This document shows positions 1 to 64,000 of a DNA stretch of 64,000 nt, piece by piece. The stretch is from positions 310,001 to 374,000 of the forward strand of contig NZ_OBQI01000005.1 of the NCBI RefSeq assembly GCF_900221005.1, given 5' to 3'. Numbering within the stretch: the first letter of the stretch is position 1; every line of letters starts with the position of its first letter. The position numbers were made by a program, and so were the translations under genes. This stretch comes from Blastococcus aggregatus. Lineage in GTDB: Bacteria > Actinomycetota > Actinomycetes > Mycobacteriales > Geodermatophilaceae. The notes below the pieces were generated by a model. It did no database searches and was not told where the DNA came from. It saw only the letters and a list, made by a program, of their open reading frames with translations.

Positions 1-605
1 ACGCCGAAGGACTGGATGACGGCATCCGGCTGGGCCAGGCTGATCTCGTCCAGCGTGCCCCAGTTGGGCGAGCCGTGGCCGGTCTTGTCCGGCAGGCCCG
101 GCAGGTCCCGAGTGCTCCACCAGGTGTTCTGCTTGCCGGCCTGCGACTGGTAGTACGGCTCGAAGACCAGCGTCGTGAAGCCGCCGGCCACCGCCGGGCC
201 GTTGAAGTCCAGCACCATCTCGTAGGTGACGTCGCCGCCGCCGGCCGAGCCGACCGGCAGCGCGTCGTTGCGCTGGAACTCGTACCCGTAGTTCGACTGC
301 GCCGTCTGGCTCGCCAGCGGGACACCCTCGACCGAGATCGGGTAGGTGACGGTGACCTTGCCGTTGCCCTGCGCGGCGCTCAGCCAGAGGTTGTCCGGCT
401 GGTCGCGGAGCTCGGCGGAGCCCAGGAGGCCCTGGACGTCGCCGTCCCGGGTCGTCACGACGAAGCCGCTGCCCGCGCCGAGGGCCTCGACCTTCTGGGG
501 GCCGCACGCGGTTGCCGAGGCGATGGAGGGCGTGAGCGTGGCGAGGGCGGCGAAGGTGCCGGCGGCCAGGGCCCCGGTGAGCAGGGACGCGGTCGTGCGC
601 TTCAT
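1..605 (-). CDS. Secreted protein of unknown function, 3' end outside the window
   Basis: The reading frame starts at an ATG at 605 and stays open to the window edge, giving 201 residues without a stop. Residues 1-31 form a typical signal peptide: basic start MKRTT, a long Ala/Leu core, and an ASA cleavage site before TACGP. The mature part is polar and rich in Gly, Asn and Trp, so it is probably exported and folded outside the membrane. I do not recognise a family. The upstream ribosome binding site is weak (GGAAG about 11 nt before ATG). The window ends before the C-terminus, so a cell-wall anchor cannot be excluded. The gene model is fairly safe because the signal peptide and GC-biased codon use agree; the function is unknown. 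Confidence 0.75.
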   Translation of the reverse strand, partial: MKRTTASLLTGALAAGTFAALATLTPSIASATACGPQKVEALGAGSGFVVTTRDGDVQGLLGSAELRDQPDNLWLSAAQGNGKVTVTYPISVEGVPLASQTAQSNYGYEFQRNDALPVGSAGGGDVTYEMVLDFNGPAVAGGFTTLVFEPYYQSQAGKQNTWWSTRDLPGLPDKTGHGSPNWGTLDEISLAQPDAVIQSFG

Positions 606-882
606 GCGAGGTGTCGCTTCCGTGAGGAGGGCGCTCCCAGCCGGCGCGTTCGGCGCCGAGCGGGCAGCCACCTGGGCGCACTCGAGCGACGACGCGACCG
701 AAGCCGCTCCCCCGTCTGTGGTGTTCCCCCGTGGACTACGAGGAGGCAGTTACGAGTCGCCTCCGTCGAGCAAGGGGAGCGTCAACTACGCGCAGTGACC
801 AGCAGAAGGGCGTTCACCCGTTGGATGAGCCGGTTCACCCGGATCTCACCCTCGCTCACTACTTTCTGTGATCGAGCAGGGC
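606..882. other. Intergenic stretch without a recognisable gene
   Basis: These 277 bases separate the start of the secreted-protein gene from the stop of the RidA gene. They are slightly less GC-rich than the surroundings near 840-875. The frames that stay open across it are opposite-strand artefacts of the flanking genes. I see no hairpin, tRNA or clear promoter; the promoter of the secreted-protein gene presumably lies here. Confidence 0.5.
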
Positions 883-1332
883 TCAGGCCGTGAGCTGCTC
901 CGCGTCGTGCGGCGGGCCGGGCTCCTGCCAGCTGTCGCGCACGGCCACGGCCTCCACCTCGACGAGCTGGTCGGGGTAGCCGAGCAGGGTCACCCCGGCC
1001 AGGGTGCTGGGCGCCTCGTGCTCGCCGAACGCCTCGCGGACGACCTGCCAGGCCGCGAGCAGGTCCGCGCGGTCGGCCGTCGCCACGTAGACCGTCGTCT
1101 TCAGCACGTCGCCGAGGCCGGCACCGGCCGCCTCGAGCGCCGTCGCCAGGTTGGCCATCACCTGCCGCGCCTGACCGGCCACGTCGCCGACGGCCACCGT
1201 GGCCCCGTCGGCGTCCAGCGGGCAGGCGCCGGCGGTGAACACCATGCGGCCCGGGTCGGTGACGGCGGCGTACGCGTACGGGACGGTCGCGCTCAGCGTC
1301 GGCGGGCGGACGAGCTCGATGCCTGTGGTCAC
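883..1332 (-). CDS. RidA/YjgF/UK114 family protein (probable enamine/imine deaminase)
   Basis: This 149-residue protein has the RidA layout: an N-terminal strand with PYAYAAV, the central VFTAGACPLD segment, a helix QARQVMANLATALEAAG, and the DVLKTTVYVAT strand. RidA proteins hydrolyse reactive enamines and imines released by PLP enzymes. The conserved Arg of true RidA near the C-terminal VEVEAVAV strand is not obvious, so this may belong to a divergent Rid subgroup. It starts with GTG at 1332 behind a strong ribosome binding site (GGAGGAGAGG, 8 nt before the start) and is divergent from the glycerol kinase gene, 56 bp away. Family assignment is good; the substrate is unknown. Confidence 0.8.
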   Translation of the reverse strand: MTTGIELVRPPTLSATVPYAYAAVTDPGRMVFTAGACPLDADGATVAVGDVAGQARQVMANLATALEAAGAGLGDVLKTTVYVATADRADLLAAWQVVREAFGEHEAPSTLAGVTLLGYPDQLVEVEAVAVRDSWQEPGPPHDAEQLTA

Positions 1333-1376
1333 CCGCCGATCCTCTCCTCCACTGGGGCCCGTGTCGTCCGGAGCGC

Positions 1377-1382
1377 TAGGTT
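1377..1382 (+). promoter_or_regulatory. Candidate -10 box (TAGGTT) of a leaderless glycerol kinase transcript
   Basis: TAGGTT ends exactly 6 nt before the ATG at 1389, so a transcript starting the usual 6-7 nt downstream would begin at the start codon. There is no ribosome binding site before this ATG. No good -35 box is visible. Confidence 0.5.
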
Positions 1383-1388
1383 CGCGGC

Positions 1389-2858
1389 ATGCCGGTCTTG
1401 GCCATCGACGCAGGTACCACCGGGGTGACCGCGCTGGTCGTGGGCGAGGACGGCGACGTCCTGTCCCGCGGCTACCGCGAGTTCGCGCAGCTGTTCCCCC
1501 GCCCGGGCTGGGTGGAGCACGAGCCCGACGACATCTGGACGGCGACGGTCGCGGCCTGCCGGGAGGCGCTCGCCGGCACGGAGGACCAGCCCACCTGCAT
1601 CGGGATCACCGACCAGCGGGAGACCGCCGTCCTCTGGGACCGGCGCACGCTGCACTCCCCCCGCCCGGCCATCGTCTGGCAGGACCGCCGCACCACCGGC
1701 ATCTGCGACCGGCTCCGCGGGGACGAGGAGCGCGTCTCCCAGCTGACCGGGCTGCGGATGGACCCGTACTTCACCGGCACGAAGTTCGCCTGGCTGGCCG
1801 AGCACGAACCGCGGACGTGGTCCGGGGTGCGCGACGGCGCGCTGGCGCTCGGCACCGTCGACTCCTACCTGATCGCCCGGCTCACCGGCGGCGCGCGGCA
1901 CGTGACCGATCCGAGCAACGCCAGCCGCACCCTGCTGTTCGACCTGGAGAAGGGCGCCTGGTCCGACGAGCTGTGCGACCTGTTCGACGTCCCGCGGTCG
2001 GCACTGCCGGAGCTGGTCCCGAACTCCGGCGTGGTCGGCACCACCGACCCCGACGCCTTCCTCGGCCTCTCCCTGCCGATCGCGGGGATCGCCGGCGACC
2101 AGCAGGCCGCGCTGTTCGGGCAGGCCTGCTTCTCCCCCGGGATGAGCAAGTGCACCTACGGCACCGGCTCGTTCGTGCTCACCAACACCGGGACGACGGC
2201 GGTGCGCTCCGACGCCGGGCTGCTGACGACGGTGGCCTGGGATCTCGGCGACGGGCTGGTCTACGCGCTCGAGGGCGCCATCTTCGTCACCGGTGCCGCC
2301 GTGCAGTGGCTGCGCGACGGGCTGGGCCTGATCGACTCCGCCGCCGAGATCGAGGGGCTGGCGCGCACGGTGCCGGACTCCGGCGACGTCGTCTTCGTGC
2401 CCGCGCTCACCGGCATGGGCGCCCCGCACTGGGACCCGCACGCCCGCGGCGCGATCCTCGGCATCACCCGCGGGACCACCCGGGCGCACATCGCGCGGGC
2501 CACGCTCGAGGCGCTGGCCTTCGAGGTGCGCGACGTCGTCGACGTGATGGTCGACGAGGCCGGCCTCTCCGTCCCCGAGCTCTCGGCCGACGGGGGCGCG
2601 AGCGCCAACGACCTGCTGCTCCAGCTGCAGGCCGACCAGCTCGGCGTGCCGGTGCGCCGGCCGGTCGTCACCGAGACGACGGCGCTCGGGGCGGCATTCC
2701 TGGCCGGCCTCGGCACCGGCGTCTGGGCCTCGACCGACGAGCTGACCCAGACCTGGGCCCTGGACCGCCGATTCGACCCCGAGCCCGGACGCCGGGACGA
2801 CGGCCGGCACGACCGCTGGAAGGACGCCGTCGGCCGCGCCGGCCACTGGACGAGCTGA
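1389..2858 (+). CDS. glpK: Glycerol kinase, FGGY family
   Basis: The 489-residue protein matches glycerol kinase over its full length (family about 500). It begins with the nucleotide-binding loop AIDAGTTGVTALV, carries GITDQRETAVLWDR and the catalytic-Asp region AGIAGDQQAALFGQ, and has the C-terminal SADGGASANDLLLQ motif of the FGGY fold. The enzyme phosphorylates glycerol to glycerol-3-phosphate in the cytoplasm. No glycerol facilitator or glpD gene is next to it. AIDAGTTG in place of the more usual AIDQGTTS at the first loop leaves some room for another FGGY sugar kinase, but the DQRET and GDQQAALFG signatures favour glycerol. Confidence 0.85.
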   Translation: MPVLAIDAGTTGVTALVVGEDGDVLSRGYREFAQLFPRPGWVEHEPDDIWTATVAACREALAGTEDQPTCIGITDQRETAVLWDRRTLHSPRPAIVWQDRRTTGICDRLRGDEERVSQLTGLRMDPYFTGTKFAWLAEHEPRTWSGVRDGALALGTVDSYLIARLTGGARHVTDPSNASRTLLFDLEKGAWSDELCDLFDVPRSALPELVPNSGVVGTTDPDAFLGLSLPIAGIAGDQQAALFGQACFSPGMSKCTYGTGSFVLTNTGTTAVRSDAGLLTTVAWDLGDGLVYALEGAIFVTGAAVQWLRDGLGLIDSAAEIEGLARTVPDSGDVVFVPALTGMGAPHWDPHARGAILGITRGTTRAHIARATLEALAFEVRDVVDVMVDEAGLSVPELSADGGASANDLLLQLQADQLGVPVRRPVVTETTALGAAFLAGLGTGVWASTDELTQTWALDRRFDPEPGRRDDGRHDRWKDAVGRAGHWTS

Positions 2859-2861
2859 GGT

Positions 2862-3767
2862 TCAGGCAGCGCCCTTCGCGCGGTCGCCGACGGAGTTGGT
2901 GCCGAACTCGCGGCCGTCCAGCGCGGCGATGTCGCGCTCGAGCTGCGGCACCTGGGTGGCCGCCGCCCGCATCACGAGCTTCTCCGCGACGGCGCCGGTC
3001 ACCACCTGCCGCAGCGCGGCCACCGTGCCCACCGAGCGGGGCACGAACACCCGGCGGCGACGGGTCTCCAGGTTGTCCACCAGCGCCTCGGCGCACGTGT
3101 CGACCGAGGTGAAGGCACCGAGCGGGCCGGGCAGCTGCGAGCGCACAGCCTTGAAAGTGGGCAGCGCGGCCTCGGTGTCGCGGACCATGTCGGTGTCGAT
3201 CCAGGTCGGGTGGGCGCTGGCCACGGTCACCCCGCGGTGCGCCACCTCCAGCCGCAGCACGTCACCGAACCGCTCGACCCCGGCCTTGGACGCGCAGTAG
3301 GCGCTCATCCCGGGCAGCACGGTGAAGGCGCCCGCGGAGCTGATCAGCAGCACGTGGCCCTTCCGCTTCGCGATCTCGGGCAGCGCGGCGTGGGCGGTGA
3401 GCATGGTGCCGATCAGGTTGACCTCGATCGTCCGCGCCAGCGCGTGCGCCGACGACGTCATCACGGTGGTCAGGGGCGCGATGCCGGCGTTGGCGACGAC
3501 GAGGTCCAGCCCCCCGAAGGTGTCGACCGTGCGCTGGACGGCGGCCTTCAGCGCCTCGGGGTCGGTGACGTCGGCCTCGACCCACAGGTGCTCGGGGCCG
3601 AGTTCGTCGGCGACCCGCGCCAGCTCGTCGGGCTCCAGGCCGACCAGCGCGACGCGGGCGCCGCGGGCGGCGGCCCTGCGGGCCAGCGCCGCGCCGATGC
3701 CCCGGGCCGCGCCGGTGATCAGCACGGACTTCCCGGTCAGGGACGTGCGGGAGGTGCGGAAGGCCAT
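2862..3767 (-). CDS. Short-chain dehydrogenase/reductase (SDR)
   Basis: A classical SDR of 301 residues. TGAARGIG at residues 18-25 is the Rossmann dinucleotide loop, NAG follows in VVANAGI, and the catalytic set is Ser in LLISSAGA plus YCASK (Tyr-x3-Lys). The C-terminal part after the SDR core is longer than usual and amphipathic. I start it at ATG 3767 because GAGGAG lies 7 nt upstream; an in-frame start at 3797 lacks one. It is divergent from the flavin monooxygenase gene with about 140 bp between them, which suggests shared regulation. In mycobacteria similar SDRs sit beside Baeyer-Villiger-type enzymes. The substrate is unknown, probably an alcohol/ketone pair. Confidence 0.85.
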   Translation of the reverse strand: MAFRTSRTSLTGKSVLITGAARGIGAALARRAAARGARVALVGLEPDELARVADELGPEHLWVEADVTDPEALKAAVQRTVDTFGGLDLVVANAGIAPLTTVMTSSAHALARTIEVNLIGTMLTAHAALPEIAKRKGHVLLISSAGAFTVLPGMSAYCASKAGVERFGDVLRLEVAHRGVTVASAHPTWIDTDMVRDTEAALPTFKAVRSQLPGPLGAFTSVDTCAEALVDNLETRRRRVFVPRSVGTVAALRQVVTGAVAEKLVMRAAATQVPQLERDIAALDGREFGTNSVGDRAKGAA

Positions 3768-3909
3768 CGTCGGCTCCTCGGATCCGGGCGCTCGCATCGA
3801 GCGCCTGCTGAGAAGCCGTTGTAGCTTGTTGAGCGTTGCTCAGCAAGCCGGGAGCCGCCCCGCAGGACCGACCATGGGGCCGACCGCAGGACCGACAAGG
3901 AGCCGATCG

Positions 3910-5454
3910 GTGACCAGCACGCTCGAGACCCAGCCCACCCCCGCGGCGGAGCCGTCGGGCGCCGTCCGCGAGGTCGGTGTGGCGATCATCGGGTCCGGCT
4001 TCGCCGGCCTCTGCATGGCGATCGCGCTCAAGCGGCGGGGCGAGACCGACTTCGTCCTGCTGGAGCGGGCCCACGACGTCGGCGGCACCTGGCGGGACAA
4101 CACCTATCCGGGCGCCGCCTGCGACGTGCAGTCCAACCTCTACTCCTTCTCGTTCGCCCTGAACCCCGACTGGGGCCGCTCCTACTCCGAGCAGCCGGAG
4201 ATCCAGGCCTACCTCCAGCGGGTCGCGCAGGAGTTCGACGTCCGCCGGCACTGCGTGTTCGGCGCCGAGGTCACCGACGCGCGGTGGGACGACGCCGCAC
4301 GCCGCTGGCTGGTCACCACCACCGCGGGCGAGTTCCGGGCCCGCATCCTGGTGTCGGCGGCCGGCGCGCTGGCCGATCCCACCTATCCCGACATCCAGGG
4401 CCTGGACACCTTCGCCGGCACGGTCATGCACTCCGCCCGGTGGGACGCCGACCACGACCTGGCCGGCGAGAAGGTCGCCGTCATCGGCACCGGCGCCTCG
4501 GCGATCCAGGTCGTGCCCGCGATCCAGCCGCTGGTCGAGACCATCGCGGTCTACCAGCGCACACCCGCATGGGTCGTCCCGCGCACCGACCACCCGGTGA
4601 AGCCGCTGATGCGCCGGCTGTACCGGTCGCTCCCCGGCGCGCAGAAGGCGATTCGCGGCGCCCTCTACCTGTTCCGCGAGTTCCTGGTCATCGGGCTGGC
4701 GAAGAACCGCCGGTTCCTGCGGCCGGTCGGGAAACTGGCCAAGGCGCACCTCGAGCGCCAGGTCCGCGATCCGAAACTGCGGAAGGCGCTCACGCCGGAC
4801 TACACCATCGGCTGCAAGCGCATCCTGATCAGCAACGACTACTTCCCCGCGGTCGCCGCCCCCAACGCCGAGCTGGTCACCGCAGGCATCGCCGAGGTGC
4901 GCCCGCACTCCATCGTGAGCACCGACGGCGTCGAGCGGCCGACCGACACGATCGTCCTGGCCACCGGGTTCCACGTCACCGACCTGCCGATCGCGGGGAA
5001 GATCCGCGGTCGCGACGGCCGCAGCCTGGCCGACGTGTGGGCAGACGGGATGGTCAGCAACCGGAGCGCCACCGTCGCCGGCTTCCCGAACATGTTCCTG
5101 CTGGTCGGGCCGAACGTGGGCGTCGGCCACACGTCGATGGTCTACATGATCGAGTCCCAGGTGAACTACGTCGACGACGCCCTGCGGACGATGGACGCCG
5201 AGGCCCTCGAGGTCCTGGAGACCACGCGCGAGGCCCAGGACGCCTACCGGGCCCTGATCGCCGAGAAGTCGAAGGGCACCGTGTGGCTGGCCGGCGGCTG
5301 CGCCAGCTGGTACCTGGACGAGCACGGCCACAACACCACGCTGTGGCCGGACTTCACCTTCCGGTTCCGCAAGCTCACGAGGAAGCTCGACCGCGAGAAC
5401 TACGTCGGCATCCCGGCCGGCGCCCCCGCGAGCACCCCGGAGGTGGCGGCATGA
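3910..5454 (+). CDS. Flavin-containing (Baeyer-Villiger type) monooxygenase
   Basis: The 514-residue protein shows an N-terminal FAD loop (IIGSGFAG, residues 27-33), the Baeyer-Villiger-type fingerprint FAGTVMHSARW (168-178, matching FxGxxxHxxxW with Ser after His), and a second NADPH loop GTGASA (193-198). ATGFHVTD near the C-terminus is also typical. Such enzymes insert oxygen next to a carbonyl, turning ketones into esters or lactones. I chose GTG 3910 because AAGGAG lies 7 nt upstream; ATG 3874 would add 12 residues without a ribosome binding site. The next gene starts inside its stop codon (ATGA), so they are co-translated. Confidence 0.85.
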   Translation: MTSTLETQPTPAAEPSGAVREVGVAIIGSGFAGLCMAIALKRRGETDFVLLERAHDVGGTWRDNTYPGAACDVQSNLYSFSFALNPDWGRSYSEQPEIQAYLQRVAQEFDVRRHCVFGAEVTDARWDDAARRWLVTTTAGEFRARILVSAAGALADPTYPDIQGLDTFAGTVMHSARWDADHDLAGEKVAVIGTGASAIQVVPAIQPLVETIAVYQRTPAWVVPRTDHPVKPLMRRLYRSLPGAQKAIRGALYLFREFLVIGLAKNRRFLRPVGKLAKAHLERQVRDPKLRKALTPDYTIGCKRILISNDYFPAVAAPNAELVTAGIAEVRPHSIVSTDGVERPTDTIVLATGFHVTDLPIAGKIRGRDGRSLADVWADGMVSNRSATVAGFPNMFLLVGPNVGVGHTSMVYMIESQVNYVDDALRTMDAEALEVLETTREAQDAYRALIAEKSKGTVWLAGGCASWYLDEHGHNTTLWPDFTFRFRKLTRKLDRENYVGIPAGAPASTPEVAA

Positions 5455-6401
5455 CCGCGGGCACCGTGCTCCGCCGCGTCGCCGCGGTCCGCACGGGCGA
5501 CGGCGCGCTGATCCACGCCGTCGTCGACGGGTCCGACGACGCCCCCGCGACGCTGGTGCTGGCCCACGGCTGGACGCTGGCGCAGGCGGCCTGGGACGAC
5601 GTCGCCGCCCTGCTCCCCTCGCGCGTGGCCGCCGGCGAGCTGCGGGTGATCCGCTACGACCAGCGCGGTCACGGGCGCTCGACGTGGGGCCGCTACGACC
5701 GCGACGTCGGGGAGCTCTCGATCGACCAGCTCGGCGCCGACCTCGGCGACCTGCTCGACCAGCTCGTCCCGAACGCGCCGGTCGTCCTCGGCGGGCACTC
5801 CATGGGCGGCATGACCATCATGTGCCTGGCCGCGGCCCGGCCGGATCTGTTCGGCGACCACGTCCGTGGCGTGGCCCTGGTCTCGACGTCGTCCGGTGAT
5901 CTCGCGCCCGCGGGCGAGACGCTCGCCGAGCGGCTGCAGCTGAGGCTGGTGCCCGGCGTGGTCACGGCCGCCATCGGCGGTGCGCGGGCCGTCGAGCGGG
6001 TCCGGCAGCTGCTCCCACCGACCAGCGCCCGGCACCGGAAGATCGTCCGGGACCTGCTCTACGGGGCCGACGCCACCGACGAGATGGTCGTCGCCGGGGC
6101 GGAGATCATGCACGCCTCGACGGTCCGCGCCTTCGCCGCGTTCTACCCGGCGCTCGGCGCGCACGACAAGCGCGCGGAGCTGGCGGCGCTGGCCGGTGTG
6201 CCGGTCGAGATCCTGGTCGGCGACAGCGACAAGCTCACCCCCCTGCGGCACAGCCGGGCGATGGCCGAGGCGCTCCCCGACGCCCGGCTGCACGTGGCGG
6301 AGCGGACCGGGCACATGCTCATCCAGGAGCGGCCGGGGCTGGTGGCCGACGCGATCGAGCGGCTGCTGGCCGCCGCGACCGCCGGCCGGGTCCCCGCCTG
6401 A
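5451..6401 (+). CDS. Alpha/beta-fold hydrolase (esterase-like)
   Basis: The 316-residue protein has the alpha/beta hydrolase core: oxyanion-loop region LVLAHGWTL, RYDQRGHGRS, the nucleophile elbow GHSMGG with Ser117, the acid in VGDSDKLTP, and His in ERTGHML. It overlaps the monooxygenase gene by 4 bases (ATGA). A Baeyer-Villiger enzyme coupled to a hydrolase is the classical pair for turning a ketone into an ester and then into acid plus alcohol, so an esterase or lactonase role is likely. This is inference from context; a haloalkane dehalogenase or epoxide hydrolase is less likely because those have other nucleophile motifs. Confidence 0.85.
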   Translation: MTAGTVLRRVAAVRTGDGALIHAVVDGSDDAPATLVLAHGWTLAQAAWDDVAALLPSRVAAGELRVIRYDQRGHGRSTWGRYDRDVGELSIDQLGADLGDLLDQLVPNAPVVLGGHSMGGMTIMCLAAARPDLFGDHVRGVALVSTSSGDLAPAGETLAERLQLRLVPGVVTAAIGGARAVERVRQLLPPTSARHRKIVRDLLYGADATDEMVVAGAEIMHASTVRAFAAFYPALGAHDKRAELAALAGVPVEILVGDSDKLTPLRHSRAMAEALPDARLHVAERTGHMLIQERPGLVADAIERLLAAATAGRVPA

Positions 6402-6411
6402 GCCGCCCGCG

Positions 6412-7005
6412 ATGACGGCGTCCCCGACGCCCCCGACGTCCCGGTCCCGCCGCTCGGCGGGCGACCGCCGGGCGCAGCTGGTGCAGATCGGCCTGGAGCT
6501 CCTGCCGACCACGCCGATCCAGGAGCTGACCATCGACGCGGTGGCCCGCCGCGCCGGGATCAGCCGCAGCCTGCTGTTCCACTACTTCGCGACCAAGCGC
6601 GAGTACTACACGGCGGTCACCCGGGCGGCGGCCGACCTCATGTGGGCGCACCTGCAGCCCCGTCCCGGCACCCCGGCCGACGAGCAGGTCGCCGGCATGC
6701 TCGACCGCTACGTCGGCTGGGTGGAGACCTACCGCGAGAGCCACCTCGCGTTCGTCCGCGGCGCGGGCGGGGGCGACCCGTGGGTGGCCGACGTCTACGC
6801 CGAGACCCGGCAGCGGCTGGTCGAGGTCGCGCTCAGCACGCTCGGCCTCCCCGACGACGCACTGCGCCGGCAACTGGTGCTGGCCTGGTTCGCCTTCGCC
6901 GAGGACCTCGTGGGCTCCTGGGCCGACGAGCCCACGCTGAGCCGGCCGGAACTGCTCGCGCTGCTGCGCGAGATCCTGGACCGGCTGGTGCGGAGCGGGC
7001 ACTAG
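6412..7005 (+). CDS. TetR family transcriptional regulator
   Basis: The protein has 197 residues. The N-terminal TetR helix-turn-helix is clear: TIDAVARRAGISRSLLFHYF with the following KREYYTAV. The C-terminal two thirds are helical and variable, as expected of a ligand-binding domain. It begins 10 bp after the hydrolase gene and is probably the last gene of the monooxygenase-hydrolase operon. TetR proteins usually repress their own operon and release DNA on binding a substrate-like ligand, so it may control the operon and the divergent SDR gene. I did not find an obvious palindromic operator between 3768 and 3909. Confidence 0.85.
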   Translation: MTASPTPPTSRSRRSAGDRRAQLVQIGLELLPTTPIQELTIDAVARRAGISRSLLFHYFATKREYYTAVTRAAADLMWAHLQPRPGTPADEQVAGMLDRYVGWVETYRESHLAFVRGAGGGDPWVADVYAETRQRLVEVALSTLGLPDDALRRQLVLAWFAFAEDLVGSWADEPTLSRPELLALLREILDRLVRSGH

Positions 7006-7029
7006 CCCGCCAGTCGGCGGCGGGTGCTA
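7003..7029. terminator. Possible hairpin between convergent genes
   Basis: The 22 bases between the TetR and acyltransferase stop codons can fold: GCCCGCC at 7005-7011 pairs with GGCGGGT at 7019-7025. The stem is short, has one G-T pair and no U-tract. The segment gctagcccgccag is nearly repeated at both gene ends. Confidence 0.35.
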
Positions 7030-7782
7030 GCCCGCCAGCGACGTCGGCGCGCGGTCGGCGGCCTCGGCCGCCGGGGGCTGCAGGGTCGCGACGGCGTCCG
7101 CGGCGCTGCCGCCGGAGGACATCGACTTCTTCACCGTCGCGCCGTAGACGTCGACGTACTCCTGGCCCGACAGCGTCATGATCTCGTACATGATCTCGTC
7201 GGTGATCGAGCGCTCGACGAAGCGGTCACCGGCGAGGCCCTCGTAGCGGGAGAAGTCCAGCGGCTCCCCGAAGCGCACCCGCACCCGCATGATCTTCTTG
7301 CCGAACGGCAGCCTGAGGTGCGAGTAGCACATGGCCACGGGGACGACCGGCACGCCGGTCTGCAGCGCCATCCGCGCGACGCCGATCTTGCCGCGGTAGA
7401 GCCGACCGTCCGGGGAGCGCGTGCCCTCGGGGTAGATGCCCAGGATCTGGCCGTCCCGCAGGATGCGGAGACCGGTCTGGATGGCGTCCTCGGCCGCCGA
7501 CGCGCTGGTGCGGTCGATCGGCACCTGGCCGGCGCCGGAGAAGAAGGCCCGCTGGAGGAACCCCTTCACGCCCGAGCCGGTGAAGTACTCGGCCTTGGCG
7601 AGGAAGGTGACCCGGCGCTTGATCGACAGGGGCATGAAGATCCAGTCGGCCGCCGACAGGTGATTGCTCGCGATGATGACCGCCCCACTGGTCGGGACGT
7701 GCTCGGTGCCCTCGGCGCGGGGACGGAACGCCACCCTCACCGCGGGGCCGATGCCGACGAACTTCAGGAACCAGTAGAACAA
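7027..7782 (-). CDS. Lysophospholipid acyltransferase, PlsC-like (1-acyl-sn-glycerol-3-phosphate acyltransferase)
   Basis: The protein has 251 residues with the acyltransferase blocks in order: NHLSAAD (His41-x4-Asp46), an LAKAEYF segment, IDRTSA, and YPEGTRS at 117-123. It would transfer an acyl chain to lysophosphatidate at the inner membrane face. The start is TTG 7782, backed by GAGGGAGG 4 nt upstream and by the family-typical hydrophobic start FYWFLKFVG. Its position next to a small membrane protein and near pimB' matches Rv2182c in M. tuberculosis (from memory). Acyl specificity cannot be read from the sequence. Confidence 0.85.
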   Translation of the reverse strand: MFYWFLKFVGIGPAVRVAFRPRAEGTEHVPTSGAVIIASNHLSAADWIFMPLSIKRRVTFLAKAEYFTGSGVKGFLQRAFFSGAGQVPIDRTSASAAEDAIQTGLRILRDGQILGIYPEGTRSPDGRLYRGKIGVARMALQTGVPVVPVAMCYSHLRLPFGKKIMRVRVRFGEPLDFSRYEGLAGDRFVERSITDEIMYEIMTLSGQEYVDVYGATVKKSMSSGGSAADAVATLQPPAAEAADRAPTSLAG

Positions 7783-7805
7783 CGCGCCTCCCTCGGGGGA
7801 CTGCC

Positions 7806-7835
7806 AGACTAGGGAGCCGGGGGGCCGTAGGACAA
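7806..7835 (-). promoter_or_regulatory. Candidate promoter of the acyltransferase gene
   Basis: On the minus strand TTGTCC (7835-7830) and TAGTCT (7811-7806) are 18 bp apart, close to actinobacterial housekeeping sigma consensus. Transcription would start near 7799, leaving a short leader that holds the GAGGGAGG ribosome binding site of the TTG start at 7782. Confidence 0.5.
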
Positions 7836-7904
7836 TCGGCCGTCCACGTGCGAGGGATCACTCGCCCGCCCGTCGGCTCCGCCGCCGCACCGCAGGAGTA
7901 GCCC

Positions 7905-8714
7905 GTGCCCGGATCGACCACGCCGACGCCCGCGGTGCTGCCGGGCGCCGAGCCCTTCGATCTGCCCGGCTCGGGCCCTGACGCGCGCACCGGCGTGCTC
8001 CTGGTGCACGGCTTCACCGGCACGCCGATGAGCATGCGGCCGTGGGGCGAGCACCTCGCTGCCCAGGGCTTCACCGTGCGCTGCCCGCTGCTCCCCGGCC
8101 ACGGCACCAGCTGGCAGGACTGCAACAGCAGTACCCACGACCAGTGGACGACGGCGGTGGAGCGCGCCTTCGACGACCTGGCCGGCCGCTGCGACCGCGT
8201 CTTCGTGGCCGGTCTGTCCATGGGCGGGACGCTGGCCACCCGCCTGGCCGAGCAGCGCTCGGCCGACGTGGCGGGCCTCCTGCTGGTCAACCCGGCGCTG
8301 TTCACCCAGCGGCTGGACGCCCGGCTGCTGCCGCTGATCGCCCGGCTGACCGGCAGCTGGGCCCCGATCGCCAGCGACATCAAGAAGCCCGGCGTCACCG
8401 AGCTGGCCTATCCCCGGCTGCCGACGCGGGCGATGATGCAGCTGCGCCGGCTGTGGGCGCTCACCCGGGCCGACCTGCAGCGCGTCACCGTGCCGGTCAT
8501 CGTCTTCCACAGCATCGAGGACCACGTGGTGGAGCCGGTCAACAGCGAGGTGCTCCTGGCGTCGGTGTCCAGCTCCGACACCACCGAGATCGTGCTCGGC
8601 GACAGCTACCACGTCGCCACCCTGGACAACGACGCCCCGCAGATCTTCGAGCGGTCGGTCGCCTGGATCCGGGAGCGCACGCCGGCCGTCGAGCCGGGGA
8701 CGACCGCATCGTGA
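7905..8714 (+). CDS. Carboxylesterase / monoacylglycerol lipase-like alpha/beta hydrolase
   Basis: This 269-residue protein has LLVHGFTGTP (residues 32-41), GHGTSW, the nucleophile elbow GLSMGG with Ser105, an acid in HSIEDHVV and the catalytic His in DSYHVATLD. This arrangement is that of Est30-type carboxylesterases and bacterial monoglyceride lipases. It starts with GTG preceded by AGGAG and is followed by a gene that overlaps its stop by 4 bases (GTGA). The location beside a phospholipid acyltransferase suggests lipid turnover, but the substrate is not known. Confidence 0.85.
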   Translation: MPGSTTPTPAVLPGAEPFDLPGSGPDARTGVLLVHGFTGTPMSMRPWGEHLAAQGFTVRCPLLPGHGTSWQDCNSSTHDQWTTAVERAFDDLAGRCDRVFVAGLSMGGTLATRLAEQRSADVAGLLLVNPALFTQRLDARLLPLIARLTGSWAPIASDIKKPGVTELAYPRLPTRAMMQLRRLWALTRADLQRVTVPVIVFHSIEDHVVEPVNSEVLLASVSSSDTTEIVLGDSYHVATLDNDAPQIFERSVAWIRERTPAVEPGTTAS

Positions 8715-9385
8715 CCGGCGGCCGGGGCCGACGGGACAACGGCCTGCAGGCGACGTCGTGGAGCCCGCTGCGCGACGTCGACCCCCGGGTGGGCGAACAC
8801 CTGCTCGACCTCCTCGAGGCCGCCGGTATCGCCGCCTACCTCGACCCGTCGGCCGACGTCGGCCCGTACACCCGCGAGGTCTCCCTGCCGAGCCCGCCCT
8901 CGGACCGGCTCTTCGTCGACCGCGGCCGGACGTCGGAGGCGCGCGCACTCGTCGACCAGCACGCCGACGAGCACCCGCGCCGGAGCGCGGAGCCCGCACC
9001 GGCGCACGCCGACCTCGACGAGGACGCCGAGTGGTCGCGCATCGTGGCCGCCTTCGAGGCGGAGCACGGGTCCGCCGCGGTGACCGAGCGCCCCTCCGAC
9101 GCGCCCCCTCCGCCGCCGCACGAGGTGTCCGTGCTCGACCTGCCGGAGGAGCACTTCGAGCCGCCGCCGCCTCCGCCGGTGCCGGTGCTCGCGCCGCACG
9201 CGCTCTACGCGGGCCTGCTGGTCCTGCTCGGGCTCGTGCTCATCGCCACCCCCGGGACGCTGCGTCTGTCGGCGGACCTGGGCCTGGTGCTCGGCGTGGC
9301 CGCGATCGCCGGCGGTGCGGCGATGCTGGTCTCCCGGATGCGGGACCACTCCGAGAACGACGGCGACGACGGCGCGGTGGTCTAG
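8711..9385 (+). CDS. Small membrane protein with proline-rich linker, function unknown
   Basis: The 224-residue protein starts in the stop codon of the esterase gene. Residues 1-80 are a soluble domain with LLDLLEAAGIAAYLDPS and a VDRGRTSEARALVDQH stretch, resembling short ligand-binding or DUF2007-like modules. Two proline runs (about 132-137 and 149-158) follow, then two membrane segments near residues 160-181 and 190-208, and a short acidic tail. It is likely anchored in the cytoplasmic membrane with the N-terminal domain inside. It is conserved next to plsC in related genomes as far as I recall. No enzymatic motif is visible. Confidence 0.75.
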   Translation: MTGGRGRRDNGLQATSWSPLRDVDPRVGEHLLDLLEAAGIAAYLDPSADVGPYTREVSLPSPPSDRLFVDRGRTSEARALVDQHADEHPRRSAEPAPAHADLDEDAEWSRIVAAFEAEHGSAAVTERPSDAPPPPPHEVSVLDLPEEHFEPPPPPPVPVLAPHALYAGLLVLLGLVLIATPGTLRLSADLGLVLGVAAIAGGAAMLVSRMRDHSENDGDDGAVV

Positions 9386-9409
9386 GCGCCGTGGTCTAGG
9401 CGCCGTGAG

Positions 9410-10399
9410 TCAGGCCTCGCCCTCGGCGACGGCCCTTCTCACGAGATCGGCCGCGCCGCCCAGGCCGGCCTGGGCGCCGAGCTCTGCGGCGACGACGCGC
9501 GGGCCGGGCCGGAAGCCACGCCCCGGCAGGGCACGCTCGAGCCTCTGCCGCGCCGGGCCGAGCACCATCTCGCCGAGCACGCTCACCCCGCCGCCGATGA
9601 CGACGACCTCGGGGTCGAGGACCGCGGCGAGGTCGGCGATGCCCTGCCCGAGCCACACCCCGACCTCGGTGACCAGTTCCAGCGCCAGTGGATCGCCGTC
9701 GTGCGCGGCCCGGGCGACGTCCTCGCCGGTCAGCCGGGAGGCCACGCCCCCGACCCGCTCCAGCAGCAGCGCGGCGGCCGCCGGCGAGGTGCTCGCCACC
9801 TCGCGGGCGGTCTGCCCCAGCGCCGAGCCGCTGGCGTACTGCTCCCAGCAGCCGCGGTTGCCGCAGGCGCACAGCCGCCCGTCGGGGACCACGCGCATGT
9901 GGCCCCACTCCCCCGCGACCCCGTGCGAGCCGCGCCGGAGCCGGCCGTCCATGACGATGCCGCCGCCGATGCCGGTGCCCAGGGTGACCATCAGCGCCAG
10001 GTCGGCGCCGCGGGCGGCGCCGTAGCGGTACTCCGCCCAGGCGGCGGCGTCGGCGTCGTTCCCGACCCACAGCGGGCGCTGCAGGCGGGCGGCGAGGTCC
10101 TTGCGGAGCGACGCGTGCCGCCAGGCCAGGTGCGGGCTGAACAGCACCGTGTCACCGGTGCGGTCGAACCAGCCGGCGGCACCGATCCCGACGCCCACCA
10201 GGTCGCCGTCGTGGCCGGCGGCCAGCTCCTCGGCGACGGCGACGATGGCGTCCTCGGTGTCGGCCACGGAACCGCCGGGTGTCGCCCGCCGGGCGGTGGC
10301 CAGGATCGTGCCGTCGGGTGCGACGACGCCACCGGCGACCTTGGTGCCGCCGATGTCGATGCCCAGCGCCGCGAGAGACGCGGCAGCCGGGGCCGTCAT
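9410..10399 (-). CDS. ROK family sugar kinase (glucokinase-like)
   Basis: This 329-residue protein begins with the phosphate loop LGIDIGGTKVAGGVV, has TLGTGIGGGIVMDG with the catalytic region, and the ROK zinc motif CACGNRGCWEQ. ROK kinases phosphorylate glucose or related hexoses with ATP; the EWGHM segment (catalytic His/Glu) is typical of sugar-binding members. It starts at ATG 10399, overlapping the previous gene's stop (ATGA), so it is the last gene of a three-gene run with the ArsA-like protein and the 110-residue Cys protein. Streptomyces glkA lies in a similar neighbourhood, as far as I recall, so glucokinase is the most likely activity. Confidence 0.85.
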   Translation of the reverse strand: MTAPAAASLAALGIDIGGTKVAGGVVAPDGTILATARRATPGGSVADTEDAIVAVAEELAAGHDGDLVGVGIGAAGWFDRTGDTVLFSPHLAWRHASLRKDLAARLQRPLWVGNDADAAAWAEYRYGAARGADLALMVTLGTGIGGGIVMDGRLRRGSHGVAGEWGHMRVVPDGRLCACGNRGCWEQYASGSALGQTAREVASTSPAAAALLLERVGGVASRLTGEDVARAAHDGDPLALELVTEVGVWLGQGIADLAAVLDPEVVVIGGGVSVLGEMVLGPARQRLERALPGRGFRPGPRVVAAELGAQAGLGGAADLVRRAVAEGEA

Positions 10400-10728
10400 G
10401 CGATGTCGATCCGCTGGACCGTCGCCGGGCCGGGCTCGTCGTCGGGCTCGGCCTCGCCGGCCGCGGGGTCCGGCGGGCCGGACGGGGTGGGTTCGCCGGC
10501 CACGTCCCGCAGCACCGACGCCGTCGTCGCCAGCACGTCGGCCAGTGCCGCGTTCACCTCGGGGCGCTCGCCGCGCAGCACCGCCGCCGCCTGGCACACC
10601 GGGCACCAGCGGCAGTCCGCAGCGTGGCCGGCTCCCGGCTCGGGAGTGGCCGCCGGCGTGCCGGCGGGCGGGCGGAAGGCGTCGAGCAGCCTGCGGGCGG
10701 AGTCGACCCAGTCGGCACCTGCGGTCAT
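10396..10728 (-). CDS. Conserved small protein with a Cys knuckle, function unknown
   Basis: The 110-residue protein starts at ATG 10728 with GGAG upstream. It has an N-terminal helix (DWVDSARRLLDAF), a Cys cluster CRWCPVCQ at about 39-46 that could bind zinc, a helix VNAALADVLATTASVLRDV, and a disordered acidic tail. Both ends overlap neighbouring genes by 4 bases, which is strong support for a real gene. It is coupled to the ArsA-like gene upstream and the ROK kinase downstream. I know of no function; a protein-protein adaptor is a guess. Confidence 0.75.
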   Translation of the reverse strand: MTAGADWVDSARRLLDAFRPPAGTPAATPEPGAGHAADCRWCPVCQAAAVLRGERPEVNAALADVLATTASVLRDVAGEPTPSGPPDPAAGEAEPDDEPGPATVQRIDIA

Positions 10729-11873
10729 GGCGTTCTCCTCACCGCGGCCAGCAGATCGGCCGGCCAGAGCTGTGGGTCGGGTCGGAAGGAGACCACGAGC
10801 CGGGCGTCGACGCTCCCGGGGTCCGCGATCCGTCCACCGGTGACCTCGCACCGGCGGAGCAGCGGGTCCAGCCGCAGCGAGCGGCGAGTACCCGCGGCGG
10901 TGACCACCAGGTCGTCCTCCCAGCGGGTCAGGCCCACGCCGCCGCGCTCGGCGAACGGCAGGGGCACACCCAGCTCCCAGCTGCCCTCGAGGCGCTCGGT
11001 CGCCGGTTCCGGCAGGGCACCGCGGTCGGTCAGCGCGACGTCCTCCAGCAGGGCGGTCAGGGCGGCGGCGTCCGCCGGCGCGGTCGCGGTGTCGGGGATG
11101 CGGTGCAGCGGGGCGAGCTCGGCCAGGGCGGACAGCTCGGCGGTCTGCTCGGCCAGCCGCGCGCGCCACCACTCCCCCGGCCCGTCCTCCGGCAGGACGC
11201 GGGCCAGGACGACGCCGGGGCGCAGGCCGTGCAGGCCCAGCGCGGTCGTCGCCGCGCGCAGCGACGCCGCCGTCCCGGCGCGGGGCACGACCGTCAGTGC
11301 GACGACGGTGCCCGCGGGATCGGCCAGCCGGTCGGCGGCCAGCAGCGCCTCCAGCTGCGGTGCGAGCGCGAGGGCCTCGTCCAGGGGGCCGCGGCGGGCC
11401 GCACCCGAGCTGACCGCCACGGAGCGCAGCGCGCCGAGGGCCCGCGCGCCCGGCGGCAGCAGGCGGTCCAGCCACCAGCGCAGCGTGGCGGGCAGGGCCA
11501 GCAGCGCCGTCGCCTCGGCAGGTGATCCGGCGTCCACGACCACCAGGTCGGCCCGCGCCCGGCCGAGCTCGGCGAAGAGGGCGAGGTCGGCCGCTCCGGG
11601 CAGGGGCGTGACCGAGGACGCCGGGGGCAGCTGGACCTGCGGCAGCGAGGCGGCGGCGGGGGTCACGGTGCCGGCCCAGAACCGTTCGACCGCGGCCGCG
11701 GCGTCGACGGTGCGCACCTCGAGGCCCGGCACGTCGTCGAGCCCGGGAACCGGCGGCGCCTGGCGGGTCAGCAGGAGCGTGGAGCGCCCGGCGGTGGCCG
11801 CGCGCACCGCGGCGGACGCGGCCAGGGTGCTGGCACCGGCACCGCCGGGGCCGGTGAGGACGAGGGTGTGCAC
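10725..11873 (-). CDS. ArsA/GET3-like P-loop protein with a degenerate Walker A
   Basis: The 382-residue protein has the overall layout of an ArsA-family ATPase: an N-terminal loop followed by LLLTRQAP, the LVVVDAGSP strand (Walker B-like), and a C-terminal beta domain ending in WPADLLAAVRR. The loop reads GPGGAGAST, so both lysines of the deviant Walker A (KGGxGKS/T) are missing. ATP hydrolysis is therefore doubtful. It corresponds in position to Rv2184c, annotated as ArsA-like. It sits between an SRPBCC protein and a Cys-containing small protein in the same direction. A role in envelope or membrane-protein handling is possible but not shown. Confidence 0.75.
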   Translation of the reverse strand: MHTLVLTGPGGAGASTLAASAAVRAATAGRSTLLLTRQAPPVPGLDDVPGLEVRTVDAAAAVERFWAGTVTPAAASLPQVQLPPASSVTPLPGAADLALFAELGRARADLVVVDAGSPAEATALLALPATLRWWLDRLLPPGARALGALRSVAVSSGAARRGPLDEALALAPQLEALLAADRLADPAGTVVALTVVPRAGTAASLRAATTALGLHGLRPGVVLARVLPEDGPGEWWRARLAEQTAELSALAELAPLHRIPDTATAPADAAALTALLEDVALTDRGALPEPATERLEGSWELGVPLPFAERGGVGLTRWEDDLVVTAAGTRRSLRLDPLLRRCEVTGGRIADPGSVDARLVVSFRPDPQLWPADLLAAVRRTP

Positions 11874-11879
11874 GCCCCG

Positions 11880-12311
11880 TCAGCCCTCGACGCGCTTCTT
11901 GAGCTCCTTGAGAGCCGTGTCGAGGATGACCTTCTCGGCCTTGCGCTTGATCATGCCGAGCATCGGGATCGAGAGGTCGATGGTGATCGCGTAGCTCACC
12001 TCGGTGCGCCCGTCCTTCTCGACCAGCGTGTAGGAGCCGTCCTGGCGCTTCTGCATGTGGCCCTGTACCAGCGTCCAGGTCACCCGGCGGTCGCCGTCCC
12101 AGGTGTACTCGAGGACGTAGTCGTCCTTGATGGCGCCGGCATCGAGCACGAAGTGCGCGCGGCGGGCCCGCCCGCCGGGCCCCTCCTCGACCACCTCGAC
12201 CTTCTCCGCCGCGGCGACCCACTCCGGATAGGCGGGGAAGTCGGCGATGACCGCCATCACCTCGGCAGCGGGGGCCTCGATGACGATCGACTGCGTGGAC
12301 TGGTCGGCCAT
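11880..12311 (-). CDS. SRPBCC family protein (TB16.3-like, polyketide cyclase/lipid-transport fold)
   Basis: A 143-residue START-like domain: IVIEAPAAEVMAVIADFPAYPEW at the start, a curved-sheet centre with the aromatic YTWDGDRRVTW region, and a long C-terminal helix ending KKRVEG. Such folds bind hydrophobic ligands. I start it at ATG 12311, because TAGCCT lies 7 nt upstream (leaderless pattern) and residues before it look non-coding. The position next to the ArsA-like gene and divergent from fadD matches Rv2185c (TB16.3), from memory. The ligand is unknown. Confidence 0.8.
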   Translation of the reverse strand: MADQSTQSIVIEAPAAEVMAVIADFPAYPEWVAAAEKVEVVEEGPGGRARRAHFVLDAGAIKDDYVLEYTWDGDRRVTWTLVQGHMQKRQDGSYTLVEKDGRTEVSYAITIDLSIPMLGMIKRKAEKVILDTALKELKKRVEG

Positions 12312-12318
12312 GGGCAGC

Positions 12319-12324
12319 AGGCTA
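12319..12324 (-). promoter_or_regulatory. Candidate -10 box (TAGCCT) of a leaderless SRPBCC transcript
   Basis: TAGCCT on the minus strand ends 7 nt before ATG 12311, and no ribosome binding site is present. This supports both the start choice and leaderless translation. Confidence 0.5.
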
Positions 12325-12472
12325 ACGGTTCGCGCGGGTTGCGCAGAGCGTCGATCACCCGTTCCGTTACTCACCGGTAGCCGGTGCCCGGTAGATTGAT
12401 CTCGACGATCCTGGTCAGGGACCGCCGGGCGACGGTGCCCGGCGGCGGCGGCCAGGGAGGAGAGGACCAGGC

Positions 12473-14266
12473 GTGCGCGAGTTCAGCGTTCCTGTGACCA
12501 CCGAGGTGCAGCCCGACGCGGCGCTGACCGACATGCTCGCCCTGAACGTCGCCGAACACGGCGCCGAGGTGGGGCTGCGACGGCGGCGCGACGGCCAGTG
12601 GCGGGACGTCACCTGGCAGCAGTTCGGCGAGGAGGTGCGCGGTGTCGCCAAGGGCCTCATCGCGTCCGGCGTCGCCGCGGGCGACCGCGTCGCCCTGCAG
12701 GCCAAGACGCGGTACGAGTGGACGGTCCTCGACTTCGCCATCTGGACCGCCGGTGGCGTCGTCGTCCCGGTGTACGAGACCTCCAGCGCCGACCAGGTCG
12801 CCTGGATCCTCTCCGACTCCGGCGCCACGGCCATCGTCGTGGAGAGCGCCGAGCACGCCGCGGCCGTGGAGTCCATCCGCGACCAGGCGCCCGACCTGGC
12901 GTCGGTGCACGTCATCGACGACGGCGCCGTCGACGCGCTGATCGCGGCCGGCGCGGACGTCCCCGACGCCGAGCTCGACGCCCGCCGGGCCACCCTGAAC
13001 GCCGACAGCACGGCGACGCTGATCTACACCAGCGGCACCACGGGCCGGCCCAAGGGCTGCGAGCTCACCCACGGCAACTTCCTGTTCGAGATCGAGAACG
13101 GCATCACGCTGCTCGACCGGTTCATGAGCGTGCAGGGCTCGCTGCTGCTGTTCATCCCGCTGGCGCACGTGCTGGCCCGGGTCCTGCAGGTCGGGGCGAT
13201 CTACAACCGCACCGTCATCGGCCACACCCCCGACGTCAAGAACCTGCTCGACGACCTGGGCGAGTTCAAGCCGACGTTCGTGCTGGCCGTGCCGCGGGTC
13301 TTCGAGAAGGTCTTCAACTCCGCCAAGGCGAAGGCCGAGGGCGACGGCAAGGGCAAGATCTTCGACAAGGCCGCACAGGTGGCCATCGACTGGTCGCGCG
13401 CCCAGGACACCGGCGGCCCCGGCATCGTGCTGCGCCTCCAGCACGCCGTGTTCGACAAGCTGGTCTACGGCAAGCTGCGCGCCGCCCTGGGTGGCCGCTG
13501 CCTCGGCGCCATCTCCGGTGGCGCGCCTCTGGGCGACCGGCTCGGCCACTTCTTCCGCGGCATCGGCGTCACCGTCTTCGAGGGCTACGGCCTGACCGAG
13601 ACCACCGCCGCCGCGTCGGTCAACCACGACGGCGGCCTGCGCATCGGCACCGTGGGGCAGCCGCTGCCCGGTGTCACCTTCCGGATCGCCGACGACGGCG
13701 AGGTGCTCATCAAGGGCGGCATCGTCATGCGCGGCTACTGGAAGAACGAGGACGCGACGAAGGAGGCCATCGACGCGGAGGGCTTCTTCCACACCGGTGA
13801 CATCGGCGAGCTCGACGCCGACGGCTTCCTGAAGATCACCGGCCGCAAGAAGGAGATCCTGGTGACCGCGGGCGGCAAGAACGTCGCCCCCGCCGTCCTC
13901 GAGGACCGGCTCCGCTCGCACCGGCTGATCAGCCAGTGCATCGTCGTCGGCGACCAGCGCCCGTTCATCGCGGCGCTGATCACCCTCGACGAGGAGGCGC
14001 TGCCGCAGTGGCTGGAGTCCAAGGGCAAGCCCGCCGGCCAGACGATCGAGCAGGTGCGCGAGGACGCCGACCTCAAGGCGGAGATCGACGCCGCCGTGAA
14101 GGACGCGAACAAGGCCGTCTCGCAGGCCGAGGCCATCAAGAAGTTCCACGTCCTCGGCACCGACTTCACCGAGGACAACGGGATGCTCACCCCGAGCCTG
14201 AAGCTCAAGCGCTCGGTGGTCATGAAGGAGTTCGGCGACGAGGTCGAGGCGCTCTACACGCGCTGA
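12473..14266 (+). CDS. Long-chain fatty-acid--CoA ligase (FadD15-like)
   Basis: A full-length 597-residue AMP-forming acyl-CoA synthetase. Motif I is LIYTSGTTGRPKG, the acyl-binding/adenylate motif is GYGLTETTAAAS, and the hinge and C-terminal domain carry TGDIGELDADGFLKI and GRKKEILVTAGGKN with the catalytic Lys region. It activates long-chain fatty acids to acyl-CoA at the membrane. It starts with GTG behind GGAGGAGAGG. The place between the TB16.3-like gene and pimB' matches fadD15 (Rv2187), which makes a housekeeping role in lipid metabolism likely. Confidence 0.9.
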   Translation: MREFSVPVTTEVQPDAALTDMLALNVAEHGAEVGLRRRRDGQWRDVTWQQFGEEVRGVAKGLIASGVAAGDRVALQAKTRYEWTVLDFAIWTAGGVVVPVYETSSADQVAWILSDSGATAIVVESAEHAAAVESIRDQAPDLASVHVIDDGAVDALIAAGADVPDAELDARRATLNADSTATLIYTSGTTGRPKGCELTHGNFLFEIENGITLLDRFMSVQGSLLLFIPLAHVLARVLQVGAIYNRTVIGHTPDVKNLLDDLGEFKPTFVLAVPRVFEKVFNSAKAKAEGDGKGKIFDKAAQVAIDWSRAQDTGGPGIVLRLQHAVFDKLVYGKLRAALGGRCLGAISGGAPLGDRLGHFFRGIGVTVFEGYGLTETTAAASVNHDGGLRIGTVGQPLPGVTFRIADDGEVLIKGGIVMRGYWKNEDATKEAIDAEGFFHTGDIGELDADGFLKITGRKKEILVTAGGKNVAPAVLEDRLRSHRLISQCIVVGDQRPFIAALITLDEEALPQWLESKGKPAGQTIEQVREDADLKAEIDAAVKDANKAVSQAEAIKKFHVLGTDFTEDNGMLTPSLKLKRSVVMKEFGDEVEALYTR

Positions 14267-14278
14267 TCCCCCGCCGCA

Positions 14279-14314
14279 CCGAGGCCCGTCCCGCATCCGC
14301 GGGGCGGGCCTCGG
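14279..14314. terminator. GC-rich hairpin between convergent fadD and pimB' genes
   Basis: CCGAGGCCCGTCCCGC (14279-14294), loop ATCC, and GCGGGGCGGGCCTCGG (14299-14314) form a 16-bp stem with one G-U pair. There is no U-tract on either side. Its position between two stop codons suggests a bidirectional terminator. Confidence 0.75.
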
Positions 14315-14319
14315 TCCGT

Positions 14320-15441
14320 CTACGGCTCGAGCAGGCCGGCGAAGGTCGCAGCGATCGTCGTCCAGGACCAGCGCTGCTCCACCCAGGCCCGGCCGGCGGT
14401 GCCCATGGCGCGGGCCCGCTCCGGGTCGTCGAGGAGGTCGGCCAGCGTCGTCGCGACGGCGGTGGGTGAGCGCGGGTCGACGACGTGGCCGGTCACGCCC
14501 TCCTGGACCGCCTCGGGCGCGCCACCCGACGTCCCGGCCACCACGGGCCGACCGCAGGCGGCCGCCTCGAGGAAGACCATGCCCAGGCCCTCCACGTCCA
14601 GCCCGGCACGGCGGGTGCGGCAAGGCATCGCGAACACGTCGCCGGCCGCGTAGTGCGCGGGGAGCTCGGCGGCGTCCACGGCCCCGGTGAGGACGACGGA
14701 GCGCTCCAGCCCCCGCGCCGCGACGGCGCGTCGCAGCGCCCCCTCGTCCGGCCCGCCGCCGACGAGCAGCAGCCGCGCACCGGGATGCCGCGCCAGCACG
14801 TGCGGCCACCCCTCGACCAGCACGTCCTGCCCCTTGCGGGCCACGAGCCGCGAGACGCAGACCACCACCGGCGCCTCGCCCAGCCCGTGCCGGCGCCGGA
14901 TCTCCGTCCCGTCGACGGCCGGGGTGAAGCGCTCGACGTCCACCCCCGGGGAGAGCTGCGCGAGCCGGGTGCGGCCCTCCAGCGCCGGGGCCAGCCGGGC
15001 GCGGGTGTACTCGGTGATGAAGGTGAGCACGTCCAGCCCGGAGGCGATGCGCTGCATCAGCTGCCGGCTCCCGGGCAGCGCCACCCAGCCGGTCTCGTGG
15101 CCGTGCGTCGCGCCGACCAGGTGCCGCACGCCGGCGGCGCGCAGCGTGGGGGCCAGCAGGCCCAGCGGCGCTGCGGCCCCGAAGAACGCGGTGTCGCAGC
15201 CGTACCGCTCGACCAGGTCGACGGCCGCCCGCGCGGTGGCCCGCGTGGGCAGCAGCATGCCGGTCGGCCGGCGGACCACCGGGTACGGCAGGCCGGCGTC
15301 GTGCTCCGCCGACCCGGCATGGTCGGAGGCGAGCACGACGAGCGAGTCGGGCGGGCGCCGCTCGAGCAGCGCGGCGACGAAGGTCTGGATGCCGCCCTGG
15401 CGGGGCGGGAAGTCGTTGGTGACGACCAGGGTCCGGCTCAC
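14320..15441 (-). CDS. pimB: GT4 glycosyltransferase, PimB'-like phosphatidylinositol mannosyltransferase
   Basis: The 373-residue protein has a two-lobed GT-B fold. The N-terminal NDFPPRQGGIQTF is the classic GT4 start, THGHE lies in the acceptor lobe, SRLVARKGQD opens the donor lobe, and LDVEGLGMVFLEAAACG carries the EX7E motif. PimB' adds the second mannose to PIM1 on the inner membrane leaflet, using GDP-mannose. Start GTG 15441 overlaps the M48 protease gene by 4 bases. The position next to fadD15-like and NlpC genes matches Rv2188c. Other GT4 mannosyltransferases cannot be excluded from motifs alone. Confidence 0.8.
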   Translation of the reverse strand: MSRTLVVTNDFPPRQGGIQTFVAALLERRPPDSLVVLASDHAGSAEHDAGLPYPVVRRPTGMLLPTRATARAAVDLVERYGCDTAFFGAAAPLGLLAPTLRAAGVRHLVGATHGHETGWVALPGSRQLMQRIASGLDVLTFITEYTRARLAPALEGRTRLAQLSPGVDVERFTPAVDGTEIRRRHGLGEAPVVVCVSRLVARKGQDVLVEGWPHVLARHPGARLLLVGGGPDEGALRRAVAARGLERSVVLTGAVDAAELPAHYAAGDVFAMPCRTRRAGLDVEGLGMVFLEAAACGRPVVAGTSGGAPEAVQEGVTGHVVDPRSPTAVATTLADLLDDPERARAMGTAGRAWVEQRWSWTTIAATFAGLLEP

Positions 15442-16706
15442 GGCTCGCGCTCCAGCCGCGCCCAGTCCTCGGCCAGGGCGATCCGCTCGGCCACGGTCGG
15501 GTGCGAGCCGAAGTACCAGCGCCAGGCGGCCGGCGGACTCGGATCGGAGAGGTTGGTGCCGGCCAGGCCCCGCTGCATGGCGATGTAGGCCTCCGGGTCG
15601 CCGGTGAGGTCGAGCGCCGCGACATCGGCGCGGGCCTCGACCTGCCGGGAGACCAGGTTCTGCACCGGCGTCGCGACCAGGGTGCCGACGGCGACCAGCA
15701 GCAGGGCCAGCGGCACCACCGCGGGGTCGCCGGGCCCCTGTGCCCCCGCGCGGCGGAGCAGCCGGGGCGAGGTGAGCGCCCAGCCGAGCAGGGCCACTCC
15801 CCCGGCTCCCCCGAGCGCTCCCAGCAGCGTGCCGGCGAGGACGTCGTCGGCGGCGACGTGCCCGAGCTCGTGCGCGGCGATCGACTCGATCTGCTCGTCG
15901 GGCAGGCGGTCGAGGACCGTGTCGTAGACGACGATGCGGCGGGTCGAGCCGAAGCCGGAGACGTAGGCGTTCAGCGCGGTGGTCCGCCGGGAGGCGTCGG
16001 ACACCAGCACGTCCTGCACGGGGGTGCCGTTCTCCTCGGCCAGGGCGAGCAGATCGTTGCGCAACTGGCCCGGCGGCATCGACTCGAAGCTGTTGAAGGC
16101 GGGCTCGACGAGCACCGGCCACAGGAAGGAGCCCACGACGACCAGAACCGTGGCGCCGGCGGCGGCGAGCGCCCACCACGCCCGCGGGGCCCGGCGGGCG
16201 AGCCAGACGAGGGCCAGCAGACCGAGCGCGGTCAGCGCGGCGTCGATCGCGGTCGACACGACCACGTCCCGCCCCCACAGCCCCCAGCTGCGCGTGGACA
16301 GGCCGTAGCGGTGCCGCACCACCTCGCCGTAGGCGGCGATCGGCAGGGTGACCAGCCGGCCGGCGACCGCCAGCGCGAGCACCCCCAGCAGGACCTGCCA
16401 GGCCCAGCGGCCACGCCGCGGGGTGCGCAGGGCACGGACCAGGCGCGCACCCAGCGGGGTCAGCCCGAGGAGCGCCGAGACGGCCAGCCCGAGCAGCAGG
16501 GAGGCCACCGACGCCGGCCGGATCGCGGCGGCGAAGGACTCCGCGCGGGAGACCTGGTCGGCCGGCAGCCCGGCCGTCGGATCGATCGCGGTGGCGCCGC
16601 CCGCGGGTTCCGGGAGCACCTCCCAGGGCGTGCCGATGGCGACCACGACGGCGAAGGCGGCGAGCAGGCCGACCGCCGTCGCCAGCGCCGCGCGACGCGC
16701 CGTCAC
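15438..16706 (-). CDS. M48 family (Ste24/CAAX-prenyl protease-like) membrane metallopeptidase
   Basis: A 422-residue membrane protein. The zinc motif HELGH lies in SIAAHELGHVAADD and the third ligand in SRQVEARAD, as in Ste24 and HtpX peptidases. About seven hydrophobic segments surround it, including 9-26, 66-85, 104-125, 160-172, 185-203, 290-312 and 330-350. The long N-terminal membrane part ahead of HELGH is Ste24-like rather than HtpX-like. It begins with GTG 16706; TAGGAT at 16730-16725 is a plausible -10. The gene ends overlapping pimB'. A role in membrane-protein quality control or peptide processing is expected from the family. Confidence 0.8.
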   Translation of the reverse strand: MTARRAALATAVGLLAAFAVVVAIGTPWEVLPEPAGGATAIDPTAGLPADQVSRAESFAAAIRPASVASLLLGLAVSALLGLTPLGARLVRALRTPRRGRWAWQVLLGVLALAVAGRLVTLPIAAYGEVVRHRYGLSTRSWGLWGRDVVVSTAIDAALTALGLLALVWLARRAPRAWWALAAAGATVLVVVGSFLWPVLVEPAFNSFESMPPGQLRNDLLALAEENGTPVQDVLVSDASRRTTALNAYVSGFGSTRRIVVYDTVLDRLPDEQIESIAAHELGHVAADDVLAGTLLGALGGAGGVALLGWALTSPRLLRRAGAQGPGDPAVVPLALLLVAVGTLVATPVQNLVSRQVEARADVAALDLTGDPEAYIAMQRGLAGTNLSDPSPPAAWRWYFGSHPTVAERIALAEDWARLEREP

Positions 16707-16765
16707 AGAGCTCTCACCCGGCCGATCCTATGGGCCTGACCTGAGCGTTCCCCGACCACCGACGA

Positions 16766-16807
16766 CGAGGGCCGGCGCCCTCCCCTGGGGGAGGACGCCG
16801 GCCCTCG
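16766..16807 (-). terminator. GC-rich terminator hairpin of the NlpC/P60 gene
   Basis: CGAGGGCCGGCG (16766-16777) pairs with CGCCGGCCCTCG (16796-16807). The middle can pair further as CCTCCC with GGGAGG. It lies 15 bp after the NlpC/P60 stop codon. No U-tract follows. Confidence 0.75.
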
Positions 16808-16821
16808 TGGAGCGGGCTGCG

Positions 16822-17937
16822 TCAGCCGGTGATGCGGCGGGCGCTGTTGTAGCTCGGGAAGGAGTCGACGTTGTCGACCTTCACCGGCTGGCTCGAGGTG
16901 GAGGCGTGCACCATCTGGCCGTTCCCGATGTACATGGCCACATGGCTGACCGGGCTGTAGAAGAAGATCAGGTCGCCGGGCTGGAGCTCGCCCCGGGAGA
17001 CCGGCCGGCCCATCTGCGACTGGCTGCGGCTGGAGTGCGGCAGCGCGACCCCCGCGGCCTGGTAGGCGTAGGAGGTCAGACCGGAGCAGTCGAAGGCGTC
17101 CGGACCCCCGGCGCCCCACACGTAGCGGTCCCCCACCTGGGCCAGCGCGGTGTCGACCGCTGCCTGCGCGGCACCGCTGGGCGCGGGGGCGCCGGTGGGC
17201 GCAGGGGCGGTCCGCTCAGCGCGCGAGGCGCGGACGGGCTCGGAGCCCCCGTGGGCCCGCTCGACCACGGCCCGCTGCGCGGCGTCCAGCGCGTCGAACT
17301 GCCGCTGGTAGTCGGCGATCTGGACCTCGAGGTCCTTCTGCTGGGCCGCGATGTCCTCGACGCTCTGCTCGGCCTTCTCGCGGGCCGCCCGCGCCTCGGC
17401 GCGGGTCTCGTCCGCCCGGTCGGAGGCCTCGGCGACCTCGCTGACGGCGGCGTTGGTGCGCGCGGCGATCGCGTCGAGCGTGCCGAGCTGGGAGACCAGG
17501 TCGCCGGCGGAGTCGCTGGTGAGCATGGCGTTCAGCTGGCTGCGCGAGGCGCCACCGGCGGTGTAGGCCGAGCGGGCCAGCTGGCGGATCCGCCCGTCCA
17601 GGGCAGCGCGCTGCTGCTGGGCGTCGAAGGCCACGAGCTCGGCGGTCTCGACGGCGGCCTGCTGGCGCTGGAGGTCGACCTTGGCCTCGTTCAGCTGCTC
17701 GGTGACGACCTCCAGCTCGTGGCTGGCGTCGGCGACCAGCTGAGCGGCCTCGGCGGCACTGCTGGCGGTGCCGGGCGTCGCCACCGCGGTGCCGGGCAGG
17801 ACCGTGAAGGTCAGTGCGGTGGTGGCCCCGATGAGGAGGCCGGCGCGGACGCGGCCCATCCGGCGGGCGGAGCCGGCCGGTGGAGCGCTGCGGAAGGGTG
17901 CGAGGACATGCGTCGACAGGGCGTGAGGGGTCGCCAC
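16822..17937 (-). CDS. Secreted NlpC/P60 peptidoglycan endopeptidase (RipC-like)
   Basis: The 371-residue precursor has an N-terminal basic stretch and hydrophobic signal (about 31-53), a long coiled coil (about 60-225), a Pro/Ala linker, and a C-terminal NlpC/P60 domain. The catalytic Cys is in AFDCSGL (Cys284), His is in SHVAMYIG, and a VHAS segment follows. It would cleave D-Glu-mDAP peptide bonds in septal or lateral peptidoglycan; the coiled coil is the regulatory arm known from RipC and PcsB-type hydrolases. GTG 17937 follows GGAGAG. Expression is probably controlled by the c-di-AMP riboswitch directly upstream. Confidence 0.9.
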   Translation of the reverse strand: MATPHALSTHVLAPFRSAPPAGSARRMGRVRAGLLIGATTALTFTVLPGTAVATPGTASSAAEAAQLVADASHELEVVTEQLNEAKVDLQRQQAAVETAELVAFDAQQQRAALDGRIRQLARSAYTAGGASRSQLNAMLTSDSAGDLVSQLGTLDAIAARTNAAVSEVAEASDRADETRAEARAAREKAEQSVEDIAAQQKDLEVQIADYQRQFDALDAAQRAVVERAHGGSEPVRASRAERTAPAPTGAPAPSGAAQAAVDTALAQVGDRYVWGAGGPDAFDCSGLTSYAYQAAGVALPHSSRSQSQMGRPVSRGELQPGDLIFFYSPVSHVAMYIGNGQMVHASTSSQPVKVDNVDSFPSYNSARRITG

Positions 17938-17965
17938 GTGAGGCGGCTCTCCGTTTCTTCCTCGT

Positions 17966-18124
17966 CCGCCTACCGAGTTAGCTGACGGGTTCGGGCGGGG
18001 AAGACTGGCCCTATCCCCTGCTCACCGGCGAACCGGCCCTGCAGGGGAACTCACCCCAGGACTGCGGTGGGTCCCCGGTTCACCTCGGACGACCACGGTG
18101 GGACGTCGTGCGGTGATTCGGCGG
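17966..18124 (-). promoter_or_regulatory. c-di-AMP (ydaO/yuaA) riboswitch upstream of the NlpC/P60 gene
   Basis: On the minus strand the leader carries the conserved ydaO blocks in order: GCCGAATC near the 5' side, CGGGGACCCA followed by TGGGGTGAG, an internal hairpin, AGGGCCA, and the hallmark ACCCGTCAGCTAACTCGGTA ahead of GGCGG. The 5' CCGCC (18124-18120) can pair with the 3' GGCGG (17970-17966) as the closing stem. In actinobacteria this class commonly precedes cell-wall hydrolase genes and turns them off when c-di-AMP is high. The distance from aptamer to the GTG at 17937 is under 30 nt, so control may be on translation initiation or by a compact terminator. Confidence 0.9.
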
Positions 18125-18179
18125 TGCCCGGCCGAGGCCACCCCTTGAGCGGATGACGACCACCCGGTCGGACGCAGCG

Positions 18180-18208
18180 ACCCTACGTTCGTGATGTTGC
18201 CGTGACAA
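18180..18208 (-). promoter_or_regulatory. Promoter of the riboswitch-NlpC/P60 transcript
   Basis: On the minus strand TTGTCA (18208-18203) and TAGGGT (18185-18180) are separated by exactly 17 bp, the best -35/-10 pair I found in the window. Transcription would start near 18172, giving a leader of about 235 nt that contains the whole riboswitch. Confidence 0.65.
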
Positions 18209-18328
18209 ATGGAAGCGGCCGGTAAACGTATGACGAGAATCGCTCTCCGTGCCGCGCGCCTCCCCGATCACCGCGCTGCGTAGGGGTACAAGCACGCTCC
18301 GCTGCTTCCGGTGCCCGTGAGAAAGCGC

Positions 18329-18652
18329 TCAGCCGGTGCGCCGCCCGGACGCCGCACCGCCCCCGCCGGCCTCGGGCGCCCCGCGGTGCCGCAGGGGCGG
18401 TACGAGGCCGTACTCCGCCAACGCCCGCACCGCGCGGCGCTCGACGTCGTCGAACTCCACCACCACGCCGGGCGGTGGGAGCACGACGTCCTCCGCCGCC
18501 GGGAACGGCTCGGGCGTCCGGGGGCGACCCGCCATCGGCACGACGACGGGATCCACCCCCTGCCAACCGGGCGGGGCGCCGAGCAGCACGGTGACGACGC
18601 AGTCGGCGCAGCCGGTGCCCCGGAGCGTGCAGGTGTCGCAGTCGATGAGCAT
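18329..18652 (-). CDS. Conserved small protein with an N-terminal four-cysteine knuckle
   Basis: The 107-residue protein starts at ATG 18652 with a strong GGAGGAGAG ribosome binding site 5 nt upstream. The N-terminus has Cys5, Cys8, Cys15 and Cys18 (C-x2-C-x6-C-x2-C), which could bind zinc or an Fe-S cluster, and is followed by VVTVLLGAPP. A helix (EFDDVERRAVRALAEYGLV) and a Gly-rich tail complete it. It lies between two genes for peptidoglycan hydrolases, on the same strand. I recall similar small proteins beside NlpC/P60 genes in other actinobacteria, but no known function. Confidence 0.75.
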   Translation of the reverse strand: MLIDCDTCTLRGTGCADCVVTVLLGAPPGWQGVDPVVVPMAGRPRTPEPFPAAEDVVLPPPGVVVEFDDVERRAVRALAEYGLVPPLRHRGAPEAGGGGAASGRRTG

Positions 18653-18712
18653 GTCTCTCCTCCGTGAGTCATGCGCACGGTAGGAGCGGCCACCGACAAT
18701 TCCGCCCGGGCC

Positions 18713-20437
18713 TCAGCTCCCGGCGTACTCCCAGTGCCAGGGCTCCTCGCGGCCGTTGCCCGGATCGGCCCACGTGGGGTGCAGGAAGCCGAAACGGCCG
18801 GCGTTGGCGACCATCCACGAGTACTGCGCCGTCCCGAACGTCTGGATGCCCCCGCACAGGTCCACGGCCAGCCCCCAGCCGTGGTTGCTCGTCCCCGGGA
18901 CGGCGGCCAGGGCCGGCTTCTCGCCGTAGAGCTTCACCTGGCCGGCGTAGGTCCGGTAGGAGTCGGTGATGCAGATCGGGCCGCCGAACGCGGTGGCGTA
19001 CGCCGCGGACATCGCCCGGTAGGCCGCCGCGGCGTCGCAGCGCAGCGAGTGCCCGGCCGCGCCCAGGGGGCACATCGCACTGGGCGGGATCAGCCCGTTG
19101 GGATAGCCGCCCCACTGGCGCGCACCGTCGAAGCTGGGCGGGTAGACGCTGTTGCCGCACTCCATCCGCAGCGCTCCCCCGGTCGGACCGGGGCCGGCCA
19201 CCGGCGGACGCTGGCCGAGGCTCGGCCGGCCCACCCCCACGACCTGCTCGGCCGGCAGCGTGCGCACGACCACGGCGCCGGCCCGGGCGTCGGCCGCGAG
19301 CATGGTCCGCGCGTCCAGCGCGATGCCCACGTGCCCGAGCCCCGCCTCCGGCGTGCCCAGGAACACGAGGTCGCCGGGCAGCACGTCGACGGGCGCGACC
19401 GGCGTCGTGACGGCGAACAGCTCGGCCTGGTTCCCCGGGAGCGCGACCCCGGCCCGCCCGTAGACCGACTGGACCAGCGAGCCGCAGCTCCAGGACTCCG
19501 GACCGGCCGTGCCCGGCGCGTAGGGCAGCCCCAGGGCCTCCATGGCGGCGGTCACCGCGGTGAGCGTCTCCGCGGGCAGCACGAGCAGCGAGGCGGGCTG
19601 GCCGGGCAGCTGGGCCGCGCCGCGCTGGGCGCCCCCGCCGGCCGCGCCGACCGGCACGAGGCGTTCGGGGAGCCCCGCCGCCGGCTCGCGCAGCGCGGAC
19701 GCGGGCGGCGGCACGATCCCCGCCGCGGTCAGCTGGTCGAGGTACCCCCGCCAGCTGGCCGCCGTCCGGTCGTTGACCTCGACCTGCTCGGCCTGCAGCT
19801 GCGCCAGCTGGCGGTCCACCGCGCCCAGCGCCTCGTCCAGCTCGTCGGTCACCGCCGAGGCCGCGGCCTCCAGCTCGGCGGCCCGGGCGCCGACCTCGGC
19901 GGCGCGGGCGCGCGCCTGCTCGAGCGCCTCGGTCGCCGCGCGCTGCTGCTCCACGGCAGCCCGGCGCTGCGCCTCGGCGGTGCCGATCACCGTCGCGGCG
20001 TGCCGGTCCACGACGTCCAGGAAGCTCAGCGCCGCGACCACCTCGCCGGGGGCGCCACCGCTGAGCAACAGGGTGAGCGGCGACAGCGCCCCGCCGTCCC
20101 GGTACACGGCCGAGGCGTACTGGGCGACGACCCGCTGGTACCCCGCCAGCTCGCCCTCGGCGTCGCCGAGCACCGCCTCGGCGTCGGCGACGGCGCGCTC
20201 CGCCTCGGCCAGCGCGTCCCGGGCCGCGGCCACCTCGCCCTGCTGCTCCTGCAGGCCCTGCTGGACCTCGGACGCGCGCTGCTGGAGGCGGTCCAGCGCC
20301 CGGCTGTCGAGGACGCCGGAGGTGCCTCCGGGCTGGTCGCTGGGCGCCGCCGCCGCCGGGGCCGCCGTGCCGAGCAACGCCAGGACCACGAACGGTGCGA
20401 CGAGCACGCGCGAGCGCCACGGGGAGCGCGGGGACAT
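18713..20437 (-). CDS. Secreted NlpC/P60 plus VanY (M15) peptidoglycan hydrolase fusion
   Basis: The 574-residue precursor joins a signal peptide (about 8-31), a long coiled coil (45-235), an NlpC/P60-like domain (290-405) and a C-terminal D-Ala-D-Ala carboxypeptidase domain of the VanY/M15B type (430-574). The VanY zinc site is clear: His519 in TSNHGWG, Asp526 in LAVD, and EPWHWEY near the end. The NlpC part has Cys318 and His369 (GLGHVGIAL), but the usual DCSG reads SCGS. I start at ATG 20437, with AGAGGTGG upstream, rather than 12 codons earlier. It probably cuts two different bonds in the cell wall. It lacks the riboswitch seen for the other NlpC gene. Confidence 0.85.
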   Translation of the reverse strand: MSPRSPWRSRVLVAPFVVLALLGTAAPAAAAPSDQPGGTSGVLDSRALDRLQQRASEVQQGLQEQQGEVAAARDALAEAERAVADAEAVLGDAEGELAGYQRVVAQYASAVYRDGGALSPLTLLLSGGAPGEVVAALSFLDVVDRHAATVIGTAEAQRRAAVEQQRAATEALEQARARAAEVGARAAELEAAASAVTDELDEALGAVDRQLAQLQAEQVEVNDRTAASWRGYLDQLTAAGIVPPPASALREPAAGLPERLVPVGAAGGGAQRGAAQLPGQPASLLVLPAETLTAVTAAMEALGLPYAPGTAGPESWSCGSLVQSVYGRAGVALPGNQAELFAVTTPVAPVDVLPGDLVFLGTPEAGLGHVGIALDARTMLAADARAGAVVVRTLPAEQVVGVGRPSLGQRPPVAGPGPTGGALRMECGNSVYPPSFDGARQWGGYPNGLIPPSAMCPLGAAGHSLRCDAAAAYRAMSAAYATAFGGPICITDSYRTYAGQVKLYGEKPALAAVPGTSNHGWGLAVDLCGGIQTFGTAQYSWMVANAGRFGFLHPTWADPGNGREEPWHWEYAGS

Positions 20438-20620
20438 CGGACCACCTCTGCGGATCTGGGCAGCGTCGCCCACCGCAGGAATGTTGTCCCGCGCACGGGC
20501 GAAGCGCCAGGTGAGCGGCTCGGAACCGCCCGCGCGGGCGACCCCGCCGGCAGCTGCGGCCCGGATCCCGGTCGGCGCGGCACCCCGGGACTGTCAGCAC
20601 CCCGACCTACCGTCCGCCCC

Positions 20621-22441
20621 GTGAGCTCCTCCCCCACCCTCCCGCACTACGTGCAGGGCACGATCGAGGAACTGGGCACCCCGCTGGCGGAGGTCACCTT
20701 CGTCGTGGTCGACCTCGAGACGACCGGCGGCTCCCCCAAGGACTGCGCGATCACCGAGATCGGCGCGGTCAAGGTCCGCGGCGGCGCCGTCCTCGGGGAG
20801 TTCCAGACGCTGGTCGACCCCGGCCAGGAGATCCCGCCCTACATCAGCGTGCTCACCGGGATCACGACGGCGATGGTCGCCGCGGCGCCGCGGATCGGGA
20901 CGGTGCTGCCGGCGTTCCTCGAGTTCGCCCGCGGAGCGGTGCTGGTGGCGCACAACGCCCCGTTCGACCTCGGCTTCCTCAAGGCGGCGTGCGCGCAGAA
21001 CGGCATCCTGTGGCCGGCGGCGGCGTCGGTGGACACCGCGGTGCTCGCCCGGCGGCTGCTCACCCGCGACGAGGTGCCCAACTGCAAGCTGGGCACGCTC
21101 GCACCGTTCTTCCGCGCCACCACCTCCCCGACGCACCGCGCGCTGGACGACGCGCGGGCCACCGTCGACGTGCTGCACGGCCTGTTCGAGCGGCTGGGGC
21201 CGCTGGGCGTCTCCTCGCTCGAGGAGCTCACCGGCCTGACCCGGCAGATCGACCCGGAGCGGCGGCGCAAGCGGCACCTGGCCGACACCGTCCCCTCCGG
21301 CCCGGGCGTCTACCTCTTCCGCGGGCCGCGCGACGAGCCGCTCTACGTGGGGACGTCGACCGACCTGCGCACCCGGGTGCGCAGCTACTTCACCGCCGGC
21401 GAGCAGCGCAGCCGGATCACCGAGATGGTGGCCCTCGCATCCCGGGTGGACGCGATCCCGTGCGCGCACGCGCTGGAGGCCGCGGTCCGCGAGCTGCGGC
21501 TGATCGCCGAGCACAAACCCCGGTACAACCGCCGGTCCCGCTTCCCCGAACGGGCCCTGTGGGTGCGGCTCACCGACGAGCCCTTCCCCCGGCTCTCGGT
21601 GGTGCGCCGCGTCCGCCCCGGCGCGGGGGTGTTCCTCGGTCCCTTCCCCGACCGGCGGGCCGCCGACGCCGCCGTCGCGGCCGTGCACGAGTCCCTGCCC
21701 CTGCGGCAGTGCACCGCCCGCATCCCGGCGCGGGCGCCGGCCGGCTCGGCGTGCGCGCTGTTCGACATGGGGCGGTGCGGAGCGCCCTGCACGGGCTCCC
21801 AGTCCGTCGCCGAGTACGCCGACGTCGCGGCGGTCCTCCGGGCGGCGGTCGCCTGCGATCCGGGCGCGCTGGTGGCCCCGCTGCTGGACCGGGTCGACCG
21901 GCTGGCGGCCGAGGAGCGCTACGAGGACGCCGCGGTCCTCCGGGACCGCATCGCGGTGCTGCTGAGGGCGGTCCGGCGGCGTCAGCGGCTGGAGTCGCTC
22001 GCCGCCGTCCCGGAGCTGGTCCTGGCCCGTCCGGACGGCGCGGGCGGCTGGGAGCTGTCCGTCGTCCGCCGCGGGCGGCTGGTGTCCGCCGGGGTCGCGC
22101 CGCGGGGGGCGTCGGTCCGCGCGACGCTGGCCGGCCTGCTCGGCACCGCCGAGACCCTGCTCGGACCCGACGGGGAGATCGCCGCGTCCGTCGACGAGAC
22201 CGAGCTGGTGCTCCGCTGGATGGAGAAGCCGGGCACCCGGCTGGTCGAGCTCGACGGCACCCTCGCCAGCCCCGCCCCCGGCACCGGCGCCTTCAGCCGC
22301 TTCCTCGCGATGGCCGACGGCAGTGGAGCCGGCCGCGACCCGTTCGCCGACGGCCGGTCACTGGGGACCCGTGCCCGCCCGGACCGGATCACGGCGGGCG
22401 TGGGCGCCGGCGGCCGGCCACCGCTAGCATCGCCGGCGTGA
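20621..22441 (+). CDS. DEDD exonuclease fused to a UvrC-like GIY-YIG nuclease
   Basis: The 606-residue protein has an N-terminal DnaQ-type 3'-5' exonuclease domain: Asp31/Glu33 in VVVDLETTGG, HNAPFDLGFL, and HRALDDARA. After about residue 210 it continues as a GIY-YIG domain (GPGVYLFRGPRDEPLYVGTS) and a UvrC-like region with a Cys-containing segment and a UVR-like YEDAAVLRDRI helix. The layout matches Rv2191 and Cho-type proteins, which act in DNA repair. It starts with GTG 20621 without a clear ribosome binding site. The next gene overlaps the stop by 4 bases. Confidence 0.85.
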   Translation: MSSSPTLPHYVQGTIEELGTPLAEVTFVVVDLETTGGSPKDCAITEIGAVKVRGGAVLGEFQTLVDPGQEIPPYISVLTGITTAMVAAAPRIGTVLPAFLEFARGAVLVAHNAPFDLGFLKAACAQNGILWPAAASVDTAVLARRLLTRDEVPNCKLGTLAPFFRATTSPTHRALDDARATVDVLHGLFERLGPLGVSSLEELTGLTRQIDPERRRKRHLADTVPSGPGVYLFRGPRDEPLYVGTSTDLRTRVRSYFTAGEQRSRITEMVALASRVDAIPCAHALEAAVRELRLIAEHKPRYNRRSRFPERALWVRLTDEPFPRLSVVRRVRPGAGVFLGPFPDRRAADAAVAAVHESLPLRQCTARIPARAPAGSACALFDMGRCGAPCTGSQSVAEYADVAAVLRAAVACDPGALVAPLLDRVDRLAAEERYEDAAVLRDRIAVLLRAVRRRQRLESLAAVPELVLARPDGAGGWELSVVRRGRLVSAGVAPRGASVRATLAGLLGTAETLLGPDGEIAASVDETELVLRWMEKPGTRLVELDGTLASPAPGTGAFSRFLAMADGSGAGRDPFADGRSLGTRARPDRITAGVGAGGRPPLASPA

Positions 22442-22725
22442 TCACCGCCATCGTGATGATCGACGCCGCCACCGATTCGATCCCCGAGGTGGCCGCGGCG
22501 ATCGCCGACCTCGACGGCGTGAGCGAGGTCTACTCCACCGCCGGCGAGGTCGATCTGATCGCCCTCGTCCGCGTGCGCGAGTTCGAGCAGGTCGCCGAGG
22601 TGATCGCCGGCCGGATCAACAAGGTGCCCGGCGTGCTCGAGACCGAGACGCACATCGCCTTCCGGGCCTACTCCCGCCACGACCTCGAGGCGGCGTTCGC
22701 CATCGGGTTCGAGTCGGCCGACTGA
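22438..22725 (+). CDS. Stand-alone Lrp/AsnC ligand-binding (RAM) domain protein
   Basis: The 95-residue protein is a single ferredoxin-like RAM domain: AIVMIDAATDSIPEVAAAIADL, VSEVYSTAGEVDLIALVRV, and the AEVIAGRINKVPGVLETETHIAF strand-helix pattern. There is no DNA-binding helix-turn-helix. Such proteins oligomerise and bind amino acids, possibly modulating a full-length Lrp protein. It overlaps the exonuclease gene (GTGA) and ends 15 bp before the convergent trpD. TAGCAT ends 7 nt before the GTG, so it may also be transcribed from its own leaderless start. Confidence 0.8.
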   Translation: MITAIVMIDAATDSIPEVAAAIADLDGVSEVYSTAGEVDLIALVRVREFEQVAEVIAGRINKVPGVLETETHIAFRAYSRHDLEAAFAIGFESAD

Positions 22726-22740
22726 GCCCGGCCGCGCCGG

Positions 22741-23808
22741 TCAGCCGGCGAGGCCGTCCCGTACCGCCCGGCTGACCGACACCCAGCGCTCCAGCTGAGC
22801 GGCCGCGCGGCCCTCGTCGACCGCGGCCGCGGCGCGCTCCAGCCCGGCGGCGAGCCCGTCGTGCAGTCCGGTGGAGTGCTCGTCGAAGGCCGCGAGCGCC
22901 GCCGCCGCGTTGAGCAGGACGGCGTCGCGGACGGGGCCCTGCTCCCCGTCCATCACCCGGCGGAACACGTCGGCGTTGAAGGCCGGCGACCCGCCGCGCA
23001 GCGCGTCGGGCCCCGACGCCGGGATGCCCAGCGCCGCGGGGTCCACCCGGTCGGGGACGACGGCGCCGTCGCGCACGACCCAGGCCGACGACGTCGTCGC
23101 CGTCGTCAGCTCGTCGAGCCCGTCGTCACCGCGGAACACCACGGCCCGGGCGCCCCGGGCGGCCAGGACCTCCGCCAGGACCGGCGCCATGGCGCGGTCG
23201 GCGCAGCCGATGGCGGCGGCCACCGGCCGCGCCGGGTTGGTGAGCGGGCCGAGGAAGTTGAAGACCGTGGCGATGCCCAGTTCCCGGCGGGGTGCGCCGG
23301 CGTGCCGCATGCCGGGGTGGAACACCGGCGCGAAGAAGAAGCCGATGCCGGCTTCCTGGACGCAGCGCGCGACCCCGGCCGCCGGCAGATCGATGACGAC
23401 GCCCAGCTCCTCGAGCACGTCCGCCGCCCCGGAGGAGGACGACGCCGCCCGCCCGCCGTGCTTGGCGACCGGCGCCCCGGCAGCGGCGGTGACGACCGAC
23501 GCCATCGAGGAGATGTTCACCGTGTGCGCGCCGTCGCCACCGGTGCCCACGATGTCCACGCACGCCAGCGGGAGCGAGACCGGCGTCGCCTGGGCGAGCA
23601 TCTCGGCGGCCAGACCGGAGACCTCCTGCGCCGAGGCGCCCTTGGCCCGGAGCGCGACGGCGAAGCCGGCGACCTGGGCCGGCGTCGCCTCCCCGGTCAT
23701 CACCTCGCGCATCGCCCAGGCGGTGTCCTCCGCGGTGAGGTCCTGGGAGGCGAGCAGCCGGTTGAGCAGGCCCGGCCAGGACGGCCGGGCGGCAGGAGCG
23801 GTGGTCAC
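22741..23808 (-). CDS. trpD: Anthranilate phosphoribosyltransferase
   Basis: The 355-residue protein carries VDIVGTGGDGAHTVNIS (PRPP-binding glycine loop), KHGGRAASSSSG, the NFLGPLTNPARP motif, and VFRGDDGLDELTT with metal ligands. It joins anthranilate and PRPP to form phosphoribosyl-anthranilate in tryptophan synthesis. No other trp gene is close; isolated trpD beside the ctaE cluster is the actinobacterial arrangement (Rv2192c). It starts with GTG 23808. The gene upstream ends 8 bp away, so the two are probably one transcript. Confidence 0.92.
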   Translation of the reverse strand: MTTAPAARPSWPGLLNRLLASQDLTAEDTAWAMREVMTGEATPAQVAGFAVALRAKGASAQEVSGLAAEMLAQATPVSLPLACVDIVGTGGDGAHTVNISSMASVVTAAAGAPVAKHGGRAASSSSGAADVLEELGVVIDLPAAGVARCVQEAGIGFFFAPVFHPGMRHAGAPRRELGIATVFNFLGPLTNPARPVAAAIGCADRAMAPVLAEVLAARGARAVVFRGDDGLDELTTATTSSAWVVRDGAVVPDRVDPAALGIPASGPDALRGGSPAFNADVFRRVMDGEQGPVRDAVLLNAAAALAAFDEHSTGLHDGLAAGLERAAAAVDEGRAAAQLERWVSVSRAVRDGLAG

Positions 23809-23815
23809 CGCGGGA

Positions 23816-24241
23816 TCACCGGACCGCGGGACGACGGACGGAGCTGCGCAGCAGGTCCGCGACGAGCCCCGGCGCGGTCAGCGGGTCGACGGGCAACGGG
23901 AGGGTGCCCTCGGCGCGGGACCAGTGCGCCAGCCAGCGATCGGGCTGCCGGGCGATGAGGACGCACACGGCCGGGCGGTCGGGCACCTCCTGGTCGAGCT
24001 GCCGGGCCAGCGCCAGCCCCCCGGTCGGCTGCGACTCGCCGTCCAGGATGCACAGCGCGACACCCCCGGCGTCGACGGCCGCGACGACCTCCTCGCCGGT
24101 GGCGCACTCGATCCAGGTGAGGGGGCCGACATCCGGGGCGGGACGGCGCCCGACCGCGGTGCGCACCGCCTCGCGGGTCTCGGCTCGGGAGCTGTAGACC
24201 AGCACGGTGGCCGGTGCGTCGGGGGTTCCGGCTGTGCTCAC
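23816..24241 (-). CDS. Response-regulator-receiver-like protein without output domain
   Basis: The 141-residue protein looks like a CheY-like receiver: ATVLVYSSRAETREAVRTAV at the start, a possible phospho-acceptor Asp67 in LCILDGES, and an VCVLIARQPD strand. The acidic pair near the N-terminus is replaced (YSSRAE), so phosphorylation is uncertain. No output domain follows. I recall a similar M. tuberculosis protein (Rv3143). It starts with GTG 24241, 7 nt after a TAGGCT box, and is divergent from ctaE by about 135 bp. The function is unknown; a phospho-relay or decoy role is possible. Confidence 0.7.
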   Translation of the reverse strand: MSTAGTPDAPATVLVYSSRAETREAVRTAVGRRPAPDVGPLTWIECATGEEVVAAVDAGGVALCILDGESQPTGGLALARQLDQEVPDRPAVCVLIARQPDRWLAHWSRAEGTLPLPVDPLTAPGLVADLLRSSVRRPAVR

Positions 24242-24248
24242 GCGGGCG

Positions 24249-24254
24249 AGCCTA
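24249..24254 (-). promoter_or_regulatory. Candidate -10 box (TAGGCT) of a leaderless receiver-like/trpD transcript
   Basis: TAGGCT on the minus strand ends 7 nt before GTG 24241. No ribosome binding site precedes this GTG. Confidence 0.5.
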
Positions 24255-24376
24255 GTGGTTCGGCCCGGGTCCGCTGGTGAGGACGGCCGCCGCCCGCTCC
24301 GGGGACGATCCCGGCGCGCGCCACGCCGGGCCGACCCGAGGTCGTCACGAGTCTCGGCCGATGCCATGATGACCGG

Positions 24377-24994
24377 GTGACAACGGCCCCCGTGGCGAGC
24401 AGCACCTTCGACCCTTCGCGGGTGCACTCCCTGACCCGACCGAACATGGTCAGCGTCGGCACGATCATCTGGCTCTCGAGTGAGCTGATGTTCTTCGCCG
24501 GCCTGTTCGCCATGTACTTCACCGCCCGATCCCGGGCCGGCGCCGAAGGGTGGCCGCCAGAGCCGACAGAGCTGAACCTGCCGTACGCCACGGTCTTCAC
24601 CATCATCCTGGTGCTGTCCTCGGTGACGTGTCAGTTCGGTGTCTTCGCGGCCGAGAGCGGCAACGTCTACGGCCTGCGGCGCTGGTTCACGATCACGTTC
24701 GTGATGGGCCTGATCTTCGTCGTGGCCCAGATGAACGAGTACCGCGTCCTGGTGACCGAGCACGGCACGTCCATCTCGTCGTCGACGTACGGCTCGGTCT
24801 TCTACATCACCACCGGGTTCCACGCGTTGCACGTCATCGGTGGGCTGGTCGCGTTCGTCTACCTGCTCATCCGGTCCACCATGGGCCGCTTCACGCCGGC
24901 ACAGGCGACCGCGGCGATCGTGGTCTCCTACTACTGGCACTTCGTCGACGTCGTGTGGGTCGGGCTCTTCGCCACGATCTACCTGATCCGCTAG
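24377..24994 (+). CDS. ctaE: Cytochrome c oxidase subunit III
   Basis: The 205-residue protein has five membrane helices, the short actinobacterial form of Cox[42 protein letters not shown], a third in [32 protein letters not shown], and the C-terminal [21 protein letters not shown]. The SSELMFFAG and GFHALHV motifs are diagnostic. It is part of the aa3 oxidase that docks on the bcc complex. GTG 24377 lies 6 nt after CATGAT, a near -10 box. qcrC starts 7 bp after its stop, as in M. tuberculosis. Confidence 0.95.
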
Positions 24995-25001
24995 GGGAAC
25001 G

Positions 25002-25853
25002 GTGTCCACCACGCACCCGCAGTCCGACGCCGCACCGTCCGACGCCGCGACCGCCTCGCCGGTCGCCCGCGCCCGGGCGCGCCGCCGCAGCAAGCACCGC
25101 CGCCGGGTCGCCAACGTGGCCGGGCTCATGGCGAGCCTGGTCCTCACCGGCGCGCTCTACTCGGTCTTCAGCCCCGCGCAGGCGGCCCCGGCCGACAGCA
25201 GCAGCGAGTCGGCCGCCGAGGCGGCCGGCCGCGAGCTGTACGAGCGCAGCTGCATCTCCTGCCACGGTGAGAACCTCGAGGGCGTCCCCGACCGGGGCCC
25301 CTCGCTGATCGGCGTCGGCGAGGCGTCGGTCTACTTCCAGGTCCACACCGGGCGCATGCCCCTCGTGCGCCAGGAGGCCGACGCCGCGGCCAAGCCCGCG
25401 GTCTTCTCCGACGAGGAGATCGACCAGCTGATGGCCTACGTCCAGGCCAACGGCGGCGGCCCGACCCTCCCGTCGGGTGACCTCCGCGACGGTGACATCG
25501 CCGAGGGCGGCGAGCTCTTCCGGCTGAACTGCGCCTCGTGCCACAACTTCGTCGGCGAAGGCGGTGCGCTCTCGTCCGGCAAGGCGGCGCCGAGCCTCAA
25601 CGACTCCACCGACCTCGAGATCTACACGGCGATGCTGACCGGCCCGGAGAACATGCCGGTGTTCGGCGACAACCAGCTCACGTCGGAAGAGAAGCGCTCG
25701 ATCATCAACTACGTCCAGACGATCGGCGAGCAGGCCGACCCGGGCGGCGCCGGCATCGGCCGCGTCGGCCCCGTGGCCGAGGGCCTGGTCATCTGGGTGG
25801 TCGGCATCGGCGTACTGATGTTCGGCATCTTCTGGATGGGGAGCAAGGCGTGA
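25002..25853 (+). CDS. qcrC: Di-heme cytochrome c subunit of the bcc complex
   Basis: The 283-residue protein has two c-type heme sites, CISCH (Cys84, Cys87, His88) and CASCH (Cys177, Cys180, His181). An N-terminal membrane segment (about 36-56) follows an Arg-rich stretch, and a second membrane segment lies near residues 258-279. The heme domains face outside and pass electrons from the Rieske protein to the aa3 oxidase without a soluble cytochrome c. GTG 25002 has AGGGGAA upstream. The next gene overlaps by 4 bases (GTGA). Confidence 0.95.
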   Translation: MSTTHPQSDAAPSDAATASPVARARARRRSKHRRRVANVAGLMASLVLTGALYSVFSPAQAAPADSSSESAAEAAGRELYERSCISCHGENLEGVPDRGPSLIGVGEASVYFQVHTGRMPLVRQEADAAAKPAVFSDEEIDQLMAYVQANGGGPTLPSGDLRDGDIAEGGELFRLNCASCHNFVGEGGALSSGKAAPSLNDSTDLEIYTAMLTGPENMPVFGDNQLTSEEKRSIINYVQTIGEQADPGGAGIGRVGPVAEGLVIWVVGIGVLMFGIFWMGSKA

Positions 25854-26962
25854 CGACGCACGACACCCGCCCCGGCTCGACCGGTGGCGCGGACACGGCC
25901 GGCCCGCTGCACGGCGGCCCGGACGACGACTACACCCCCGAGCAGCTCGCGGCCATGCCGCGGGAGGACCTCGACCGCCTGGGTGCCCGGTACGACGGCG
26001 TGCAGATCCTGCACGTCGACCCGGGCCCCGAGCCGGGCTCACCGATGGAGCGGCGGGCGATCCGCCAGGTCGGCCTGACCTTCACGCTCGCCGGGCTGTC
26101 CGCGCTGGCCTTCGTCGTCGTCTACGTCGGGGCGGGCTGGTTCTTCCCCGACTGGCAGTGGAGCGTCTCGGGGAGCGACTTCAGCGCCTTCTTCACGCCC
26201 CTGCTGGGCGCGACCATGGGTCTGGCGCTCGCGCTCGTCGGCGTGGGCCTCGTGCTCTTCAGCAAGAAGCTGCTGCCGCACGAGACGGCCGTCCAGGACA
26301 AGCACGACGGCTCGCACTTCGACCGGGTCACCACCGGCGCGACGCTGGTCGGCGGTCTGCACAACAGCGGGCTGGCCCGTCGCAAGCTGATCACCCGCTC
26401 GCTCGGCTTCATGGGTGGCGGCCTCGGCCTCATGCTGCTCATGCCCCTCGGCGGCCTGATCAACAACCCGAACAAGGGCAACCCGCTCGGCCGCACCGCC
26501 TGGGCCGAGGGCGTTCGCCTGGTGCGCAACGACGGCAGCCCGATCCGCCCCGGCGACCAGGAGCCCGGCTCGCTCGAGACGGTCTTCCCGGCCGTTCCCG
26601 GCGGCAACCGCCAGTCCGACGCCGCCACGATGCTCATCCGGCTCCGTCCGGAGCAGCGCGAGCAGGAGGCGCCGCGCGAGGGCCAGGGCGACTTCGGCTA
26701 CGGCGACTACGTCGCGTTCTCCAAGATCTGCACCCACGCCGGCTGCCCGGTGTCGCTGTACGAGCAGGAGACCAGCCGGATCCTCTGCCCGTGCCACCAG
26801 TCGCAGTTCGACGTCACCCAGGGCGCCAAGCCGGTCTTCGGCCCGGCGACGCGGTCCCTGCCCCAGCTGCCGATCACGGTCGACGACGAGGGCTTCTTCG
26901 TCGCCCGCGGCGACTACCCTGAGGCCGTAGGCCCCACGTACTGGAACCGGGAGCGCATCTGA
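25850..26962 (+). CDS. qcrA: Rieske iron-sulfur subunit of the bcc complex
   Basis: The 370-residue protein has a long cytoplasmic N-terminus, three membrane helices (about 73-96, 116-137 and 184-203) and a C-terminal Rieske domain. The 2Fe-2S ligands are CTHAGC (294-299) and CPCH (313-316), with both disulfide cysteines present. The three-helix form is specific to actinobacterial menaquinol:cytochrome c reductases. The GTG start lies in the qcrC stop codon and the stop TGA shares a base with the qcrB ATG, so translation is coupled across the operon. Confidence 0.95.
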
Positions 26963-28623
26963 TGGCAGCTACCGCCACGGCCCCGGGAGCTCCGACGACC
27001 CGGCTCGGCAAGCAGGCGTACGAGATCGACGACCGCCTGATCGTCGCCGGCCCCCTGCGCCGGACGCTGAACAAGGTCTTCCCCGACCACTGGTCTTTCC
27101 TGCTCGGTGAGATCGCGCTCTACTCGTTCCTCATCGCGCTGCTGTCCGGCACGTACCTGACGTTCTTCTTCGACCCCTCGCTGCGCGAGGTCGTCTACGA
27201 GGGCTCGTACGCCCCGCTGCGCGGGGTCGAGATGTCGGCCGCGTACGACTCGGCGCTGAACCTGTCGTTCGACGTCCGCGGCGGCCTCTTCATGCGCCAG
27301 GTCCACCACTGGTCCGCGCTGCTGTTCGTCGCCTCGATCGTGATCCACCTGCTGCGCATCTTCTTCACCGGCGCGTTCCGCCGGCCGCGGGAGACCAACT
27401 GGATCATCGGCGTGGTCATGCTGGTGCTGGCCCTGCTCATGGGCGTCACCGGCTACACCCTCCCCGACGACCTGCTCTCGGGCACCGGGCTCCGCATCAT
27501 CAGCGCGATCATCCTGTCCGTCCCTGTCATCGGCACCTGGGCGCACTGGGCGGTCTTCGGTGGTGAGTTCGTCGGCGAGCTGATCATCGGGCGCTTCTAC
27601 ATCGCGCACGTGCTGATCATCCCGGCGATCCTGCTGGCCCTGATCGCGGTGCACCTGCTGCTCCTGGTCAAGCAGAAGCACACGCAGTTCGCCGGCCCCG
27701 GCCGCACCGAGCACAACGTCGTCGGCAACCGGCTCTTCCCGACCTTCGCGGCGAAGGCGACCGGCCTGCTGTTCATCGTGTTCGGCGTCATCGCCGCGCT
27801 GGGCGGTCTCGTGCAGATCAACCCGGTGTGGCTGTGGGGGCCGTACAACCCCGCGCAGGTCTCCTCGGGGTCGCAGCCCGACTGGTACGTCCTCTTCCTG
27901 GACGGTTCGACGCGAATCTTCCCGGCGTGGGACATCAACCTCCCCGGCGACTACACGATCCCGGCGCTGTTCTGGCCGACCGTCGTGGTCGCGGGTGCGA
28001 TGTTCACGGTGCTGGCGCTCTACCCGATGATCGAGCGGAAGCTCAGCGGGGACACGGCGTCCCACCACCTGCTGCAGCGCCCCCGGGACGTCCCGGTGCG
28101 GACCTCGCTGGGCATGATGGGGCTGACCTTCTACGGCGTCCTGATGCTCTCCGGTGGGAACGACGTCTTCGCGGACAAGTTCGACGTGAGCCTGAACGCG
28201 ATGACCTGGTTCGGCCGGCTCGGCGTGATCGTCCTCCCGCCGCTGGTCTACATGCTCACCTACCGCATCTGCCTGGGTCTGCAGATGCACGACCGCGAGG
28301 TGCTGGAGCACGGCATCGAGACCGGTGTCATCCGGCGCCTGCCGCACGGTGAGTTCATCGAGGTCCACCAGCCCCTCGGCCCGGTGGACGAGCACGGCCA
28401 CGGCACGCTCGCGTACGGCGGTGCGCCGGTGCCGAAGAAGATGAACCAGGTGGGTGGCGCCCGACGGGCCATCCGCGGCTTCTTCAAGCCGATCGAGGAG
28501 CCCTCGCAGGTCGAGCTGGAGCAGCGTGCCGAGGGCCGCGGGCTGGCCGCCGGCGAGAACCGCGAGCTCAGCTCCTCCGGCCGCCCGTCCGAGGGTGGGC
28601 GCCCGCAGGAGCCGCGCGACTGA
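26962..28623 (+). CDS. qcrB: Cytochrome b subunit of the bcc complex
   Basis: The 553-residue integral protein binds two b hemes. Paired His ligands lie in [19 protein letters not shown] and in [20 protein letters not shown]. The Qo-site motif is PDWY (in [10 protein letters not shown]), as in other actinobacteria. A C-terminal soluble extension after about residue 430 is also family-typical. It oxidises menaquinol, and QcrB is the target of several antimycobacterial compounds. The start overlaps qcrA by one base. A strong hairpin follows 18 bp after the stop. Confidence 0.95.
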
Positions 28624-28640
28624 CGTCGGCAACGCACGAA

Positions 28641-28680
28641 CAGCAGGGCCCCGGTGGATCCGTCCACCGGGGCCCTGCTG
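28641..28680 (+). terminator. Terminator hairpin of the ctaE-qcrCAB operon
   Basis: CAGCAGGGCCCCGGTGGA (28641-28658) and its exact reverse complement (28663-28680) form an 18-bp perfect stem with a TCCG tetraloop. It lies 18 bp after the qcrB stop. There is no U-tract. Confidence 0.85.
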
Positions 28681-28896
28681 CATTCCGGCGCCCCGCTGCA
28701 TGCCAGGACGACGCCGCACCGCCCCGCTACCCGCTGCCCGTTGCCGCACCGCCTCTGGGTCCGCGCCGTGCAGCGCAGGTCGTCGGCCGGGCCCCAGGTG
28801 CAGCGCCGGCGTCTACGCGCATGGCGACCCCTCCATGGCCGGCAACCACTGACCCCGGCGGCGGCCCACCACCGCCGGCCTGCCGTGGGGGCGGTC

Positions 28897-28938
28897 CTCT
28901 CGCGCTGGGGCTCCGGCAGCCCTCCCCCAGCACGAGAG
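28897..28938. repeat. Hairpin repeat, copy A
   Basis: CTCTCGCGCTGGGG (28897-28910) pairs with CCCCAGCACGAGAG (28925-28938), 13 of 14 Watson-Crick plus one G-U, around a 14-base loop. A similar arrangement recurs about 140 bp downstream, and the right arm with its flank is nearly identical in both. Confidence 0.6.
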
Positions 28939-29036
28939 CCACCCACAGAGCCGCCCGCCCCCTGGGGGCCGCACATCAACCACCGGCTCGTGTGCCGGGC
29001 CCCTACTCAGCGCGCCGTCGGGCTTCCGGAGGCCCA

Positions 29037-29080
29037 CTCACGCTCGAGGGGCCTGCGCAGCACTCCCCCAGCACGAGAAC
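29037..29080. repeat. Hairpin repeat, copy B (diverged)
   Basis: The right part ctcccccagcacgaga (29063-29078) is identical to the right arm of copy A and its flank (28922-28937). The left arm CTCACGCTCGAGGGG (29037-29051) resembles the copy A left arm with a 3-base insertion and substitutions, so pairing is weaker. Confidence 0.5.
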
Positions 29081-29149
29081 CACCCCCACAGCGGCCCACC
29101 GGCTCCGGGTCAGGGGCTCGGTGCCCGGACGTCCGTCGCGCCGGACCGG

Positions 29150-29187
29150 CCGAGGGCCCCTCCCGCCGCAGCGGAAGGGGCCCTCGG
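29150..29187 (-). terminator. Terminator hairpin of the ctaC-ctaF operon
   Basis: CCGAGGGCCCCT (29150-29161) pairs with AGGGGCCCTCGG (29176-29187), with a partly paired CCGC/GCGG interior. It lies 18 bp after the ctaF stop on the minus strand. No U-tract follows. Confidence 0.8.
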
Positions 29188-29204
29188 ACCGTGGTGGGTG
29201 GAGC

Positions 29205-29609
29205 TCAGCTCTGCGTGGCGTTCTGCCCCACGTAGTACTCGAAGAGCAGCCCGCCGACCGTGAGGAGGACGGCGACGGCGCCCATCGCGATCAGCCAGTA
29301 GTAGAAGAACGACAGCCCCAGGGCGGTCAGACCGACCGACAGGGCGATGCCCAGCGGCCAGTAGCTGGCCGGGCTGAAGAAGCCGAGCTCGCCGGCGCCG
29401 TCGGCCATCTCGGCGTCCTTGCGGTCCTCGGGGCGGGCGTCGATGCGCCGCGACACGAACCAGAAGAACATGCCGACCATGCCGGTCAGGCCGGCGGAGA
29501 GGATCAGCGCCGTGGTGCCGATCGGCTCCCTCGCCCACACGCCGTAGACCACGCCTGCGGCGATGCAGAAGAACGCGATGATGTTGAAGATCAGCGCCTC
29601 GACCTTCAC
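29205..29609 (-). CDS. ctaF: Actinobacterial cytochrome c oxidase subunit 4
   Basis: The 134-residue protein has four hydrophobic segments (about 5-23, 32-50, 87-104 and 108-126) and the family-typical SPASYWPLGIALSVGLTALG region. CtaF is a small structural subunit of the aa3 oxidase found only in actinobacteria. It starts with ATG 29609 behind GAGGAGGC... (AGGAGG about 6-8 nt upstream) and lies about 50 bp downstream of ctaC in the same direction, the usual ctaC-ctaF pair. Confidence 0.92.
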   Translation of the reverse strand: MKVEALIFNIIAFFCIAAGVVYGVWAREPIGTTALILSAGLTGMVGMFFWFVSRRIDARPEDRKDAEMADGAGELGFFSPASYWPLGIALSVGLTALGLSFFYYWLIAMGAVAVLLTVGGLLFEYYVGQNATQS

Positions 29610-29660
29610 GGTCGTGCCTCCTCAGGCGTCGTGGCGGTGGGGGCCGGGGCCGTGCGGCGG

Positions 29661-30548
29661 TCAGCCATTGCTCGACTGCTGCTCGTCGTCGTTCTTGGCC
29701 TGGAAGAGCTCCAGCGGCGTCGTGGTCGTCGAGGCGCCCGGCTGACCGATCTCCTCGAGGGCCTCGAAGGTGTCCAGCCCCTCCTCGCGCGCCGCGAGGT
29801 AGGCGTCGTAGTCGTCCCCGGAGACCGCGCGCACCTCGAAGTTCATGTACGCGTGGTAGGTCCCGCACAGCTCGGCGCAGCGGCCCACGTAGGCGCCCTC
29901 CTCGCGGACGGTCACCTCGAAGACGTTGTCGCGGCCGTTGTCGTTGCCGGGGATGACGTCGAGCTTGAAGAGGAACTCCGGCACCCAGAACGAGTGGATG
30001 ACGTCGGCCGAGGCGACCTCGAAGCGGATCGAGCGGTCGGTCGGCAGGACCAGGATCGGGATCTCACTGCTGCTGCCGATCGTGTTCACCGGCTCGCCGT
30101 CGGTGCCCGTGGTCTCCGGGTAGACGAACTGCCAGTTCCACTTGAAGGCGTTGACCGCGATCGTCTCGTCCGGGGTGTCGCTGCGCTCCTGCACCTCGTT
30201 CTGCGTCACCACGGTGAAGAAGAACAGCGCGGCGATGATCAGGAACGGCGCGATCGTGTAGGCGATCTCCAGCGGCAGGTTGTACGCCGTCTGCCGCGGC
30301 AGCTCGTCGCTGCGCTTCCGGTGGGCGACGACCGAGTAGAGGATCAGCCCCCAGACCAGGACGCCGACGACGAGGGCTGCGATGACCGAACCGGTCCACA
30401 GCTCACGCATCGACTCGGCCTCGTCGGTGATGCCCTCGGGCCAGCCGAACCGCCAGAACTCGTTGTTGGGCATGTCGCACCCCGTGAGGGTCAACACCCC
30501 CAGGAGACCGAGCGCGGCCAGCCGCGCGAGCCTGCTGCCTCGAGCCAC
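29661..30548 (-). CDS. ctaC: Cytochrome c oxidase subunit II, lipoprotein
   Basis: The 295-residue precursor has a lipoprotein signal with lipobox LTGC (Cys about 25), two membrane helices (about 55-77 and 96-118), and an outer cupredoxin domain. The CuA site GRCAELCGTYHAYM carries the two Cys, Glu, His and Met ligands. It takes electrons from QcrC. I start at GTG 30548 because AGGAGG lies 8 nt upstream and the signal peptide follows directly. TAGTCT at 30661-30656 is a candidate -10 about 100 bp upstream. The gene for subunit I (ctaD) is not in this window. Confidence 0.95.
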   Translation of the reverse strand: MARGSRLARLAALGLLGVLTLTGCDMPNNEFWRFGWPEGITDEAESMRELWTGSVIAALVVGVLVWGLILYSVVAHRKRSDELPRQTAYNLPLEIAYTIAPFLIIAALFFFTVVTQNEVQERSDTPDETIAVNAFKWNWQFVYPETTGTDGEPVNTIGSSSEIPILVLPTDRSIRFEVASADVIHSFWVPEFLFKLDVIPGNDNGRDNVFEVTVREEGAYVGRCAELCGTYHAYMNFEVRAVSGDDYDAYLAAREEGLDTFEALEEIGQPGASTTTTPLELFQAKNDDEQQSSNG

Positions 30549-30655
30549 TGCTCGTTGCCTCCTCGTCCTCCGTCCGGTGCGCCCGGACGGTCCTCCCGGC
30601 GGGGCCGCGAGCCGGTTTCGGCAGGCGGCGTCCACGCCGATCTCAGTGTGTGTCG

Positions 30656-30661
30656 AGACTA
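30656..30661 (-). promoter_or_regulatory. Candidate -10 box (TAGTCT) of ctaC-ctaF
   Basis: TAGTCT on the minus strand would start transcription near 30649, about 100 bases before ctaC. The best -35-like element, TGGTCA at 30686-30681, is 19 bp away, which is long. A small GTCCGG/CCGGAC hairpin lies in the leader. Confidence 0.35.
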
Positions 30662-30767
30662 GCCGACGGCGCTCGGCGGCTGACCACCGGAGACGCGTTC
30701 CCGGCGGGTCGCGGCGACTGTGGCCGATCACGCCCGTCGCGTCGGGGGCCGGATCGGGCGAGCCGGT

Positions 30768-30773
30768 TAGAGT
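30768..30773 (+). promoter_or_regulatory. Candidate -10 box (TAGAGT) of a leaderless transcript
   Basis: TAGAGT ends exactly 6 nt before the GTG at 30780. No ribosome binding site precedes this start. Confidence 0.5.
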
Positions 30774-30779
30774 CGTGGC

Positions 30780-31145
30780 GTGTGGTACCGCCTGCTGACC
30801 CCCAAGTGGGTGCTCCTCCACCTGCTGGTGGCCGCGCTCTTCGTCGCCACCTGGTTCCTCGGGTTCTGGCAGCTCACCAAGGCCGAGGACGGCGGCGGCG
30901 CGGTCAACTGGAGCTACGCGCTGCAGTGGCCGCTCTACGGCGTCATGGGGCTCTGGTTCTACGTGCGCATGGCCCGCGAGGAGCTGCACCGGAACCCGGA
31001 CGACGACGTCCCGGGCAACGCCGTGGTGCTCTACCAGCGGCCGCGCATCGACGCCACCGGCGACCCCGAACTGGCCGCCTACAACGCCTACCTCGCCGAG
31101 CTCAACGAGAAGGCCCTCGGGCAGCGGGCCGATCATGGTCGGTGA
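30780..31145 (+). CDS. Small conserved membrane protein, function unknown
   Basis: The 121-residue protein has two membrane helices (about 9-29 and 48-62) with an ED-Gly-rich turn between them, then a soluble tail containing VVLYQRPRIDA and AAYNAYLAEL. It starts with GTG 30780. The next gene overlaps its 3' end by 11 bases. It is divergent from ctaC, where related actinobacteria also have small membrane proteins of this type. A role in oxidase assembly is possible from context only. Confidence 0.75.
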   Translation: MWYRLLTPKWVLLHLLVAALFVATWFLGFWQLTKAEDGGGAVNWSYALQWPLYGVMGLWFYVRMAREELHRNPDDDVPGNAVVLYQRPRIDATGDPELAAYNAYLAELNEKALGQRADHGR

Positions 31146-31485
31146 GCGCACGGCCTCGTCCCGCACCTCGGACGAGGCCATCGCCCAGGCCCTGCTCCGC
31201 TACCGGGTCATGGCGACCGTCGTCGGCGTCCTGCTCATCGCGCTGATCTTCGTCGCCGTGCCGCTGAACCACCTGGCCGACGTCCCCGGGCCCTCGACGG
31301 TCCTGGGCACCGCGCACGGCTGGCTCTACGGTCTGTTCTTCCTGTCGGCGGTCGACCTCGCGCTGCGCGCGAAGTGGACCCTCAAGGGCTTCCTGCTGAC
31401 GGTGATCGCCGGCACGGTGCCGGTGCTCTCCTTCGTCGCCGAGCGCCGCGCGACGGCGAAGATGCGCGCCGGCCAGCAGGTCTGA
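31135..31485 (+). CDS. DUF3817 membrane protein
   Basis: The 116-residue protein has three hydrophobic segments (about 24-44, 56-76 and 80-98) and the DUF3817 signature: RYRVMATVVGVLL, GTAHGWLYGLFFLSAVDLALR and WTLKGFLLTVIAGTVPVLSFVAERR. The family is actinobacterial and uncharacterised. It overlaps the preceding gene by 11 bases and precedes asnB by 49 bp, so the three may form one transcript. Confidence 0.85.
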   Translation: MVGERTASSRTSDEAIAQALLRYRVMATVVGVLLIALIFVAVPLNHLADVPGPSTVLGTAHGWLYGLFFLSAVDLALRAKWTLKGFLLTVIAGTVPVLSFVAERRATAKMRAGQQV

Positions 31486-31534
31486 CGCCACCGGCCCCGC
31501 CCTTCCCCTGCGATCCCCGGGAGACCTGCGCCTG

Positions 31535-33466
31535 ATGTGCGGCCTGCTCGCCTACTTCTCCACCGACGCCGACCGCGTCGACGACGGCACGGTCGCGGCG
31601 GTGCGCTCGGCCCAGCACTGCCTGCGCCACCGCGGCCCCGACGAGACCGAGCAGTGGTGGGACGGCTCCGCCGTGTTCGGCTTCAACCGGCTGTCGTTCA
31701 TCGACATCGAGCACAGCCACCAGCCGATGCCCTACGCCGACGGCCGCTACCGGATCGTCTTCAACGGCGAGATCTACAACTACCTGGAGCTCCGCGAGGA
31801 GCTGAAGGCCGCCGGCGCCACCTTCGCCACCGAGGGCGACACCGAGGCGATCGTCGCGGGCTACCACCTGTGGGGCGAGGACGTCGTCCACCGGCTGCGG
31901 GGCATGTTCGCCTTCCTCATCTGGGACACCGAGACCCGCACGGTCTTCGGTGCCCGCGACCCGTTCGGCATCAAGCCGCTGTTCGTGACCCGCCTGGCCG
32001 ACGGCGCCGTCGCCTTCTCCTCGGAGAAGAAGGCGCTGCTGGAGCTGCTCGGCGGCAGCGCGGCCGCCGGCGGGGTCGACCCGGCATCCCTGCAGCACTA
32101 CCTGACCCTGCAGTACGTCCCCGAGCCCGCGACCCTGCACCGCGGCATCCGGCGGATCGAGAGCGGCACCAGCTTCACCGTCTCCGGCGGCGAGCTGACG
32201 ACCACGCGCTACTTCCACCCCACCTTCCCGATCCGGCCGGTGGCGAAGGACGAGCAGCAGGCCCTCTACGACCGCATCGCCGACGTGCTCGACGACTCGG
32301 TGCGGGTGCACATGCGCGCCGACGTGACGGTGGGGTCGTTCCTCTCCGGGGGCATCGACTCGACCGCCATCGCCGCGCTCGCCAAGCGCTACAACCCGAA
32401 GCTGCTCACCTTCACCACCGGGTTCGAGCGCCAGGGCTTCTCCGAGATCGACGTCGCCGCCGAGTCGGCCGCGGCGATCGGCGTCGAGCACATCACCAAG
32501 GTCGTCACGCCCGAGGAGTTCGCCGACGCCATCCCGCTGGTGGTCTGGTACCTCGACGACCCGGTGGCCGACCCGGCGCTCGTGCCGCTGTACTTCATCG
32601 CCCGCGAGGCCCGGAAGCACGTGAAGGTCGTGCTCTCCGGCGAGGGCGCCGACGAGCTGTTCGGCGGCTACAACATCTACCGCGAGCCGCTGTCGCTGGC
32701 CGCGTTCGAGAAGCTGCCGCGCGGCGTCCTGCGGGCGCTGGGGGCACTGTCGGCCAGGCTCCCCGACGGGATGCGCGGCAAGGACCTGCTGCGCCGCGGG
32801 TCGATCCCGCTCGAGGAGCGCTACTACGGCAACGCCCGGCTCTTCCGCGACGACGAGCTGGGCTTCCTGCGCACCCGCGACCCCGACCAGTCGCACGTCA
32901 CCGTGACCCGCGAGCTGTACGAGCGCACCCGCGCGGCCGGCTACGACGACGTCACCGCGATGCAGTACGTGGACCTCTTCACCTGGCTGCGCGGCGACAT
33001 CCTGGTCAAGGCCGACAAGATGACCATGGCCAATTCGCTCGAGCTGCGGGTGCCCTTCCTGGACCCCGAGGTGTTCGCGGTCGCGAGCACGCTGCCGGTG
33101 GACCAGCGGGTGACCAAGGAGACGACGAAGTACGCCCTGCGCCGGGCGCTGGAGCAGATCGTGCCGCCGCACGTGCTGAACCGCCGCAAGCTCGGCTTCC
33201 CCGTCCCGACCCGCCACTGGCTGGCCGAGGACCTGCACGACTGGGCCCGCTCGGTCATCGAGGCCAGCGGCACCGACGAGTGGCTGGACAAGGCCCAGGT
33301 GCTGGCGATGCTGGCCGCCCACCGGGCGAACCAGCGGAGCGGCTCGGCGGTGGACTACTCCCGCAAGCTCTGGACGCTGCTGGTGTTCATGATCTGGCAC
33401 GGCATCTTCGTCGAGGGACGGATCCGGCCCGAGATCCCGCAGACGGTCTACCCCGTCCGCCTCTGA
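31535..33466 (+). CDS. asnB: Asparagine synthetase (glutamine-hydrolysing)
   Basis: The 643-residue protein begins MCGLLAYFS with the catalytic Cys2 of the glutaminase domain, followed by RHRGPDETEQW and FNGEIYNYLELR. The C-terminal synthetase domain carries the PPi loop FLSGGIDSTAIA and VLSGEGADELFGGY. It converts aspartate to asparagine using glutamine and ATP; members also amidate cell-wall meso-DAP in some actinobacteria. Location near ctaC matches Rv2201. The ATG start has only weak GGGAG upstream, but Cys2 must follow the start, so it is fixed. Confidence 0.93.
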   Translation: MCGLLAYFSTDADRVDDGTVAAVRSAQHCLRHRGPDETEQWWDGSAVFGFNRLSFIDIEHSHQPMPYADGRYRIVFNGEIYNYLELREELKAAGATFATEGDTEAIVAGYHLWGEDVVHRLRGMFAFLIWDTETRTVFGARDPFGIKPLFVTRLADGAVAFSSEKKALLELLGGSAAAGGVDPASLQHYLTLQYVPEPATLHRGIRRIESGTSFTVSGGELTTTRYFHPTFPIRPVAKDEQQALYDRIADVLDDSVRVHMRADVTVGSFLSGGIDSTAIAALAKRYNPKLLTFTTGFERQGFSEIDVAAESAAAIGVEHITKVVTPEEFADAIPLVVWYLDDPVADPALVPLYFIAREARKHVKVVLSGEGADELFGGYNIYREPLSLAAFEKLPRGVLRALGALSARLPDGMRGKDLLRRGSIPLEERYYGNARLFRDDELGFLRTRDPDQSHVTVTRELYERTRAAGYDDVTAMQYVDLFTWLRGDILVKADKMTMANSLELRVPFLDPEVFAVASTLPVDQRVTKETTKYALRRALEQIVPPHVLNRRKLGFPVPTRHWLAEDLHDWARSVIEASGTDEWLDKAQVLAMLAAHRANQRSGSAVDYSRKLWTLLVFMIWHGIFVEGRIRPEIPQTVYPVRL

Positions 33467-33472
33467 ACGCAG

Positions 33473-33508
33473 CAGGGCCCGGCACCTCGCGAGAGGTGCC
33501 GGGCCCTG
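33473..33508. terminator. Terminator hairpin between asnB and the Fe-S carrier gene
   Basis: CAGGGCCCGGCACCTC (33473-33488), tetraloop GCGA, and the exact reverse complement (33493-33508) give a 16-bp perfect stem. It lies between two convergent stop codons. No U-tract. Confidence 0.85.
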
Positions 33509-33519
33509 GAAGCGCTAGG

Positions 33520-33891
33520 TCAGCTGAAGCTGTCCCCGCACGCGCAGGAGCTGCCGGCGTTCGGGTTGTCGATCGTGAAGCCCTGCTTCTCGATCGAGTC
33601 GACGAAGTCGATCGTGGCGCCACCGAGGTAGGGCCCGCTCATCCGGTCGACGATGACCTCGACGCCACCGAACTCGTAGGTCTGGTCCCCGTCGAGGTAC
33701 CGCTCGTCGAAGAAGAGCTGGTACCGCAGGCCCGAGCACCCACCGGGCTGGACGGCGATGCGCAGACGCAGGTCGTCGCGGCCCTCCTGGTCCAGCAGTG
33801 CCTTGACCTTGCTGGCCGCCGGGTCGCTGAGCAGCACGCCCGTGGATCCGGTCGTGCCACCGTCGAGAGTCGTGGTGTCCTGCACCGTCAT
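33520..33891 (-). CDS. erpA: HesB/IscA/ErpA-type iron-sulfur cluster carrier
   Basis: The 123-residue protein has the three A-type carrier cysteines: Cys52 in PGGCSGLRY and Cys116/Cys118 in SSCACGDSF. It receives 2Fe-2S or 4Fe-4S clusters and passes them to apo-enzymes such as LipA or the Rieske protein, both encoded in this window. I start at ATG 33891, with AGGAGG 8 nt upstream; an in-frame TTG 18 bases earlier contains part of that site. It is divergent from the DUF3043 gene as in Rv2203/Rv2204c. ErpA versus another A-type carrier is not certain. Confidence 0.88.
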   Translation of the reverse strand: MTVQDTTTLDGGTTGSTGVLLSDPAASKVKALLDQEGRDDLRLRIAVQPGGCSGLRYQLFFDERYLDGDQTYEFGGVEVIVDRMSGPYLGGATIDFVDSIEKQGFTIDNPNAGSSCACGDSFS

Positions 33892-34032
33892 GTCCGTGTC
33901 CTCCTGCAATCGAGGTGTCCGCTGCGCACCGTCTGTGGCGGATCAACGCCGCCGGGGCGGAGCTTCTTCCACTGTACGGCGCTTCCCCGCGTTTCCCGAG
34001 CGGTCGAGGGAGTCCACGTAGACTCCCGCTCT

Positions 34033-34650
34033 GTGAAGCTCCGCCTGCCCGGCCGCCGCAACGCCGCCGAGACGACCGCCACCGACACCTCGGCCGACTC
34101 CGGCGAGCACACCGCGCACCTGGTGAAGACCTCGGGCAAGGGGCGGCCCACCCCCCGGCGCAACGAGGCGCAGGGTCGCCGGCCGGGTCCCCCGCCGCCC
34201 CCGCCGACCACGCGCAAGGAGGCCTACCGCCGCGCGCGCGAGCAGCAGGCGGCCCGACGCGGTGACGCCCGCCTGGCGGCCGCCCGCGGCGACGACGCCT
34301 TCCTCCCGGCGCGCGACCGCGGACCGGTCCGCAAGACCGTCCGCGACCTGGTCGACGCCCGCCGCAACGTCGGCAGCTGGTTCCTGGCCATCGCCGGCGT
34401 CGCGCTGATCGGCACGTTCGTGCCGAGCGCCACGATCCGGGGCTACGCCAGCTTCCTGCTGTTCGGCTTCTTCCTGCTGCTCATCGTCGACTCGGTCGTG
34501 CTGAACCGGAAGATCAAGAAGACGCTGGCCGAGCGCTTCCCGGCCGACACCAAGACCCGGGGCGCCTCCTGGTACGGCATCAGCCGCGCGACGATGATCC
34601 GCCGCTGGCGGTTCCCCAAGCCCGAGGTCCCGCTCGGCGCCGACGTCTGA
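34033..34650 (+). CDS. DUF3043 membrane protein
   Basis: The 205-residue protein has a basic, disordered N-terminal half with a Pro run, RREAYRRAREQQAARRGD-like basic helix and FLPARDRGPVRKTVRDLVDARRN, then two membrane helices (about 116-134 and 140-157), and a C-terminal KTLAERFP / GASWYGISRATMIRRWR segment. These are DUF3043 signatures. GTG 34033 follows TAGACT by 8 nt. The family is actinobacterial; function unknown. Confidence 0.8.
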   Translation: MKLRLPGRRNAAETTATDTSADSGEHTAHLVKTSGKGRPTPRRNEAQGRRPGPPPPPPTTRKEAYRRAREQQAARRGDARLAAARGDDAFLPARDRGPVRKTVRDLVDARRNVGSWFLAIAGVALIGTFVPSATIRGYASFLLFGFFLLLIVDSVVLNRKIKKTLAERFPADTKTRGASWYGISRATMIRRWRFPKPEVPLGADV

Positions 34651-34662
34651 CCCGCGCCCTCC

Positions 34663-35490
34663 GTGCACGTCCGGCTGCTCGGCACCGGCGCGGCCGACGG
34701 CTGGCCCAACCCGTGGTGCTCGTGCGCGTCCTGCGCGGACGCCCGCGCCCGCGGTGAGTCCCGGCGGCAGACGTCGGTGCTCCTCGACGGCGGGGTCCTG
34801 CTGGACCTCTCCCCCGCCCTGCCCCCCGACGGCGTCTCGCTGGCCGGCGTGCACACGGTCCTGGTGACCCACGCCCACCCCGACCACTGCGCGCCCTTCG
34901 CCCTGCTGTGGCGGCACTGGGTGCTGCCCGGCGAGCACCTCACGATCGCCGGGCCGGCCGAGGTGCTCGAGACCTGCCGGCCGTGGCTGGCGCCCGGCGC
35001 CCCGGTCGAGCTGGTGGCCGTCGAGCCGGGAGCGACGCTGCGCGTGCGCGGCTACGACGTCCGCGTGCTGCCGGCCGACCACGAGGTGCCGGCGGTGCTC
35101 TACGACGTCACCGGCCCCGACGGCGCGCGGCTGCTGTACGCCACGGACACCGGCCCGCTGCCGGACGCCGCGCTCGCGGCGGTCGAGGGCGCGGCGTTCG
35201 ACGTCGTCCTGCTCGAGCAGACGTTCGGCGACAAGCGCGACCACGGCACCCGTCACCTCGACCTCGGCAGCTTCCCGGTCGAGCTCGCCCGGCTGCGCGC
35301 CGCCGGCGCGGTCACCCCGGGCACCGACGTCGTCGCCGTGCACCTGAGCCACCACAACCCGCCCGCCGCGGAGCTGGCCGCCCGGCTCGCCGGGCACGGT
35401 GCCCGCGTGCTCCCCGACGGAGCGGAACTGCAGGTGGGGGCCTACCGTCGGCGTCCGTGGAATTCCGACGCCTCGGCCGCTCCGGCCTGA
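34663..35490 (+). CDS. Metallo-beta-lactamase-fold hydrolase, PhnP-like
   Basis: The 275-residue protein has the MBL metal motif HAHPDH (in VLVTHAHPDHCAPF), a further His in LPADHEVP, Asp in YATDTGPL and a last His in HLSHHNPP. Near the N-terminus GTGAADGWPNPWCSCASC resembles the extra zinc site of PhnP-type phosphodiesterases. In Streptomyces a similar domain is linked to cobinamide kinase, and Rv2207-type genes lie in this neighbourhood, so a cobalamin-related or cyclic-phosphodiester role is possible. It starts with GTG. Its last 34 bases overlap the aldo/keto reductase gene. Confidence 0.8.
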   Translation: MHVRLLGTGAADGWPNPWCSCASCADARARGESRRQTSVLLDGGVLLDLSPALPPDGVSLAGVHTVLVTHAHPDHCAPFALLWRHWVLPGEHLTIAGPAEVLETCRPWLAPGAPVELVAVEPGATLRVRGYDVRVLPADHEVPAVLYDVTGPDGARLLYATDTGPLPDAALAAVEGAAFDVVLLEQTFGDKRDHGTRHLDLGSFPVELARLRAAGAVTPGTDVVAVHLSHHNPPAAELAARLAGHGARVLPDGAELQVGAYRRRPWNSDASAAPA

Positions 35491-36446
35491 CCATCTCCGA
35501 GATCGCCTACGGCAACTGGCTCACGCACGGCAGCCAGGTCGAGGAGGACGCCGCGCACGCGTGCGTGCGCGCCGCCCTCGACGAGGGCATCACGACCTTC
35601 GACACCGCCGACGTGTACGCCGGCACGAAGGCCGAGTCCGTGCTCGGCCGGGCGCTGGCCGGTCAGCGCCGCGAGGGGCTGGAGATCTTCACGAAGGTCT
35701 ACTGGCCCACCGGTCCCGGCCGCAACGACCGCGGGCTGTCCCGCAAGCACATCATGGAGAGCTGCACCGCCTCGCTGAAGCGGCTGCAGACCGACTACGT
35801 CGACCTCTACCAGGCGCACCGCTACGACTCCTCGGTGCCGCTGGAGGAGACGATGACGGCCTTCGCCGACCTCGTGCGGCAGGGCAAGGTGCTCTACATC
35901 GGCGTCTCGGAGTGGAACGCCGAGGAGATCGCCGCCGGCGCCGGGCTCGCCCGCGAGCTGGGCATCCAGCTGATCAGCAACCAGCCGCAGTACTCGATGC
36001 TGTGGCGGGTGATCGAGGACGAGGTCGTACCCACGTCCGAGAAGCACGGCCTGTCGCAGATCGTCTGGTCACCGCTGGCGCAGGGCATCCTCACCGGCAA
36101 GTACCTGCCGGGTCAGCAGCCGCCGACGGACTCCCGCGGCGGCCACGCCGAGGCCGGCGGGTCGATGCAGCAGTTCCTCAGGAACGAGGAACTCCTCACC
36201 CGCGTGCAGGACCTGAAGCCGATCGCGGCCGACCTCGGTCTCTCGATGGCCCAGCTGGCGGTCGCCTGGGTGCTGCAGAACCCGAACGTCGCCGCCGCGA
36301 TCATCGGGGCGAGCCGCCCGGAACAGGTGCAGGACAACGTCAAGGCCGCCGGCGTGCGGCTCGACGCCGACGTCCTCGCGCGCATCGACGAGGTGCTCGG
36401 CGGCGCCGTGGAACGCGACCCGGGCAAGGTCTCGCGCGGCGCCTGA
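35457..36446 (+). CDS. Aldo/keto reductase (KCNAB/YghZ-like)
   Basis: The 329-residue TIM-barrel protein has the AKR catalytic set: Asp/Tyr in TFDTADVYAGTKAE, Lys in IFTKVYWP, and His in LYQAHRYD. VVWSPLAQGILTGKY and the C-terminal VAAAIIGASRPEQV NADPH-binding segment are typical of voltage-gated-K-channel-beta-like AKRs. GTG 35457 is the earliest start that fits (VEFRRLGRSGL is a family-typical beginning); it lies 8 nt after TACCGT and within the MBL gene's 3' end. It reduces aldehydes or ketones; substrate unknown. Confidence 0.85.
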   Translation: MEFRRLGRSGLTISEIAYGNWLTHGSQVEEDAAHACVRAALDEGITTFDTADVYAGTKAESVLGRALAGQRREGLEIFTKVYWPTGPGRNDRGLSRKHIMESCTASLKRLQTDYVDLYQAHRYDSSVPLEETMTAFADLVRQGKVLYIGVSEWNAEEIAAGAGLARELGIQLISNQPQYSMLWRVIEDEVVPTSEKHGLSQIVWSPLAQGILTGKYLPGQQPPTDSRGGHAEAGGSMQQFLRNEELLTRVQDLKPIAADLGLSMAQLAVAWVLQNPNVAAAIIGASRPEQVQDNVKAAGVRLDADVLARIDEVLGGAVERDPGKVSRGA

Positions 36447-36456
36447 TCGTCGAGGT

Positions 36457-36491
36457 CTCCTGACCCTCACCCTGAGGGAGAGGGTCAGGAG
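36457..36491. terminator. Hairpin between convergent aldo/keto reductase and small hypothetical gene
   Basis: CTCCTGACCCTC (36457-36468) pairs with GAGGGTCAGGAG (36480-36491); the loop can pair further (CCCT with AGGG). It overlaps the stop codon of the minus-strand gene. No U-tract. Confidence 0.7.
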
Positions 36492-36697
36492 GCCGCCAGG
36501 CCCATCGGGCCGTAGACCTCCCGGTCGTCCTCGAACAGGGTCACGGTGGCGACGCCCCGCTCGAGCAGGTCGCGCCAGTTCTCCCCCAGCCAGGACTCCG
36601 CATCCCCCTGGTTGTCCGAGGGCGGGATCTCGACCCCGATGGACGACGGTTCGACGGTCGCCCCGGACGGATCCTCCAGGCGCCAGTACCAGCTCAT
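36485..36697 (-). CDS. Conserved small acidic protein, function unknown
   Basis: The 70-residue protein starts MSWYWRLEDPSG and contains DAESWLGENWRDLLERGVATVTLFEDDREVYGPMGL. It is acidic and Trp-rich, without a signal or membrane segment. The start ATG 36697 lies 6 nt after a TAGCCT box (leaderless pattern), and the codon bias is strong, so it is very likely real. I recall similar short proteins in other actinobacteria but no function. Confidence 0.75.
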   Translation of the reverse strand: MSWYWRLEDPSGATVEPSSIGVEIPPSDNQGDAESWLGENWRDLLERGVATVTLFEDDREVYGPMGLAAS

Positions 36698-36703
36698 CCC
36701 CGC

Positions 36704-36709
36704 AGGCTA
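36704..36709 (-). promoter_or_regulatory. Candidate -10 box (TAGCCT) of a leaderless small-protein transcript
   Basis: TAGCCT on the minus strand ends exactly 6 nt before ATG 36697. Confidence 0.5.
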
Positions 36710-36803
36710 GTGCCCCCCGGGGCGGGAACGTGATCATCATCCGGGTTACTCGCGTCGTCGACCGGGCATGGCAGTCCACCGACTGCGTCCGAGCGGAGGA
36801 TCC

Positions 36804-37256
36804 ATGACCGCAGCTCCACCCCCGCCGTCGGCGACCGGTGCCACCCGCGCCGCCGGCTCCCCTGCAGACCCCGCCGACGCCACCACCGGCCAGCTGATCA
36901 CCCAGCTCACCGAGCAGGTCAGCCGGCTGGTCCGCGACGAGGCCCGGCTGGCCCAGGCCGAGGTCGCGCAGAAGGCGAAGCGGCTCGGCATCGGCGCCGG
37001 GCTGTTCGGCGGCGCCGGCCTGTTCGCCTTCCTGGGCCTGGCCGTGCTCGTCGCCACCGCCGTGCTCGCCCTCGACCTGGTCCTGCCCGCCTGGCTTGCC
37101 GCGCTCGTCGTCGCCGTCGTCCTCCTGGCCATCGCCGGCGTGCTGGCGCTGATCGGCAAGAAGGACGTCGAGAAGGCCAGCCCACCGGTGCCCACGCAGG
37201 CCATCGCCGGCGTCCAGGCCGACATCGCCGCCGTCAAGCAGGGGCTGTCGCGGTGA
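36804..37256 (+). CDS. Phage-holin-like (Actinobacterial Holin-X) membrane protein
   Basis: The 150-residue protein has an N-terminal Ala/Pro stretch, a helix (QLITQLTEQVSRLVRDEARLAQAEVAQKAKRL) and two membrane helices near 72-95 and 98-118, the layout of Pfam holin-X (Phage_holin_3_6). Despite the name these are chromosomal membrane proteins. I start at ATG 36804, with GGAGGAT directly upstream; an ATG 36 bases earlier has no ribosome binding site. It heads an operon with DUF3618 and DUF4235 proteins. Confidence 0.82.
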   Translation: MTAAPPPPSATGATRAAGSPADPADATTGQLITQLTEQVSRLVRDEARLAQAEVAQKAKRLGIGAGLFGGAGLFAFLGLAVLVATAVLALDLVLPAWLAALVVAVVLLAIAGVLALIGKKDVEKASPPVPTQAIAGVQADIAAVKQGLSR

Positions 37257-37528
37257 CCTCCCCCGACGGCACCGGCGACGTCGAGGCGCTCCGGGCGGAG
37301 ATCGACGCGACCCGCGAGGAGCTGGGCCGCACGGTCGACGCACTGAGCAACCGGCTCGACGTGCCGGCACGTGCGCGCGAGCGGATGGCCCGCACCAAGG
37401 ACACTGCCGTCGAGACCTATCGGGAGAGCCCGCCCGCCGTGATCGGCGCCGGCGTCGCCCTCGTCGGGCTCGTGGTCGGACTGATCGTGCTGCGCCGTCG
37501 GCGCGCCACTGCGAGGAGGAACCGTTGA
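37253..37528 (+). CDS. DUF3618 membrane protein
   Basis: The 91-residue protein has the DUF3618 pattern: ALRAEIDATREELGRTVDALSNRLDVPARARERM, then TYRESPPAVIGAGVALVGLVVGLIVLRRRR with a single membrane helix. It overlaps the holin-like gene (GTGA) and is overlapped by the next gene (TTGA). The helical part resembles ElaB/YqjD proteins that bind ribosomes at the membrane, but this is not established for the family. Confidence 0.85.
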   Translation: MTSPDGTGDVEALRAEIDATREELGRTVDALSNRLDVPARARERMARTKDTAVETYRESPPAVIGAGVALVGLVVGLIVLRRRRATARRNR

Positions 37529-37827
37529 GCAAGCGCACCAAGGGCGAGGCGAAGAAGAACACCGGCGCGAAGCTCGCCTACCGGCCGATCGGCCTGGTCG
37601 CCGGCCTGGTGGCCGGTTCGCTGAGCGGCATCGTGTTCAAGCAGGTCTGGAAGCTCGTCGCCCAGGAGGAGGAGGCACCCTCCGCCCTGCAGAGCGAGTA
37701 CCGGATGCGGGAGGTCGTCCTGGCGGCCGCCATCCAGGGCGCGATCTTCGCCGCGACCAAGGCGGCCGTCGACCGCGCCGGGGCCCGCGGGTTCAAGCAG
37801 GTCACCGGCGCGTGGCCCGGCGACTGA
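37525..37827 (+). CDS. DUF4235 membrane protein
   Basis: The 100-residue protein has the DUF4235 signature: KLAYRPIGLVAGLVAGSLSGIVFKQVWK and ALQSEYRMREVVLAAAIQGAIFAATKAAVDRAGARGF. Two membrane segments. It begins with TTG 37525, backed by GAGGAGGAA 4 nt upstream and by the overlap with the DUF3618 stop. Function unknown. Confidence 0.85.
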   Translation: MSKRTKGEAKKNTGAKLAYRPIGLVAGLVAGSLSGIVFKQVWKLVAQEEEAPSALQSEYRMREVVLAAAIQGAIFAATKAAVDRAGARGFKQVTGAWPGD

Positions 37828-37837
37828 GGAGCACCCG

Positions 37838-38980
37838 ATGACCGGCACGCGGCAACGCGAGAGCGCCGTCGACCGGATCCGCGAACGGGTCGAGGAGAAG
37901 GCAGCGCGCCGCGCCGCCGCGGCGAAGGCCGCGGCCGAGGGCCGCGCCACGGGTGATCCCGACAGGCTGCCCGCCGACGCCCCGCGCCCGGAGCAGCTCC
38001 CCGGCATCCACGCGTCCTCGCCACTGGGGATCCCGGCGCGCGGGTGGAAGCAGGTCCTCAAGCGCGCCTGGGCGGAGAACAACGCCGACAACATGCCGAT
38101 CATCGCCGGCGGGGTGGCGTTCTTCGGCTTCCTGGCGATCTTCCCCGCCCTGATCGCCCTGATCTCCATCTACGGGCTCGTGGCCTCCCCGGAGCAGGCC
38201 GCCGAGCAGGTCGAGTCGTTCACGTCCGGCCTGCCCGAGGCCGCGCGGGAGCTGATCGCCGAGCAGGTCACCGCGGTCACCGAGAACGCCGGAGGGGCGC
38301 TCACGGTCAGCCTGATCGTCTCCATCCTCGCGGCCCTGTGGAGCGCGTCCGGGGGTGTCAACAACGTCGTCAAGGCGGTGAACATCGCCTACGACGAGGC
38401 CGAGACCCGCAACTTCGTCAAGCTGCGGGCGCTGTCACTGGTGCTCACGCTGGGCGCGGTCGTGTTCGTGGTCCTGACGATCGGGCTGGTCGCCGTCCTC
38501 CCCCTGGTGCTCGACGCGCTCCCGCTCGGTGCCGTCGGGACCGTGCTGGCGGAGATCGGCCGCTGGGTCGCGCTGCTCGCCGTCGTCGCCGGTTCACTGG
38601 CGGTGCTCTACCGCGTGGCCCCCGACCGCGACGCGCCGCGCTTCCGCTGGGTCAGCCTCGGCTCGATCGTCGTGACCGTGGTCTGGGCGCTGGTCAGCCT
38701 CGGGTTCTCGCTGTACGTGAACAACTTCGGGAGCTACGACAAGACCTACGGGGCGATCGCCGGCGTCATCGTCCTGATGCTGTGGCTGTACCTGACCTGC
38801 TACCTGATCCTGCTCGGGGCCGAGATCAACTCCGAGGCCGAGCACCAGACGGGCCACGACACCACCGACGGCGAGCCCGTGCCGATGGGCCAGCGCAACG
38901 CCGTGAAGGCGGACACGCTGCCCGAGAAGGCCGAGCCGGAGAAGGGCGACGGCGACCCGACCCGCAAGAACGCGCCCTGA
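37838..38980 (+). CDS. YihY/BrkB family integral membrane protein
   Basis: The 380-residue protein has a basic cytoplasmic N-terminus, six membrane segments in the central 280 residues, and an acidic tail. GVAFFGFLAIFPALIALISIYGL, LWSASGGVNNVVKAVNIAYDE and YGAIAGVIVLMLWLYLTCYLILLGAEINSEAEHQ are family signatures. It starts with ATG behind GAGGAG, 10 bp after the DUF4235 gene. The family was once called ribonuclease BN by mistake; transport is suspected but unproven. Confidence 0.88.
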   Translation: MTGTRQRESAVDRIRERVEEKAARRAAAAKAAAEGRATGDPDRLPADAPRPEQLPGIHASSPLGIPARGWKQVLKRAWAENNADNMPIIAGGVAFFGFLAIFPALIALISIYGLVASPEQAAEQVESFTSGLPEAARELIAEQVTAVTENAGGALTVSLIVSILAALWSASGGVNNVVKAVNIAYDEAETRNFVKLRALSLVLTLGAVVFVVLTIGLVAVLPLVLDALPLGAVGTVLAEIGRWVALLAVVAGSLAVLYRVAPDRDAPRFRWVSLGSIVVTVVWALVSLGFSLYVNNFGSYDKTYGAIAGVIVLMLWLYLTCYLILLGAEINSEAEHQTGHDTTDGEPVPMGQRNAVKADTLPEKAEPEKGDGDPTRKNAP

Positions 38981-38986
38981 CCGGCC

Positions 38987-40105
38987 TCAGCGCACGTGCG
39001 AGGGCACGAACGGCGGCTTGACGACCTCGACCGGCTGCGGCCGGCCGCGGACGTCGACGGCCAGTTCGGCGCCGGCCTCGACGCCCGCCGACGAGTCCAG
39101 CAGGGCCAGGGCGATGCCGGTCTTCAGCGTCGGGGAGAAGGTGCCGCTGGTGGTCAGCCCCACCTGGGTGCCGGCGGCGTCGAGCACCGCCATGCCCGCG
39201 CGGGGGATGCCCCGGCCGCTCGCCCGCAGCCCCCAGAGCAGGCGGCGGGGACCCGCCTCGCGCTCGGCCAGCAGCGCCTCGCGCCCCCAGAAGGCCGGCT
39301 TCTTCCAGCCCACGGCCCATCCGGCGCGCGCCTGCACGGGGGTGATGTCGGGCGACAGCTCGTGGCCGTGCAGCGGATAGCCCATCTCGGTGCGCAGCGT
39401 GTCGCGGGCGCCGAGGCCGCAGGGCCGGATGCCGAGATCCTGGCCGGCCTCGAGCAGCGCGTCCCACAGCTCGCCGACCCGGTCGGCGTCCACGAGCACC
39501 TCGTAACCGTGCTCCCCGGTGTAGCCGGTGCGGCAGACCGTCACCTCGGCGCCGCCGGCGCCCGTACCGGTCACGAACGACATGTAGGAGAGCTCGCCGG
39601 GCAGGCCCAGCAGCTCGAGCACCTGCAACGAGCGCGGACCCTGCACCGCCAGGACGGCGACCTGCTCGTGCCGGTTCTCGACCGTCACGCCCGCCGGCGC
39701 CTCGGCGGCCAGCCGGCCCAGCACCTCGGCGGCGTTGGCGGCGTTGGGCACCAGCAGCACCTCGTCGGGCCCGTGCAGGTAGACGATGAGGTCGTCGATC
39801 ACTCCCCCGGCCCGCGGGTCGCCGTCGGGCAGGCAGCACAGGGTGTACTGCGCTTGACGGGGGCCGATCCGCCCGAGGTCGTTGGTGAGGCAGGCGTCGA
39901 GGAACGCCGCCGCGCCCGGTCCGCGCACCGTCCCGGTGCCCAGGTGGGAGACGTCGAACAGGCCCACGCCCTCCCGGACCGCGGCGTGCTCGGCGAGCAC
40001 TCCCCCGCCGGCGTACTCGATCGGCATCGACCAGCCGCCGAAGTCGGCGAGCTTGGCACCGGCAGCGACGTGCCGGTCGTGCAGCGGGGAGGTCAGCGGG
40101 CTCAC
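38987..40105 (-). CDS. gcvT: Aminomethyltransferase (glycine cleavage T protein)
   Basis: The protein has 372 residues. It contains the folate-binding and catalytic segments of T proteins: [54 protein letters not shown] and [17 protein letters not shown]. It transfers the methylene group of aminomethyl-lipoyl H protein to tetrahydrofolate. Two GTG starts are possible, 40114 and 40105; I prefer 40105, because TAGCGT (40118-40113) would act as a -10 box 7 nt upstream and overlaps the first GTG. gcvH, gcvP are not here. The gene is divergent from pepA. Confidence 0.92.
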
Positions 40106-40112
40106 GGGGGTC

Positions 40113-40118
40113 ACGCTA
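40113..40118 (-). promoter_or_regulatory. Candidate -10 box (TAGCGT) of gcvT
   Basis: TAGCGT on the minus strand ends 7 nt before GTG 40105 and overlaps the alternative start GTG 40114. Confidence 0.45.
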
Positions 40119-40128
40119 TCGGGAGCCC

Positions 40129-40134
40129 TACGAT
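40129..40134 (+). promoter_or_regulatory. Candidate -10 box (TACGAT) of leaderless pepA
   Basis: TACGAT ends exactly 6 nt before GTG 40141; there is no ribosome binding site. Confidence 0.5.
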
Positions 40135-40140
40135 CGGACC

Positions 40141-41652
40141 GTGCCGCCGACGATCACTGCCACCGACCAGCCCCTCGAGAAGCTCACCGCCGACGCGGTC
40201 GTCGTCGCGGTCGGCAGGGGGCCCGACGGGCCGCTGCCCACTCCCGGCGCCGAGGCCGTCGACCGGCTGCTCGGCGGCCGGCTGTTCGCGGCGCTGGCCG
40301 ACCTCGGCGCCCGCGGTGGCGAGGACGAGGTCACCCGCCTGGCCTCCTTCGGCCAGGGTCCCTTCCCGGTCGTCGCCGTCACGGGCCTCGGCGCACCCGA
40401 CGCCGACGGCGGGTACTCCGCCGAGGCGGTGCGCCGCGCCGCCGGTGCCGCCAGCCGTGCCCTGACCGGGCGCCGGACCCTGGTCAGCCTGCTCGCCGCC
40501 GTGGGTGGCGCCCCCGACGCCGAGCGGCTGCACGCCGTCGGCGAGGGCTCGCTGCTCGGCGCGTACGAGTTCACCACCTACAAGTCCGACCTCCCCGCGA
40601 ACCGGCCGCTGCCGCCCCAGGAGATCACCGTCGTCGTCCCGGGTGCCGGTGAGGCCGAGACCGCGCTGCGCCGGGCCCGCGCCGTCGCCGAGGCCGTCGT
40701 CCTCGTGCGCGACCTGGTGAACACCCCGCCCAACGACCTCTTCCCCGCCGAGCTGGCCGCCCGTGGTGCCGCCGCCGGCGAGAAGCTCGGGCTCACCTCC
40801 GAGATCCTCGACGAGGACGCCCTGGCTGCCGGCGGCTACGGCGGCATCCTCGCCGTCGGCGGCGGCTCCACCCGCAAGCCGCGGCTGCTCCGCCTGACCT
40901 ACCGGGGCACGGGCGCACGCAAGAAGATCGCGCTGGTCGGCAAGGGCATCACCTTCGACAGCGGCGGTATCTCGATCAAGCCCGCCGCGAAGATGGAGGA
41001 CATGAAGAGCGACATGGCCGGCGCCGCGGCCGTGATCGCCACCGTGTGCCTGGTCGCCCAGCTCGGGCTGCCGGTCGAGGTCACCGCGACGGTCCCGATC
41101 GCCGAGAACCTGCCCAGCGGCACCGCCTACCGCCCGGCCGACGTCGTGACCTTCCGCAACGGCAAGAAGGCCGAGATCACCAACACCGACGCGGAGGGCC
41201 GGGTCGTCCTCGCCGACGCCATCGCCCGCGCCGCCGAGGACCGCCCCGACGCCCTGCTGGAGACCTCGACGCTCACCGGCGCCCAGACCGTCGCGCTCGG
41301 CGGCCGCACGGCCGGTGTCATGGGCAGCGACGACCTGCGCGACGCCGTGATCACCGCCTCGCAGCGCGCCGGCGAGTCGATGTGGCCGATGCCGCTGCCC
41401 CCCGAGCTCCGGCGCGGGCTGGACTCGTCGGTGGCCGACTTCGTCAACGCGAACACCGACCGCCTGGGCGGGATGCTGGTGGGCGGCCACTTCCTCAAGG
41501 AGTTCGTGCCCGCCGACCTGCCGTGGGCGCACATCGACATCGCCGGCCCGAGCTACAACACCGGCGGGCCGTGGGGCTACACGCCCAAGGGCGGCACCGG
41601 CGTCCCCGTGCGCACGCTGCTGGCCACCATCGAGGCCCTCATCGCCGAGTGA
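40141..41652 (+). CDS. pepA: Leucyl aminopeptidase (M17)
   Basis: The 503-residue protein has the M17 C-terminal catalytic domain: [26 protein letters not shown] and the signature [13 protein letters not shown], which together carry the two-zinc ligands and catalytic Lys/Arg. The N-terminal macro-like domain is present (residues 1-160). It cleaves N-terminal residues from peptides in the cytoplasm. The neighbourhood of gcvT and dlaT matches pepB/Rv2213. The stop is 4 bp from the convergent hypothetical gene. Confidence 0.93.
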
Positions 41653-41656
41653 GCCC

Positions 41657-42010
41657 TCACAACCCCTTCTGGCGGGAGCTCCAGTCGCGCATCCGCTGGG
41701 GGTAGCCGGTGACCTGCGCGTCGTAGACCGGGATGGACAGGTCGCGGGAGAGCTTCCGGGCGACGTCGGGGCCGTCGATGCGTCGCCGGGTCCACTCGCC
41801 GTCGGCGGCCACCAGCACGATCGTTGTCTCGGTGACCGTCGTGCGGGGCTCGACGTACCCCTCGACGCCGCGGCGCGAGGCGACGAACTGCTCGAGATGG
41901 GTCAGGTCGGTGCGGTGCGAGCCGCGGTCCAGGGTGCCCCGCCGCCCGTCGTCCCTGGCCCGGCCGGGGCGACGACGCCCCCGGCCGCGCAGCCGATCGA
42001 TGAGCCCCAT
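41657..42010 (-). CDS. Conserved hypothetical protein
   Basis: The 117-residue protein starts at ATG 42010 (GGGAGAGG upstream). The N-terminus is basic (LIDRLRGRGRRR), then DLTHLEQFVASRRGVEGYVEPRTTVTETTIVLVAADGEWTRRRI and a C-terminal DLSIPVYDAQVTGYPQRMRDWS. It reads like a small alpha/beta domain. I recall similar proteins between pepA and lpd in Streptomyces, annotated only as hypothetical. Much larger open frames running through it on the same strand are artefacts of GC bias. Confidence 0.75.
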   Translation of the reverse strand: MGLIDRLRGRGRRRPGRARDDGRRGTLDRGSHRTDLTHLEQFVASRRGVEGYVEPRTTVTETTIVLVAADGEWTRRRIDGPDVARKLSRDLSIPVYDAQVTGYPQRMRDWSSRQKGL

Positions 42011-42124
42011 GGCGCCTCTCCCGTCCTCCGTCGCGCGCCGACCGACCCTCGTGATCATCGGCACGCTCGGGAAGGCAACGGCGCTCCGGGCCGGGTCGTT
42101 CCCGGAGTGGCAGGATGGGCCCGA

Positions 42125-42148
42125 GGCCCCGCCCGCTCGAGCGGGGCC
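42125..42148 (+). promoter_or_regulatory. Hairpin in the lpdA leader
   Basis: GGCCCCGC (42125-42132) pairs with GCGGGGCC (42141-42148) with an 8-base loop. It lies about 30 bases before the lpdA ribosome binding site. Whether it regulates lpdA or stabilises its 5' end cannot be told. Confidence 0.35.
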
Positions 42149-42175
42149 AGACACCGCACCTGAGGAGCAGAACTC

Positions 42176-43555
42176 GTGAGCGCACCCACGTCCCCCGCCG
42201 ACCTGGTCATCCTCGGCGGTGGCTCGGGTGGTTACGCCGCGGCGTTCCGGGCTTCCGAGCTCGGCCTGAACGTCGTCCTCATCGAGAAGGACAAGGTCGG
42301 CGGCACCTGCCTGCACCGCGGCTGCATCCCGACCAAGGCCCTGCTGCACGCCGGCGAGGTGGCCGACATGGCGCGCGACGGCGAGCAGTTCGGCGTGAAG
42401 ACGTCGCTGGCCGGCATCGACATGGACGGCGTCAACAACTACAAGAACGGCGTCGTCTCCAAGCTCTACAAGGGCCTCCAGGGCCTGGTGAAGGCCCGCA
42501 AGATCACCTACGTCGAGGGCGAGGGCCGGCTCACCTCCCCCACCACCGTCGAGGTGAACGGCCAGAGCTACGAGGGCAAGCACATCCTGCTGGCCACCGG
42601 CTCCTACGCCCGCAGCCTGCCCGGGCTCGACATCGACGGCACCAAGGTCATCACCAGCGACCACGCCCTGAACCTGGACCGGGTGCCCGCCTCGGCGATC
42701 ATCCTCGGCGGCGGCGTCATCGGCTGCGAGTTCGCCAGCGCGTGGAAGTCCTTCGGCGTCGACGTCACCATCGTCGAGGCGCTCCCCCACCTCGTCCCGC
42801 TCGAGGACGAGTCCTCCTCCAAGCTGCTCGAGCGCGCCTTCCGGCGTCGCAAGATCGCCTTCGAGCTGGGCAGCCGCTTCTCCGGCGTCCAGACCACCGA
42901 CAACGGCGTCAAGGTCTCGCTGGAGAACGGCAAGGAGATCGAGGCCGAGCTGCTGCTGGTCGCCGTCGGCCGCGGCCCGGTGAGCCAGGGCCTCGGCTAC
43001 GAGGAGGCCGGCGTGCAGATGGACCGCGGTTACGTCCTCGTCGACGAGTACTGCTCGACCAACGTCCCGACCGTCTCCGCCGTCGGCGACCTCATCCCCA
43101 CCCTGCAGCTGGCCCACGTCGGCTTCGGCGAGGGGATCCTCGTCGCCGAGAAGGTCGCCGGGCTGAACCCGGCCCCGATCGACTACGCCGGCGTCCCGCG
43201 GATCACCTACTCCGACCCCGAGGTCGCCTCGGTCGGCCTCACCGAGGCACAGGCCAAGGAGCGCTACGGCGAGGTCAAGACGCTCACCTACGACCTCGCG
43301 GGCAACGGCAAGAGCCAGATCCTCAAGACCACCGGCGCGGTCAAGCTGATCCAGGCGCCCGACGGTCCCGTCGTCGGCATCCACATGGTCGGCAGCCGGG
43401 TCGGCGAGCTCATCGCCGAGGCCCAGCTCATCTACAACTGGGAGGCCGAGGCCGACGACGTCGCCAGCCTCATCCACCCGCACCCCACCCAGAGCGAGGC
43501 GCTGGGCGAGGCCCACCTGGCCCTCGCCGGCAAGCCGCTGCACGTCCACGGCTGA
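42176..43555 (+). CDS. lpdA: Dihydrolipoyl dehydrogenase (E3)
   Basis: The 459-residue flavoprotein has the FAD loop LGGGSGGYAAA, the redox disulfide GGTCLHRGCIPTKALL, the NAD loop LGGGVIGCEFASAW, and the catalytic His-Glu pair in HPHPTQSEALGE. It reoxidises dihydrolipoamide of the E2 encoded 45 bp downstream and of the glycine cleavage system. It starts with GTG behind GAGGAG. Being placed directly before the E2 gene suggests shared transcription. Confidence 0.95.
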   Translation: MSAPTSPADLVILGGGSGGYAAAFRASELGLNVVLIEKDKVGGTCLHRGCIPTKALLHAGEVADMARDGEQFGVKTSLAGIDMDGVNNYKNGVVSKLYKGLQGLVKARKITYVEGEGRLTSPTTVEVNGQSYEGKHILLATGSYARSLPGLDIDGTKVITSDHALNLDRVPASAIILGGGVIGCEFASAWKSFGVDVTIVEALPHLVPLEDESSSKLLERAFRRRKIAFELGSRFSGVQTTDNGVKVSLENGKEIEAELLLVAVGRGPVSQGLGYEEAGVQMDRGYVLVDEYCSTNVPTVSAVGDLIPTLQLAHVGFGEGILVAEKVAGLNPAPIDYAGVPRITYSDPEVASVGLTEAQAKERYGEVKTLTYDLAGNGKSQILKTTGAVKLIQAPDGPVVGIHMVGSRVGELIAEAQLIYNWEAEADDVASLIHPHPTQSEALGEAHLALAGKPLHVHG

Positions 43556-43600
43556 CCCGCACACCCCACCTGCCCAGCGCCACGAAGGAGTCCTGCCCCG

Positions 43601-45481
43601 ATGCCGACGTCCGTCACCATGCCCGCCCTGGGCGAGAGCGTCACCGAGGGCACGGTCACCCGATGGCTCAAGCAGGAGGGTGAGCAGGTCGAGGTCGACG
43701 AGCCCCTCCTCGAGGTGTCGACCGACAAGGTCGACACCGAGATCCCCTCGCCGGCTGCCGGCATCCTGACCAAGATCCTGGTCGCCGAGGACGAGACCGT
43801 CGACGTCGGCGCCGAGCTGGCCGTCATCGGTGGCGACGCCGACGGCAACGGTGGCGACGGCGGCGGTGCGGCCGCCGCACCGGCGTCGGCCGAGGACGCC
43901 GAGACCCCGCAGACGCCCGACCAGCAGGTCGAGGACGCCGCACCCGAGACGCCGGCCGAGCAGCCCGAGCAGCCCGCAGAGCAGCCCGCCGCCCAGCAGG
44001 AGGAGGCCCCGGCTGCTCCCGCCGAGGGCGGCTCCGGCGGCGGCTCCGGCGGCGAGGGCACGCCGGTGACCATGCCGGCGCTCGGCGAGAGCGTCACCGA
44101 GGGCACCGTCACCCGCTGGCTCAAGGCCGTGGGCGACGAGATCACCGCCGACGAGCCGCTGCTGGAGGTGTCCACCGACAAGGTCGACACCGAGATCCCG
44201 GCCCCGGTCAGCGGCACGCTGCTCGAGATCACCGTGAACGAGGACGAGACCGTCGACGTCGGCGCCCAGCTGGCCGTCATCGGCACCGGCTCCGCCGGCG
44301 GTTCGGCCCCCGCCCAGGAGGCCCCGAAGCAGGAGGCCCCGAAGCAGGAGGCGCCGAAGCAGGAGGCGCCGGCCGAGGAGGAGCCGCAGGCCGCCCCCGA
44401 GGCCAAGCCCGCCGCGACCGCGACGACGCAGCCCGGTGGCGACTACGGCGCCAGCGGCGCTCAGCCGGCCACCTCGCCGACCTCCGCCCCGGCTCCCCAG
44501 GTGGCCCCGCAGGCCCCCGCCGGCCAGTCCTCGGGTGGCGACGGCGGCGGCAGCTACGTGACGCCGTTGGTGCGCCGACTGGCCGCCGAGCGCGGGGTGG
44601 AGCTGTCCTCGGTCACCGGCAGCGGTGTCGGTGGACGCATCCGCAAGCAGGACGTCCTCGCCGCCGCGGAGAAGGCTTCCGCGCCGGCGTCGGCCCCGGC
44701 CGCCGCCTCCGGTGGGCCGCGCACCCCCTCGCCTGCCGCGACGCCGGACACCTCGCTGCGCGGCCGCACGGAGAAGATGTCCCGCCTCCGCACGGTCATC
44801 GCCAAGCGCATGGTCGAGTCCCTGCAGGTCAGCGCCCAGCTGACGACGGTCGTCGAGGTCGATGTCACCCGGATCGCGCACCTGCGCCAGCAGGCCAAGG
44901 GCGACTTCGAGGCCCGCGAGGGCGTCAAGCTCTCGTTCCTGCCGTTCTTCGCCAAGGCCTCGGTCGAGGCGCTCAAGGTGCACCCGTCGGTCAACTCCTC
45001 GATCGACCAGGAGGCCGGGACGGTCACCTACCACGACGCCGAGAACCTCGGCGTCGCGGTGGACACCGAGCGCGGCCTGCTGGTGCCGGTCATCCACGAC
45101 GCCGGCGACCTGAGCCTCGGCGGCATCGCCCGCAAGATCGCCGACCTCGCGGAGCGCACCCGCTCCAACAAGGTCACCCCCGACGAGCTGGGCGGCGGCA
45201 CCTTCACGCTGACCAACACCGGCAGCCGGGGCGCCCTGTTCGACACGCCGATCATCAACCAGCCGCAGGTCGCGATCCTCGGCGTCGGCTCGGTCGTCAA
45301 GCGGCCCGTCGTCATGGAGGACGAGGAGCTCGGGGAGGTCATCGCCGTCCGGTCGATGGTCTACCTGGCGCTGACCTACGACCACCGCATCGTCGACGGC
45401 GCCGACGCCGCCCGCTTCCTCACCACGGTGAAGGAGCGGCTGGAGTCCGGACAGTTCCAGGGCGAGCTCGGTCTCGCCTGA
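43601..45481 (+). CDS. dlaT: Dihydrolipoamide acyltransferase (E2) with two lipoyl domains
   Basis: The 626-residue protein has two nearly identical lipoyl domains, with the lipoylated lysines in [10 protein letters not shown] at Lys43 and Lys194. Pro/Ala/Glu linkers separate them, including a repeated EAPKQ unit. A peripheral-subunit-binding domain ([20 protein letters not shown], about 323-358) and the catalytic domain with the [14 protein letters not shown] active site follow. It matches DlaT (Rv2215), E2 of pyruvate dehydrogenase; sucB is a common alternative name. ATG 43601 follows GAAGGAG. LipB and LipA encoded downstream make its cofactor. Confidence 0.93.
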
Positions 45482-45492
45482 CAGCACCTCGA

Positions 45493-45522
45493 TCAGGGCC
45501 TCGGCAGCAGCCGGGGCCCTGA
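45493..45522 (+). terminator. Terminator hairpin after the E2 gene
   Basis: TCAGGGCCTCGGC (45493-45505), loop AGCA, and GCCGGGGCCCTGA (45510-45522) form a 13-bp stem with one G-U pair. No U-tract. Confidence 0.7.
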
Positions 45523-45553
45523 CCGCGTCCGGGGGGACCGAAGGAGGTAGCTC

Positions 45554-46462
45554 GTGAAGATCGCCGTGGCCGGAGCCTCCGGCCTCATCGGGGGCGCGCT
45601 CGTGCCCGCCCTGCGCGCCGACGGTCACGAGGTGCGGCAGCTCGTGCGCCGCACCCCGCGCACCGTCGACGAGCACCGGTGGGATCCCCAGCACCGCCGC
45701 ATCGACGAGTCGGTGCTCCGCGACGTCGACGCGGTGATCAACCTGGCCGGCGCCCCGATCCGGCCGCGCCCCTGGACCCGCGGGTACCGCCACGAGCTGG
45801 TGAACAGCCGGCTGGACGCCACCGCGACGATCAGCCAGGCGCTGGCCGCCGCCGCGGCGGACGACCCGTCCCGCCCGCGGGTGCTGCTCAACGCCTCGGG
45901 CATCGGCTACTACGGCGACACGGGGCCGGCGGAGATCCGGGAGGACGCGCCTCCGGGTGAGGACTTCCTCGCGCAGCTGTGCGTCCGGTGGGAAGGCGCC
46001 ACCGCCGCGGCCGCCGACGCCGGCGTGCGGGTGGTGCTGCTCCGCACCGGGCTCGTGCTGGCCGCGGACGCAATGCTGATCAAGGTCCTCGGCCTGGTCT
46101 TCCGGCTGGGTCTCGGCGGCCGGCTGGGCTCCGGGCAGCAGTACTGGCCGTGGATCAGCCTGGACGACGAGATCGGCGCGATGCGGCACCTGCTCACCGC
46201 GGACGTCTCCGGACCGGTCAACCTCGCTGCGCCCGCGCCGGCCACCAACGCCGAGTTCACCCGCGTCATGGGCCGGGTGCTCTCCCGGCCCACCCCGCTG
46301 CCGGTGCCGGCGTTCGCCGTCTCCGCGGGGCTCGGCGAGTTCGGCCGGTCCAGCGTCATCGGGGGCCAGCGCGCGGTGCCCGCGAAGCTCCTGGACTCCG
46401 GGTACGCCTTCGCCGACACCGACCTGGAGAAGACGCTGCGCTCGGCCCTCGGCCGCGGCTGA
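45554..46462 (+). CDS. TIGR01777 family NAD(P)-binding epimerase-like protein
   Basis: The 302-residue protein opens with the Rossmann loop VAGASGLIGGALV, then LVRRTPRTVDEHRWDP, VINLAGAPI, ASGIGYYGDTG and QYWPWISLDDEIGAMRHLL, all TIGR01777 signatures. It follows the E2 gene (AGGAGG at 45541) as Rv2216 follows dlaT. The substrate of the family is not known; a nucleotide sugar or a cell-division link (SulA-like) has been proposed. Confidence 0.88.
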   Translation: MKIAVAGASGLIGGALVPALRADGHEVRQLVRRTPRTVDEHRWDPQHRRIDESVLRDVDAVINLAGAPIRPRPWTRGYRHELVNSRLDATATISQALAAAAADDPSRPRVLLNASGIGYYGDTGPAEIREDAPPGEDFLAQLCVRWEGATAAAADAGVRVVLLRTGLVLAADAMLIKVLGLVFRLGLGGRLGSGQQYWPWISLDDEIGAMRHLLTADVSGPVNLAAPAPATNAEFTRVMGRVLSRPTPLPVPAFAVSAGLGEFGRSSVIGGQRAVPAKLLDSGYAFADTDLEKTLRSALGRG

Positions 46463-46472
46463 CCCGGCACGG

Positions 46473-48026
46473 TCAGCCGAGCCGCTCGGCGCGCTCGATC
46501 CGCCAGCCCTCCGGCGAGCGGACCAGGACGACGCGCGCCGGCGCGGGCGCCCGCGCGGGCTCGCTGCGCAGGGCGGGCCCGGCCGGATCGCGGGCGGGCA
46601 CGACGTCGTAGCCGGCCCAGCCGTCGATGAGCAGCAGCTCGGCCCGGTCGGGGGCGAGGGAGGCGACCTGCACGTCGGTCACCGTCGGCGCGAAGCCCCG
46701 CAACCGCTCCCCCGCCGCGGCGAGGGCGCGGGCGTGCGCAGCGTCGGCCGCCCCCTGCGGGCTGCCGCCGACCCAGACCCCGGCGAGGGTCTCGACCGAG
46801 GCGGACGCGAACGCCTCCGCCCGTTGCCCGTACAACCGGCCGACGAGATCGGCCCACTCCGGTGCCGAGACCGGCTCGGCGGCCGCGGGCGCCGGTGCGG
46901 GGGTGCTGCTCCGGGGGACGGCCGGGACCGTCGCCGCCGCGACCGACGTCCCGGGGCCTCCACCGCTGCCTCCCCGGACCGCGAGCCAGCCGGTGAGCGC
47001 CAGGACGAGGACGAGGACCGCGGTGGCGGCCGCCGCACGTGGCGGCCGGCTCGGGACGGCCGCACCGAGCAGCTCCCGCCAGCGCGCCGCCCGGCCGGCC
47101 GGTGGGACGACGACCGGTGCCGGGCGCGGCCGGCGCCCGGGCACGACGTGGGTCAGCTCGGTCCGCGGGCCCGCTCCGCGCTGCGCGGCGGCGCCCGGCG
47201 TGAGCGCCACCGGCTCGGGCCGGCAGGCGTGCCGGAGGTCGAGGGCGAAGGCGGCCGCCGACCCCCGCTCGTGCGGATCCACCGCCAGCCCCCGGCCGAT
47301 GACCTCCAGCAGGGCGGGTGGGGCCTCCGGGGCCAGCTCGGCGAGGTCGGGCAGGTGCCCGTGCGCGGCGACGACGAGCGTGTCGGCGGGTGTGGCCGCG
47401 TTCCACGGCGCGATCCCGGTGAGTGCGTGGAACGCCGCGGCTGCGACGCCGAAGACGTCGGAGGCCGGCCCGGGTGCCGCGCCGCGCGCCACGGCGGGAT
47501 CGACGTAGGCGGGGGTGACCTCCGCGGCAGCGGTCTCGCCGACGATCCGCCCGACGCCGAGATCGGTGAGCACCGGCCGGCCCTCTGCCGTGAACACGAT
47601 GTTGCCGGGCGAGAGATCGCCGTGGACGACCCCGTGCCCGTGCACGTGCGCCAGGGCGGCGGCGACCGGCGCGCAGACCGTCACGACCTCCCCGGGGGTC
47701 AGCCGCCCGCGCACCGCCAGCAGCGCCGCCAGGCTGCCGCCCTCGAGCAGGTCGAGGACGAGCGCCACCCGGGGCGCCCCGCCGCGGCGGGGCTGGTGGA
47801 CCACCTCGACCAGCCGCACCAGATGGGGGTGGTCGAGCTCCCCGAGCAGCGCGGCCTCCCGCGCCTGCCGCTGCGGCTCCCCCCCGACCAGCACCTTGAT
47901 CGCCACCGCCGGCCCGCCGCGCCGGGGGACTGCCCGCCACACCTCGCCGGAGGCACCACGGCCCAGCGGCTCCTGAAGGGTGTAGCCGGGGACGACGGGC
48001 GGGGCGACCGGCTCGGCTGCGGACAT
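46473..48026 (-). CDS. Membrane serine/threonine protein kinase
   Basis: The protein has about 517 residues. The kinase domain (about 12-270) has the glycine loop GRGASGEVW, Lys in VAIKVLVG, Glu in EAALLGEL, the catalytic loop VHGDLSPGN and TDLGVGR as the metal-binding loop. A membrane helix (ATAVLVLVLALTGWLAV) follows, then an outer domain of about 150 residues. HGD in place of HRD and DLG in place of DFG are variants; the catalytic Asp and Asn remain, so activity is likely. The start is uncertain: ATG 48026 or GTG 48074 add-on, neither with a good ribosome binding site. I chose ATG. It is convergent with the epimerase gene. Confidence 0.82.
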   Translation of the reverse strand: MSAAEPVAPPVVPGYTLQEPLGRGASGEVWRAVPRRGGPAVAIKVLVGGEPQRQAREAALLGELDHPHLVRLVEVVHQPRRGGAPRVALVLDLLEGGSLAALLAVRGRLTPGEVVTVCAPVAAALAHVHGHGVVHGDLSPGNIVFTAEGRPVLTDLGVGRIVGETAAAEVTPAYVDPAVARGAAPGPASDVFGVAAAAFHALTGIAPWNAATPADTLVVAAHGHLPDLAELAPEAPPALLEVIGRGLAVDPHERGSAAAFALDLRHACRPEPVALTPGAAAQRGAGPRTELTHVVPGRRPRPAPVVVPPAGRAARWRELLGAAVPSRPPRAAAATAVLVLVLALTGWLAVRGGSGGGPGTSVAAATVPAVPRSSTPAPAPAAAEPVSAPEWADLVGRLYGQRAEAFASASVETLAGVWVGGSPQGAADAAHARALAAAGERLRGFAPTVTDVQVASLAPDRAELLLIDGWAGYDVVPARDPAGPALRSEPARAPAPARVVLVRSPEGWRIERAERLG

Positions 48027-48097
48027 GCCCGGCACCGTAGGCAGTTCCGCGGTGTCGCCGTTCCCGTCGTCCACAGGTGGACGGCCGGTCCGCTGGC

Positions 48098-48103
48098 TAC
48101 GTT
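48098..48103 (+). promoter_or_regulatory. Candidate -10 box (TACGTT) of a leaderless oxidoreductase transcript
   Basis: TACGTT ends exactly 6 nt before GTG 48110; no ribosome binding site is seen. Confidence 0.5.
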
Positions 48104-48109
48104 GGGTCG

Positions 48110-49366
48110 GTGACGGTTCCGGTGCGGGCTGAGGTCGTGGTGGTCGGCGCGGGCCTGGCAGGCCTCTCCGCCGCCACCCGCCTGGCGGACGCCGGGTGCG
48201 ATGTCCACGTCGTGGAGGCCGCGGGGCACGCCGGGGGCCGGCTGGCCACCGAGCGGATCGACGGCTTCGTCGTCGACCGCGGCTTCCAGGTGCTGAACAC
48301 CGGCTATCCCCGCGTCGCCGACCTCGACCTCGACGCCCTGGAGCTGGGCTGGTTCCTCACCGGTGCGCGGATCTGGGTCGACGGGCGGTCCTCCGCCGTC
48401 GTCGATCCGCGCAGCCGGCCGGCGTCCCTGCCGAGGACGGCGACCGCGCCGATCGGCTCGCTGCGCGAGAAGGCCGCACTGGTCGCCTTCTCCCTGCGCG
48501 CCGGCTACCTGCCGGTGCCGCGGCTCCTGGCCGCTCCGGAACGCACCGCGGCCGAGGCGCTCCAGCGGGCCGGCCTCGGCGGGACCGTGCTCGACCGGTT
48601 CCTCCGGCCGTTCCTCGCGGGTGTGCTCCTCGAGGACCGGCTGGAGACCTCCAGCCGCTACCTGGACCTGCTGTGGCGGAGCTTCGTGAGAGGACGCATC
48701 GGGCTTCCGACCCGCGGCATGCAGTCGGTGGGCGAGCAGCTGGCCGGTCGGCTGCCGGCCGGGGCCCTGCACCTGGACTGCCCCGTCACGGCGGTCACGG
48801 GCGCGGGCGTGCAGACCGGCGCCGGCCGCATCGCCGCCGACGCCGTCGTCGTCGCCACGGACCCGACGACGGCGGCCGGCCTGGTGCCCGGGCTGACCGC
48901 CTCGGCACCGCGCCAGGTCACCACGCACCTGCACGTGCTGCCCGGCTCACCGTGGGACGAGGCGCTCCTGGTCCTCGGCCGGCCCGGCGGGCAGCTCGTG
49001 AACAGCGCCGTCCTGACCGACGCCCAGCCCCGCTACGGCCCCGACGGCCGGGCGCTGGTCGCCAGCTCCACCCTGGCCCCGACCTGGGAGGCCGACGTCC
49101 GCGAGGAGATCGCGCGGGCCCACGGCGTCGCCCCCGCCGACCTGGCCCACCTGACCAGCGTCACGGTCCCGCACGCCCAGCCCGCAGCCGTGCCGCCGCT
49201 GCAGCTGCGGCGCGGCGTCGACCTCGGGGACGGGTTGTTCGTCTGCGGCGACCACCGCGACACCCCGTCCATCCAGGGTGCGATGGCCGGCGGCGCCCGA
49301 ACCGCGCGGGCGGTGCTGCGCCGGCTCCGCCCCTCAGCCGGTAGCGGGCCTACGCTGGGCCCGTGA
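48110..49366 (+). CDS. FAD-dependent oxidoreductase (amine oxidase/phytoene desaturase-like)
   Basis: The 418-residue protein has an N-terminal FAD loop [17 protein letters not shown] followed by [15 protein letters not shown], the typical GG-doublet motif of amine oxidase/desaturase-type flavoproteins. A C-terminal [20 protein letters not shown] segment closes the FAD site. I start at GTG 48110 rather than 33 bases earlier, because of the -10 box spacing and the family-typical beginning. The substrate is unknown. The next gene, lipB, overlaps the stop by 4 bases. Confidence 0.85.
49351..49356 (+). promoter_or_regulatory. Candidate internal -10 box (TACGCT) of lipB
   Basis: TACGCT ends exactly 6 nt before the lipB GTG 49363, inside the end of the upstream gene. 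lipB could thus be transcribed independently as a leaderless mRNA. Confidence 0.45.
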
Positions 49367-50022
49367 GCGAGCTGCAGGTGATCCGGGCAGGCGTCGTCCC
49401 GTACGAGCAGGCCTGGGAGATGCAGCGCGAGCTGCACGCGCGGCGGGTGGCCGGCGACGGCCCCGACACCCTGCTGCTGCTCGAGCACCCGTCGGTCTAC
49501 ACCGCGGGCAAGCGCACCGAGGCCTCCGAGCGGCCGGTGGACGGCACCCCCGTGGTGGACGTCGACCGCGGCGGGAAGATCACCTGGCACGGACCGGGCC
49601 AGCTGGTCGGCTACCCGATCGTCGCGCTGTCCGACCCCGTCGACGTCGTCGCCTACGTGCGGCGGCTCGAGGGCGCGCTCATCGACGTCTGCGCCGGACT
49701 GGGCGTGACCGCCGGCCGGGTCGAGGGCCGCAGCGGCGTCTGGCTGCCCGCCGACGAGCCGGGGTCCGGCTTCCGGCCCGAACGGAAGGTCGCGGCGATC
49801 GGCATCCGCGTCGCCCGCGGCGTCACGATGCACGGTTTCGCGCTCAACTGCGATCCCGACCTCGGCGCGTTCGGCGCGATCGTGCCCTGCGGCATCCCGG
49901 ACGCCGGAGTCACCTCGCTCGCGGCCGAGCTCGGCCGCGACGTCCCGGTGGCCGAGGCGATCGACCCGGTCGAGGCAGCGATGCGGGCCGTGCTGGCCGG
50001 CGTGCCCGCGTCCGCCGCCTGA
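49363..50022 (+). CDS. lipB: Octanoyl-(acyl carrier protein):protein N-octanoyltransferase
   Basis: The 219-residue protein has [18 protein letters not shown], the LipB signature, the catalytic Lys in RKVAAIGIR and the Cys in IVPCGI. It moves octanoyl groups from ACP onto lipoyl domains of E2 (the dlaT product here) and GcvH; LipA then adds sulfur. It starts with GTG overlapping the oxidoreductase stop. In M. tuberculosis lipB and lipA are adjacent; here about 8.8 kb of other genes lie between them. Confidence 0.93.
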
Positions 50023-50031
50023 CCTGCCCGG

Positions 50032-51063
50032 TCACGCCGCCGGGCCCCCCGCGGGCAGCCGCGTGGACCACGTGGACAGCTGCCCGGCCGGCTCGAACCC
50101 GAGTGCGGTGTTGACCGCCACCATCGGGGCGTTGCCCTCCAGGTTGTAGGTGGTGATCCGCCGCGTCTGCGGGAACGCCGCCGCCAGGTCGCGGAGCGCC
50201 GCCGCCTTGACCAGCGCACCCAGCCGGTGGCCCCGGTGCTCGTGCAGCACCAGCGTCGCGCCCTGGCGCGCGTGCTCGGCCCGGGCCAGCGACACGTGCA
50301 GGTCGGTGAAGGCGATCAGCCGCCCGTTCCGCACCGCGCCGGCGGAGAGCACCGTCCGGCCGCGAGCCACGTTGAGGTCCTCGACCTCGCGGATCCGGTC
50401 GACGTCCCAGCGCTCGGCCTCCACCGGCATGTCCCCGTGCGGGGCGTCGGTGCTCATCCGCTCCTCCAGGAGCGCGCGGTCGGCCACGAGGGCGTCCGGC
50501 GTCCGGTCCCGCCAGGTGACCAGGTCGTAGCCGCGCGATGCCCACCGCGCCTCCGCCTCGACGGCGGCCAGGCGGGCCTCGTCGGCCGGGAGGACCAGGT
50601 CGCGGCGGGTCTCCAGCAGGTCGCACGCCCAGCCGGAGCGCAGCGCGAACCGGCGTCCGGCGCCGTCCGGGCCCGGCTCGTCGACCTCGGAGATCAGCTC
50701 GGTCCGCCCCGCGGCCGCGGCCAGCGCCCGTGCCTCGGCCAGGAGGGCGGTACCGATCCCCCGCCGACGGTGCGCCGGGTGCACGGCGAGGTCGACGAAC
50801 GTCACCGTGGTGTTGTCCCGCAGGGGGTGGATCAGCCGCAGCGCGCCGACGACGTCGTCCCCGAGCACGGCGGCGCGGTGCGTGCCGTCGCGCGAGCTCC
50901 CCGGTTCGAGCAGCTGCCGGCCGAGGACGACGTGCTCGGCGGTCGGGCGCGGCGCCTCGTCCGGCCGGTCGGCGAGCTCGGCGGCGGCCCAGACGTCGCA
51001 CCAGGGCGCGAAGGCGTCGTCGTCAGGGCCGAGCTCGAGCAGCCGGAGCGCGGTGGTCGTCAC
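50032..51063 (-). CDS. Tandem GNAT acetyltransferase
   Basis: The 343-residue protein carries two GNAT domains. The first has the acetyl-CoA loop VHPAHRRRGIGTALL (about 96-110); the second has HEHRGHRLGALVKAAAL (about 273-290) and ends in a TYNLEGNAPMVAVNTALGF motif. Such double-GNAT proteins include mycothiol synthase and other actinobacterial acetyltransferases. The order and length are similar to MshD but the sequence does not let me assign it. GTG start 51063 is 6 nt after TAGAAC. It may be cotranscribed with leuS, which ends 32 bp upstream of it on the same strand. Confidence 0.82.
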   Translation of the reverse strand: MTTTALRLLELGPDDDAFAPWCDVWAAAELADRPDEAPRPTAEHVVLGRQLLEPGSSRDGTHRAAVLGDDVVGALRLIHPLRDNTTVTFVDLAVHPAHRRRGIGTALLAEARALAAAAGRTELISEVDEPGPDGAGRRFALRSGWACDLLETRRDLVLPADEARLAAVEAEARWASRGYDLVTWRDRTPDALVADRALLEERMSTDAPHGDMPVEAERWDVDRIREVEDLNVARGRTVLSAGAVRNGRLIAFTDLHVSLARAEHARQGATLVLHEHRGHRLGALVKAAALRDLAAAFPQTRRITTYNLEGNAPMVAVNTALGFEPAGQLSTWSTRLPAGGPAA

Positions 51064-51095
51064 CCGTCCGTTCTACCGCCGGACGCAACGGCTTT

Positions 51096-54011
51096 TCAGG
51101 CCACCACGAAGTTGACCAGCCGGCCCGGGACGGCGATCACGCGGCGGATCGTCGCGCCGTCCAGGTAGCCGGCGACCTTGTCGTCGGCGCGGGCGGCGGC
51201 CTCGAGCGCAGCGGCGTCGGCGTCGGCCGGCACGGTGACCTGCGAGCGGACCTTGCCGTTGACCTGCACCGCGACCTGCACGGTGTCCTCGACCAGCCAG
51301 CGTGGATCCGCGGTCGGGAACGGGGCCCAGGCCACCGACCCCTCGCCGCCGAGCCGCGACCACAGCTCCTCGCCCAGGTGCGGGGCGAGCGGCGCCACCA
51401 GCAGCACCAGCTGCTCGGCCACCGCCCGCGGCACCGGCGACGACGCGCCGTAGGCCTGGGTCAGGTGGTTGGTCAGCTCGGTGATCCGCGCGATGGCGAT
51501 GTTGAACCGCAGGGTCGTGTAGCCGTCGCGGACGCCGTCGATGGCCTGGTGCAGAGCACGCAGGGTCGACTCGGCGGGCTCGACGTCGTCGGCCGCGCGG
51601 ACCGCACCGGTCTGCTCGTCGACGACGACCCGCCAGATCCGCTGCAGCAGCCGCTGGGAGCCGACGACGGCCTTGGTCTCCCAGGGCCGGGACTGCTCGA
51701 GCGGACCGGTCGACATCTCGTACACGCGGAAGGTGTCGGCCCCGTAGGCGCCGATCATCTCGTCCGGCGTGACCATGTTCTTGAGGCTCTTGCCGATCTT
51801 CCCGTACTCGCGGTTGACCGGCTTGCCCTCGTAGAGGAACCGGCCGTCCTTCTCGACGACCTCGGCGGCGGGCACGTAGAAGCCCCGCTCGTCGGTGTAG
51901 GCGTAGGCCGAGATGTAGCCCTGGTTGACCAGCCGGCGGAACGGCTCCTCGCTGGACACGTGGCCCAGGTCGTGCAGGACCTTGTGCCAGAAGCGGGCGT
52001 AGAGCAGGTGCAGCACCGCGTGCTCGACGCCGCCGACGTACAGGTCCACGCCACCGGTGTCGCCGTCGTGACGCGGGCCCATCCAGTAGCGCTCGAGCTC
52101 GGGGTCGACCATCCGCTCGTCGTCGCCCGGGTCCAGGTAGCGCAGGTAGTACCAGCACGACCCGGCCCAGTTGGGCATCGTGTTGGTCTCGCGGCGGTAC
52201 TCCTTCGGCCCGTCGCCCAGGTCGAGGGTGACCGTCGTCCACTCGGTGGCGCGGGACAGCGGCGGCTCGGGCGCGGAGTCGGCGTCGTCGTCGGCGAAGG
52301 TCTTGGGCGAGTAGTCGTCGACCTCGGGCAGCAGCACCGGCAGCATCGAGGTCGGGACGGCGACCGGGCGGTCGTCCTCGTCGTAGACGATCGGGAACGG
52401 CTCGCCCCAGTAGCGCTGCCGGCTGAACAGCCAGTCGCGCAGCTTGTAGGTGGTCGTCGCCTCGCCGGCGCCCCGCTCGACCAGCCACGCGGTGATCCGC
52501 GCAATCGCCTCGGCCTTCTCCAGGCCGTCCAGCGAGATCTCGTCGTTCGCCGAGTTGATCATCCGGCCGGAGCCGGTCCAGGCGCCGCCCTCGAAGTCGG
52601 CCGGCGGCTGCACCGTGCGGACGACGGGCAGCCCGAAGGCCTCGGCGAACTCGAAGTCACGGGTGTCCTCGCCGGGCACCGCCATGATCGCGCCGGTGCC
52701 GTAGCCGGTGAGCACGTAGTCGGCGATGAACACCGGCAGCTCGCGGCCGTTCACCGGGTTGACCGCCGTGACGCCCAGCCAGACGCCGGTCTTCTCGCGG
52801 CCGGCGTCCTGGCGGTCCAGCTCCGAGCGGCGGGAGGCCTGCCGCTGGTACTCGCGCACGGCCTCGGCCGGGGTGGCCGCGCCGCCGGTCCAGCGCGGGT
52901 CGGCGCCGTCGGGCCACGCGTCGGCGGTCAGCGCGCCGACCAGCGGGTGCTCCGGAGCCAGGACGACGTAGGTCGCGCCGAACAGGGTGTCCGGCCGGGT
53001 CGTGAAGACCTCGATCGCCTCGGAAGCTCCGGCTGTCCCGCCCCCCGCCCCGACGGCGAACCGGACCTTCGCACCGGTCGACCGGCCGATCCAGTTGCGC
53101 TGCATGTGCTTGAGGGAGTCCGACCAGTCCAGCCGGTCCAGGTCGGCGAGCAGCCGGTCGGCGTAGGCGGTGATCCGCATCATCCACTGCTTGAGCGGGC
53201 GCCGGAACACCGGGAAGTTGCCCCGCTCGGAGCGCCCGTCGGCGGTGACCTCCTCGTTGGAGAGCACCGTGCCCAGGCCGGGGCACCAGTTCACCGGCGC
53301 CTCGTTCAGGTAGGCCAGCCGGTGCCCGTCGACGACGGCCTTCTTCTCGCGGTCGGCCAGCTCCGCCCAGGGCCGGCCCGTGGGGTTGGCGCCGGCGGCC
53401 GGCTCGCGGGTGCCGGCGTCCAGCTCGGCGACCAGCTCATCGATCGGGCGGGCCTTGTTCGCGTCCTCGTCGAACCAGGAACCGAAGATCTGCAGGAAGA
53501 TCCACTGGGTCCACTTGTAGTAGCCCGGGTCGATCGTGGCGAAGGTGCGCCGCTGGTCGTGGTCGACGCCCAGCCGCCGCAGCTGCGTGCTGATCGCGGC
53601 GATGTTGGCCTCGGTGGTCACCCGGGGGTGCTGCCCGGTCTGGACGGCGAACTGCTCGGCGGGCAGGCCGAACGCGTCGTAGCCCATGGGGTGCAGCACG
53701 TTGTCGCCGTCCATGCGGCGGAACCGGCTGGTGACGTCCGTGCCCAGGTAGCCCAGCGGGTGCCCGACGTGCAGGCCGGCACCCGAGGGGTACGGGAACA
53801 TGTCCATCGCGAAGAACTTCGGCCGGTCGGCGACCCGCTCGAAGCCCGCGCTCAGCCGCCCGGTCGGGTTGGGCGTGTTCGTGGTGCCCTCGGCCTCCCA
53901 GCGGTCCTGCCAGGAGAGCTCGATCTGCTGGGCCAGCGCGGGCGTGTAGCGGTGCGGGGGTAGGTCACCCGCTGCCTGCTCGACGCTGGGCTGGTCGGCC
54001 GTCTGGCTCAT
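51096..54011 (-). CDS. leuS: Leucyl-tRNA synthetase
   Basis: The 971-residue class I synthetase has the HIGH motif HVGH (81-84 in [16 protein letters not shown]), a large editing domain with [12 protein letters not shown]-type motif and [16 protein letters not shown], and the KMSKS-like loop KIGKSLKNM. It charges tRNA-Leu and edits mischarged products. ATG 54011 is preceded by GGGAG. Upstream, a short Leu-rich leader peptide and a U-tract terminator strongly suggest attenuation by leucyl-tRNA supply. Confidence 0.95.
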
Positions 54012-54050
54012 CGTTCGTGCTCCCGGGGACTGGTACCGGCGGCGGACATC

Positions 54051-54075
54051 AAAAAACCCCTCACGCAGGAGGGGT
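54051..54075 (-). terminator. Intrinsic terminator (attenuator) in the leuS leader
   Basis: On the minus strand ACCCCTC (54075-54069), a 6-base loop, and GAGGGGT (54062-54056) form a stem directly followed by TTTTTT (54056-54051). It lies between the leader peptide and leuS, 40 bases before the leuS ATG. It is the only hairpin in the window that I found with a clean U-tract, so transcription would be expected to stop before leuS unless antiterminated. Confidence 0.85.
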
Positions 54076-54076
54076 C

Positions 54077-54111
54077 GCCGTGCTGACAGGAGGTCTGGAG
54101 GTCAACACGGC
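54077..54111 (-). promoter_or_regulatory. Hairpin overlapping the leader peptide stop codon (leuS leader)
   Basis: On the minus strand GCCGTGTTGAC (54111-54101) pairs with GTCAGCACGGC (54087-54077): 11 bp with one G-U. The left arm contains the end of the leader peptide and its stop codon, so a ribosome there would open the stem. It is adjacent to the terminator stem rather than overlapping it, so the exact switch is not resolved. Confidence 0.6.
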
Positions 54112-54137
54112 CTGGCAAGCAGGAGCCGCCTGGTCAC
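54102..54137 (-). CDS. Leader peptide of leuS with three consecutive leucine codons
   Basis: GTG 54137 opens an 11-residue frame, VTRRLLLARPC, ending at TGA 54102. Codons 5-7 are CTC, CTG, CTT. A CGGGAG sequence lies 12 nt upstream of the GTG, a long but usable spacing. Leu codons, a hairpin over the stop, and a U-tract terminator before leuS are the pieces of ribosome-mediated attenuation, as known for the leuA leader in Streptomyces. Low charged tRNA-Leu would stall ribosomes and favour readthrough. A short MHA reading frame (ATG 54143) overlaps and looks accidental. Confidence 0.7.
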   Translation of the reverse strand: MTRRLLLARPC

Positions 54138-54281
54138 GCGTGCATGGTACTCCCGCGGTCCCGGAGCTCCGGCGTCCCCGCCGGTGGGCGCGGCTCCCCC
54201 TTCCGGGTCGCACCGTCCGCCGGGGAGGTGCAGCCGGCCCGGAGACGGGTCGATGCCCTCGGGGTGGAGCGGACGACGCGA

Positions 54282-56570
54282 GTGACGGTCCCGCACCGCC
54301 GCCTGCCCCGGCCGGGTCCGGTGGCCCTCCTCCCCGCTGCGCTCGTCCTGGCCTACGCCGGCAGCCTCCTGGTGCGGCCCACCGGTGCGGGCTGGGACCT
54401 GGTCGCCGACACACTGCTGCGCAACGCGGTCTACCTCCCGGCGGCCGCCTTCTCCTGGGCGGCCGCGCGACGGGTCCCGCGGGAGCGGCTGCCCTGGCGG
54501 GCGCTGGCCGTCTGCCTGGGTATCAGCGCCCTGGCCAACTCGGGCCGGACGTTCACCGCCCGCACCGACCTCCTCGGCCCCTGGGGGGTGACCGTCGTGG
54601 ACGGCCTGGCCCTGGTCTCCTACCTGACGCTGTGGGTCACGCTGCTCGGGCTCGTCCGGGCGCGGGTCCCCCGCTTCCACCCGAGCATGTGGCTGGACGG
54701 CCTGATCGGAGCGCTGGGCACCACCGCGGTCGGGCTCGCCTTCCTCCTCGGGCCGCACCTCACCGCGTCCGACGGCAGCGAGCCGCTGCCCCTCGTGCAG
54801 CTCGTACTGCCGGCCACCGATGTCCTGCTGTTCGCGCTGCTGATCGCGATCGGATCGGTCCTCGGCCTGCGGCTGGACCCGACGGTGGTCCTCATGACGG
54901 CGTCGCTGGGCTGCGTCCTGGTCGGCGACCTCGTGCTGTTCGCCCGCACGCCGGCCGGCGCCCAGGTCGGGGACGGCTGGCCGGACCTGGCGTGGCTGGC
55001 CGGCATCGTGCTGGCCGCCACCGCGGCCCGGCGGGCCATCCCGCGGCCGGCGCCGCGCGAGGACCCCGACGGCTCTCGCGCCCGCCTCGGCTGGCAGCTG
55101 CTCGTCCTGCCCCTCGGCGCCACCGTGGGCGGGCTCGTCGTCCTCGCGATCGGGTGGGGCACCGACCTGCCGGTCGCCGCCGCGTGGCTGGCGACCGGGA
55201 CCGTGGTGGCCGCGCTCGCGCGCACCGCCCTGACCCTCCGGGAGGTCAGGTCCTTCGACGAGGTCCGGCAGGAGGCCCGCACCGACGAGCTCACCGGCCT
55301 GCCCAACCGCCGGGCGCTGCTCGAGGTGGCCGAACGGACGCTGGCGGCCGCCACGGCCGGGCGACCGGCCGCCCTGTTGCTGCTGGACCTCGACGGGTTC
55401 AAAGAGGTCAACGACAGCCTCGGTCACGGTGCCGGGGACGAGCTGCTGCGCCGGATCGGTGCCCGCCTGCTCCCTGCCCTGGCACCCGGCGAGACGCTCG
55501 CCCGGCTCGGCGGCGACGAGTTCGCCGTCCTGCTCCCCGATGCCGCCCTGGAGCGTGCGCAGGAGCGGGCCGAGCAACTCCGCGCCCAGATCCTGCGCCC
55601 GTTCCGGATCGAGGGCATCCGGCTGCACGTCGGCGTCAGCGTCGGCATCGCGACCGCGCCCGTCCCCGCGGCCACCGTCCAGGAGCTCCTGCGCTGCGCC
55701 GACATCGCCATGTACGCGGCGAAGCGGGCCGGCACCGGGGTGCACGTCCACGTCCCGGATCCGCTCAGCGGCACGGGCGACCGGTTGCGCACCATGGAGG
55801 AGCTGCGGACGGCGATCGAGGGCGACGAGCTGGTCATCCACCTGCAGCCCCAGGTCTCCTTCGCCGACGGCACCACCGTGGGCGCGGAGGCGCTGGTCCG
55901 CTGGCAGCACCCGACGCGGGGGCTCCTCGCCCCGGCGGCGTTCCTCCCCGCCGCGGAGCAGGCCGGTCTGCTCCGCCCGCTCACCGACCAGGTGCTGCGG
56001 CTGGCCCTCGCCGCGACCGCCCGCTGGTGGCCCGAGCACGCCGTCCCGGTGTCGGTGAACCTCTCCGCCGCCAACGTCACCGACCTGGACCTGCCTGCCA
56101 CGGTGACCGCGGCCCTGGCGCGGCACGGCCTGCCGGCCGGCGCCCTGACCCTCGAGCTGGTCGAGGACACGCTCATGGCCGATCCGGACCGCGGCCGAGT
56201 GGTGCTGTCCGAGCTGCGCACCCTGGGGGTGCGCACCTCGATCGACGACTACGGCACGGGGTACAGCTCCCTGGCCTACCTGCGGCACCTGCCTGCCGAC
56301 GAGCTCAAGCTCGACCGCAGCCTCACCAGCGACGTCGCCGACGACCCCCGTGCCGCCGCGATCGTCGAGCACACCGTCGCCCTCGCCCACGCCCTCGGGC
56401 TGCGGCTCGTGGCCGAGGGGGTCGAGGACGAGCGCACCGCTGACGTGCTGCGAGCCCTGCGCTGCGACATCGCCCAGGGGTACGGCATCGCCCGGCCGAT
56501 GCCGGTGCCGGACTTCCTCACCTGGCTCGCGGCGCGCCGGGCGTCCCGGGCGGCGCGAGCGCACGTCTGA
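54282..56570 (+). CDS. Membrane GGDEF-EAL protein (cyclic di-GMP synthesis/breakdown)
   Basis: The 762-residue protein has eight or nine N-terminal membrane helices (about 15-310), then a GGDEF domain with an intact GGDEF motif at 410-414, and an EAL domain with EAL at 536-538. The EAL catalytic set looks complete: NLS, ELVED, DDYGTGYSS, KLDRSL, AEGVED and QGYG. Both activities are therefore possible, and no RxxD inhibitory site is obvious ahead of GGDEF. I start at GTG 54282, with a nearby GGAG; GTG 54264 is an alternative. It is divergent from the leuS leader, 144 bp away. The ligand of the membrane part is unknown. Confidence 0.88.
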   Translation: MTVPHRRLPRPGPVALLPAALVLAYAGSLLVRPTGAGWDLVADTLLRNAVYLPAAAFSWAAARRVPRERLPWRALAVCLGISALANSGRTFTARTDLLGPWGVTVVDGLALVSYLTLWVTLLGLVRARVPRFHPSMWLDGLIGALGTTAVGLAFLLGPHLTASDGSEPLPLVQLVLPATDVLLFALLIAIGSVLGLRLDPTVVLMTASLGCVLVGDLVLFARTPAGAQVGDGWPDLAWLAGIVLAATAARRAIPRPAPREDPDGSRARLGWQLLVLPLGATVGGLVVLAIGWGTDLPVAAAWLATGTVVAALARTALTLREVRSFDEVRQEARTDELTGLPNRRALLEVAERTLAAATAGRPAALLLLDLDGFKEVNDSLGHGAGDELLRRIGARLLPALAPGETLARLGGDEFAVLLPDAALERAQERAEQLRAQILRPFRIEGIRLHVGVSVGIATAPVPAATVQELLRCADIAMYAAKRAGTGVHVHVPDPLSGTGDRLRTMEELRTAIEGDELVIHLQPQVSFADGTTVGAEALVRWQHPTRGLLAPAAFLPAAEQAGLLRPLTDQVLRLALAATARWWPEHAVPVSVNLSAANVTDLDLPATVTAALARHGLPAGALTLELVEDTLMADPDRGRVVLSELRTLGVRTSIDDYGTGYSSLAYLRHLPADELKLDRSLTSDVADDPRAAAIVEHTVALAHALGLRLVAEGVEDERTADVLRALRCDIAQGYGIARPMPVPDFLTWLAARRASRAARAHV

Positions 56571-56579
56571 ACCGGCCGC

Positions 56580-57509
56580 TCAGCCCAGCTGCGGCGCCAC
56601 CTCGCCCGCCACCAGGTCCAGGTGGTCGAGGTCGGAGAGGTCCAGCACCTGCAGGTACACCCGCTGAGCACCCGCCTCGGCGTAGCGGCCCAGGATGTCG
56701 ACCGCCTCGGCGGGCGTCCCGGCGACGCCGTGCGCTCGCAGCTCGTCGACGTCCCGGCCGATGGCGGCCGCGCGGCGGGCGAGCTCGGCGTCGTCCCTGC
56801 CCACGCACAGCACCAGCGCCGAGCTGTAGACGAGGGACGACGGGTCGCGGCCGGCCTCGTCGCACGCCGCGCGGACCCCGGCGAACAGCCGCGCGTTGTC
56901 CTCCGCGGACATGAACGGCACGTTGAACTCCGCGGCGTACCGGGCAGCCAGCCGAGGCGTGCGCTTCTTCCCCCCGCCGCCGACGAGGAGGGGGATGCCG
57001 CCGGCCTGCACGGGCTTGGGCAGCGCCGGCGAGTCCGTCAACCGGTAGTGCTCGCCGACGAAGTCGAAGGTCTCCCCCGGCGGCGTGCTCCACAGCCCGC
57101 TGATGATCGCCAGCTGCTCCTCGTACCGGTCGAACCGCTCCCCCAGCGACGGGAACGGGATGCCGTAGGCGGTGTGCTCCTTCTCGAACCAGCCCGAGCC
57201 GATGCCGAGCTCGACGCGTCCGCCGCTCATCTGGTCGACCTGGGCGACGGAGATCGCCAGCGGGCCGGGCAGCCGGAACGTGCCCGCCGTCATGAGCGTG
57301 CCGAGCCGGATGCGGCTGGTCTCCCGCGCCAGGCCGGCGAGGGTGAGCCAGGCGTCGGTCGGGCCGGGAAGGCCGTCGCCGCCCATGGTCAGGTAGTGGT
57401 CGGACCGGAAGAAGGCGTCGAAGCCGGTCTCCTCGGTGCGCCGGGCCACGGCGAGCAGGTCGTCGTAGGTGGCGCCCATCTGCGGTTCGGTGAAGATGCG
57501 GAGTTGCAC
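56580..57509 (-). CDS. LLM-class (F420-dependent type) oxidoreductase
   Basis: The 309-residue protein is a luciferase-like TIM barrel: LAVARRTEETGFDAFFRSDHYL, RIRLGTLMT, VDQMSGGRVELGIGSGWFEKEHTAYGIPFP, and GIPLLVGGGGKKRTP. The GxGWFxxEH element is typical of F420-dependent members common in actinobacteria. The substrate is unknown. GTG 57509 lies 6 nt after TAGCGT. It ends 10 bp from the convergent GGDEF-EAL gene. Confidence 0.87.
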   Translation of the reverse strand: MQLRIFTEPQMGATYDDLLAVARRTEETGFDAFFRSDHYLTMGGDGLPGPTDAWLTLAGLARETSRIRLGTLMTAGTFRLPGPLAISVAQVDQMSGGRVELGIGSGWFEKEHTAYGIPFPSLGERFDRYEEQLAIISGLWSTPPGETFDFVGEHYRLTDSPALPKPVQAGGIPLLVGGGGKKRTPRLAARYAAEFNVPFMSAEDNARLFAGVRAACDEAGRDPSSLVYSSALVLCVGRDDAELARRAAAIGRDVDELRAHGVAGTPAEAVDILGRYAEAGAQRVYLQVLDLSDLDHLDLVAGEVAPQLG

Positions 57510-57515
57510 GATGCG

Positions 57516-57521
57516 ACGCTA
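57516..57521 (-). promoter_or_regulatory. Candidate -10 box (TAGCGT) of a leaderless oxidoreductase transcript
   Basis: TAGCGT on the minus strand ends exactly 6 nt before GTG 57509. Confidence 0.5.
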
Positions 57522-57551
57522 GCCACACCGGAGCCGCTGCGCCCTCCGGCC

Positions 57552-57557
57552 TAGGGT
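57552..57557 (+). promoter_or_regulatory. Candidate -10 box (TAGGGT) upstream of the helical membrane protein
   Basis: TAGGGT ends 6 nt before GTG 57564. Either GTG 57564 is a leaderless start or the mRNA begins there and translation starts at GTG 57624 behind GGAGG. Confidence 0.5.
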
Positions 57558-57623
57558 GAGGGTGTGCTCAGCCGCCCGACCGGGCAGGATGATCGCCAAG
57601 CGATCAATTCGGAGGTGCAGCTC

Positions 57624-58742
57624 GTGTTCCGCAAGAAGACGCGCGGTCAGGTCATCGGCGCCGAACTGCAGGAGGGCTTCACCCACCTCGGGGTGGCGGC
57701 CACCCAGGCAGGTCGGTACGCCGCAGAGCAGATGAGCCCCCGGGTGGCGGCGGCCCGCGAGGCAGCCACACCCGCATACGAGGCGGCCCGTGAGGCCGTC
57801 GCCCCCAAGGTGGCAGCCGCGGTCGCCGCCGCGGCTCCGGCCGTGGCGAGCGCCCGCGACAGCATCGCGCCGAAGGTGGAGGCCGCCCAGGCGGCCGCCG
57901 CGAAGGCAGCGGCCGACCTGGCGCCCCGCGTGGAGGCGGCCCGCGACGCGGCCGCACCCCGGGTCGCCTCGGCGGTGAGCGCCGCCCAGCTGGCGGCGGC
58001 CCGCGCCGCCGCCGACCTCGGCCCCCGGGTCGAGGCGGCGCAGAAGTCGCTCAAGGACGACGTCGTCCCGCGGCTCGAGGCCGCCCAGGTGGCCGCGCTC
58101 GCGTACGCCACCCCCCGGGTGGCCGCCGCCCGCGGCGCCGTGGCGCCCGCCCTGGAGAGCGCTCGCGAGACGCTGGCTGCCGGTGTCGACAGCGCCCGCA
58201 GCGAGCTCGACGCGCGGCGGGCCGAGCTCGCGGCGGCTGCCGCGGAGTCCGGCCGCAAGGCGCGCAAGGCGGCCAAGAAGGCGCGCAAGAACGCCGGGAA
58301 GAAGCACCGGGAGTTCGAGAAGGCGGCGGTGGCCACGGTCGCGACGGTCAAGCGGAAGGCCGGCGTCGAGCCGGAGCCGCGCCGTCGGTGGACGTGGGTG
58401 TTCGGCGCTCTGCTGCTGGGTACGGCGGCGTTCGTCGTCCTCCGCCGCAGGAAGACCGACGACTGGACCCCCGCGCCTGCCGGCGACGGCCCGGTGCCCA
58501 GCTACCGAGAGGACCCCGTGCCCAGCTTCCCCGAGAACTCCGACAAGACCGTCTCCACCGCCGACCAGTCCGGCGACTCCGCCCCGAACGAGTCCGACAT
58601 GGGCGTCCGGGACGCGCAGCTCGTCGAGGGAGACGGTCCGGACGGCGAGACGGTGAACGGCACGGACGCACCGCAGCCGTTCACCAGCGGTGGCAACGCC
58701 GACGAGGGCCCGACCGCCGGCCCGAAGGGCAACCCCGTCTGA
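57624..58742 (+). CDS. Alanine-rich helical-repeat membrane protein (DUF5324-like)
   Basis: The 372-residue protein is built from repeated helices of the type [11 protein letters not shown] and [11 protein letters not shown] over about residues 30-195, then a Lys-rich stretch ([17 protein letters not shown]), one membrane helix ([18 protein letters not shown]) and an acidic tail of about 110 residues. The repeats resemble apolipoprotein-like or LEA amphipathic helices and the Streptomyces DUF5324 proteins. It may lie along the membrane or bind the nucleoid. I chose GTG 57624, with GGAGG 8 nt upstream; GTG 57564 would be leaderless and adds 20 residues. Confidence 0.78.
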
Positions 58743-58764
58743 CCCGCTCGCCTGTGCTCCACGC

Positions 58765-58800
58765 CGCAGCCCCCGTCGCCTCCGCGACGGGGGCTGCGGC
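58765..58800 (+). terminator. Terminator hairpin before lipA
   Basis: CCGCAGCCCCCGTCGC (58765-58780), loop CTCC and the exact reverse complement (58785-58800) give a 16-bp perfect stem. It ends only 25 bp before the lipA ATG. No U-tract. Confidence 0.8.
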
Positions 58801-58812
58801 ATGCGGCGGGCG

Positions 58813-58818
58813 TACCGT
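58813..58818 (+). promoter_or_regulatory. Candidate -10 box (TACCGT) of lipA
   Basis: TACCGT ends 7 nt before ATG 58826 and is just after the terminator hairpin, so lipA may have its own leaderless transcript. A -35 would have to lie inside the hairpin. Confidence 0.45.
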
Positions 58819-58825
58819 GGAGATC

Positions 58826-59800
58826 ATGAGCGAGACGGCGCCCCCGGTCCCCGCCCAGGACTCCACCATCGCGCCGGCCGGCCGCAAGCTGCTGCGGCTC
58901 GAGGTCCGCAACAGCCAGGTGCCGATCGAGCGCAAGCCCGAGTGGATCAAGACCCGGCTCAAGACCGGCCCGGAGTACACCGAGCTGAAATCCCTGGTCA
59001 AGCGCGAGGGCCTGCACACGGTCTGCGAAGAGGCGGGCTGCCCCAACATCTACGAGTGCTGGGAGGACCGCGAGGCCACCTTCCTCATCGGTGGCGACCA
59101 GTGCACCCGGCGCTGCGACTTCTGCCAGATCGACACCGGCAAGCCGGCCGACTTCGACGCCGACGAGCCGCGCCGGGTCGCCGAGAGCGTCGCCACGATG
59201 GGGCTGAAGTACGCGACGATCACCGGCGTCGCCCGCGACGACCTGCCCGACGGCGGCGCGTGGCTGTACGCCGAGACGGTCCGCCAGATCCACGCCCAGC
59301 TCCCCGGCTGCGGCGTCGAGCTGCTCATCCCCGACTTCAACGCCGACCCCGCCCAGCTGGCCGAGGTGTTCTCCTCGCGGCCGGAGGTGCTGGCGCACAA
59401 CGTCGAGACGGTGCCGCGGATCTTCAAGCGGATCCGCCCGGGCTTCCGCTTCGAGCGCTCGCTCGCGGTGATCACCGCGGCCCGCGAGGCCGGCCTGGTC
59501 ACCAAGTCCAACCTGATCCTGGGCATGGGCGAGGAGCCCGACGAGGTTCGCGAGACCATGCAGGCGCTGTTCGACGCCGGCTGCGACCTGCTCACGATCA
59601 CCCAGTACCTGCGCCCCTCCCCGCGGCACCACCCCGTCGTCCGATGGGTCAAGCCGGACGAGTTCGTGGGCTTCCAGGCCGACGCCGAGGCGATCGGTTT
59701 CCCGGGTGTGCTGGCCGGCCCGCTCGTGCGCAGCTCGTACCGCGCCGGGCGGCTCTACCAGCAGGCCGCAGCCGCCCGCGGGTTCGCCGTCCGGCCCTGA
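58826..59800 (+). CDS. lipA: Lipoyl synthase (radical SAM)
   Basis: The 324-residue protein has the auxiliary-cluster motif [12 protein letters not shown], the radical-SAM motif CTRRCDFC, and [11 protein letters not shown] and VRSSYRA near the end, where the last Ser ligates the auxiliary cluster. It inserts two sulfur atoms into octanoyl groups placed by LipB. ATG 58826 follows TACCGT. Its substrate proteins (the E2) and the Fe-S carrier gene are in this window. In related genomes it directly follows lipB. Confidence 0.95.
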
Positions 59801-59859
59801 GTCCGGGTCGCGCGCCGGGCGTCCCGCTCGGCGCGCGCGGGTGATCGGCGGCTCGCCCC

Positions 59860-59865
59860 TATCCT
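59860..59865 (+). promoter_or_regulatory. Candidate -10 box (TATCCT) of a leaderless DUF4191 transcript
   Basis: TATCCT ends exactly 6 nt before ATG 59872. The intervening GGGGGC is not a clear ribosome binding site. Confidence 0.5.
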
Positions 59866-59871
59866 GGGGGC

Positions 59872-60639
59872 ATGGCACGCAGCAAGCCCTCGTCCGGCTC
59901 CACCGCCGCTTCCGTCAAGGCACCGAAGCTGGACAAGAAGGGCAACCCGAAGGTCGGCCGGCTCAAGAAGCTCGGCAACAACGCCCGCATGATCAAGCAG
60001 GCGTACTCGCTGACCGCGAAGAACGACCCGAAGCTGCCCTGGATCCTGCTGATCACCTTCGTCGCCGTCGCGGCCGTGGTCGAGCTGATCGGCATCCTGC
60101 TCAGCCTGCCGTTGGTCTTCATCCCGCTCGCCCTGCTGTTCGGCCTGCTGGCCGCGCTGATCGTCTTCGGGCGTCGCGCGCAGGGGTCGGCCTACCGCCA
60201 GGTGGAGGGGCAGCCGGGCGCCGCCGCCTGGGTGCTCGAGGGCATGCGCGGCGACTGGCGGGTCTCCTCCGGCGTGGCCGGCACCACCCAGCTCGACGCC
60301 GTGCACCGCGTGCTGGGCCGGCCCGGGGTGATCCTGGTCGCCGAGGGCGCGCCGTCCCGGGTGCGCAGCCTGCTCGCGCAGGAGAAGAAGAAGGTCGCGC
60401 GGATCGTCGGCGACACCCCGATCTACGACATCCTCGTGGGCGACGGCGAGGGCATGGTGCCGCTGCCCAAGCTGAGCTCCCACGTCATGAAGCTGCCCCG
60501 CAACCTGAGCGCGGCCGAGGTCAACACCCTCGGCCGCCGGCTGAGCGCCCTGGGCGGGCCGAAGATGCCGGTTCCCGGCGGCCCGCTGCCCGGTGGCCGG
60601 CAGATGTCGATCAGCCAGCGCCAGGTCCGCCGCCGCTGA
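59872..60639 (+). CDS. DUF4191 membrane protein
   Basis: The 255-residue protein has a Lys-rich N-terminus, KKLGNNARMIKQAYSLTAKNDPKLPWILL, two membrane helices (about 58-80 and 83-100), and a C-terminal soluble domain containing VEGQPGAAAWVLEGMRGDWRV and GRPGVILVAEGAPSRVRSLLAQEKKKVARI. These are DUF4191 hallmarks. It follows lipA as Rv2219 does. Function unknown. Confidence 0.85.
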   Translation: MARSKPSSGSTAASVKAPKLDKKGNPKVGRLKKLGNNARMIKQAYSLTAKNDPKLPWILLITFVAVAAVVELIGILLSLPLVFIPLALLFGLLAALIVFGRRAQGSAYRQVEGQPGAAAWVLEGMRGDWRVSSGVAGTTQLDAVHRVLGRPGVILVAEGAPSRVRSLLAQEKKKVARIVGDTPIYDILVGDGEGMVPLPKLSSHVMKLPRNLSAAEVNTLGRRLSALGGPKMPVPGGPLPGGRQMSISQRQVRRR

Positions 60640-60655
60640 CGCCCGCACCTCCACC

Positions 60656-60684
60656 AGGGCCCCGTCCGATCCGGACGGGGCCCT
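60656..60684. terminator. Terminator hairpin between DUF4191 and GNAT genes
   Basis: AGGGCCCCGTCCG (60656-60668), loop ATC, and CGGACGGGGCCCT (60672-60684) form a 13-bp perfect stem between convergent genes. No U-tract. Confidence 0.8.
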
Positions 60685-60691
60685 CGGCGTC

Positions 60692-61225
60692 TCAGTGCCG
60701 GGTGAAGGGCTCGGCGAACCGGAACGTGCCGCCGGTGCGCGGCTCCACGAGCCACCGGGCCTGGAAGTAGCCGCCCCAGGCGGGGTCGGGCGCCGCGATG
60801 CCCAGCTCGGTGGCCGGCCGGAAGTCGAATCTGCGGTAGTACGCCGGCTCACCGACCAGCGCGACGAGCGACTCGTCGGCGGCCTCGGCCACCGCCAGCA
60901 CGGCGTGCACGAGGACAGTCCCGATCCCCCGCCGCTGCGCCCCGGGCAGCACGCCGAGCGGTCCGAGCCCCAGCACCGGCTCTCCGGTCGGCTCGAGCCA
61001 CCCGCGGGTGGCGATCACGTGACCGGAGATCTCGTCGTCCGTCACGGCCACGAGCGAGAGGTGCGGCAGGAAGCCGGGATCCTCGCGGAGTTCGTCGAGC
61101 AATCCGGCCTCGACGACGTCCTCCGGAGCCCGTTCGGTCCCGGTCGCCGGATCGCGGGCGAAGGCGGCACGGACCAGCGTGCGGACTGCGTCGTGGTCGG
61201 AAGCGCGCTCGCGTCGGACGATCAT
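60692..61225 (-). CDS. GNAT family N-acetyltransferase
   Basis: The 177-residue protein has GLGPLGVLPGAQRRGIGTVLVHAVL, a strong acetyl-CoA-binding loop, and the VALVGEPAYYRRFDFRPA segment typical of YhbS-like GNATs. I start at ATG 61225, with GAGG 8 nt upstream; GTG 61243 adds six residues. The acetylated substrate is unknown. It is not part of the lipA-glnA order I recall from mycobacteria. Confidence 0.82.
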   Translation of the reverse strand: MIVRRERASDHDAVRTLVRAAFARDPATGTERAPEDVVEAGLLDELREDPGFLPHLSLVAVTDDEISGHVIATRGWLEPTGEPVLGLGPLGVLPGAQRRGIGTVLVHAVLAVAEAADESLVALVGEPAYYRRFDFRPATELGIAAPDPAWGGYFQARWLVEPRTGGTFRFAEPFTRH

Positions 61226-61304
61226 CCGTGGAGCCTCGGGCACCAGCCGCGAGCTGGTCCACCGCCTTCGGCCCGTGGAGTGCGGCTCCCGGGCGTTCGC
61301 CTGC

Positions 61305-61724
61305 TCAGTCGCGGACGACCGCCGTCCCGGTGATCCGGTCGTGCAGACCGCGGCCGTCGGCGTCCACCAGCAGCGCCGGCACCAGCAGGATCAGCAGCCC
61401 GGTGCGGACGACGGCCCGCCAGGGGGCCAGCCGCTGGCCGGGCCGCGGGTGGGCCAGGCGCAGGCCGAGCACCCGCATGCCGGGGGTCTGACCGGCGACC
61501 ACCAGGAACGCGACGGTGAGCACCGCGAACGACAGCAGGCTCCAGTTGCCCGGCAGGTCCGGAGCGGTGAACAGCCCGGCGATCAGGGCCGCGGCGAGCG
61601 AGTCGATCAGGAAGGCGCCGATCCGCGTGCTGAACGCGGCCAGCGAGCCGGCGCCCTCGGCGGGGAGCCCCAGGGAGGCGCCCCGCGGGCGCTCCTGAGA
61701 GGGTGACGACACGTCCCTGACCAT
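61305..61724 (-). CDS. RDD family membrane protein
   Basis: The 139-residue protein has the RDD signature: [22 protein letters not shown] (Arg-Asp pattern), [21 protein letters not shown], and three or four membrane helices. RDD proteins are suspected ion or solute transporters. ATG 61724 lies 7 nt after TACCCT. Its divergent position to glnA matches Rv2219A. Confidence 0.85.
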
Positions 61725-61731
61725 GAACGCC

Positions 61732-61737
61732 AGGGTA
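61732..61737 (-). promoter_or_regulatory. Candidate -10 box (TACCCT) of the leaderless RDD gene
   Basis: TACCCT on the minus strand ends 7 nt before ATG 61724; no ribosome binding site is present. Confidence 0.5.
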
Positions 61738-61801
61738 GAACCTGGCTCGCGAGCACCCGGCGGGCCCGTGGAACGGTGCCTCGCGACACGCCGGCCGCGG
61801 T

Positions 61802-61839
61802 GTTACCGCCCCGAAACACACGGGACACCCGGGGGCAAC
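61802..61839 (+). promoter_or_regulatory. GlnR double operator upstream of glnA
   Basis: The sequence shows GTTAC-N6-GAAAC-N6-GACAC-N6-GCAAC at 61802-61806, 61813-61817, 61824-61828 and 61835-61839. The GlnR consensus is GTnAC-N6-GAAAC, usually in tandem; the first half-sites match fully and the second pair match 4 of 5 each, with all spacers exactly 6. It ends 10 bp before the -10 box TAGCTT (61850-61855), a placement suited to activation of glnA under nitrogen limitation. Confidence 0.85.
61832..61837 (-). other. No separate feature: overlap region of the GlnR operator
   Basis: This short segment belongs to the GlnR operator. The RDD-gene -10 box is at 61732-61737, not here. Confidence 0.2.
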
Positions 61840-61849
61840 TCCCCGCTCG

Positions 61850-61855
61850 TAGCTT
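61850..61855 (+). promoter_or_regulatory. Candidate -10 box (TAGCTT) of glnA
   Basis: TAGCTT lies 10 bp after the GlnR operator. Transcription would begin near 61862, leaving about 26 bases with GGAGGAT as ribosome binding site. There is no good -35, as expected of an activated promoter. Confidence 0.6.
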
Positions 61856-61887
61856 TCCGTTCGACCGTCCACAATCCCGGAGGATCG

Positions 61888-63324
61888 ATGTTCAACAGTC
61901 CCGACGAGGTCGCCGCCTACATCCGCGACAACGACGTCAAGTTCGTCGACGTGCGCTTCTGCGACCTGCCCGGCGTCATGCAGCACTTCACCATCCCGGC
62001 GTCGACCTTCGGCGAGGACACGTTCTCCGAGGGCCTGGGCTTCGACGGTTCGTCGATCCGCGGGTTCCAGACGATCAACGAGTCGGACATGCTGCTGCTG
62101 CCCGACGCCAGCAGCGCGTACGTCGACCCGTTCCGCATCCACAAGACGCTGAACATCAACTTCTTCATCCACGACCCGATCACGCGCGAGGCCTACAGCC
62201 GCGACCCGCGGAACGTGGCGAAGAAGGCCGAGGCCTACCTCGCCGCCAGCGGCATCGCCGACACCGCCTACTTCGGCGCCGAGGCGGAGTTCTACATCTT
62301 CGACTCGATCCGGCACGGCACGGGCATCAACGAGGGCTACTACCACATCGACGCGGTCGAGGGCTCCTGGAACACCGGCTCCCTGACCGGCGAGAACGGC
62401 GTCGGCCCGAACCTGGGCTACAAGACCCGCGCCAAGGGCGGCTACTTCCCGGTCGAGCCCTACGACCAGCAGAGCGACCTGCGCTCCACGATGATGGTCA
62501 ACCTGGCCAACGCCGGGCTGGAGCTCGAGCGCGGCCACCACGAGGTCGGCACCGGCGGTCAGGCCGAGATCAACTACAAGTTCGACACCCTGCTGCGCTC
62601 GGCCGACAGCCTGATGCTGTTCAAGTACGTCATCAAGAACACCGCCTGGGCCGCCGGCAAGACCGTCACGTTCATGCCGAAGCCGCTGTTCGGTGACAAC
62701 GGCTCGGGCATGCACTGCCACCAGAGCCTCTGGAAGGACGGCTCGCCGCTCTTCCACGCCGAGACCGGGTACGCCGGGCTCTCGGACATGGCCCGCCACT
62801 ACATCGGTGGGCTGCTCAAGCACGCGCCGTCGCTGCTGGCCTTCACCAACCCGACGGTGAACAGCTACCACCGCCTGGTGCCCGGCTACGAGGCGCCGAT
62901 CAACCTCGTCTACTCGGCCCGCAACCGCTCGGCCTGCACCCGCATCCCGATCTCCGGGGACAACCCCAAGGCCAAGCGCATCGAGTTCCGCGTCCCCGAC
63001 CCGTCGGCCAACCCCTACCTCGCCTTCTCGGCGATGCTGATGGCCGGCCTCGACGGCGTCAAGAACAAGATCGAGCCGCCGGCACCGGTCGACAAGGACC
63101 TCTACGAGCTGCCGCCCGAGGAGGCCCTGGGCATCGAGAAGGTGCCCGCGTCGCTGGACGCCGTCCTCGACCGGCTCGAGGTCGACCACGAGTACCTGAT
63201 CGACGGCGGGGTCTTCACGCCCGACCTGATCGAGACGTGGATCGACTACAAGCGGGCGAACGAGATCGACCCGATCCGCCTGCGCCCGCACCCGCACGAG
63301 TTCGCGATGTACTACGACATCTGA
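61888..63324 (+). CDS. glnA: Glutamine synthetase, type I
   Basis: The 478-residue protein is a full-length GSI. It has the beta-grasp part ([12 protein letters not shown]), the catalytic [25 protein letters not shown], and the adenylylation loop DLYELPPEE with Tyr406. The last shows that activity can be switched off by GlnE-type adenylyltransferase, as in Rv2220 (glnA1). It makes glutamine from glutamate and ammonia. ATG 61888 follows GGAGGAT. A GlnR operator lies directly upstream. Confidence 0.96.
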
Positions 63325-63333
63325 GTCTGACAA

Positions 63334-63367
63334 CGGGCTGACCTGCGGTTTACCGCAGGTCAGCCCG
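63334..63367 (+). terminator. Terminator hairpin of glnA
   Basis: CGGGCTGACCTGCGG (63334-63348), loop TTTA and CCGCAGGTCAGCCCG (63353-63367) give a 15-bp perfect stem 10 bp after the glnA stop. No U-tract. Confidence 0.85.
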
Positions 63368-63500
63368 CTCAGTCCCCATCCAGTCCCCACGAGCGGCCAG
63401 CACAGCACCAACGGCGGCCCGTGCGGTCTCGTCGCTGTCCGGCCACAGGTGCGCCGGAGGCTCTTGCTCCAGTGCGCTGCGTGGCGCGGCTCGGTTCAGA

Positions 63501-63531
63501 ACCACCTTCGACGGCTGCCGTCGAAGGTGGT
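63501..63531. repeat. Perfect inverted repeat upstream of the DUF262 gene
   Basis: ACCACCTTCGACGG (63501-63514) and CCGTCGAAGGTGGT (63518-63531) are exact reverse complements around CTG. It is 139 bp before the DUF262 start, not next to a stop codon, and could be an operator, a terminator of a lost gene or a recombination remnant. Confidence 0.65.
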
Positions 63532-63669
63532 GGCGTGCTGCGCTCAGATGAGCGGCGAGGCGCGACGTACTGGCCGACCGCAGGCCTAACCGGTGACCGA
63601 GGGGCCGTTACCGGGCGCAGACGCCCAACTACGCTGGCGTTGAGCAGGAAACGCGTCGTGGGGGATGTC

Positions 63670-64000
63670 ATGGCAGATCCGACACAGTTCGACCACGACC
63701 GCATCAGTCACCTGCTGGCGGACCGGCTCCTCGAGGTGCCGGCCTTCCAGCGGAGCTACTCGTGGGACGAGGGCAACGTCGCGGACTTCTTGTCCGACCT
63801 GGAGACCGCTCGCAAGAAGAGCACGAGCTACTTCCTTGGGACCGTCGTCTTTGCCAACTCCGCAGACAGCGCCCGCCAGCAGATCGTCGATGGTCAGCAG
63901 CGGCTCGCGACGACGGCGATCCTTCTGGTTGCGATCCGGGATGCGCTGCGCGACTTCAAGAAGGAGAAGTCCGCCACCCACATCGACGAGACCTACCTGC
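63670..64000 (+). CDS. DUF262 (GmrSD/ParB-like nuclease fold) protein, 3' end outside the window
   Basis: The frame from ATG 63670 is open to the window edge (110 residues). It matches the start of DUF262 proteins: LLEVPAFQRSYSWDEGNVADFLSDL, then YFLGTVVF and IVDGQQRLATTAILL, the DGQQR catalytic motif. DUF262 proteins include the GmrS part of type IV restriction enzymes and several phage-defence components. Third codon positions use A or T more often (ctt, ttt, gtt, gat, gca) than neighbouring genes, suggesting recent transfer. Whether a DUF1524 nuclease half follows cannot be seen. Confidence 0.85.
   Translation, partial: MADPTQFDHDRISHLLADRLLEVPAFQRSYSWDEGNVADFLSDLETARKKSTSYFLGTVVFANSADSARQQIVDGQQRLATTAILLVAIRDALRDFKKEKSATHIDETYL

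Follow-up and report, generated by a model that had tools for sequence, protein, structure and literature searches.

The leuS leader and its setting

The window, the whole 64-kb stretch of DNA analysed here, has Blastococcus as its nearest named relatives. On its minus strand lies an ORF identified as leuS by TIGR00396 (886 bits, cut-off 548.4), whose ATG at 54011 is 39 nt 3′ of a run of T that closes a compact leader (Table 1). Stem 1, of 11 bp with one G-U among them, overlaps the leader's TGA at nt 34–36, and it is abutted by a terminator of sequence CCCCTC-CTGCGT-GAGGGG (nt 64–81) with a 6-bp stem. A sequence-only reading of this DNA had claimed just this order—a VTRRLLLARPC frame with CTC-CTG-CTT at codons 5–7, an 11-bp stem over the leader stop codon, a separate terminator stem with six T residues, and then the leuS ATG—and all of it is present, the frame at 54137–54102 (minus strand); the stems are also, as that reading held, adjacent and not mutually exclusive. 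Short frames (5–25 codons) with three leucines in a row occur four times on the two strands of the window. The leuS leader is the only one of the four with a terminator within 150 nt, and it also has a −10-like hexamer. That the element is real, and beyond chance, follows from its conservation in relatives.

Table 1. Features of the leuS leader region in the window (nt 1 of the leader is position 54137)
Feature	Position	Strand	Basis or remark
Leader peptide frame GTG..TGA, VTRRLLLARPC, 11 codons	54102..54137	-	Sequence; nt 1–36
Control codons CTC CTG CTT, codons 5–7	54117..54125	-	nt 13–21
CTT, rare control codon	54119-54117	-	Starts 8 nt 5′ of stem 1 base
Stem 1 5′ arm (region 1), GCCGTGTTGAC	54101..54111	-	nt 27–37; holds stop codon; covariation
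Stem 1 3′ arm (region 2), GTCAGCACGGC	54077..54087	-	nt 51–61; covariation
Terminator 5′ arm (region 3)	54069..54074	-	Sequence and covariation
Terminator 3′ arm (region 4)	54057..54062	-	Sequence and covariation
U tract of six, T82–87	54051..54056	-	Sequence; T columns conserved in alignment A1
Candidate RNA polymerase pause site (G−10 54076, Y−1 54067, G+1 54066)	54066..54076	-	Full consensus; putative function
GGGAG, likely Shine-Dalgarno of leuS	54020..54024	-	Predicted from sequence
leuS, leucine-tRNA ligase, 971 aa	51096..54011	-	TIGR00396 leuS_bact
−10-like hexamer TACCAT, predicted promoter	54144..54149	-	Sequence; 6 nt 5′ of leader GTG

The promoter spacing is shared widely. In 152 of 158 parsed loci a TANNNT hexamer is separated from the leader start by 6 or 7 nt, a figure biased upward because the parser scored starts higher when TANNNT stood a short way 5′ of them; the gap is 8–9 nt in four, and the hexamer is absent in two (L217 and L219), both judged parser errors. 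Plain reading of the sequences also finds the position of the hexamer conserved, with GCGG-like letters preceding it. This spacing suggests that the leuS leader transcript begins at the start codon itself and is leaderless, as reported for the homologous S. lividans leader, LeuL2 (PMC8079986), with which the spacing in the window agrees. On the opposite strand, the longest frame of a divergent GGDEF-EAL gene (54144–56570, plus strand) starts atop the predicted leuS −10, so the true start of that gene is probably further in. At locus L050 a gene ending like the window's 56580–57509 adjoins leuS instead, judged by eye; from this arrangement, the GGDEF-EAL gene may be an insertion in the window's lineage.

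Conservation among relatives

Searches of the genus (23 genomes, all with LeuS) and of the family (112 genomes, 111 with LeuS) led to 111 family genomes, 23 from the genus and 88 from the rest of the family, in all of which the leuS upstream region was inspected. Two detectors were used: detector A requires a frame with at least two consecutive Leu codons and a terminator, and detector B a stem preceded by Leu-like codons, with no frame needed. The sequence-only reading had looked to related upstream regions for conserved Leu codons and a conserved terminator, and both are kept: detector A is positive in 22/23 genus and 87/88 other family loci, 109/111 in total, detector B in 23/23 and 85/88, and at least one of them in 110/111. 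Two loci run against the attenuator reading. In the genus member L012 (G003) an extra leader base makes the GTG frame miss the Leu run, with stem and terminator intact, and in the family locus L149 the run is interrupted (CTC-GAG-CTT). About 11–12 of the ~109 Leu runs are short, one genus and ten family leaders having only two Leu in a row.

Beyond the family, the order search gave a LeuS match in 101 of 121 genomes, and 35 loci were inspected from 86 genomes outside the family: detector A was positive in 23, B in 23 and either in 27, with L217 and L219 among the 27 judged false through parser errors. The class search gave a match in 63 of 148 genomes; at 49 loci outside the order, detector A was positive in 25 and B in 29, L283 being doubtful and L265 cut by a contig end. 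Both sets of counts cover genomes with a LeuS match, more distant LeuS lying outside that sample. Loci with neither detector include 3/3 of family f8, 8/8 of f32 and 5/5 of f27; positive are 10/10 loci of f33, with Streptomyces-type leaders, and 9/9 of f34, with ..GLLLLIGPR and kin. Three of nine named outgroup loci were positive (Nakamurella endophytica L087, Ornithinimicrobium sp. CNJ-824 L101 and Pseudonocardia sp. MH-G8 L106), the nine having been hand-picked, after the sequences had been viewed, from the 63 named loci that remain when those with a Geodermatophilaceae-type element, 17 of 80, are set aside. With a threshold of E ≤ 0.01, a covariance model, R1, had one or more matches in 153 of 296 class genomes and in 75 of 115 genera, counts that include the R1 training loci and in which some matches are sister elements, not leuS leaders; this breadth makes the alignment deep enough to test the workings of the switch.

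Several minor observations accompany these searches. A record titled Bacillus sp. AZ43 (UNVERIFIED_ORG; L054) carries a Geodermatophilaceae-type leuS and leader, and its name is likely wrong. Seven f2 loci (L211, L212, L215, L218, L220, L222 and L223) have, by eye, another conserved GC-rich stretch, GGTGCCCCCGCG..GCGGGGCGAGCAC, upstream of leuS, with or without the leader; Rfam searches of L211 and L222 gave no match. Looking at LeuS on plasmids was of no help.

Covariation of stem 1 and the terminator

Alignment A1 comprises 80 leaders, sampled for diversity from the 154 that passed a length filter, and omits L213, L237 and L239. In it the window leader aligns across the class with Streptomyces-type loci over leader, stem and terminator; eight loci (L248–L253, L268 and L278), five of them included in A1, encode MRAVRLLLSEPR, the S. 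lividans peptide of PMC8079986, and align with the window. Standard pairs fill 94.0% of the 1350 cells of stem 1 and the terminator, and 97.9% of cells in the terminator helix taken alone, compared with at most 49.0% in slid controls of the two stems. The compensatory changes that the sequence-only reading had thought worth seeking in both stems were found: the covariation score is 0.235 against 0.133 when shuffled, with 0/500 shuffles reaching the real value, and changes on both sides occur in 10 of 17 pairs. The clearest pair, stem 1 columns 49–99, shows U-A in 47 sequences and C-G in 32, out of the 79 with letters there, and is never unpaired.

The leader stop codon falls inside stem 1 in 144 of 158 loci. 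In L232, L285 and L293 it comes earlier, at the stem foot, and the stem is kept, from which the usual P-[C/R] end of the peptide seems to be dictated by the RNA. The parser found no stem 1 in L178 and L213, and L158, L163 and L228 are without a standard region 2.

A rare leucine codon at a fixed place

CTT accounts for 9 of the 1538 Leu codons (0.6%) in 36 ORFs of the window. It occurs, nonetheless, in 91/108 genus and family leaders and in 48/48 farther leaders, and at one fixed codon position relative to the stem in 121/156 (codon and pairing counts exclude L217 and L219). Among the Leu codons of a leader, the rare one usually comes last or last but one, and not at the start. This placement, before the stem, of a codon very rare in the window is new here. 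A review of the theory in which leaders use the codons of greatest sensitivity to limitation cautions that rarity by itself is too simple an account (PMC1183508). A CTT avoided elsewhere in the window offers a stringent way to test whether control codons are selected for sensitivity.

Ribosome position and the putative antiterminator

Folding was computed for 142 to 153 loci, depending on the state, on RNA truncated ahead of the terminator 3′ arm. A ribosome was placed at each codon in turn, and its leading edge was assumed to lie 12 nt downstream of the first nucleotide of the A-site codon. When the first Leu codon is occupied, region 2 keeps its pairing in stem 1 (group means 0.93–0.99). At CTT its pairing in stem 1 drops to 0.28–0.32 and its pairing with region 3 climbs to 0.33–0.41, and at the stop codon the mean 2:3 pairing is 0.60–0.61 in the genus and family and 0.33 in farther loci. 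Within codons 5–7, where the sequence-only reading had proposed to place a ribosome, a stall at CTT frees region 2, whereas stem 1 is undisturbed by a stall at the first Leu codon. A stall late in the run can matter for this reason, and CTT sits there. Region 2 is exposed as well while a ribosome occupies the stop codon, and the proposed sign of the response thus requires rapid release.

In the window the 2:3 pairing is worth −4.4 kcal/mol, against about −14 for the terminator. The UGC of the terminator loop can pair with region 2 over at least 4 bp in 139/153 loci, but permuted region-2/loop pairs reach the real mean in 1905/2000 cases, shuffled loops do as well as real ones in 228/500, and in an exhaustive loop null the window loop ranks only 618/4096. 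Region 2 was set against the terminator 5′ side and loop in three registers, of which the first had no covariation support and another, a bulged form, was marginal (9–10/500 shuffles on three measures). A CACG:CGUG form beat 500/500 shuffles in score and then failed on LeuS trees, which gave one arm change for 57 loci and, for 94 loci, arm changes coinciding with loop changes in 2/6, with a null of 1.3 (1967/5000). A region 2:3 antiterminator is possible on the modelled energies, without tree-aware covariation.

A candidate pause site

The pause consensus G−10Y−1G+1 (PMC9291695) is complete in the window, with Y−1 10 nt 3′ of stem 1. Among 51 unique relatives the full consensus falls within 9–13 nt of stem 1 in 26, against a shuffle mean of 12.2, and partial Y−1G+1 is present in 48 of 51 unique sequences against 37.2 expected; where the terminator has been remodelled, TGY is kept 10–14 nt after the stem in 19/27 against 3.9. 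These shuffles take no account of relatedness, and anchoring is doubtful for a few remodelled rows among the 27 (L048, L283). The pattern is no more than suggestive: UG(N)G, which is conserved in the terminator loop, may mark a polymerase pause instead of a pairing partner. The candidate consensus pause site after stem 1 is likewise new here.

Sister elements before cimA and other branched-chain genes

In the same genome, R1 also matches G000:C8:202832-202914 (minus strand; L336) at E 1.1e-4, directly before a gene identified as citramalate synthase, cimA, by TIGR00977 (570.6 bits, cut-off 450). The leader there reads MYATRTIIIV (ATC ATC ATC GTT), and it is followed by a 10-bp stem over the stop and a terminator. 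A short frame with adjacent Ile codons precedes cimA in 25 of 30 family loci (drawn from 39 genomes with a match, of 43 searched), where shuffled upstream DNA would give 0.13, and a variant Ile leader was seen by eye in four more of the 30; the same holds for 19 of 29 class loci (from 47 further genomes with a match, of 60 searched), against 0.27 expected. This isoleucine-codon sister element, in the same genome and at 44/59 cimA loci in total, is new here, and no report of an isoleucine leader attenuator before cimA was found in the literature searched. The family leaders use ATC 62 times and ATT six times among 68 Ile codons, and the class leaders ATT 30 times and ATC 14; ATT makes up 2 of 495 Ile codons in the window. 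TANNNT lies close upstream in 5/44 cimA leaders.

In other genomes, R1 matches also lead to a Leu leader, MKHLLLIESARH, before a gene whose best NCBIfam matches are to 2-isopropylmalate synthase (L380), and to leaders before acetolactate synthase, MRFSTLVLGRRVG at L382 and, by eye, MARILVLP at L381.

Proposed mechanism and its alternatives

The presence, ahead of leuS, of a leucine-codon leader with a predicted intrinsic terminator is strongly supported, and the leader very probably acts as a ribosome-mediated transcription attenuator. A control-codon frame, an intrinsic terminator and a hairpin 1:2 over the leader end are all found, in sequence and covariation. Transcription would start at the GTG itself and a ribosome would load on the leaderless start codon; hairpin 1:2 and the consensus pause site would then hold RNA polymerase back for the ribosome to draw level. 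If Leu-tRNA is plentiful, the ribosome would pass CTT and leave at the stop codon, hairpin 1:2 would re-form, terminator 3:4 would form, and leuS would stay low. When Leu-tRNA is short, the ribosome would stall once CTT occupies the A site and, with its leading edge, would cover about the first five nt of region 1; the freed region 2 would pair loosely with the terminator 5′ side and loop, so that leuS would be read.

It is possible, if rather unlikely, that the same leader and terminator work with no true antiterminator, hairpin 1:2 being a pause hairpin and the decision a kinetic one between the timing of polymerase release and the position of the ribosome. The pause-like motif after stem 1, the TGY kept in remodelled terminators and a 2:3 pairing without covariation would all fit such a scheme, and the C. 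glutamicum ilvBNC model gives pausing to its first hairpin (PMC11857589). Yet the UGC could be kept by its widespread pairing with region 2, the pause statistics carry the limits noted above, and how pausing alone would block the terminator is unclear. The folding results would even accommodate a response of reversed sign, since 2:3 pairing reaches its stop-codon values once region 2 is freed there and an early-Leu stall keeps stem 1 and the terminator; leuS would then be read when leucine is ample. This would be odd physiology for a synthetase and would sit poorly with a rare codon that is usually last or next-to-last in the run, and we regard it as improbable.

Two further readings do without an attenuator of this kind. 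The short transcript might be a small RNA, or its peptide might act in trans, the terminator not being regulatory for leuS, but nothing beyond the discrete terminated unit points that way. The 19 loci found by the RNA model alone precede leuS (8), cimA (7), ilvB (2), leuA (1) and an unnamed gene (1, L374), with 6/18 gene names assigned by NCBIfam and the others by eye or position; the control codons, moreover, fit the gene, Leu for leuS and Ile for cimA. This reading is thus very improbable. T-boxes regulate many synthetases in Firmicutes, but a T-box or other known riboswitch has next to no likelihood here: Rfam gave no family, T-box included, up to E = 1 in window positions 50000–58000. Six other loci gave two Rfam matches, both far below the gathering score.

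Relation to known attenuators

The E. coli trp, his and leu attenuators have leader codons, a 1:2 hairpin and a terminator in common with the window leader, which differs from them in its predicted leaderless start and in a hairpin 1 that begins after the control codons. The pause consensus is a further likeness (PMC9291695). The three-hairpin attenuator of C. glutamicum ilvBNC is alike in having a first hairpin assigned the role of anti-antiterminator and pause element, a putative role in the window, as well as a terminator and a CUU control codon; it differs in serving another gene and in an antiterminator supported by mutants there and only a possibility here (PMC11857589). The LEU element before leuA of Actinobacteria likewise has a leader with leucine codons, but it forms a pseudoknot, with the leuA Shine-Dalgarno taking part in the base stem, and it has no terminator, whereas the window leader does (PMC1262725).

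The attenuator interpretation as first put forward therefore stands for leader and terminator, through conservation and covariation, and falls for novelty. The sequence-only reading had taken a leuS leader attenuator to be undescribed, but leuS of S. avermitilis and of S. coelicolor was predicted in 2005 to be preceded by classical attenuators (PMC1262725), and RNA-seq of S. lividans TK24 in 2021 recovered LeuL2, a leaderless leader ahead of leuS that has three leucines and comes with a hairpin and a run of U (PMC8079986). Its narrower remark, that none had been experimentally described, holds for the response of leuS and not for the leader, which was seen by RNA-seq (PMC8079986). The portions of PMC1262725 and PMC8079986 available to us yielded no test of leuS regulation, and none in actinobacteria was found in the literature searched. 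The Streptomyces leuS attenuator, LeuL2 included, resembles the window element in its 11–12-codon leader ending LLL-x-x-P-[C/R]-stop, its hairpin and its U-run terminator before leuS. Compared with the LeuL2 type, the window leader starts with GTG, has GCCGTG for GCCGCG in stem 1, and carries a stem loop of 13 nt where that of L248 has ~33 nt and is itself folded. The leuS attenuator known from Streptomyces is now extended to Geodermatophilaceae.

On balance we favour the view that actinobacteria share, across the class, a set of attenuators for branched-chain amino acid genes, the leuS leader and an isoleucine-sensing cimA switch among them, built on one plan: control codons a few bases 5′ of a pause or anti-antiterminator hairpin that covers the stop, an abutting terminator and, often, an avoided U-ending codon, which is CTT for leuS and ATT for many of the cimA leaders found beyond the family. 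Because the family cimA leaders use the common ATC, and few cimA leaders have TANNNT close upstream, the rare codon and the leaderless start are not general in the set. The cimA sister element suggests leader-peptide control of isoleucine made via citramalate. An Ile leader (..MFTPRIII) with stem and terminator also stands before a gene without an assigned name (L374, G313).
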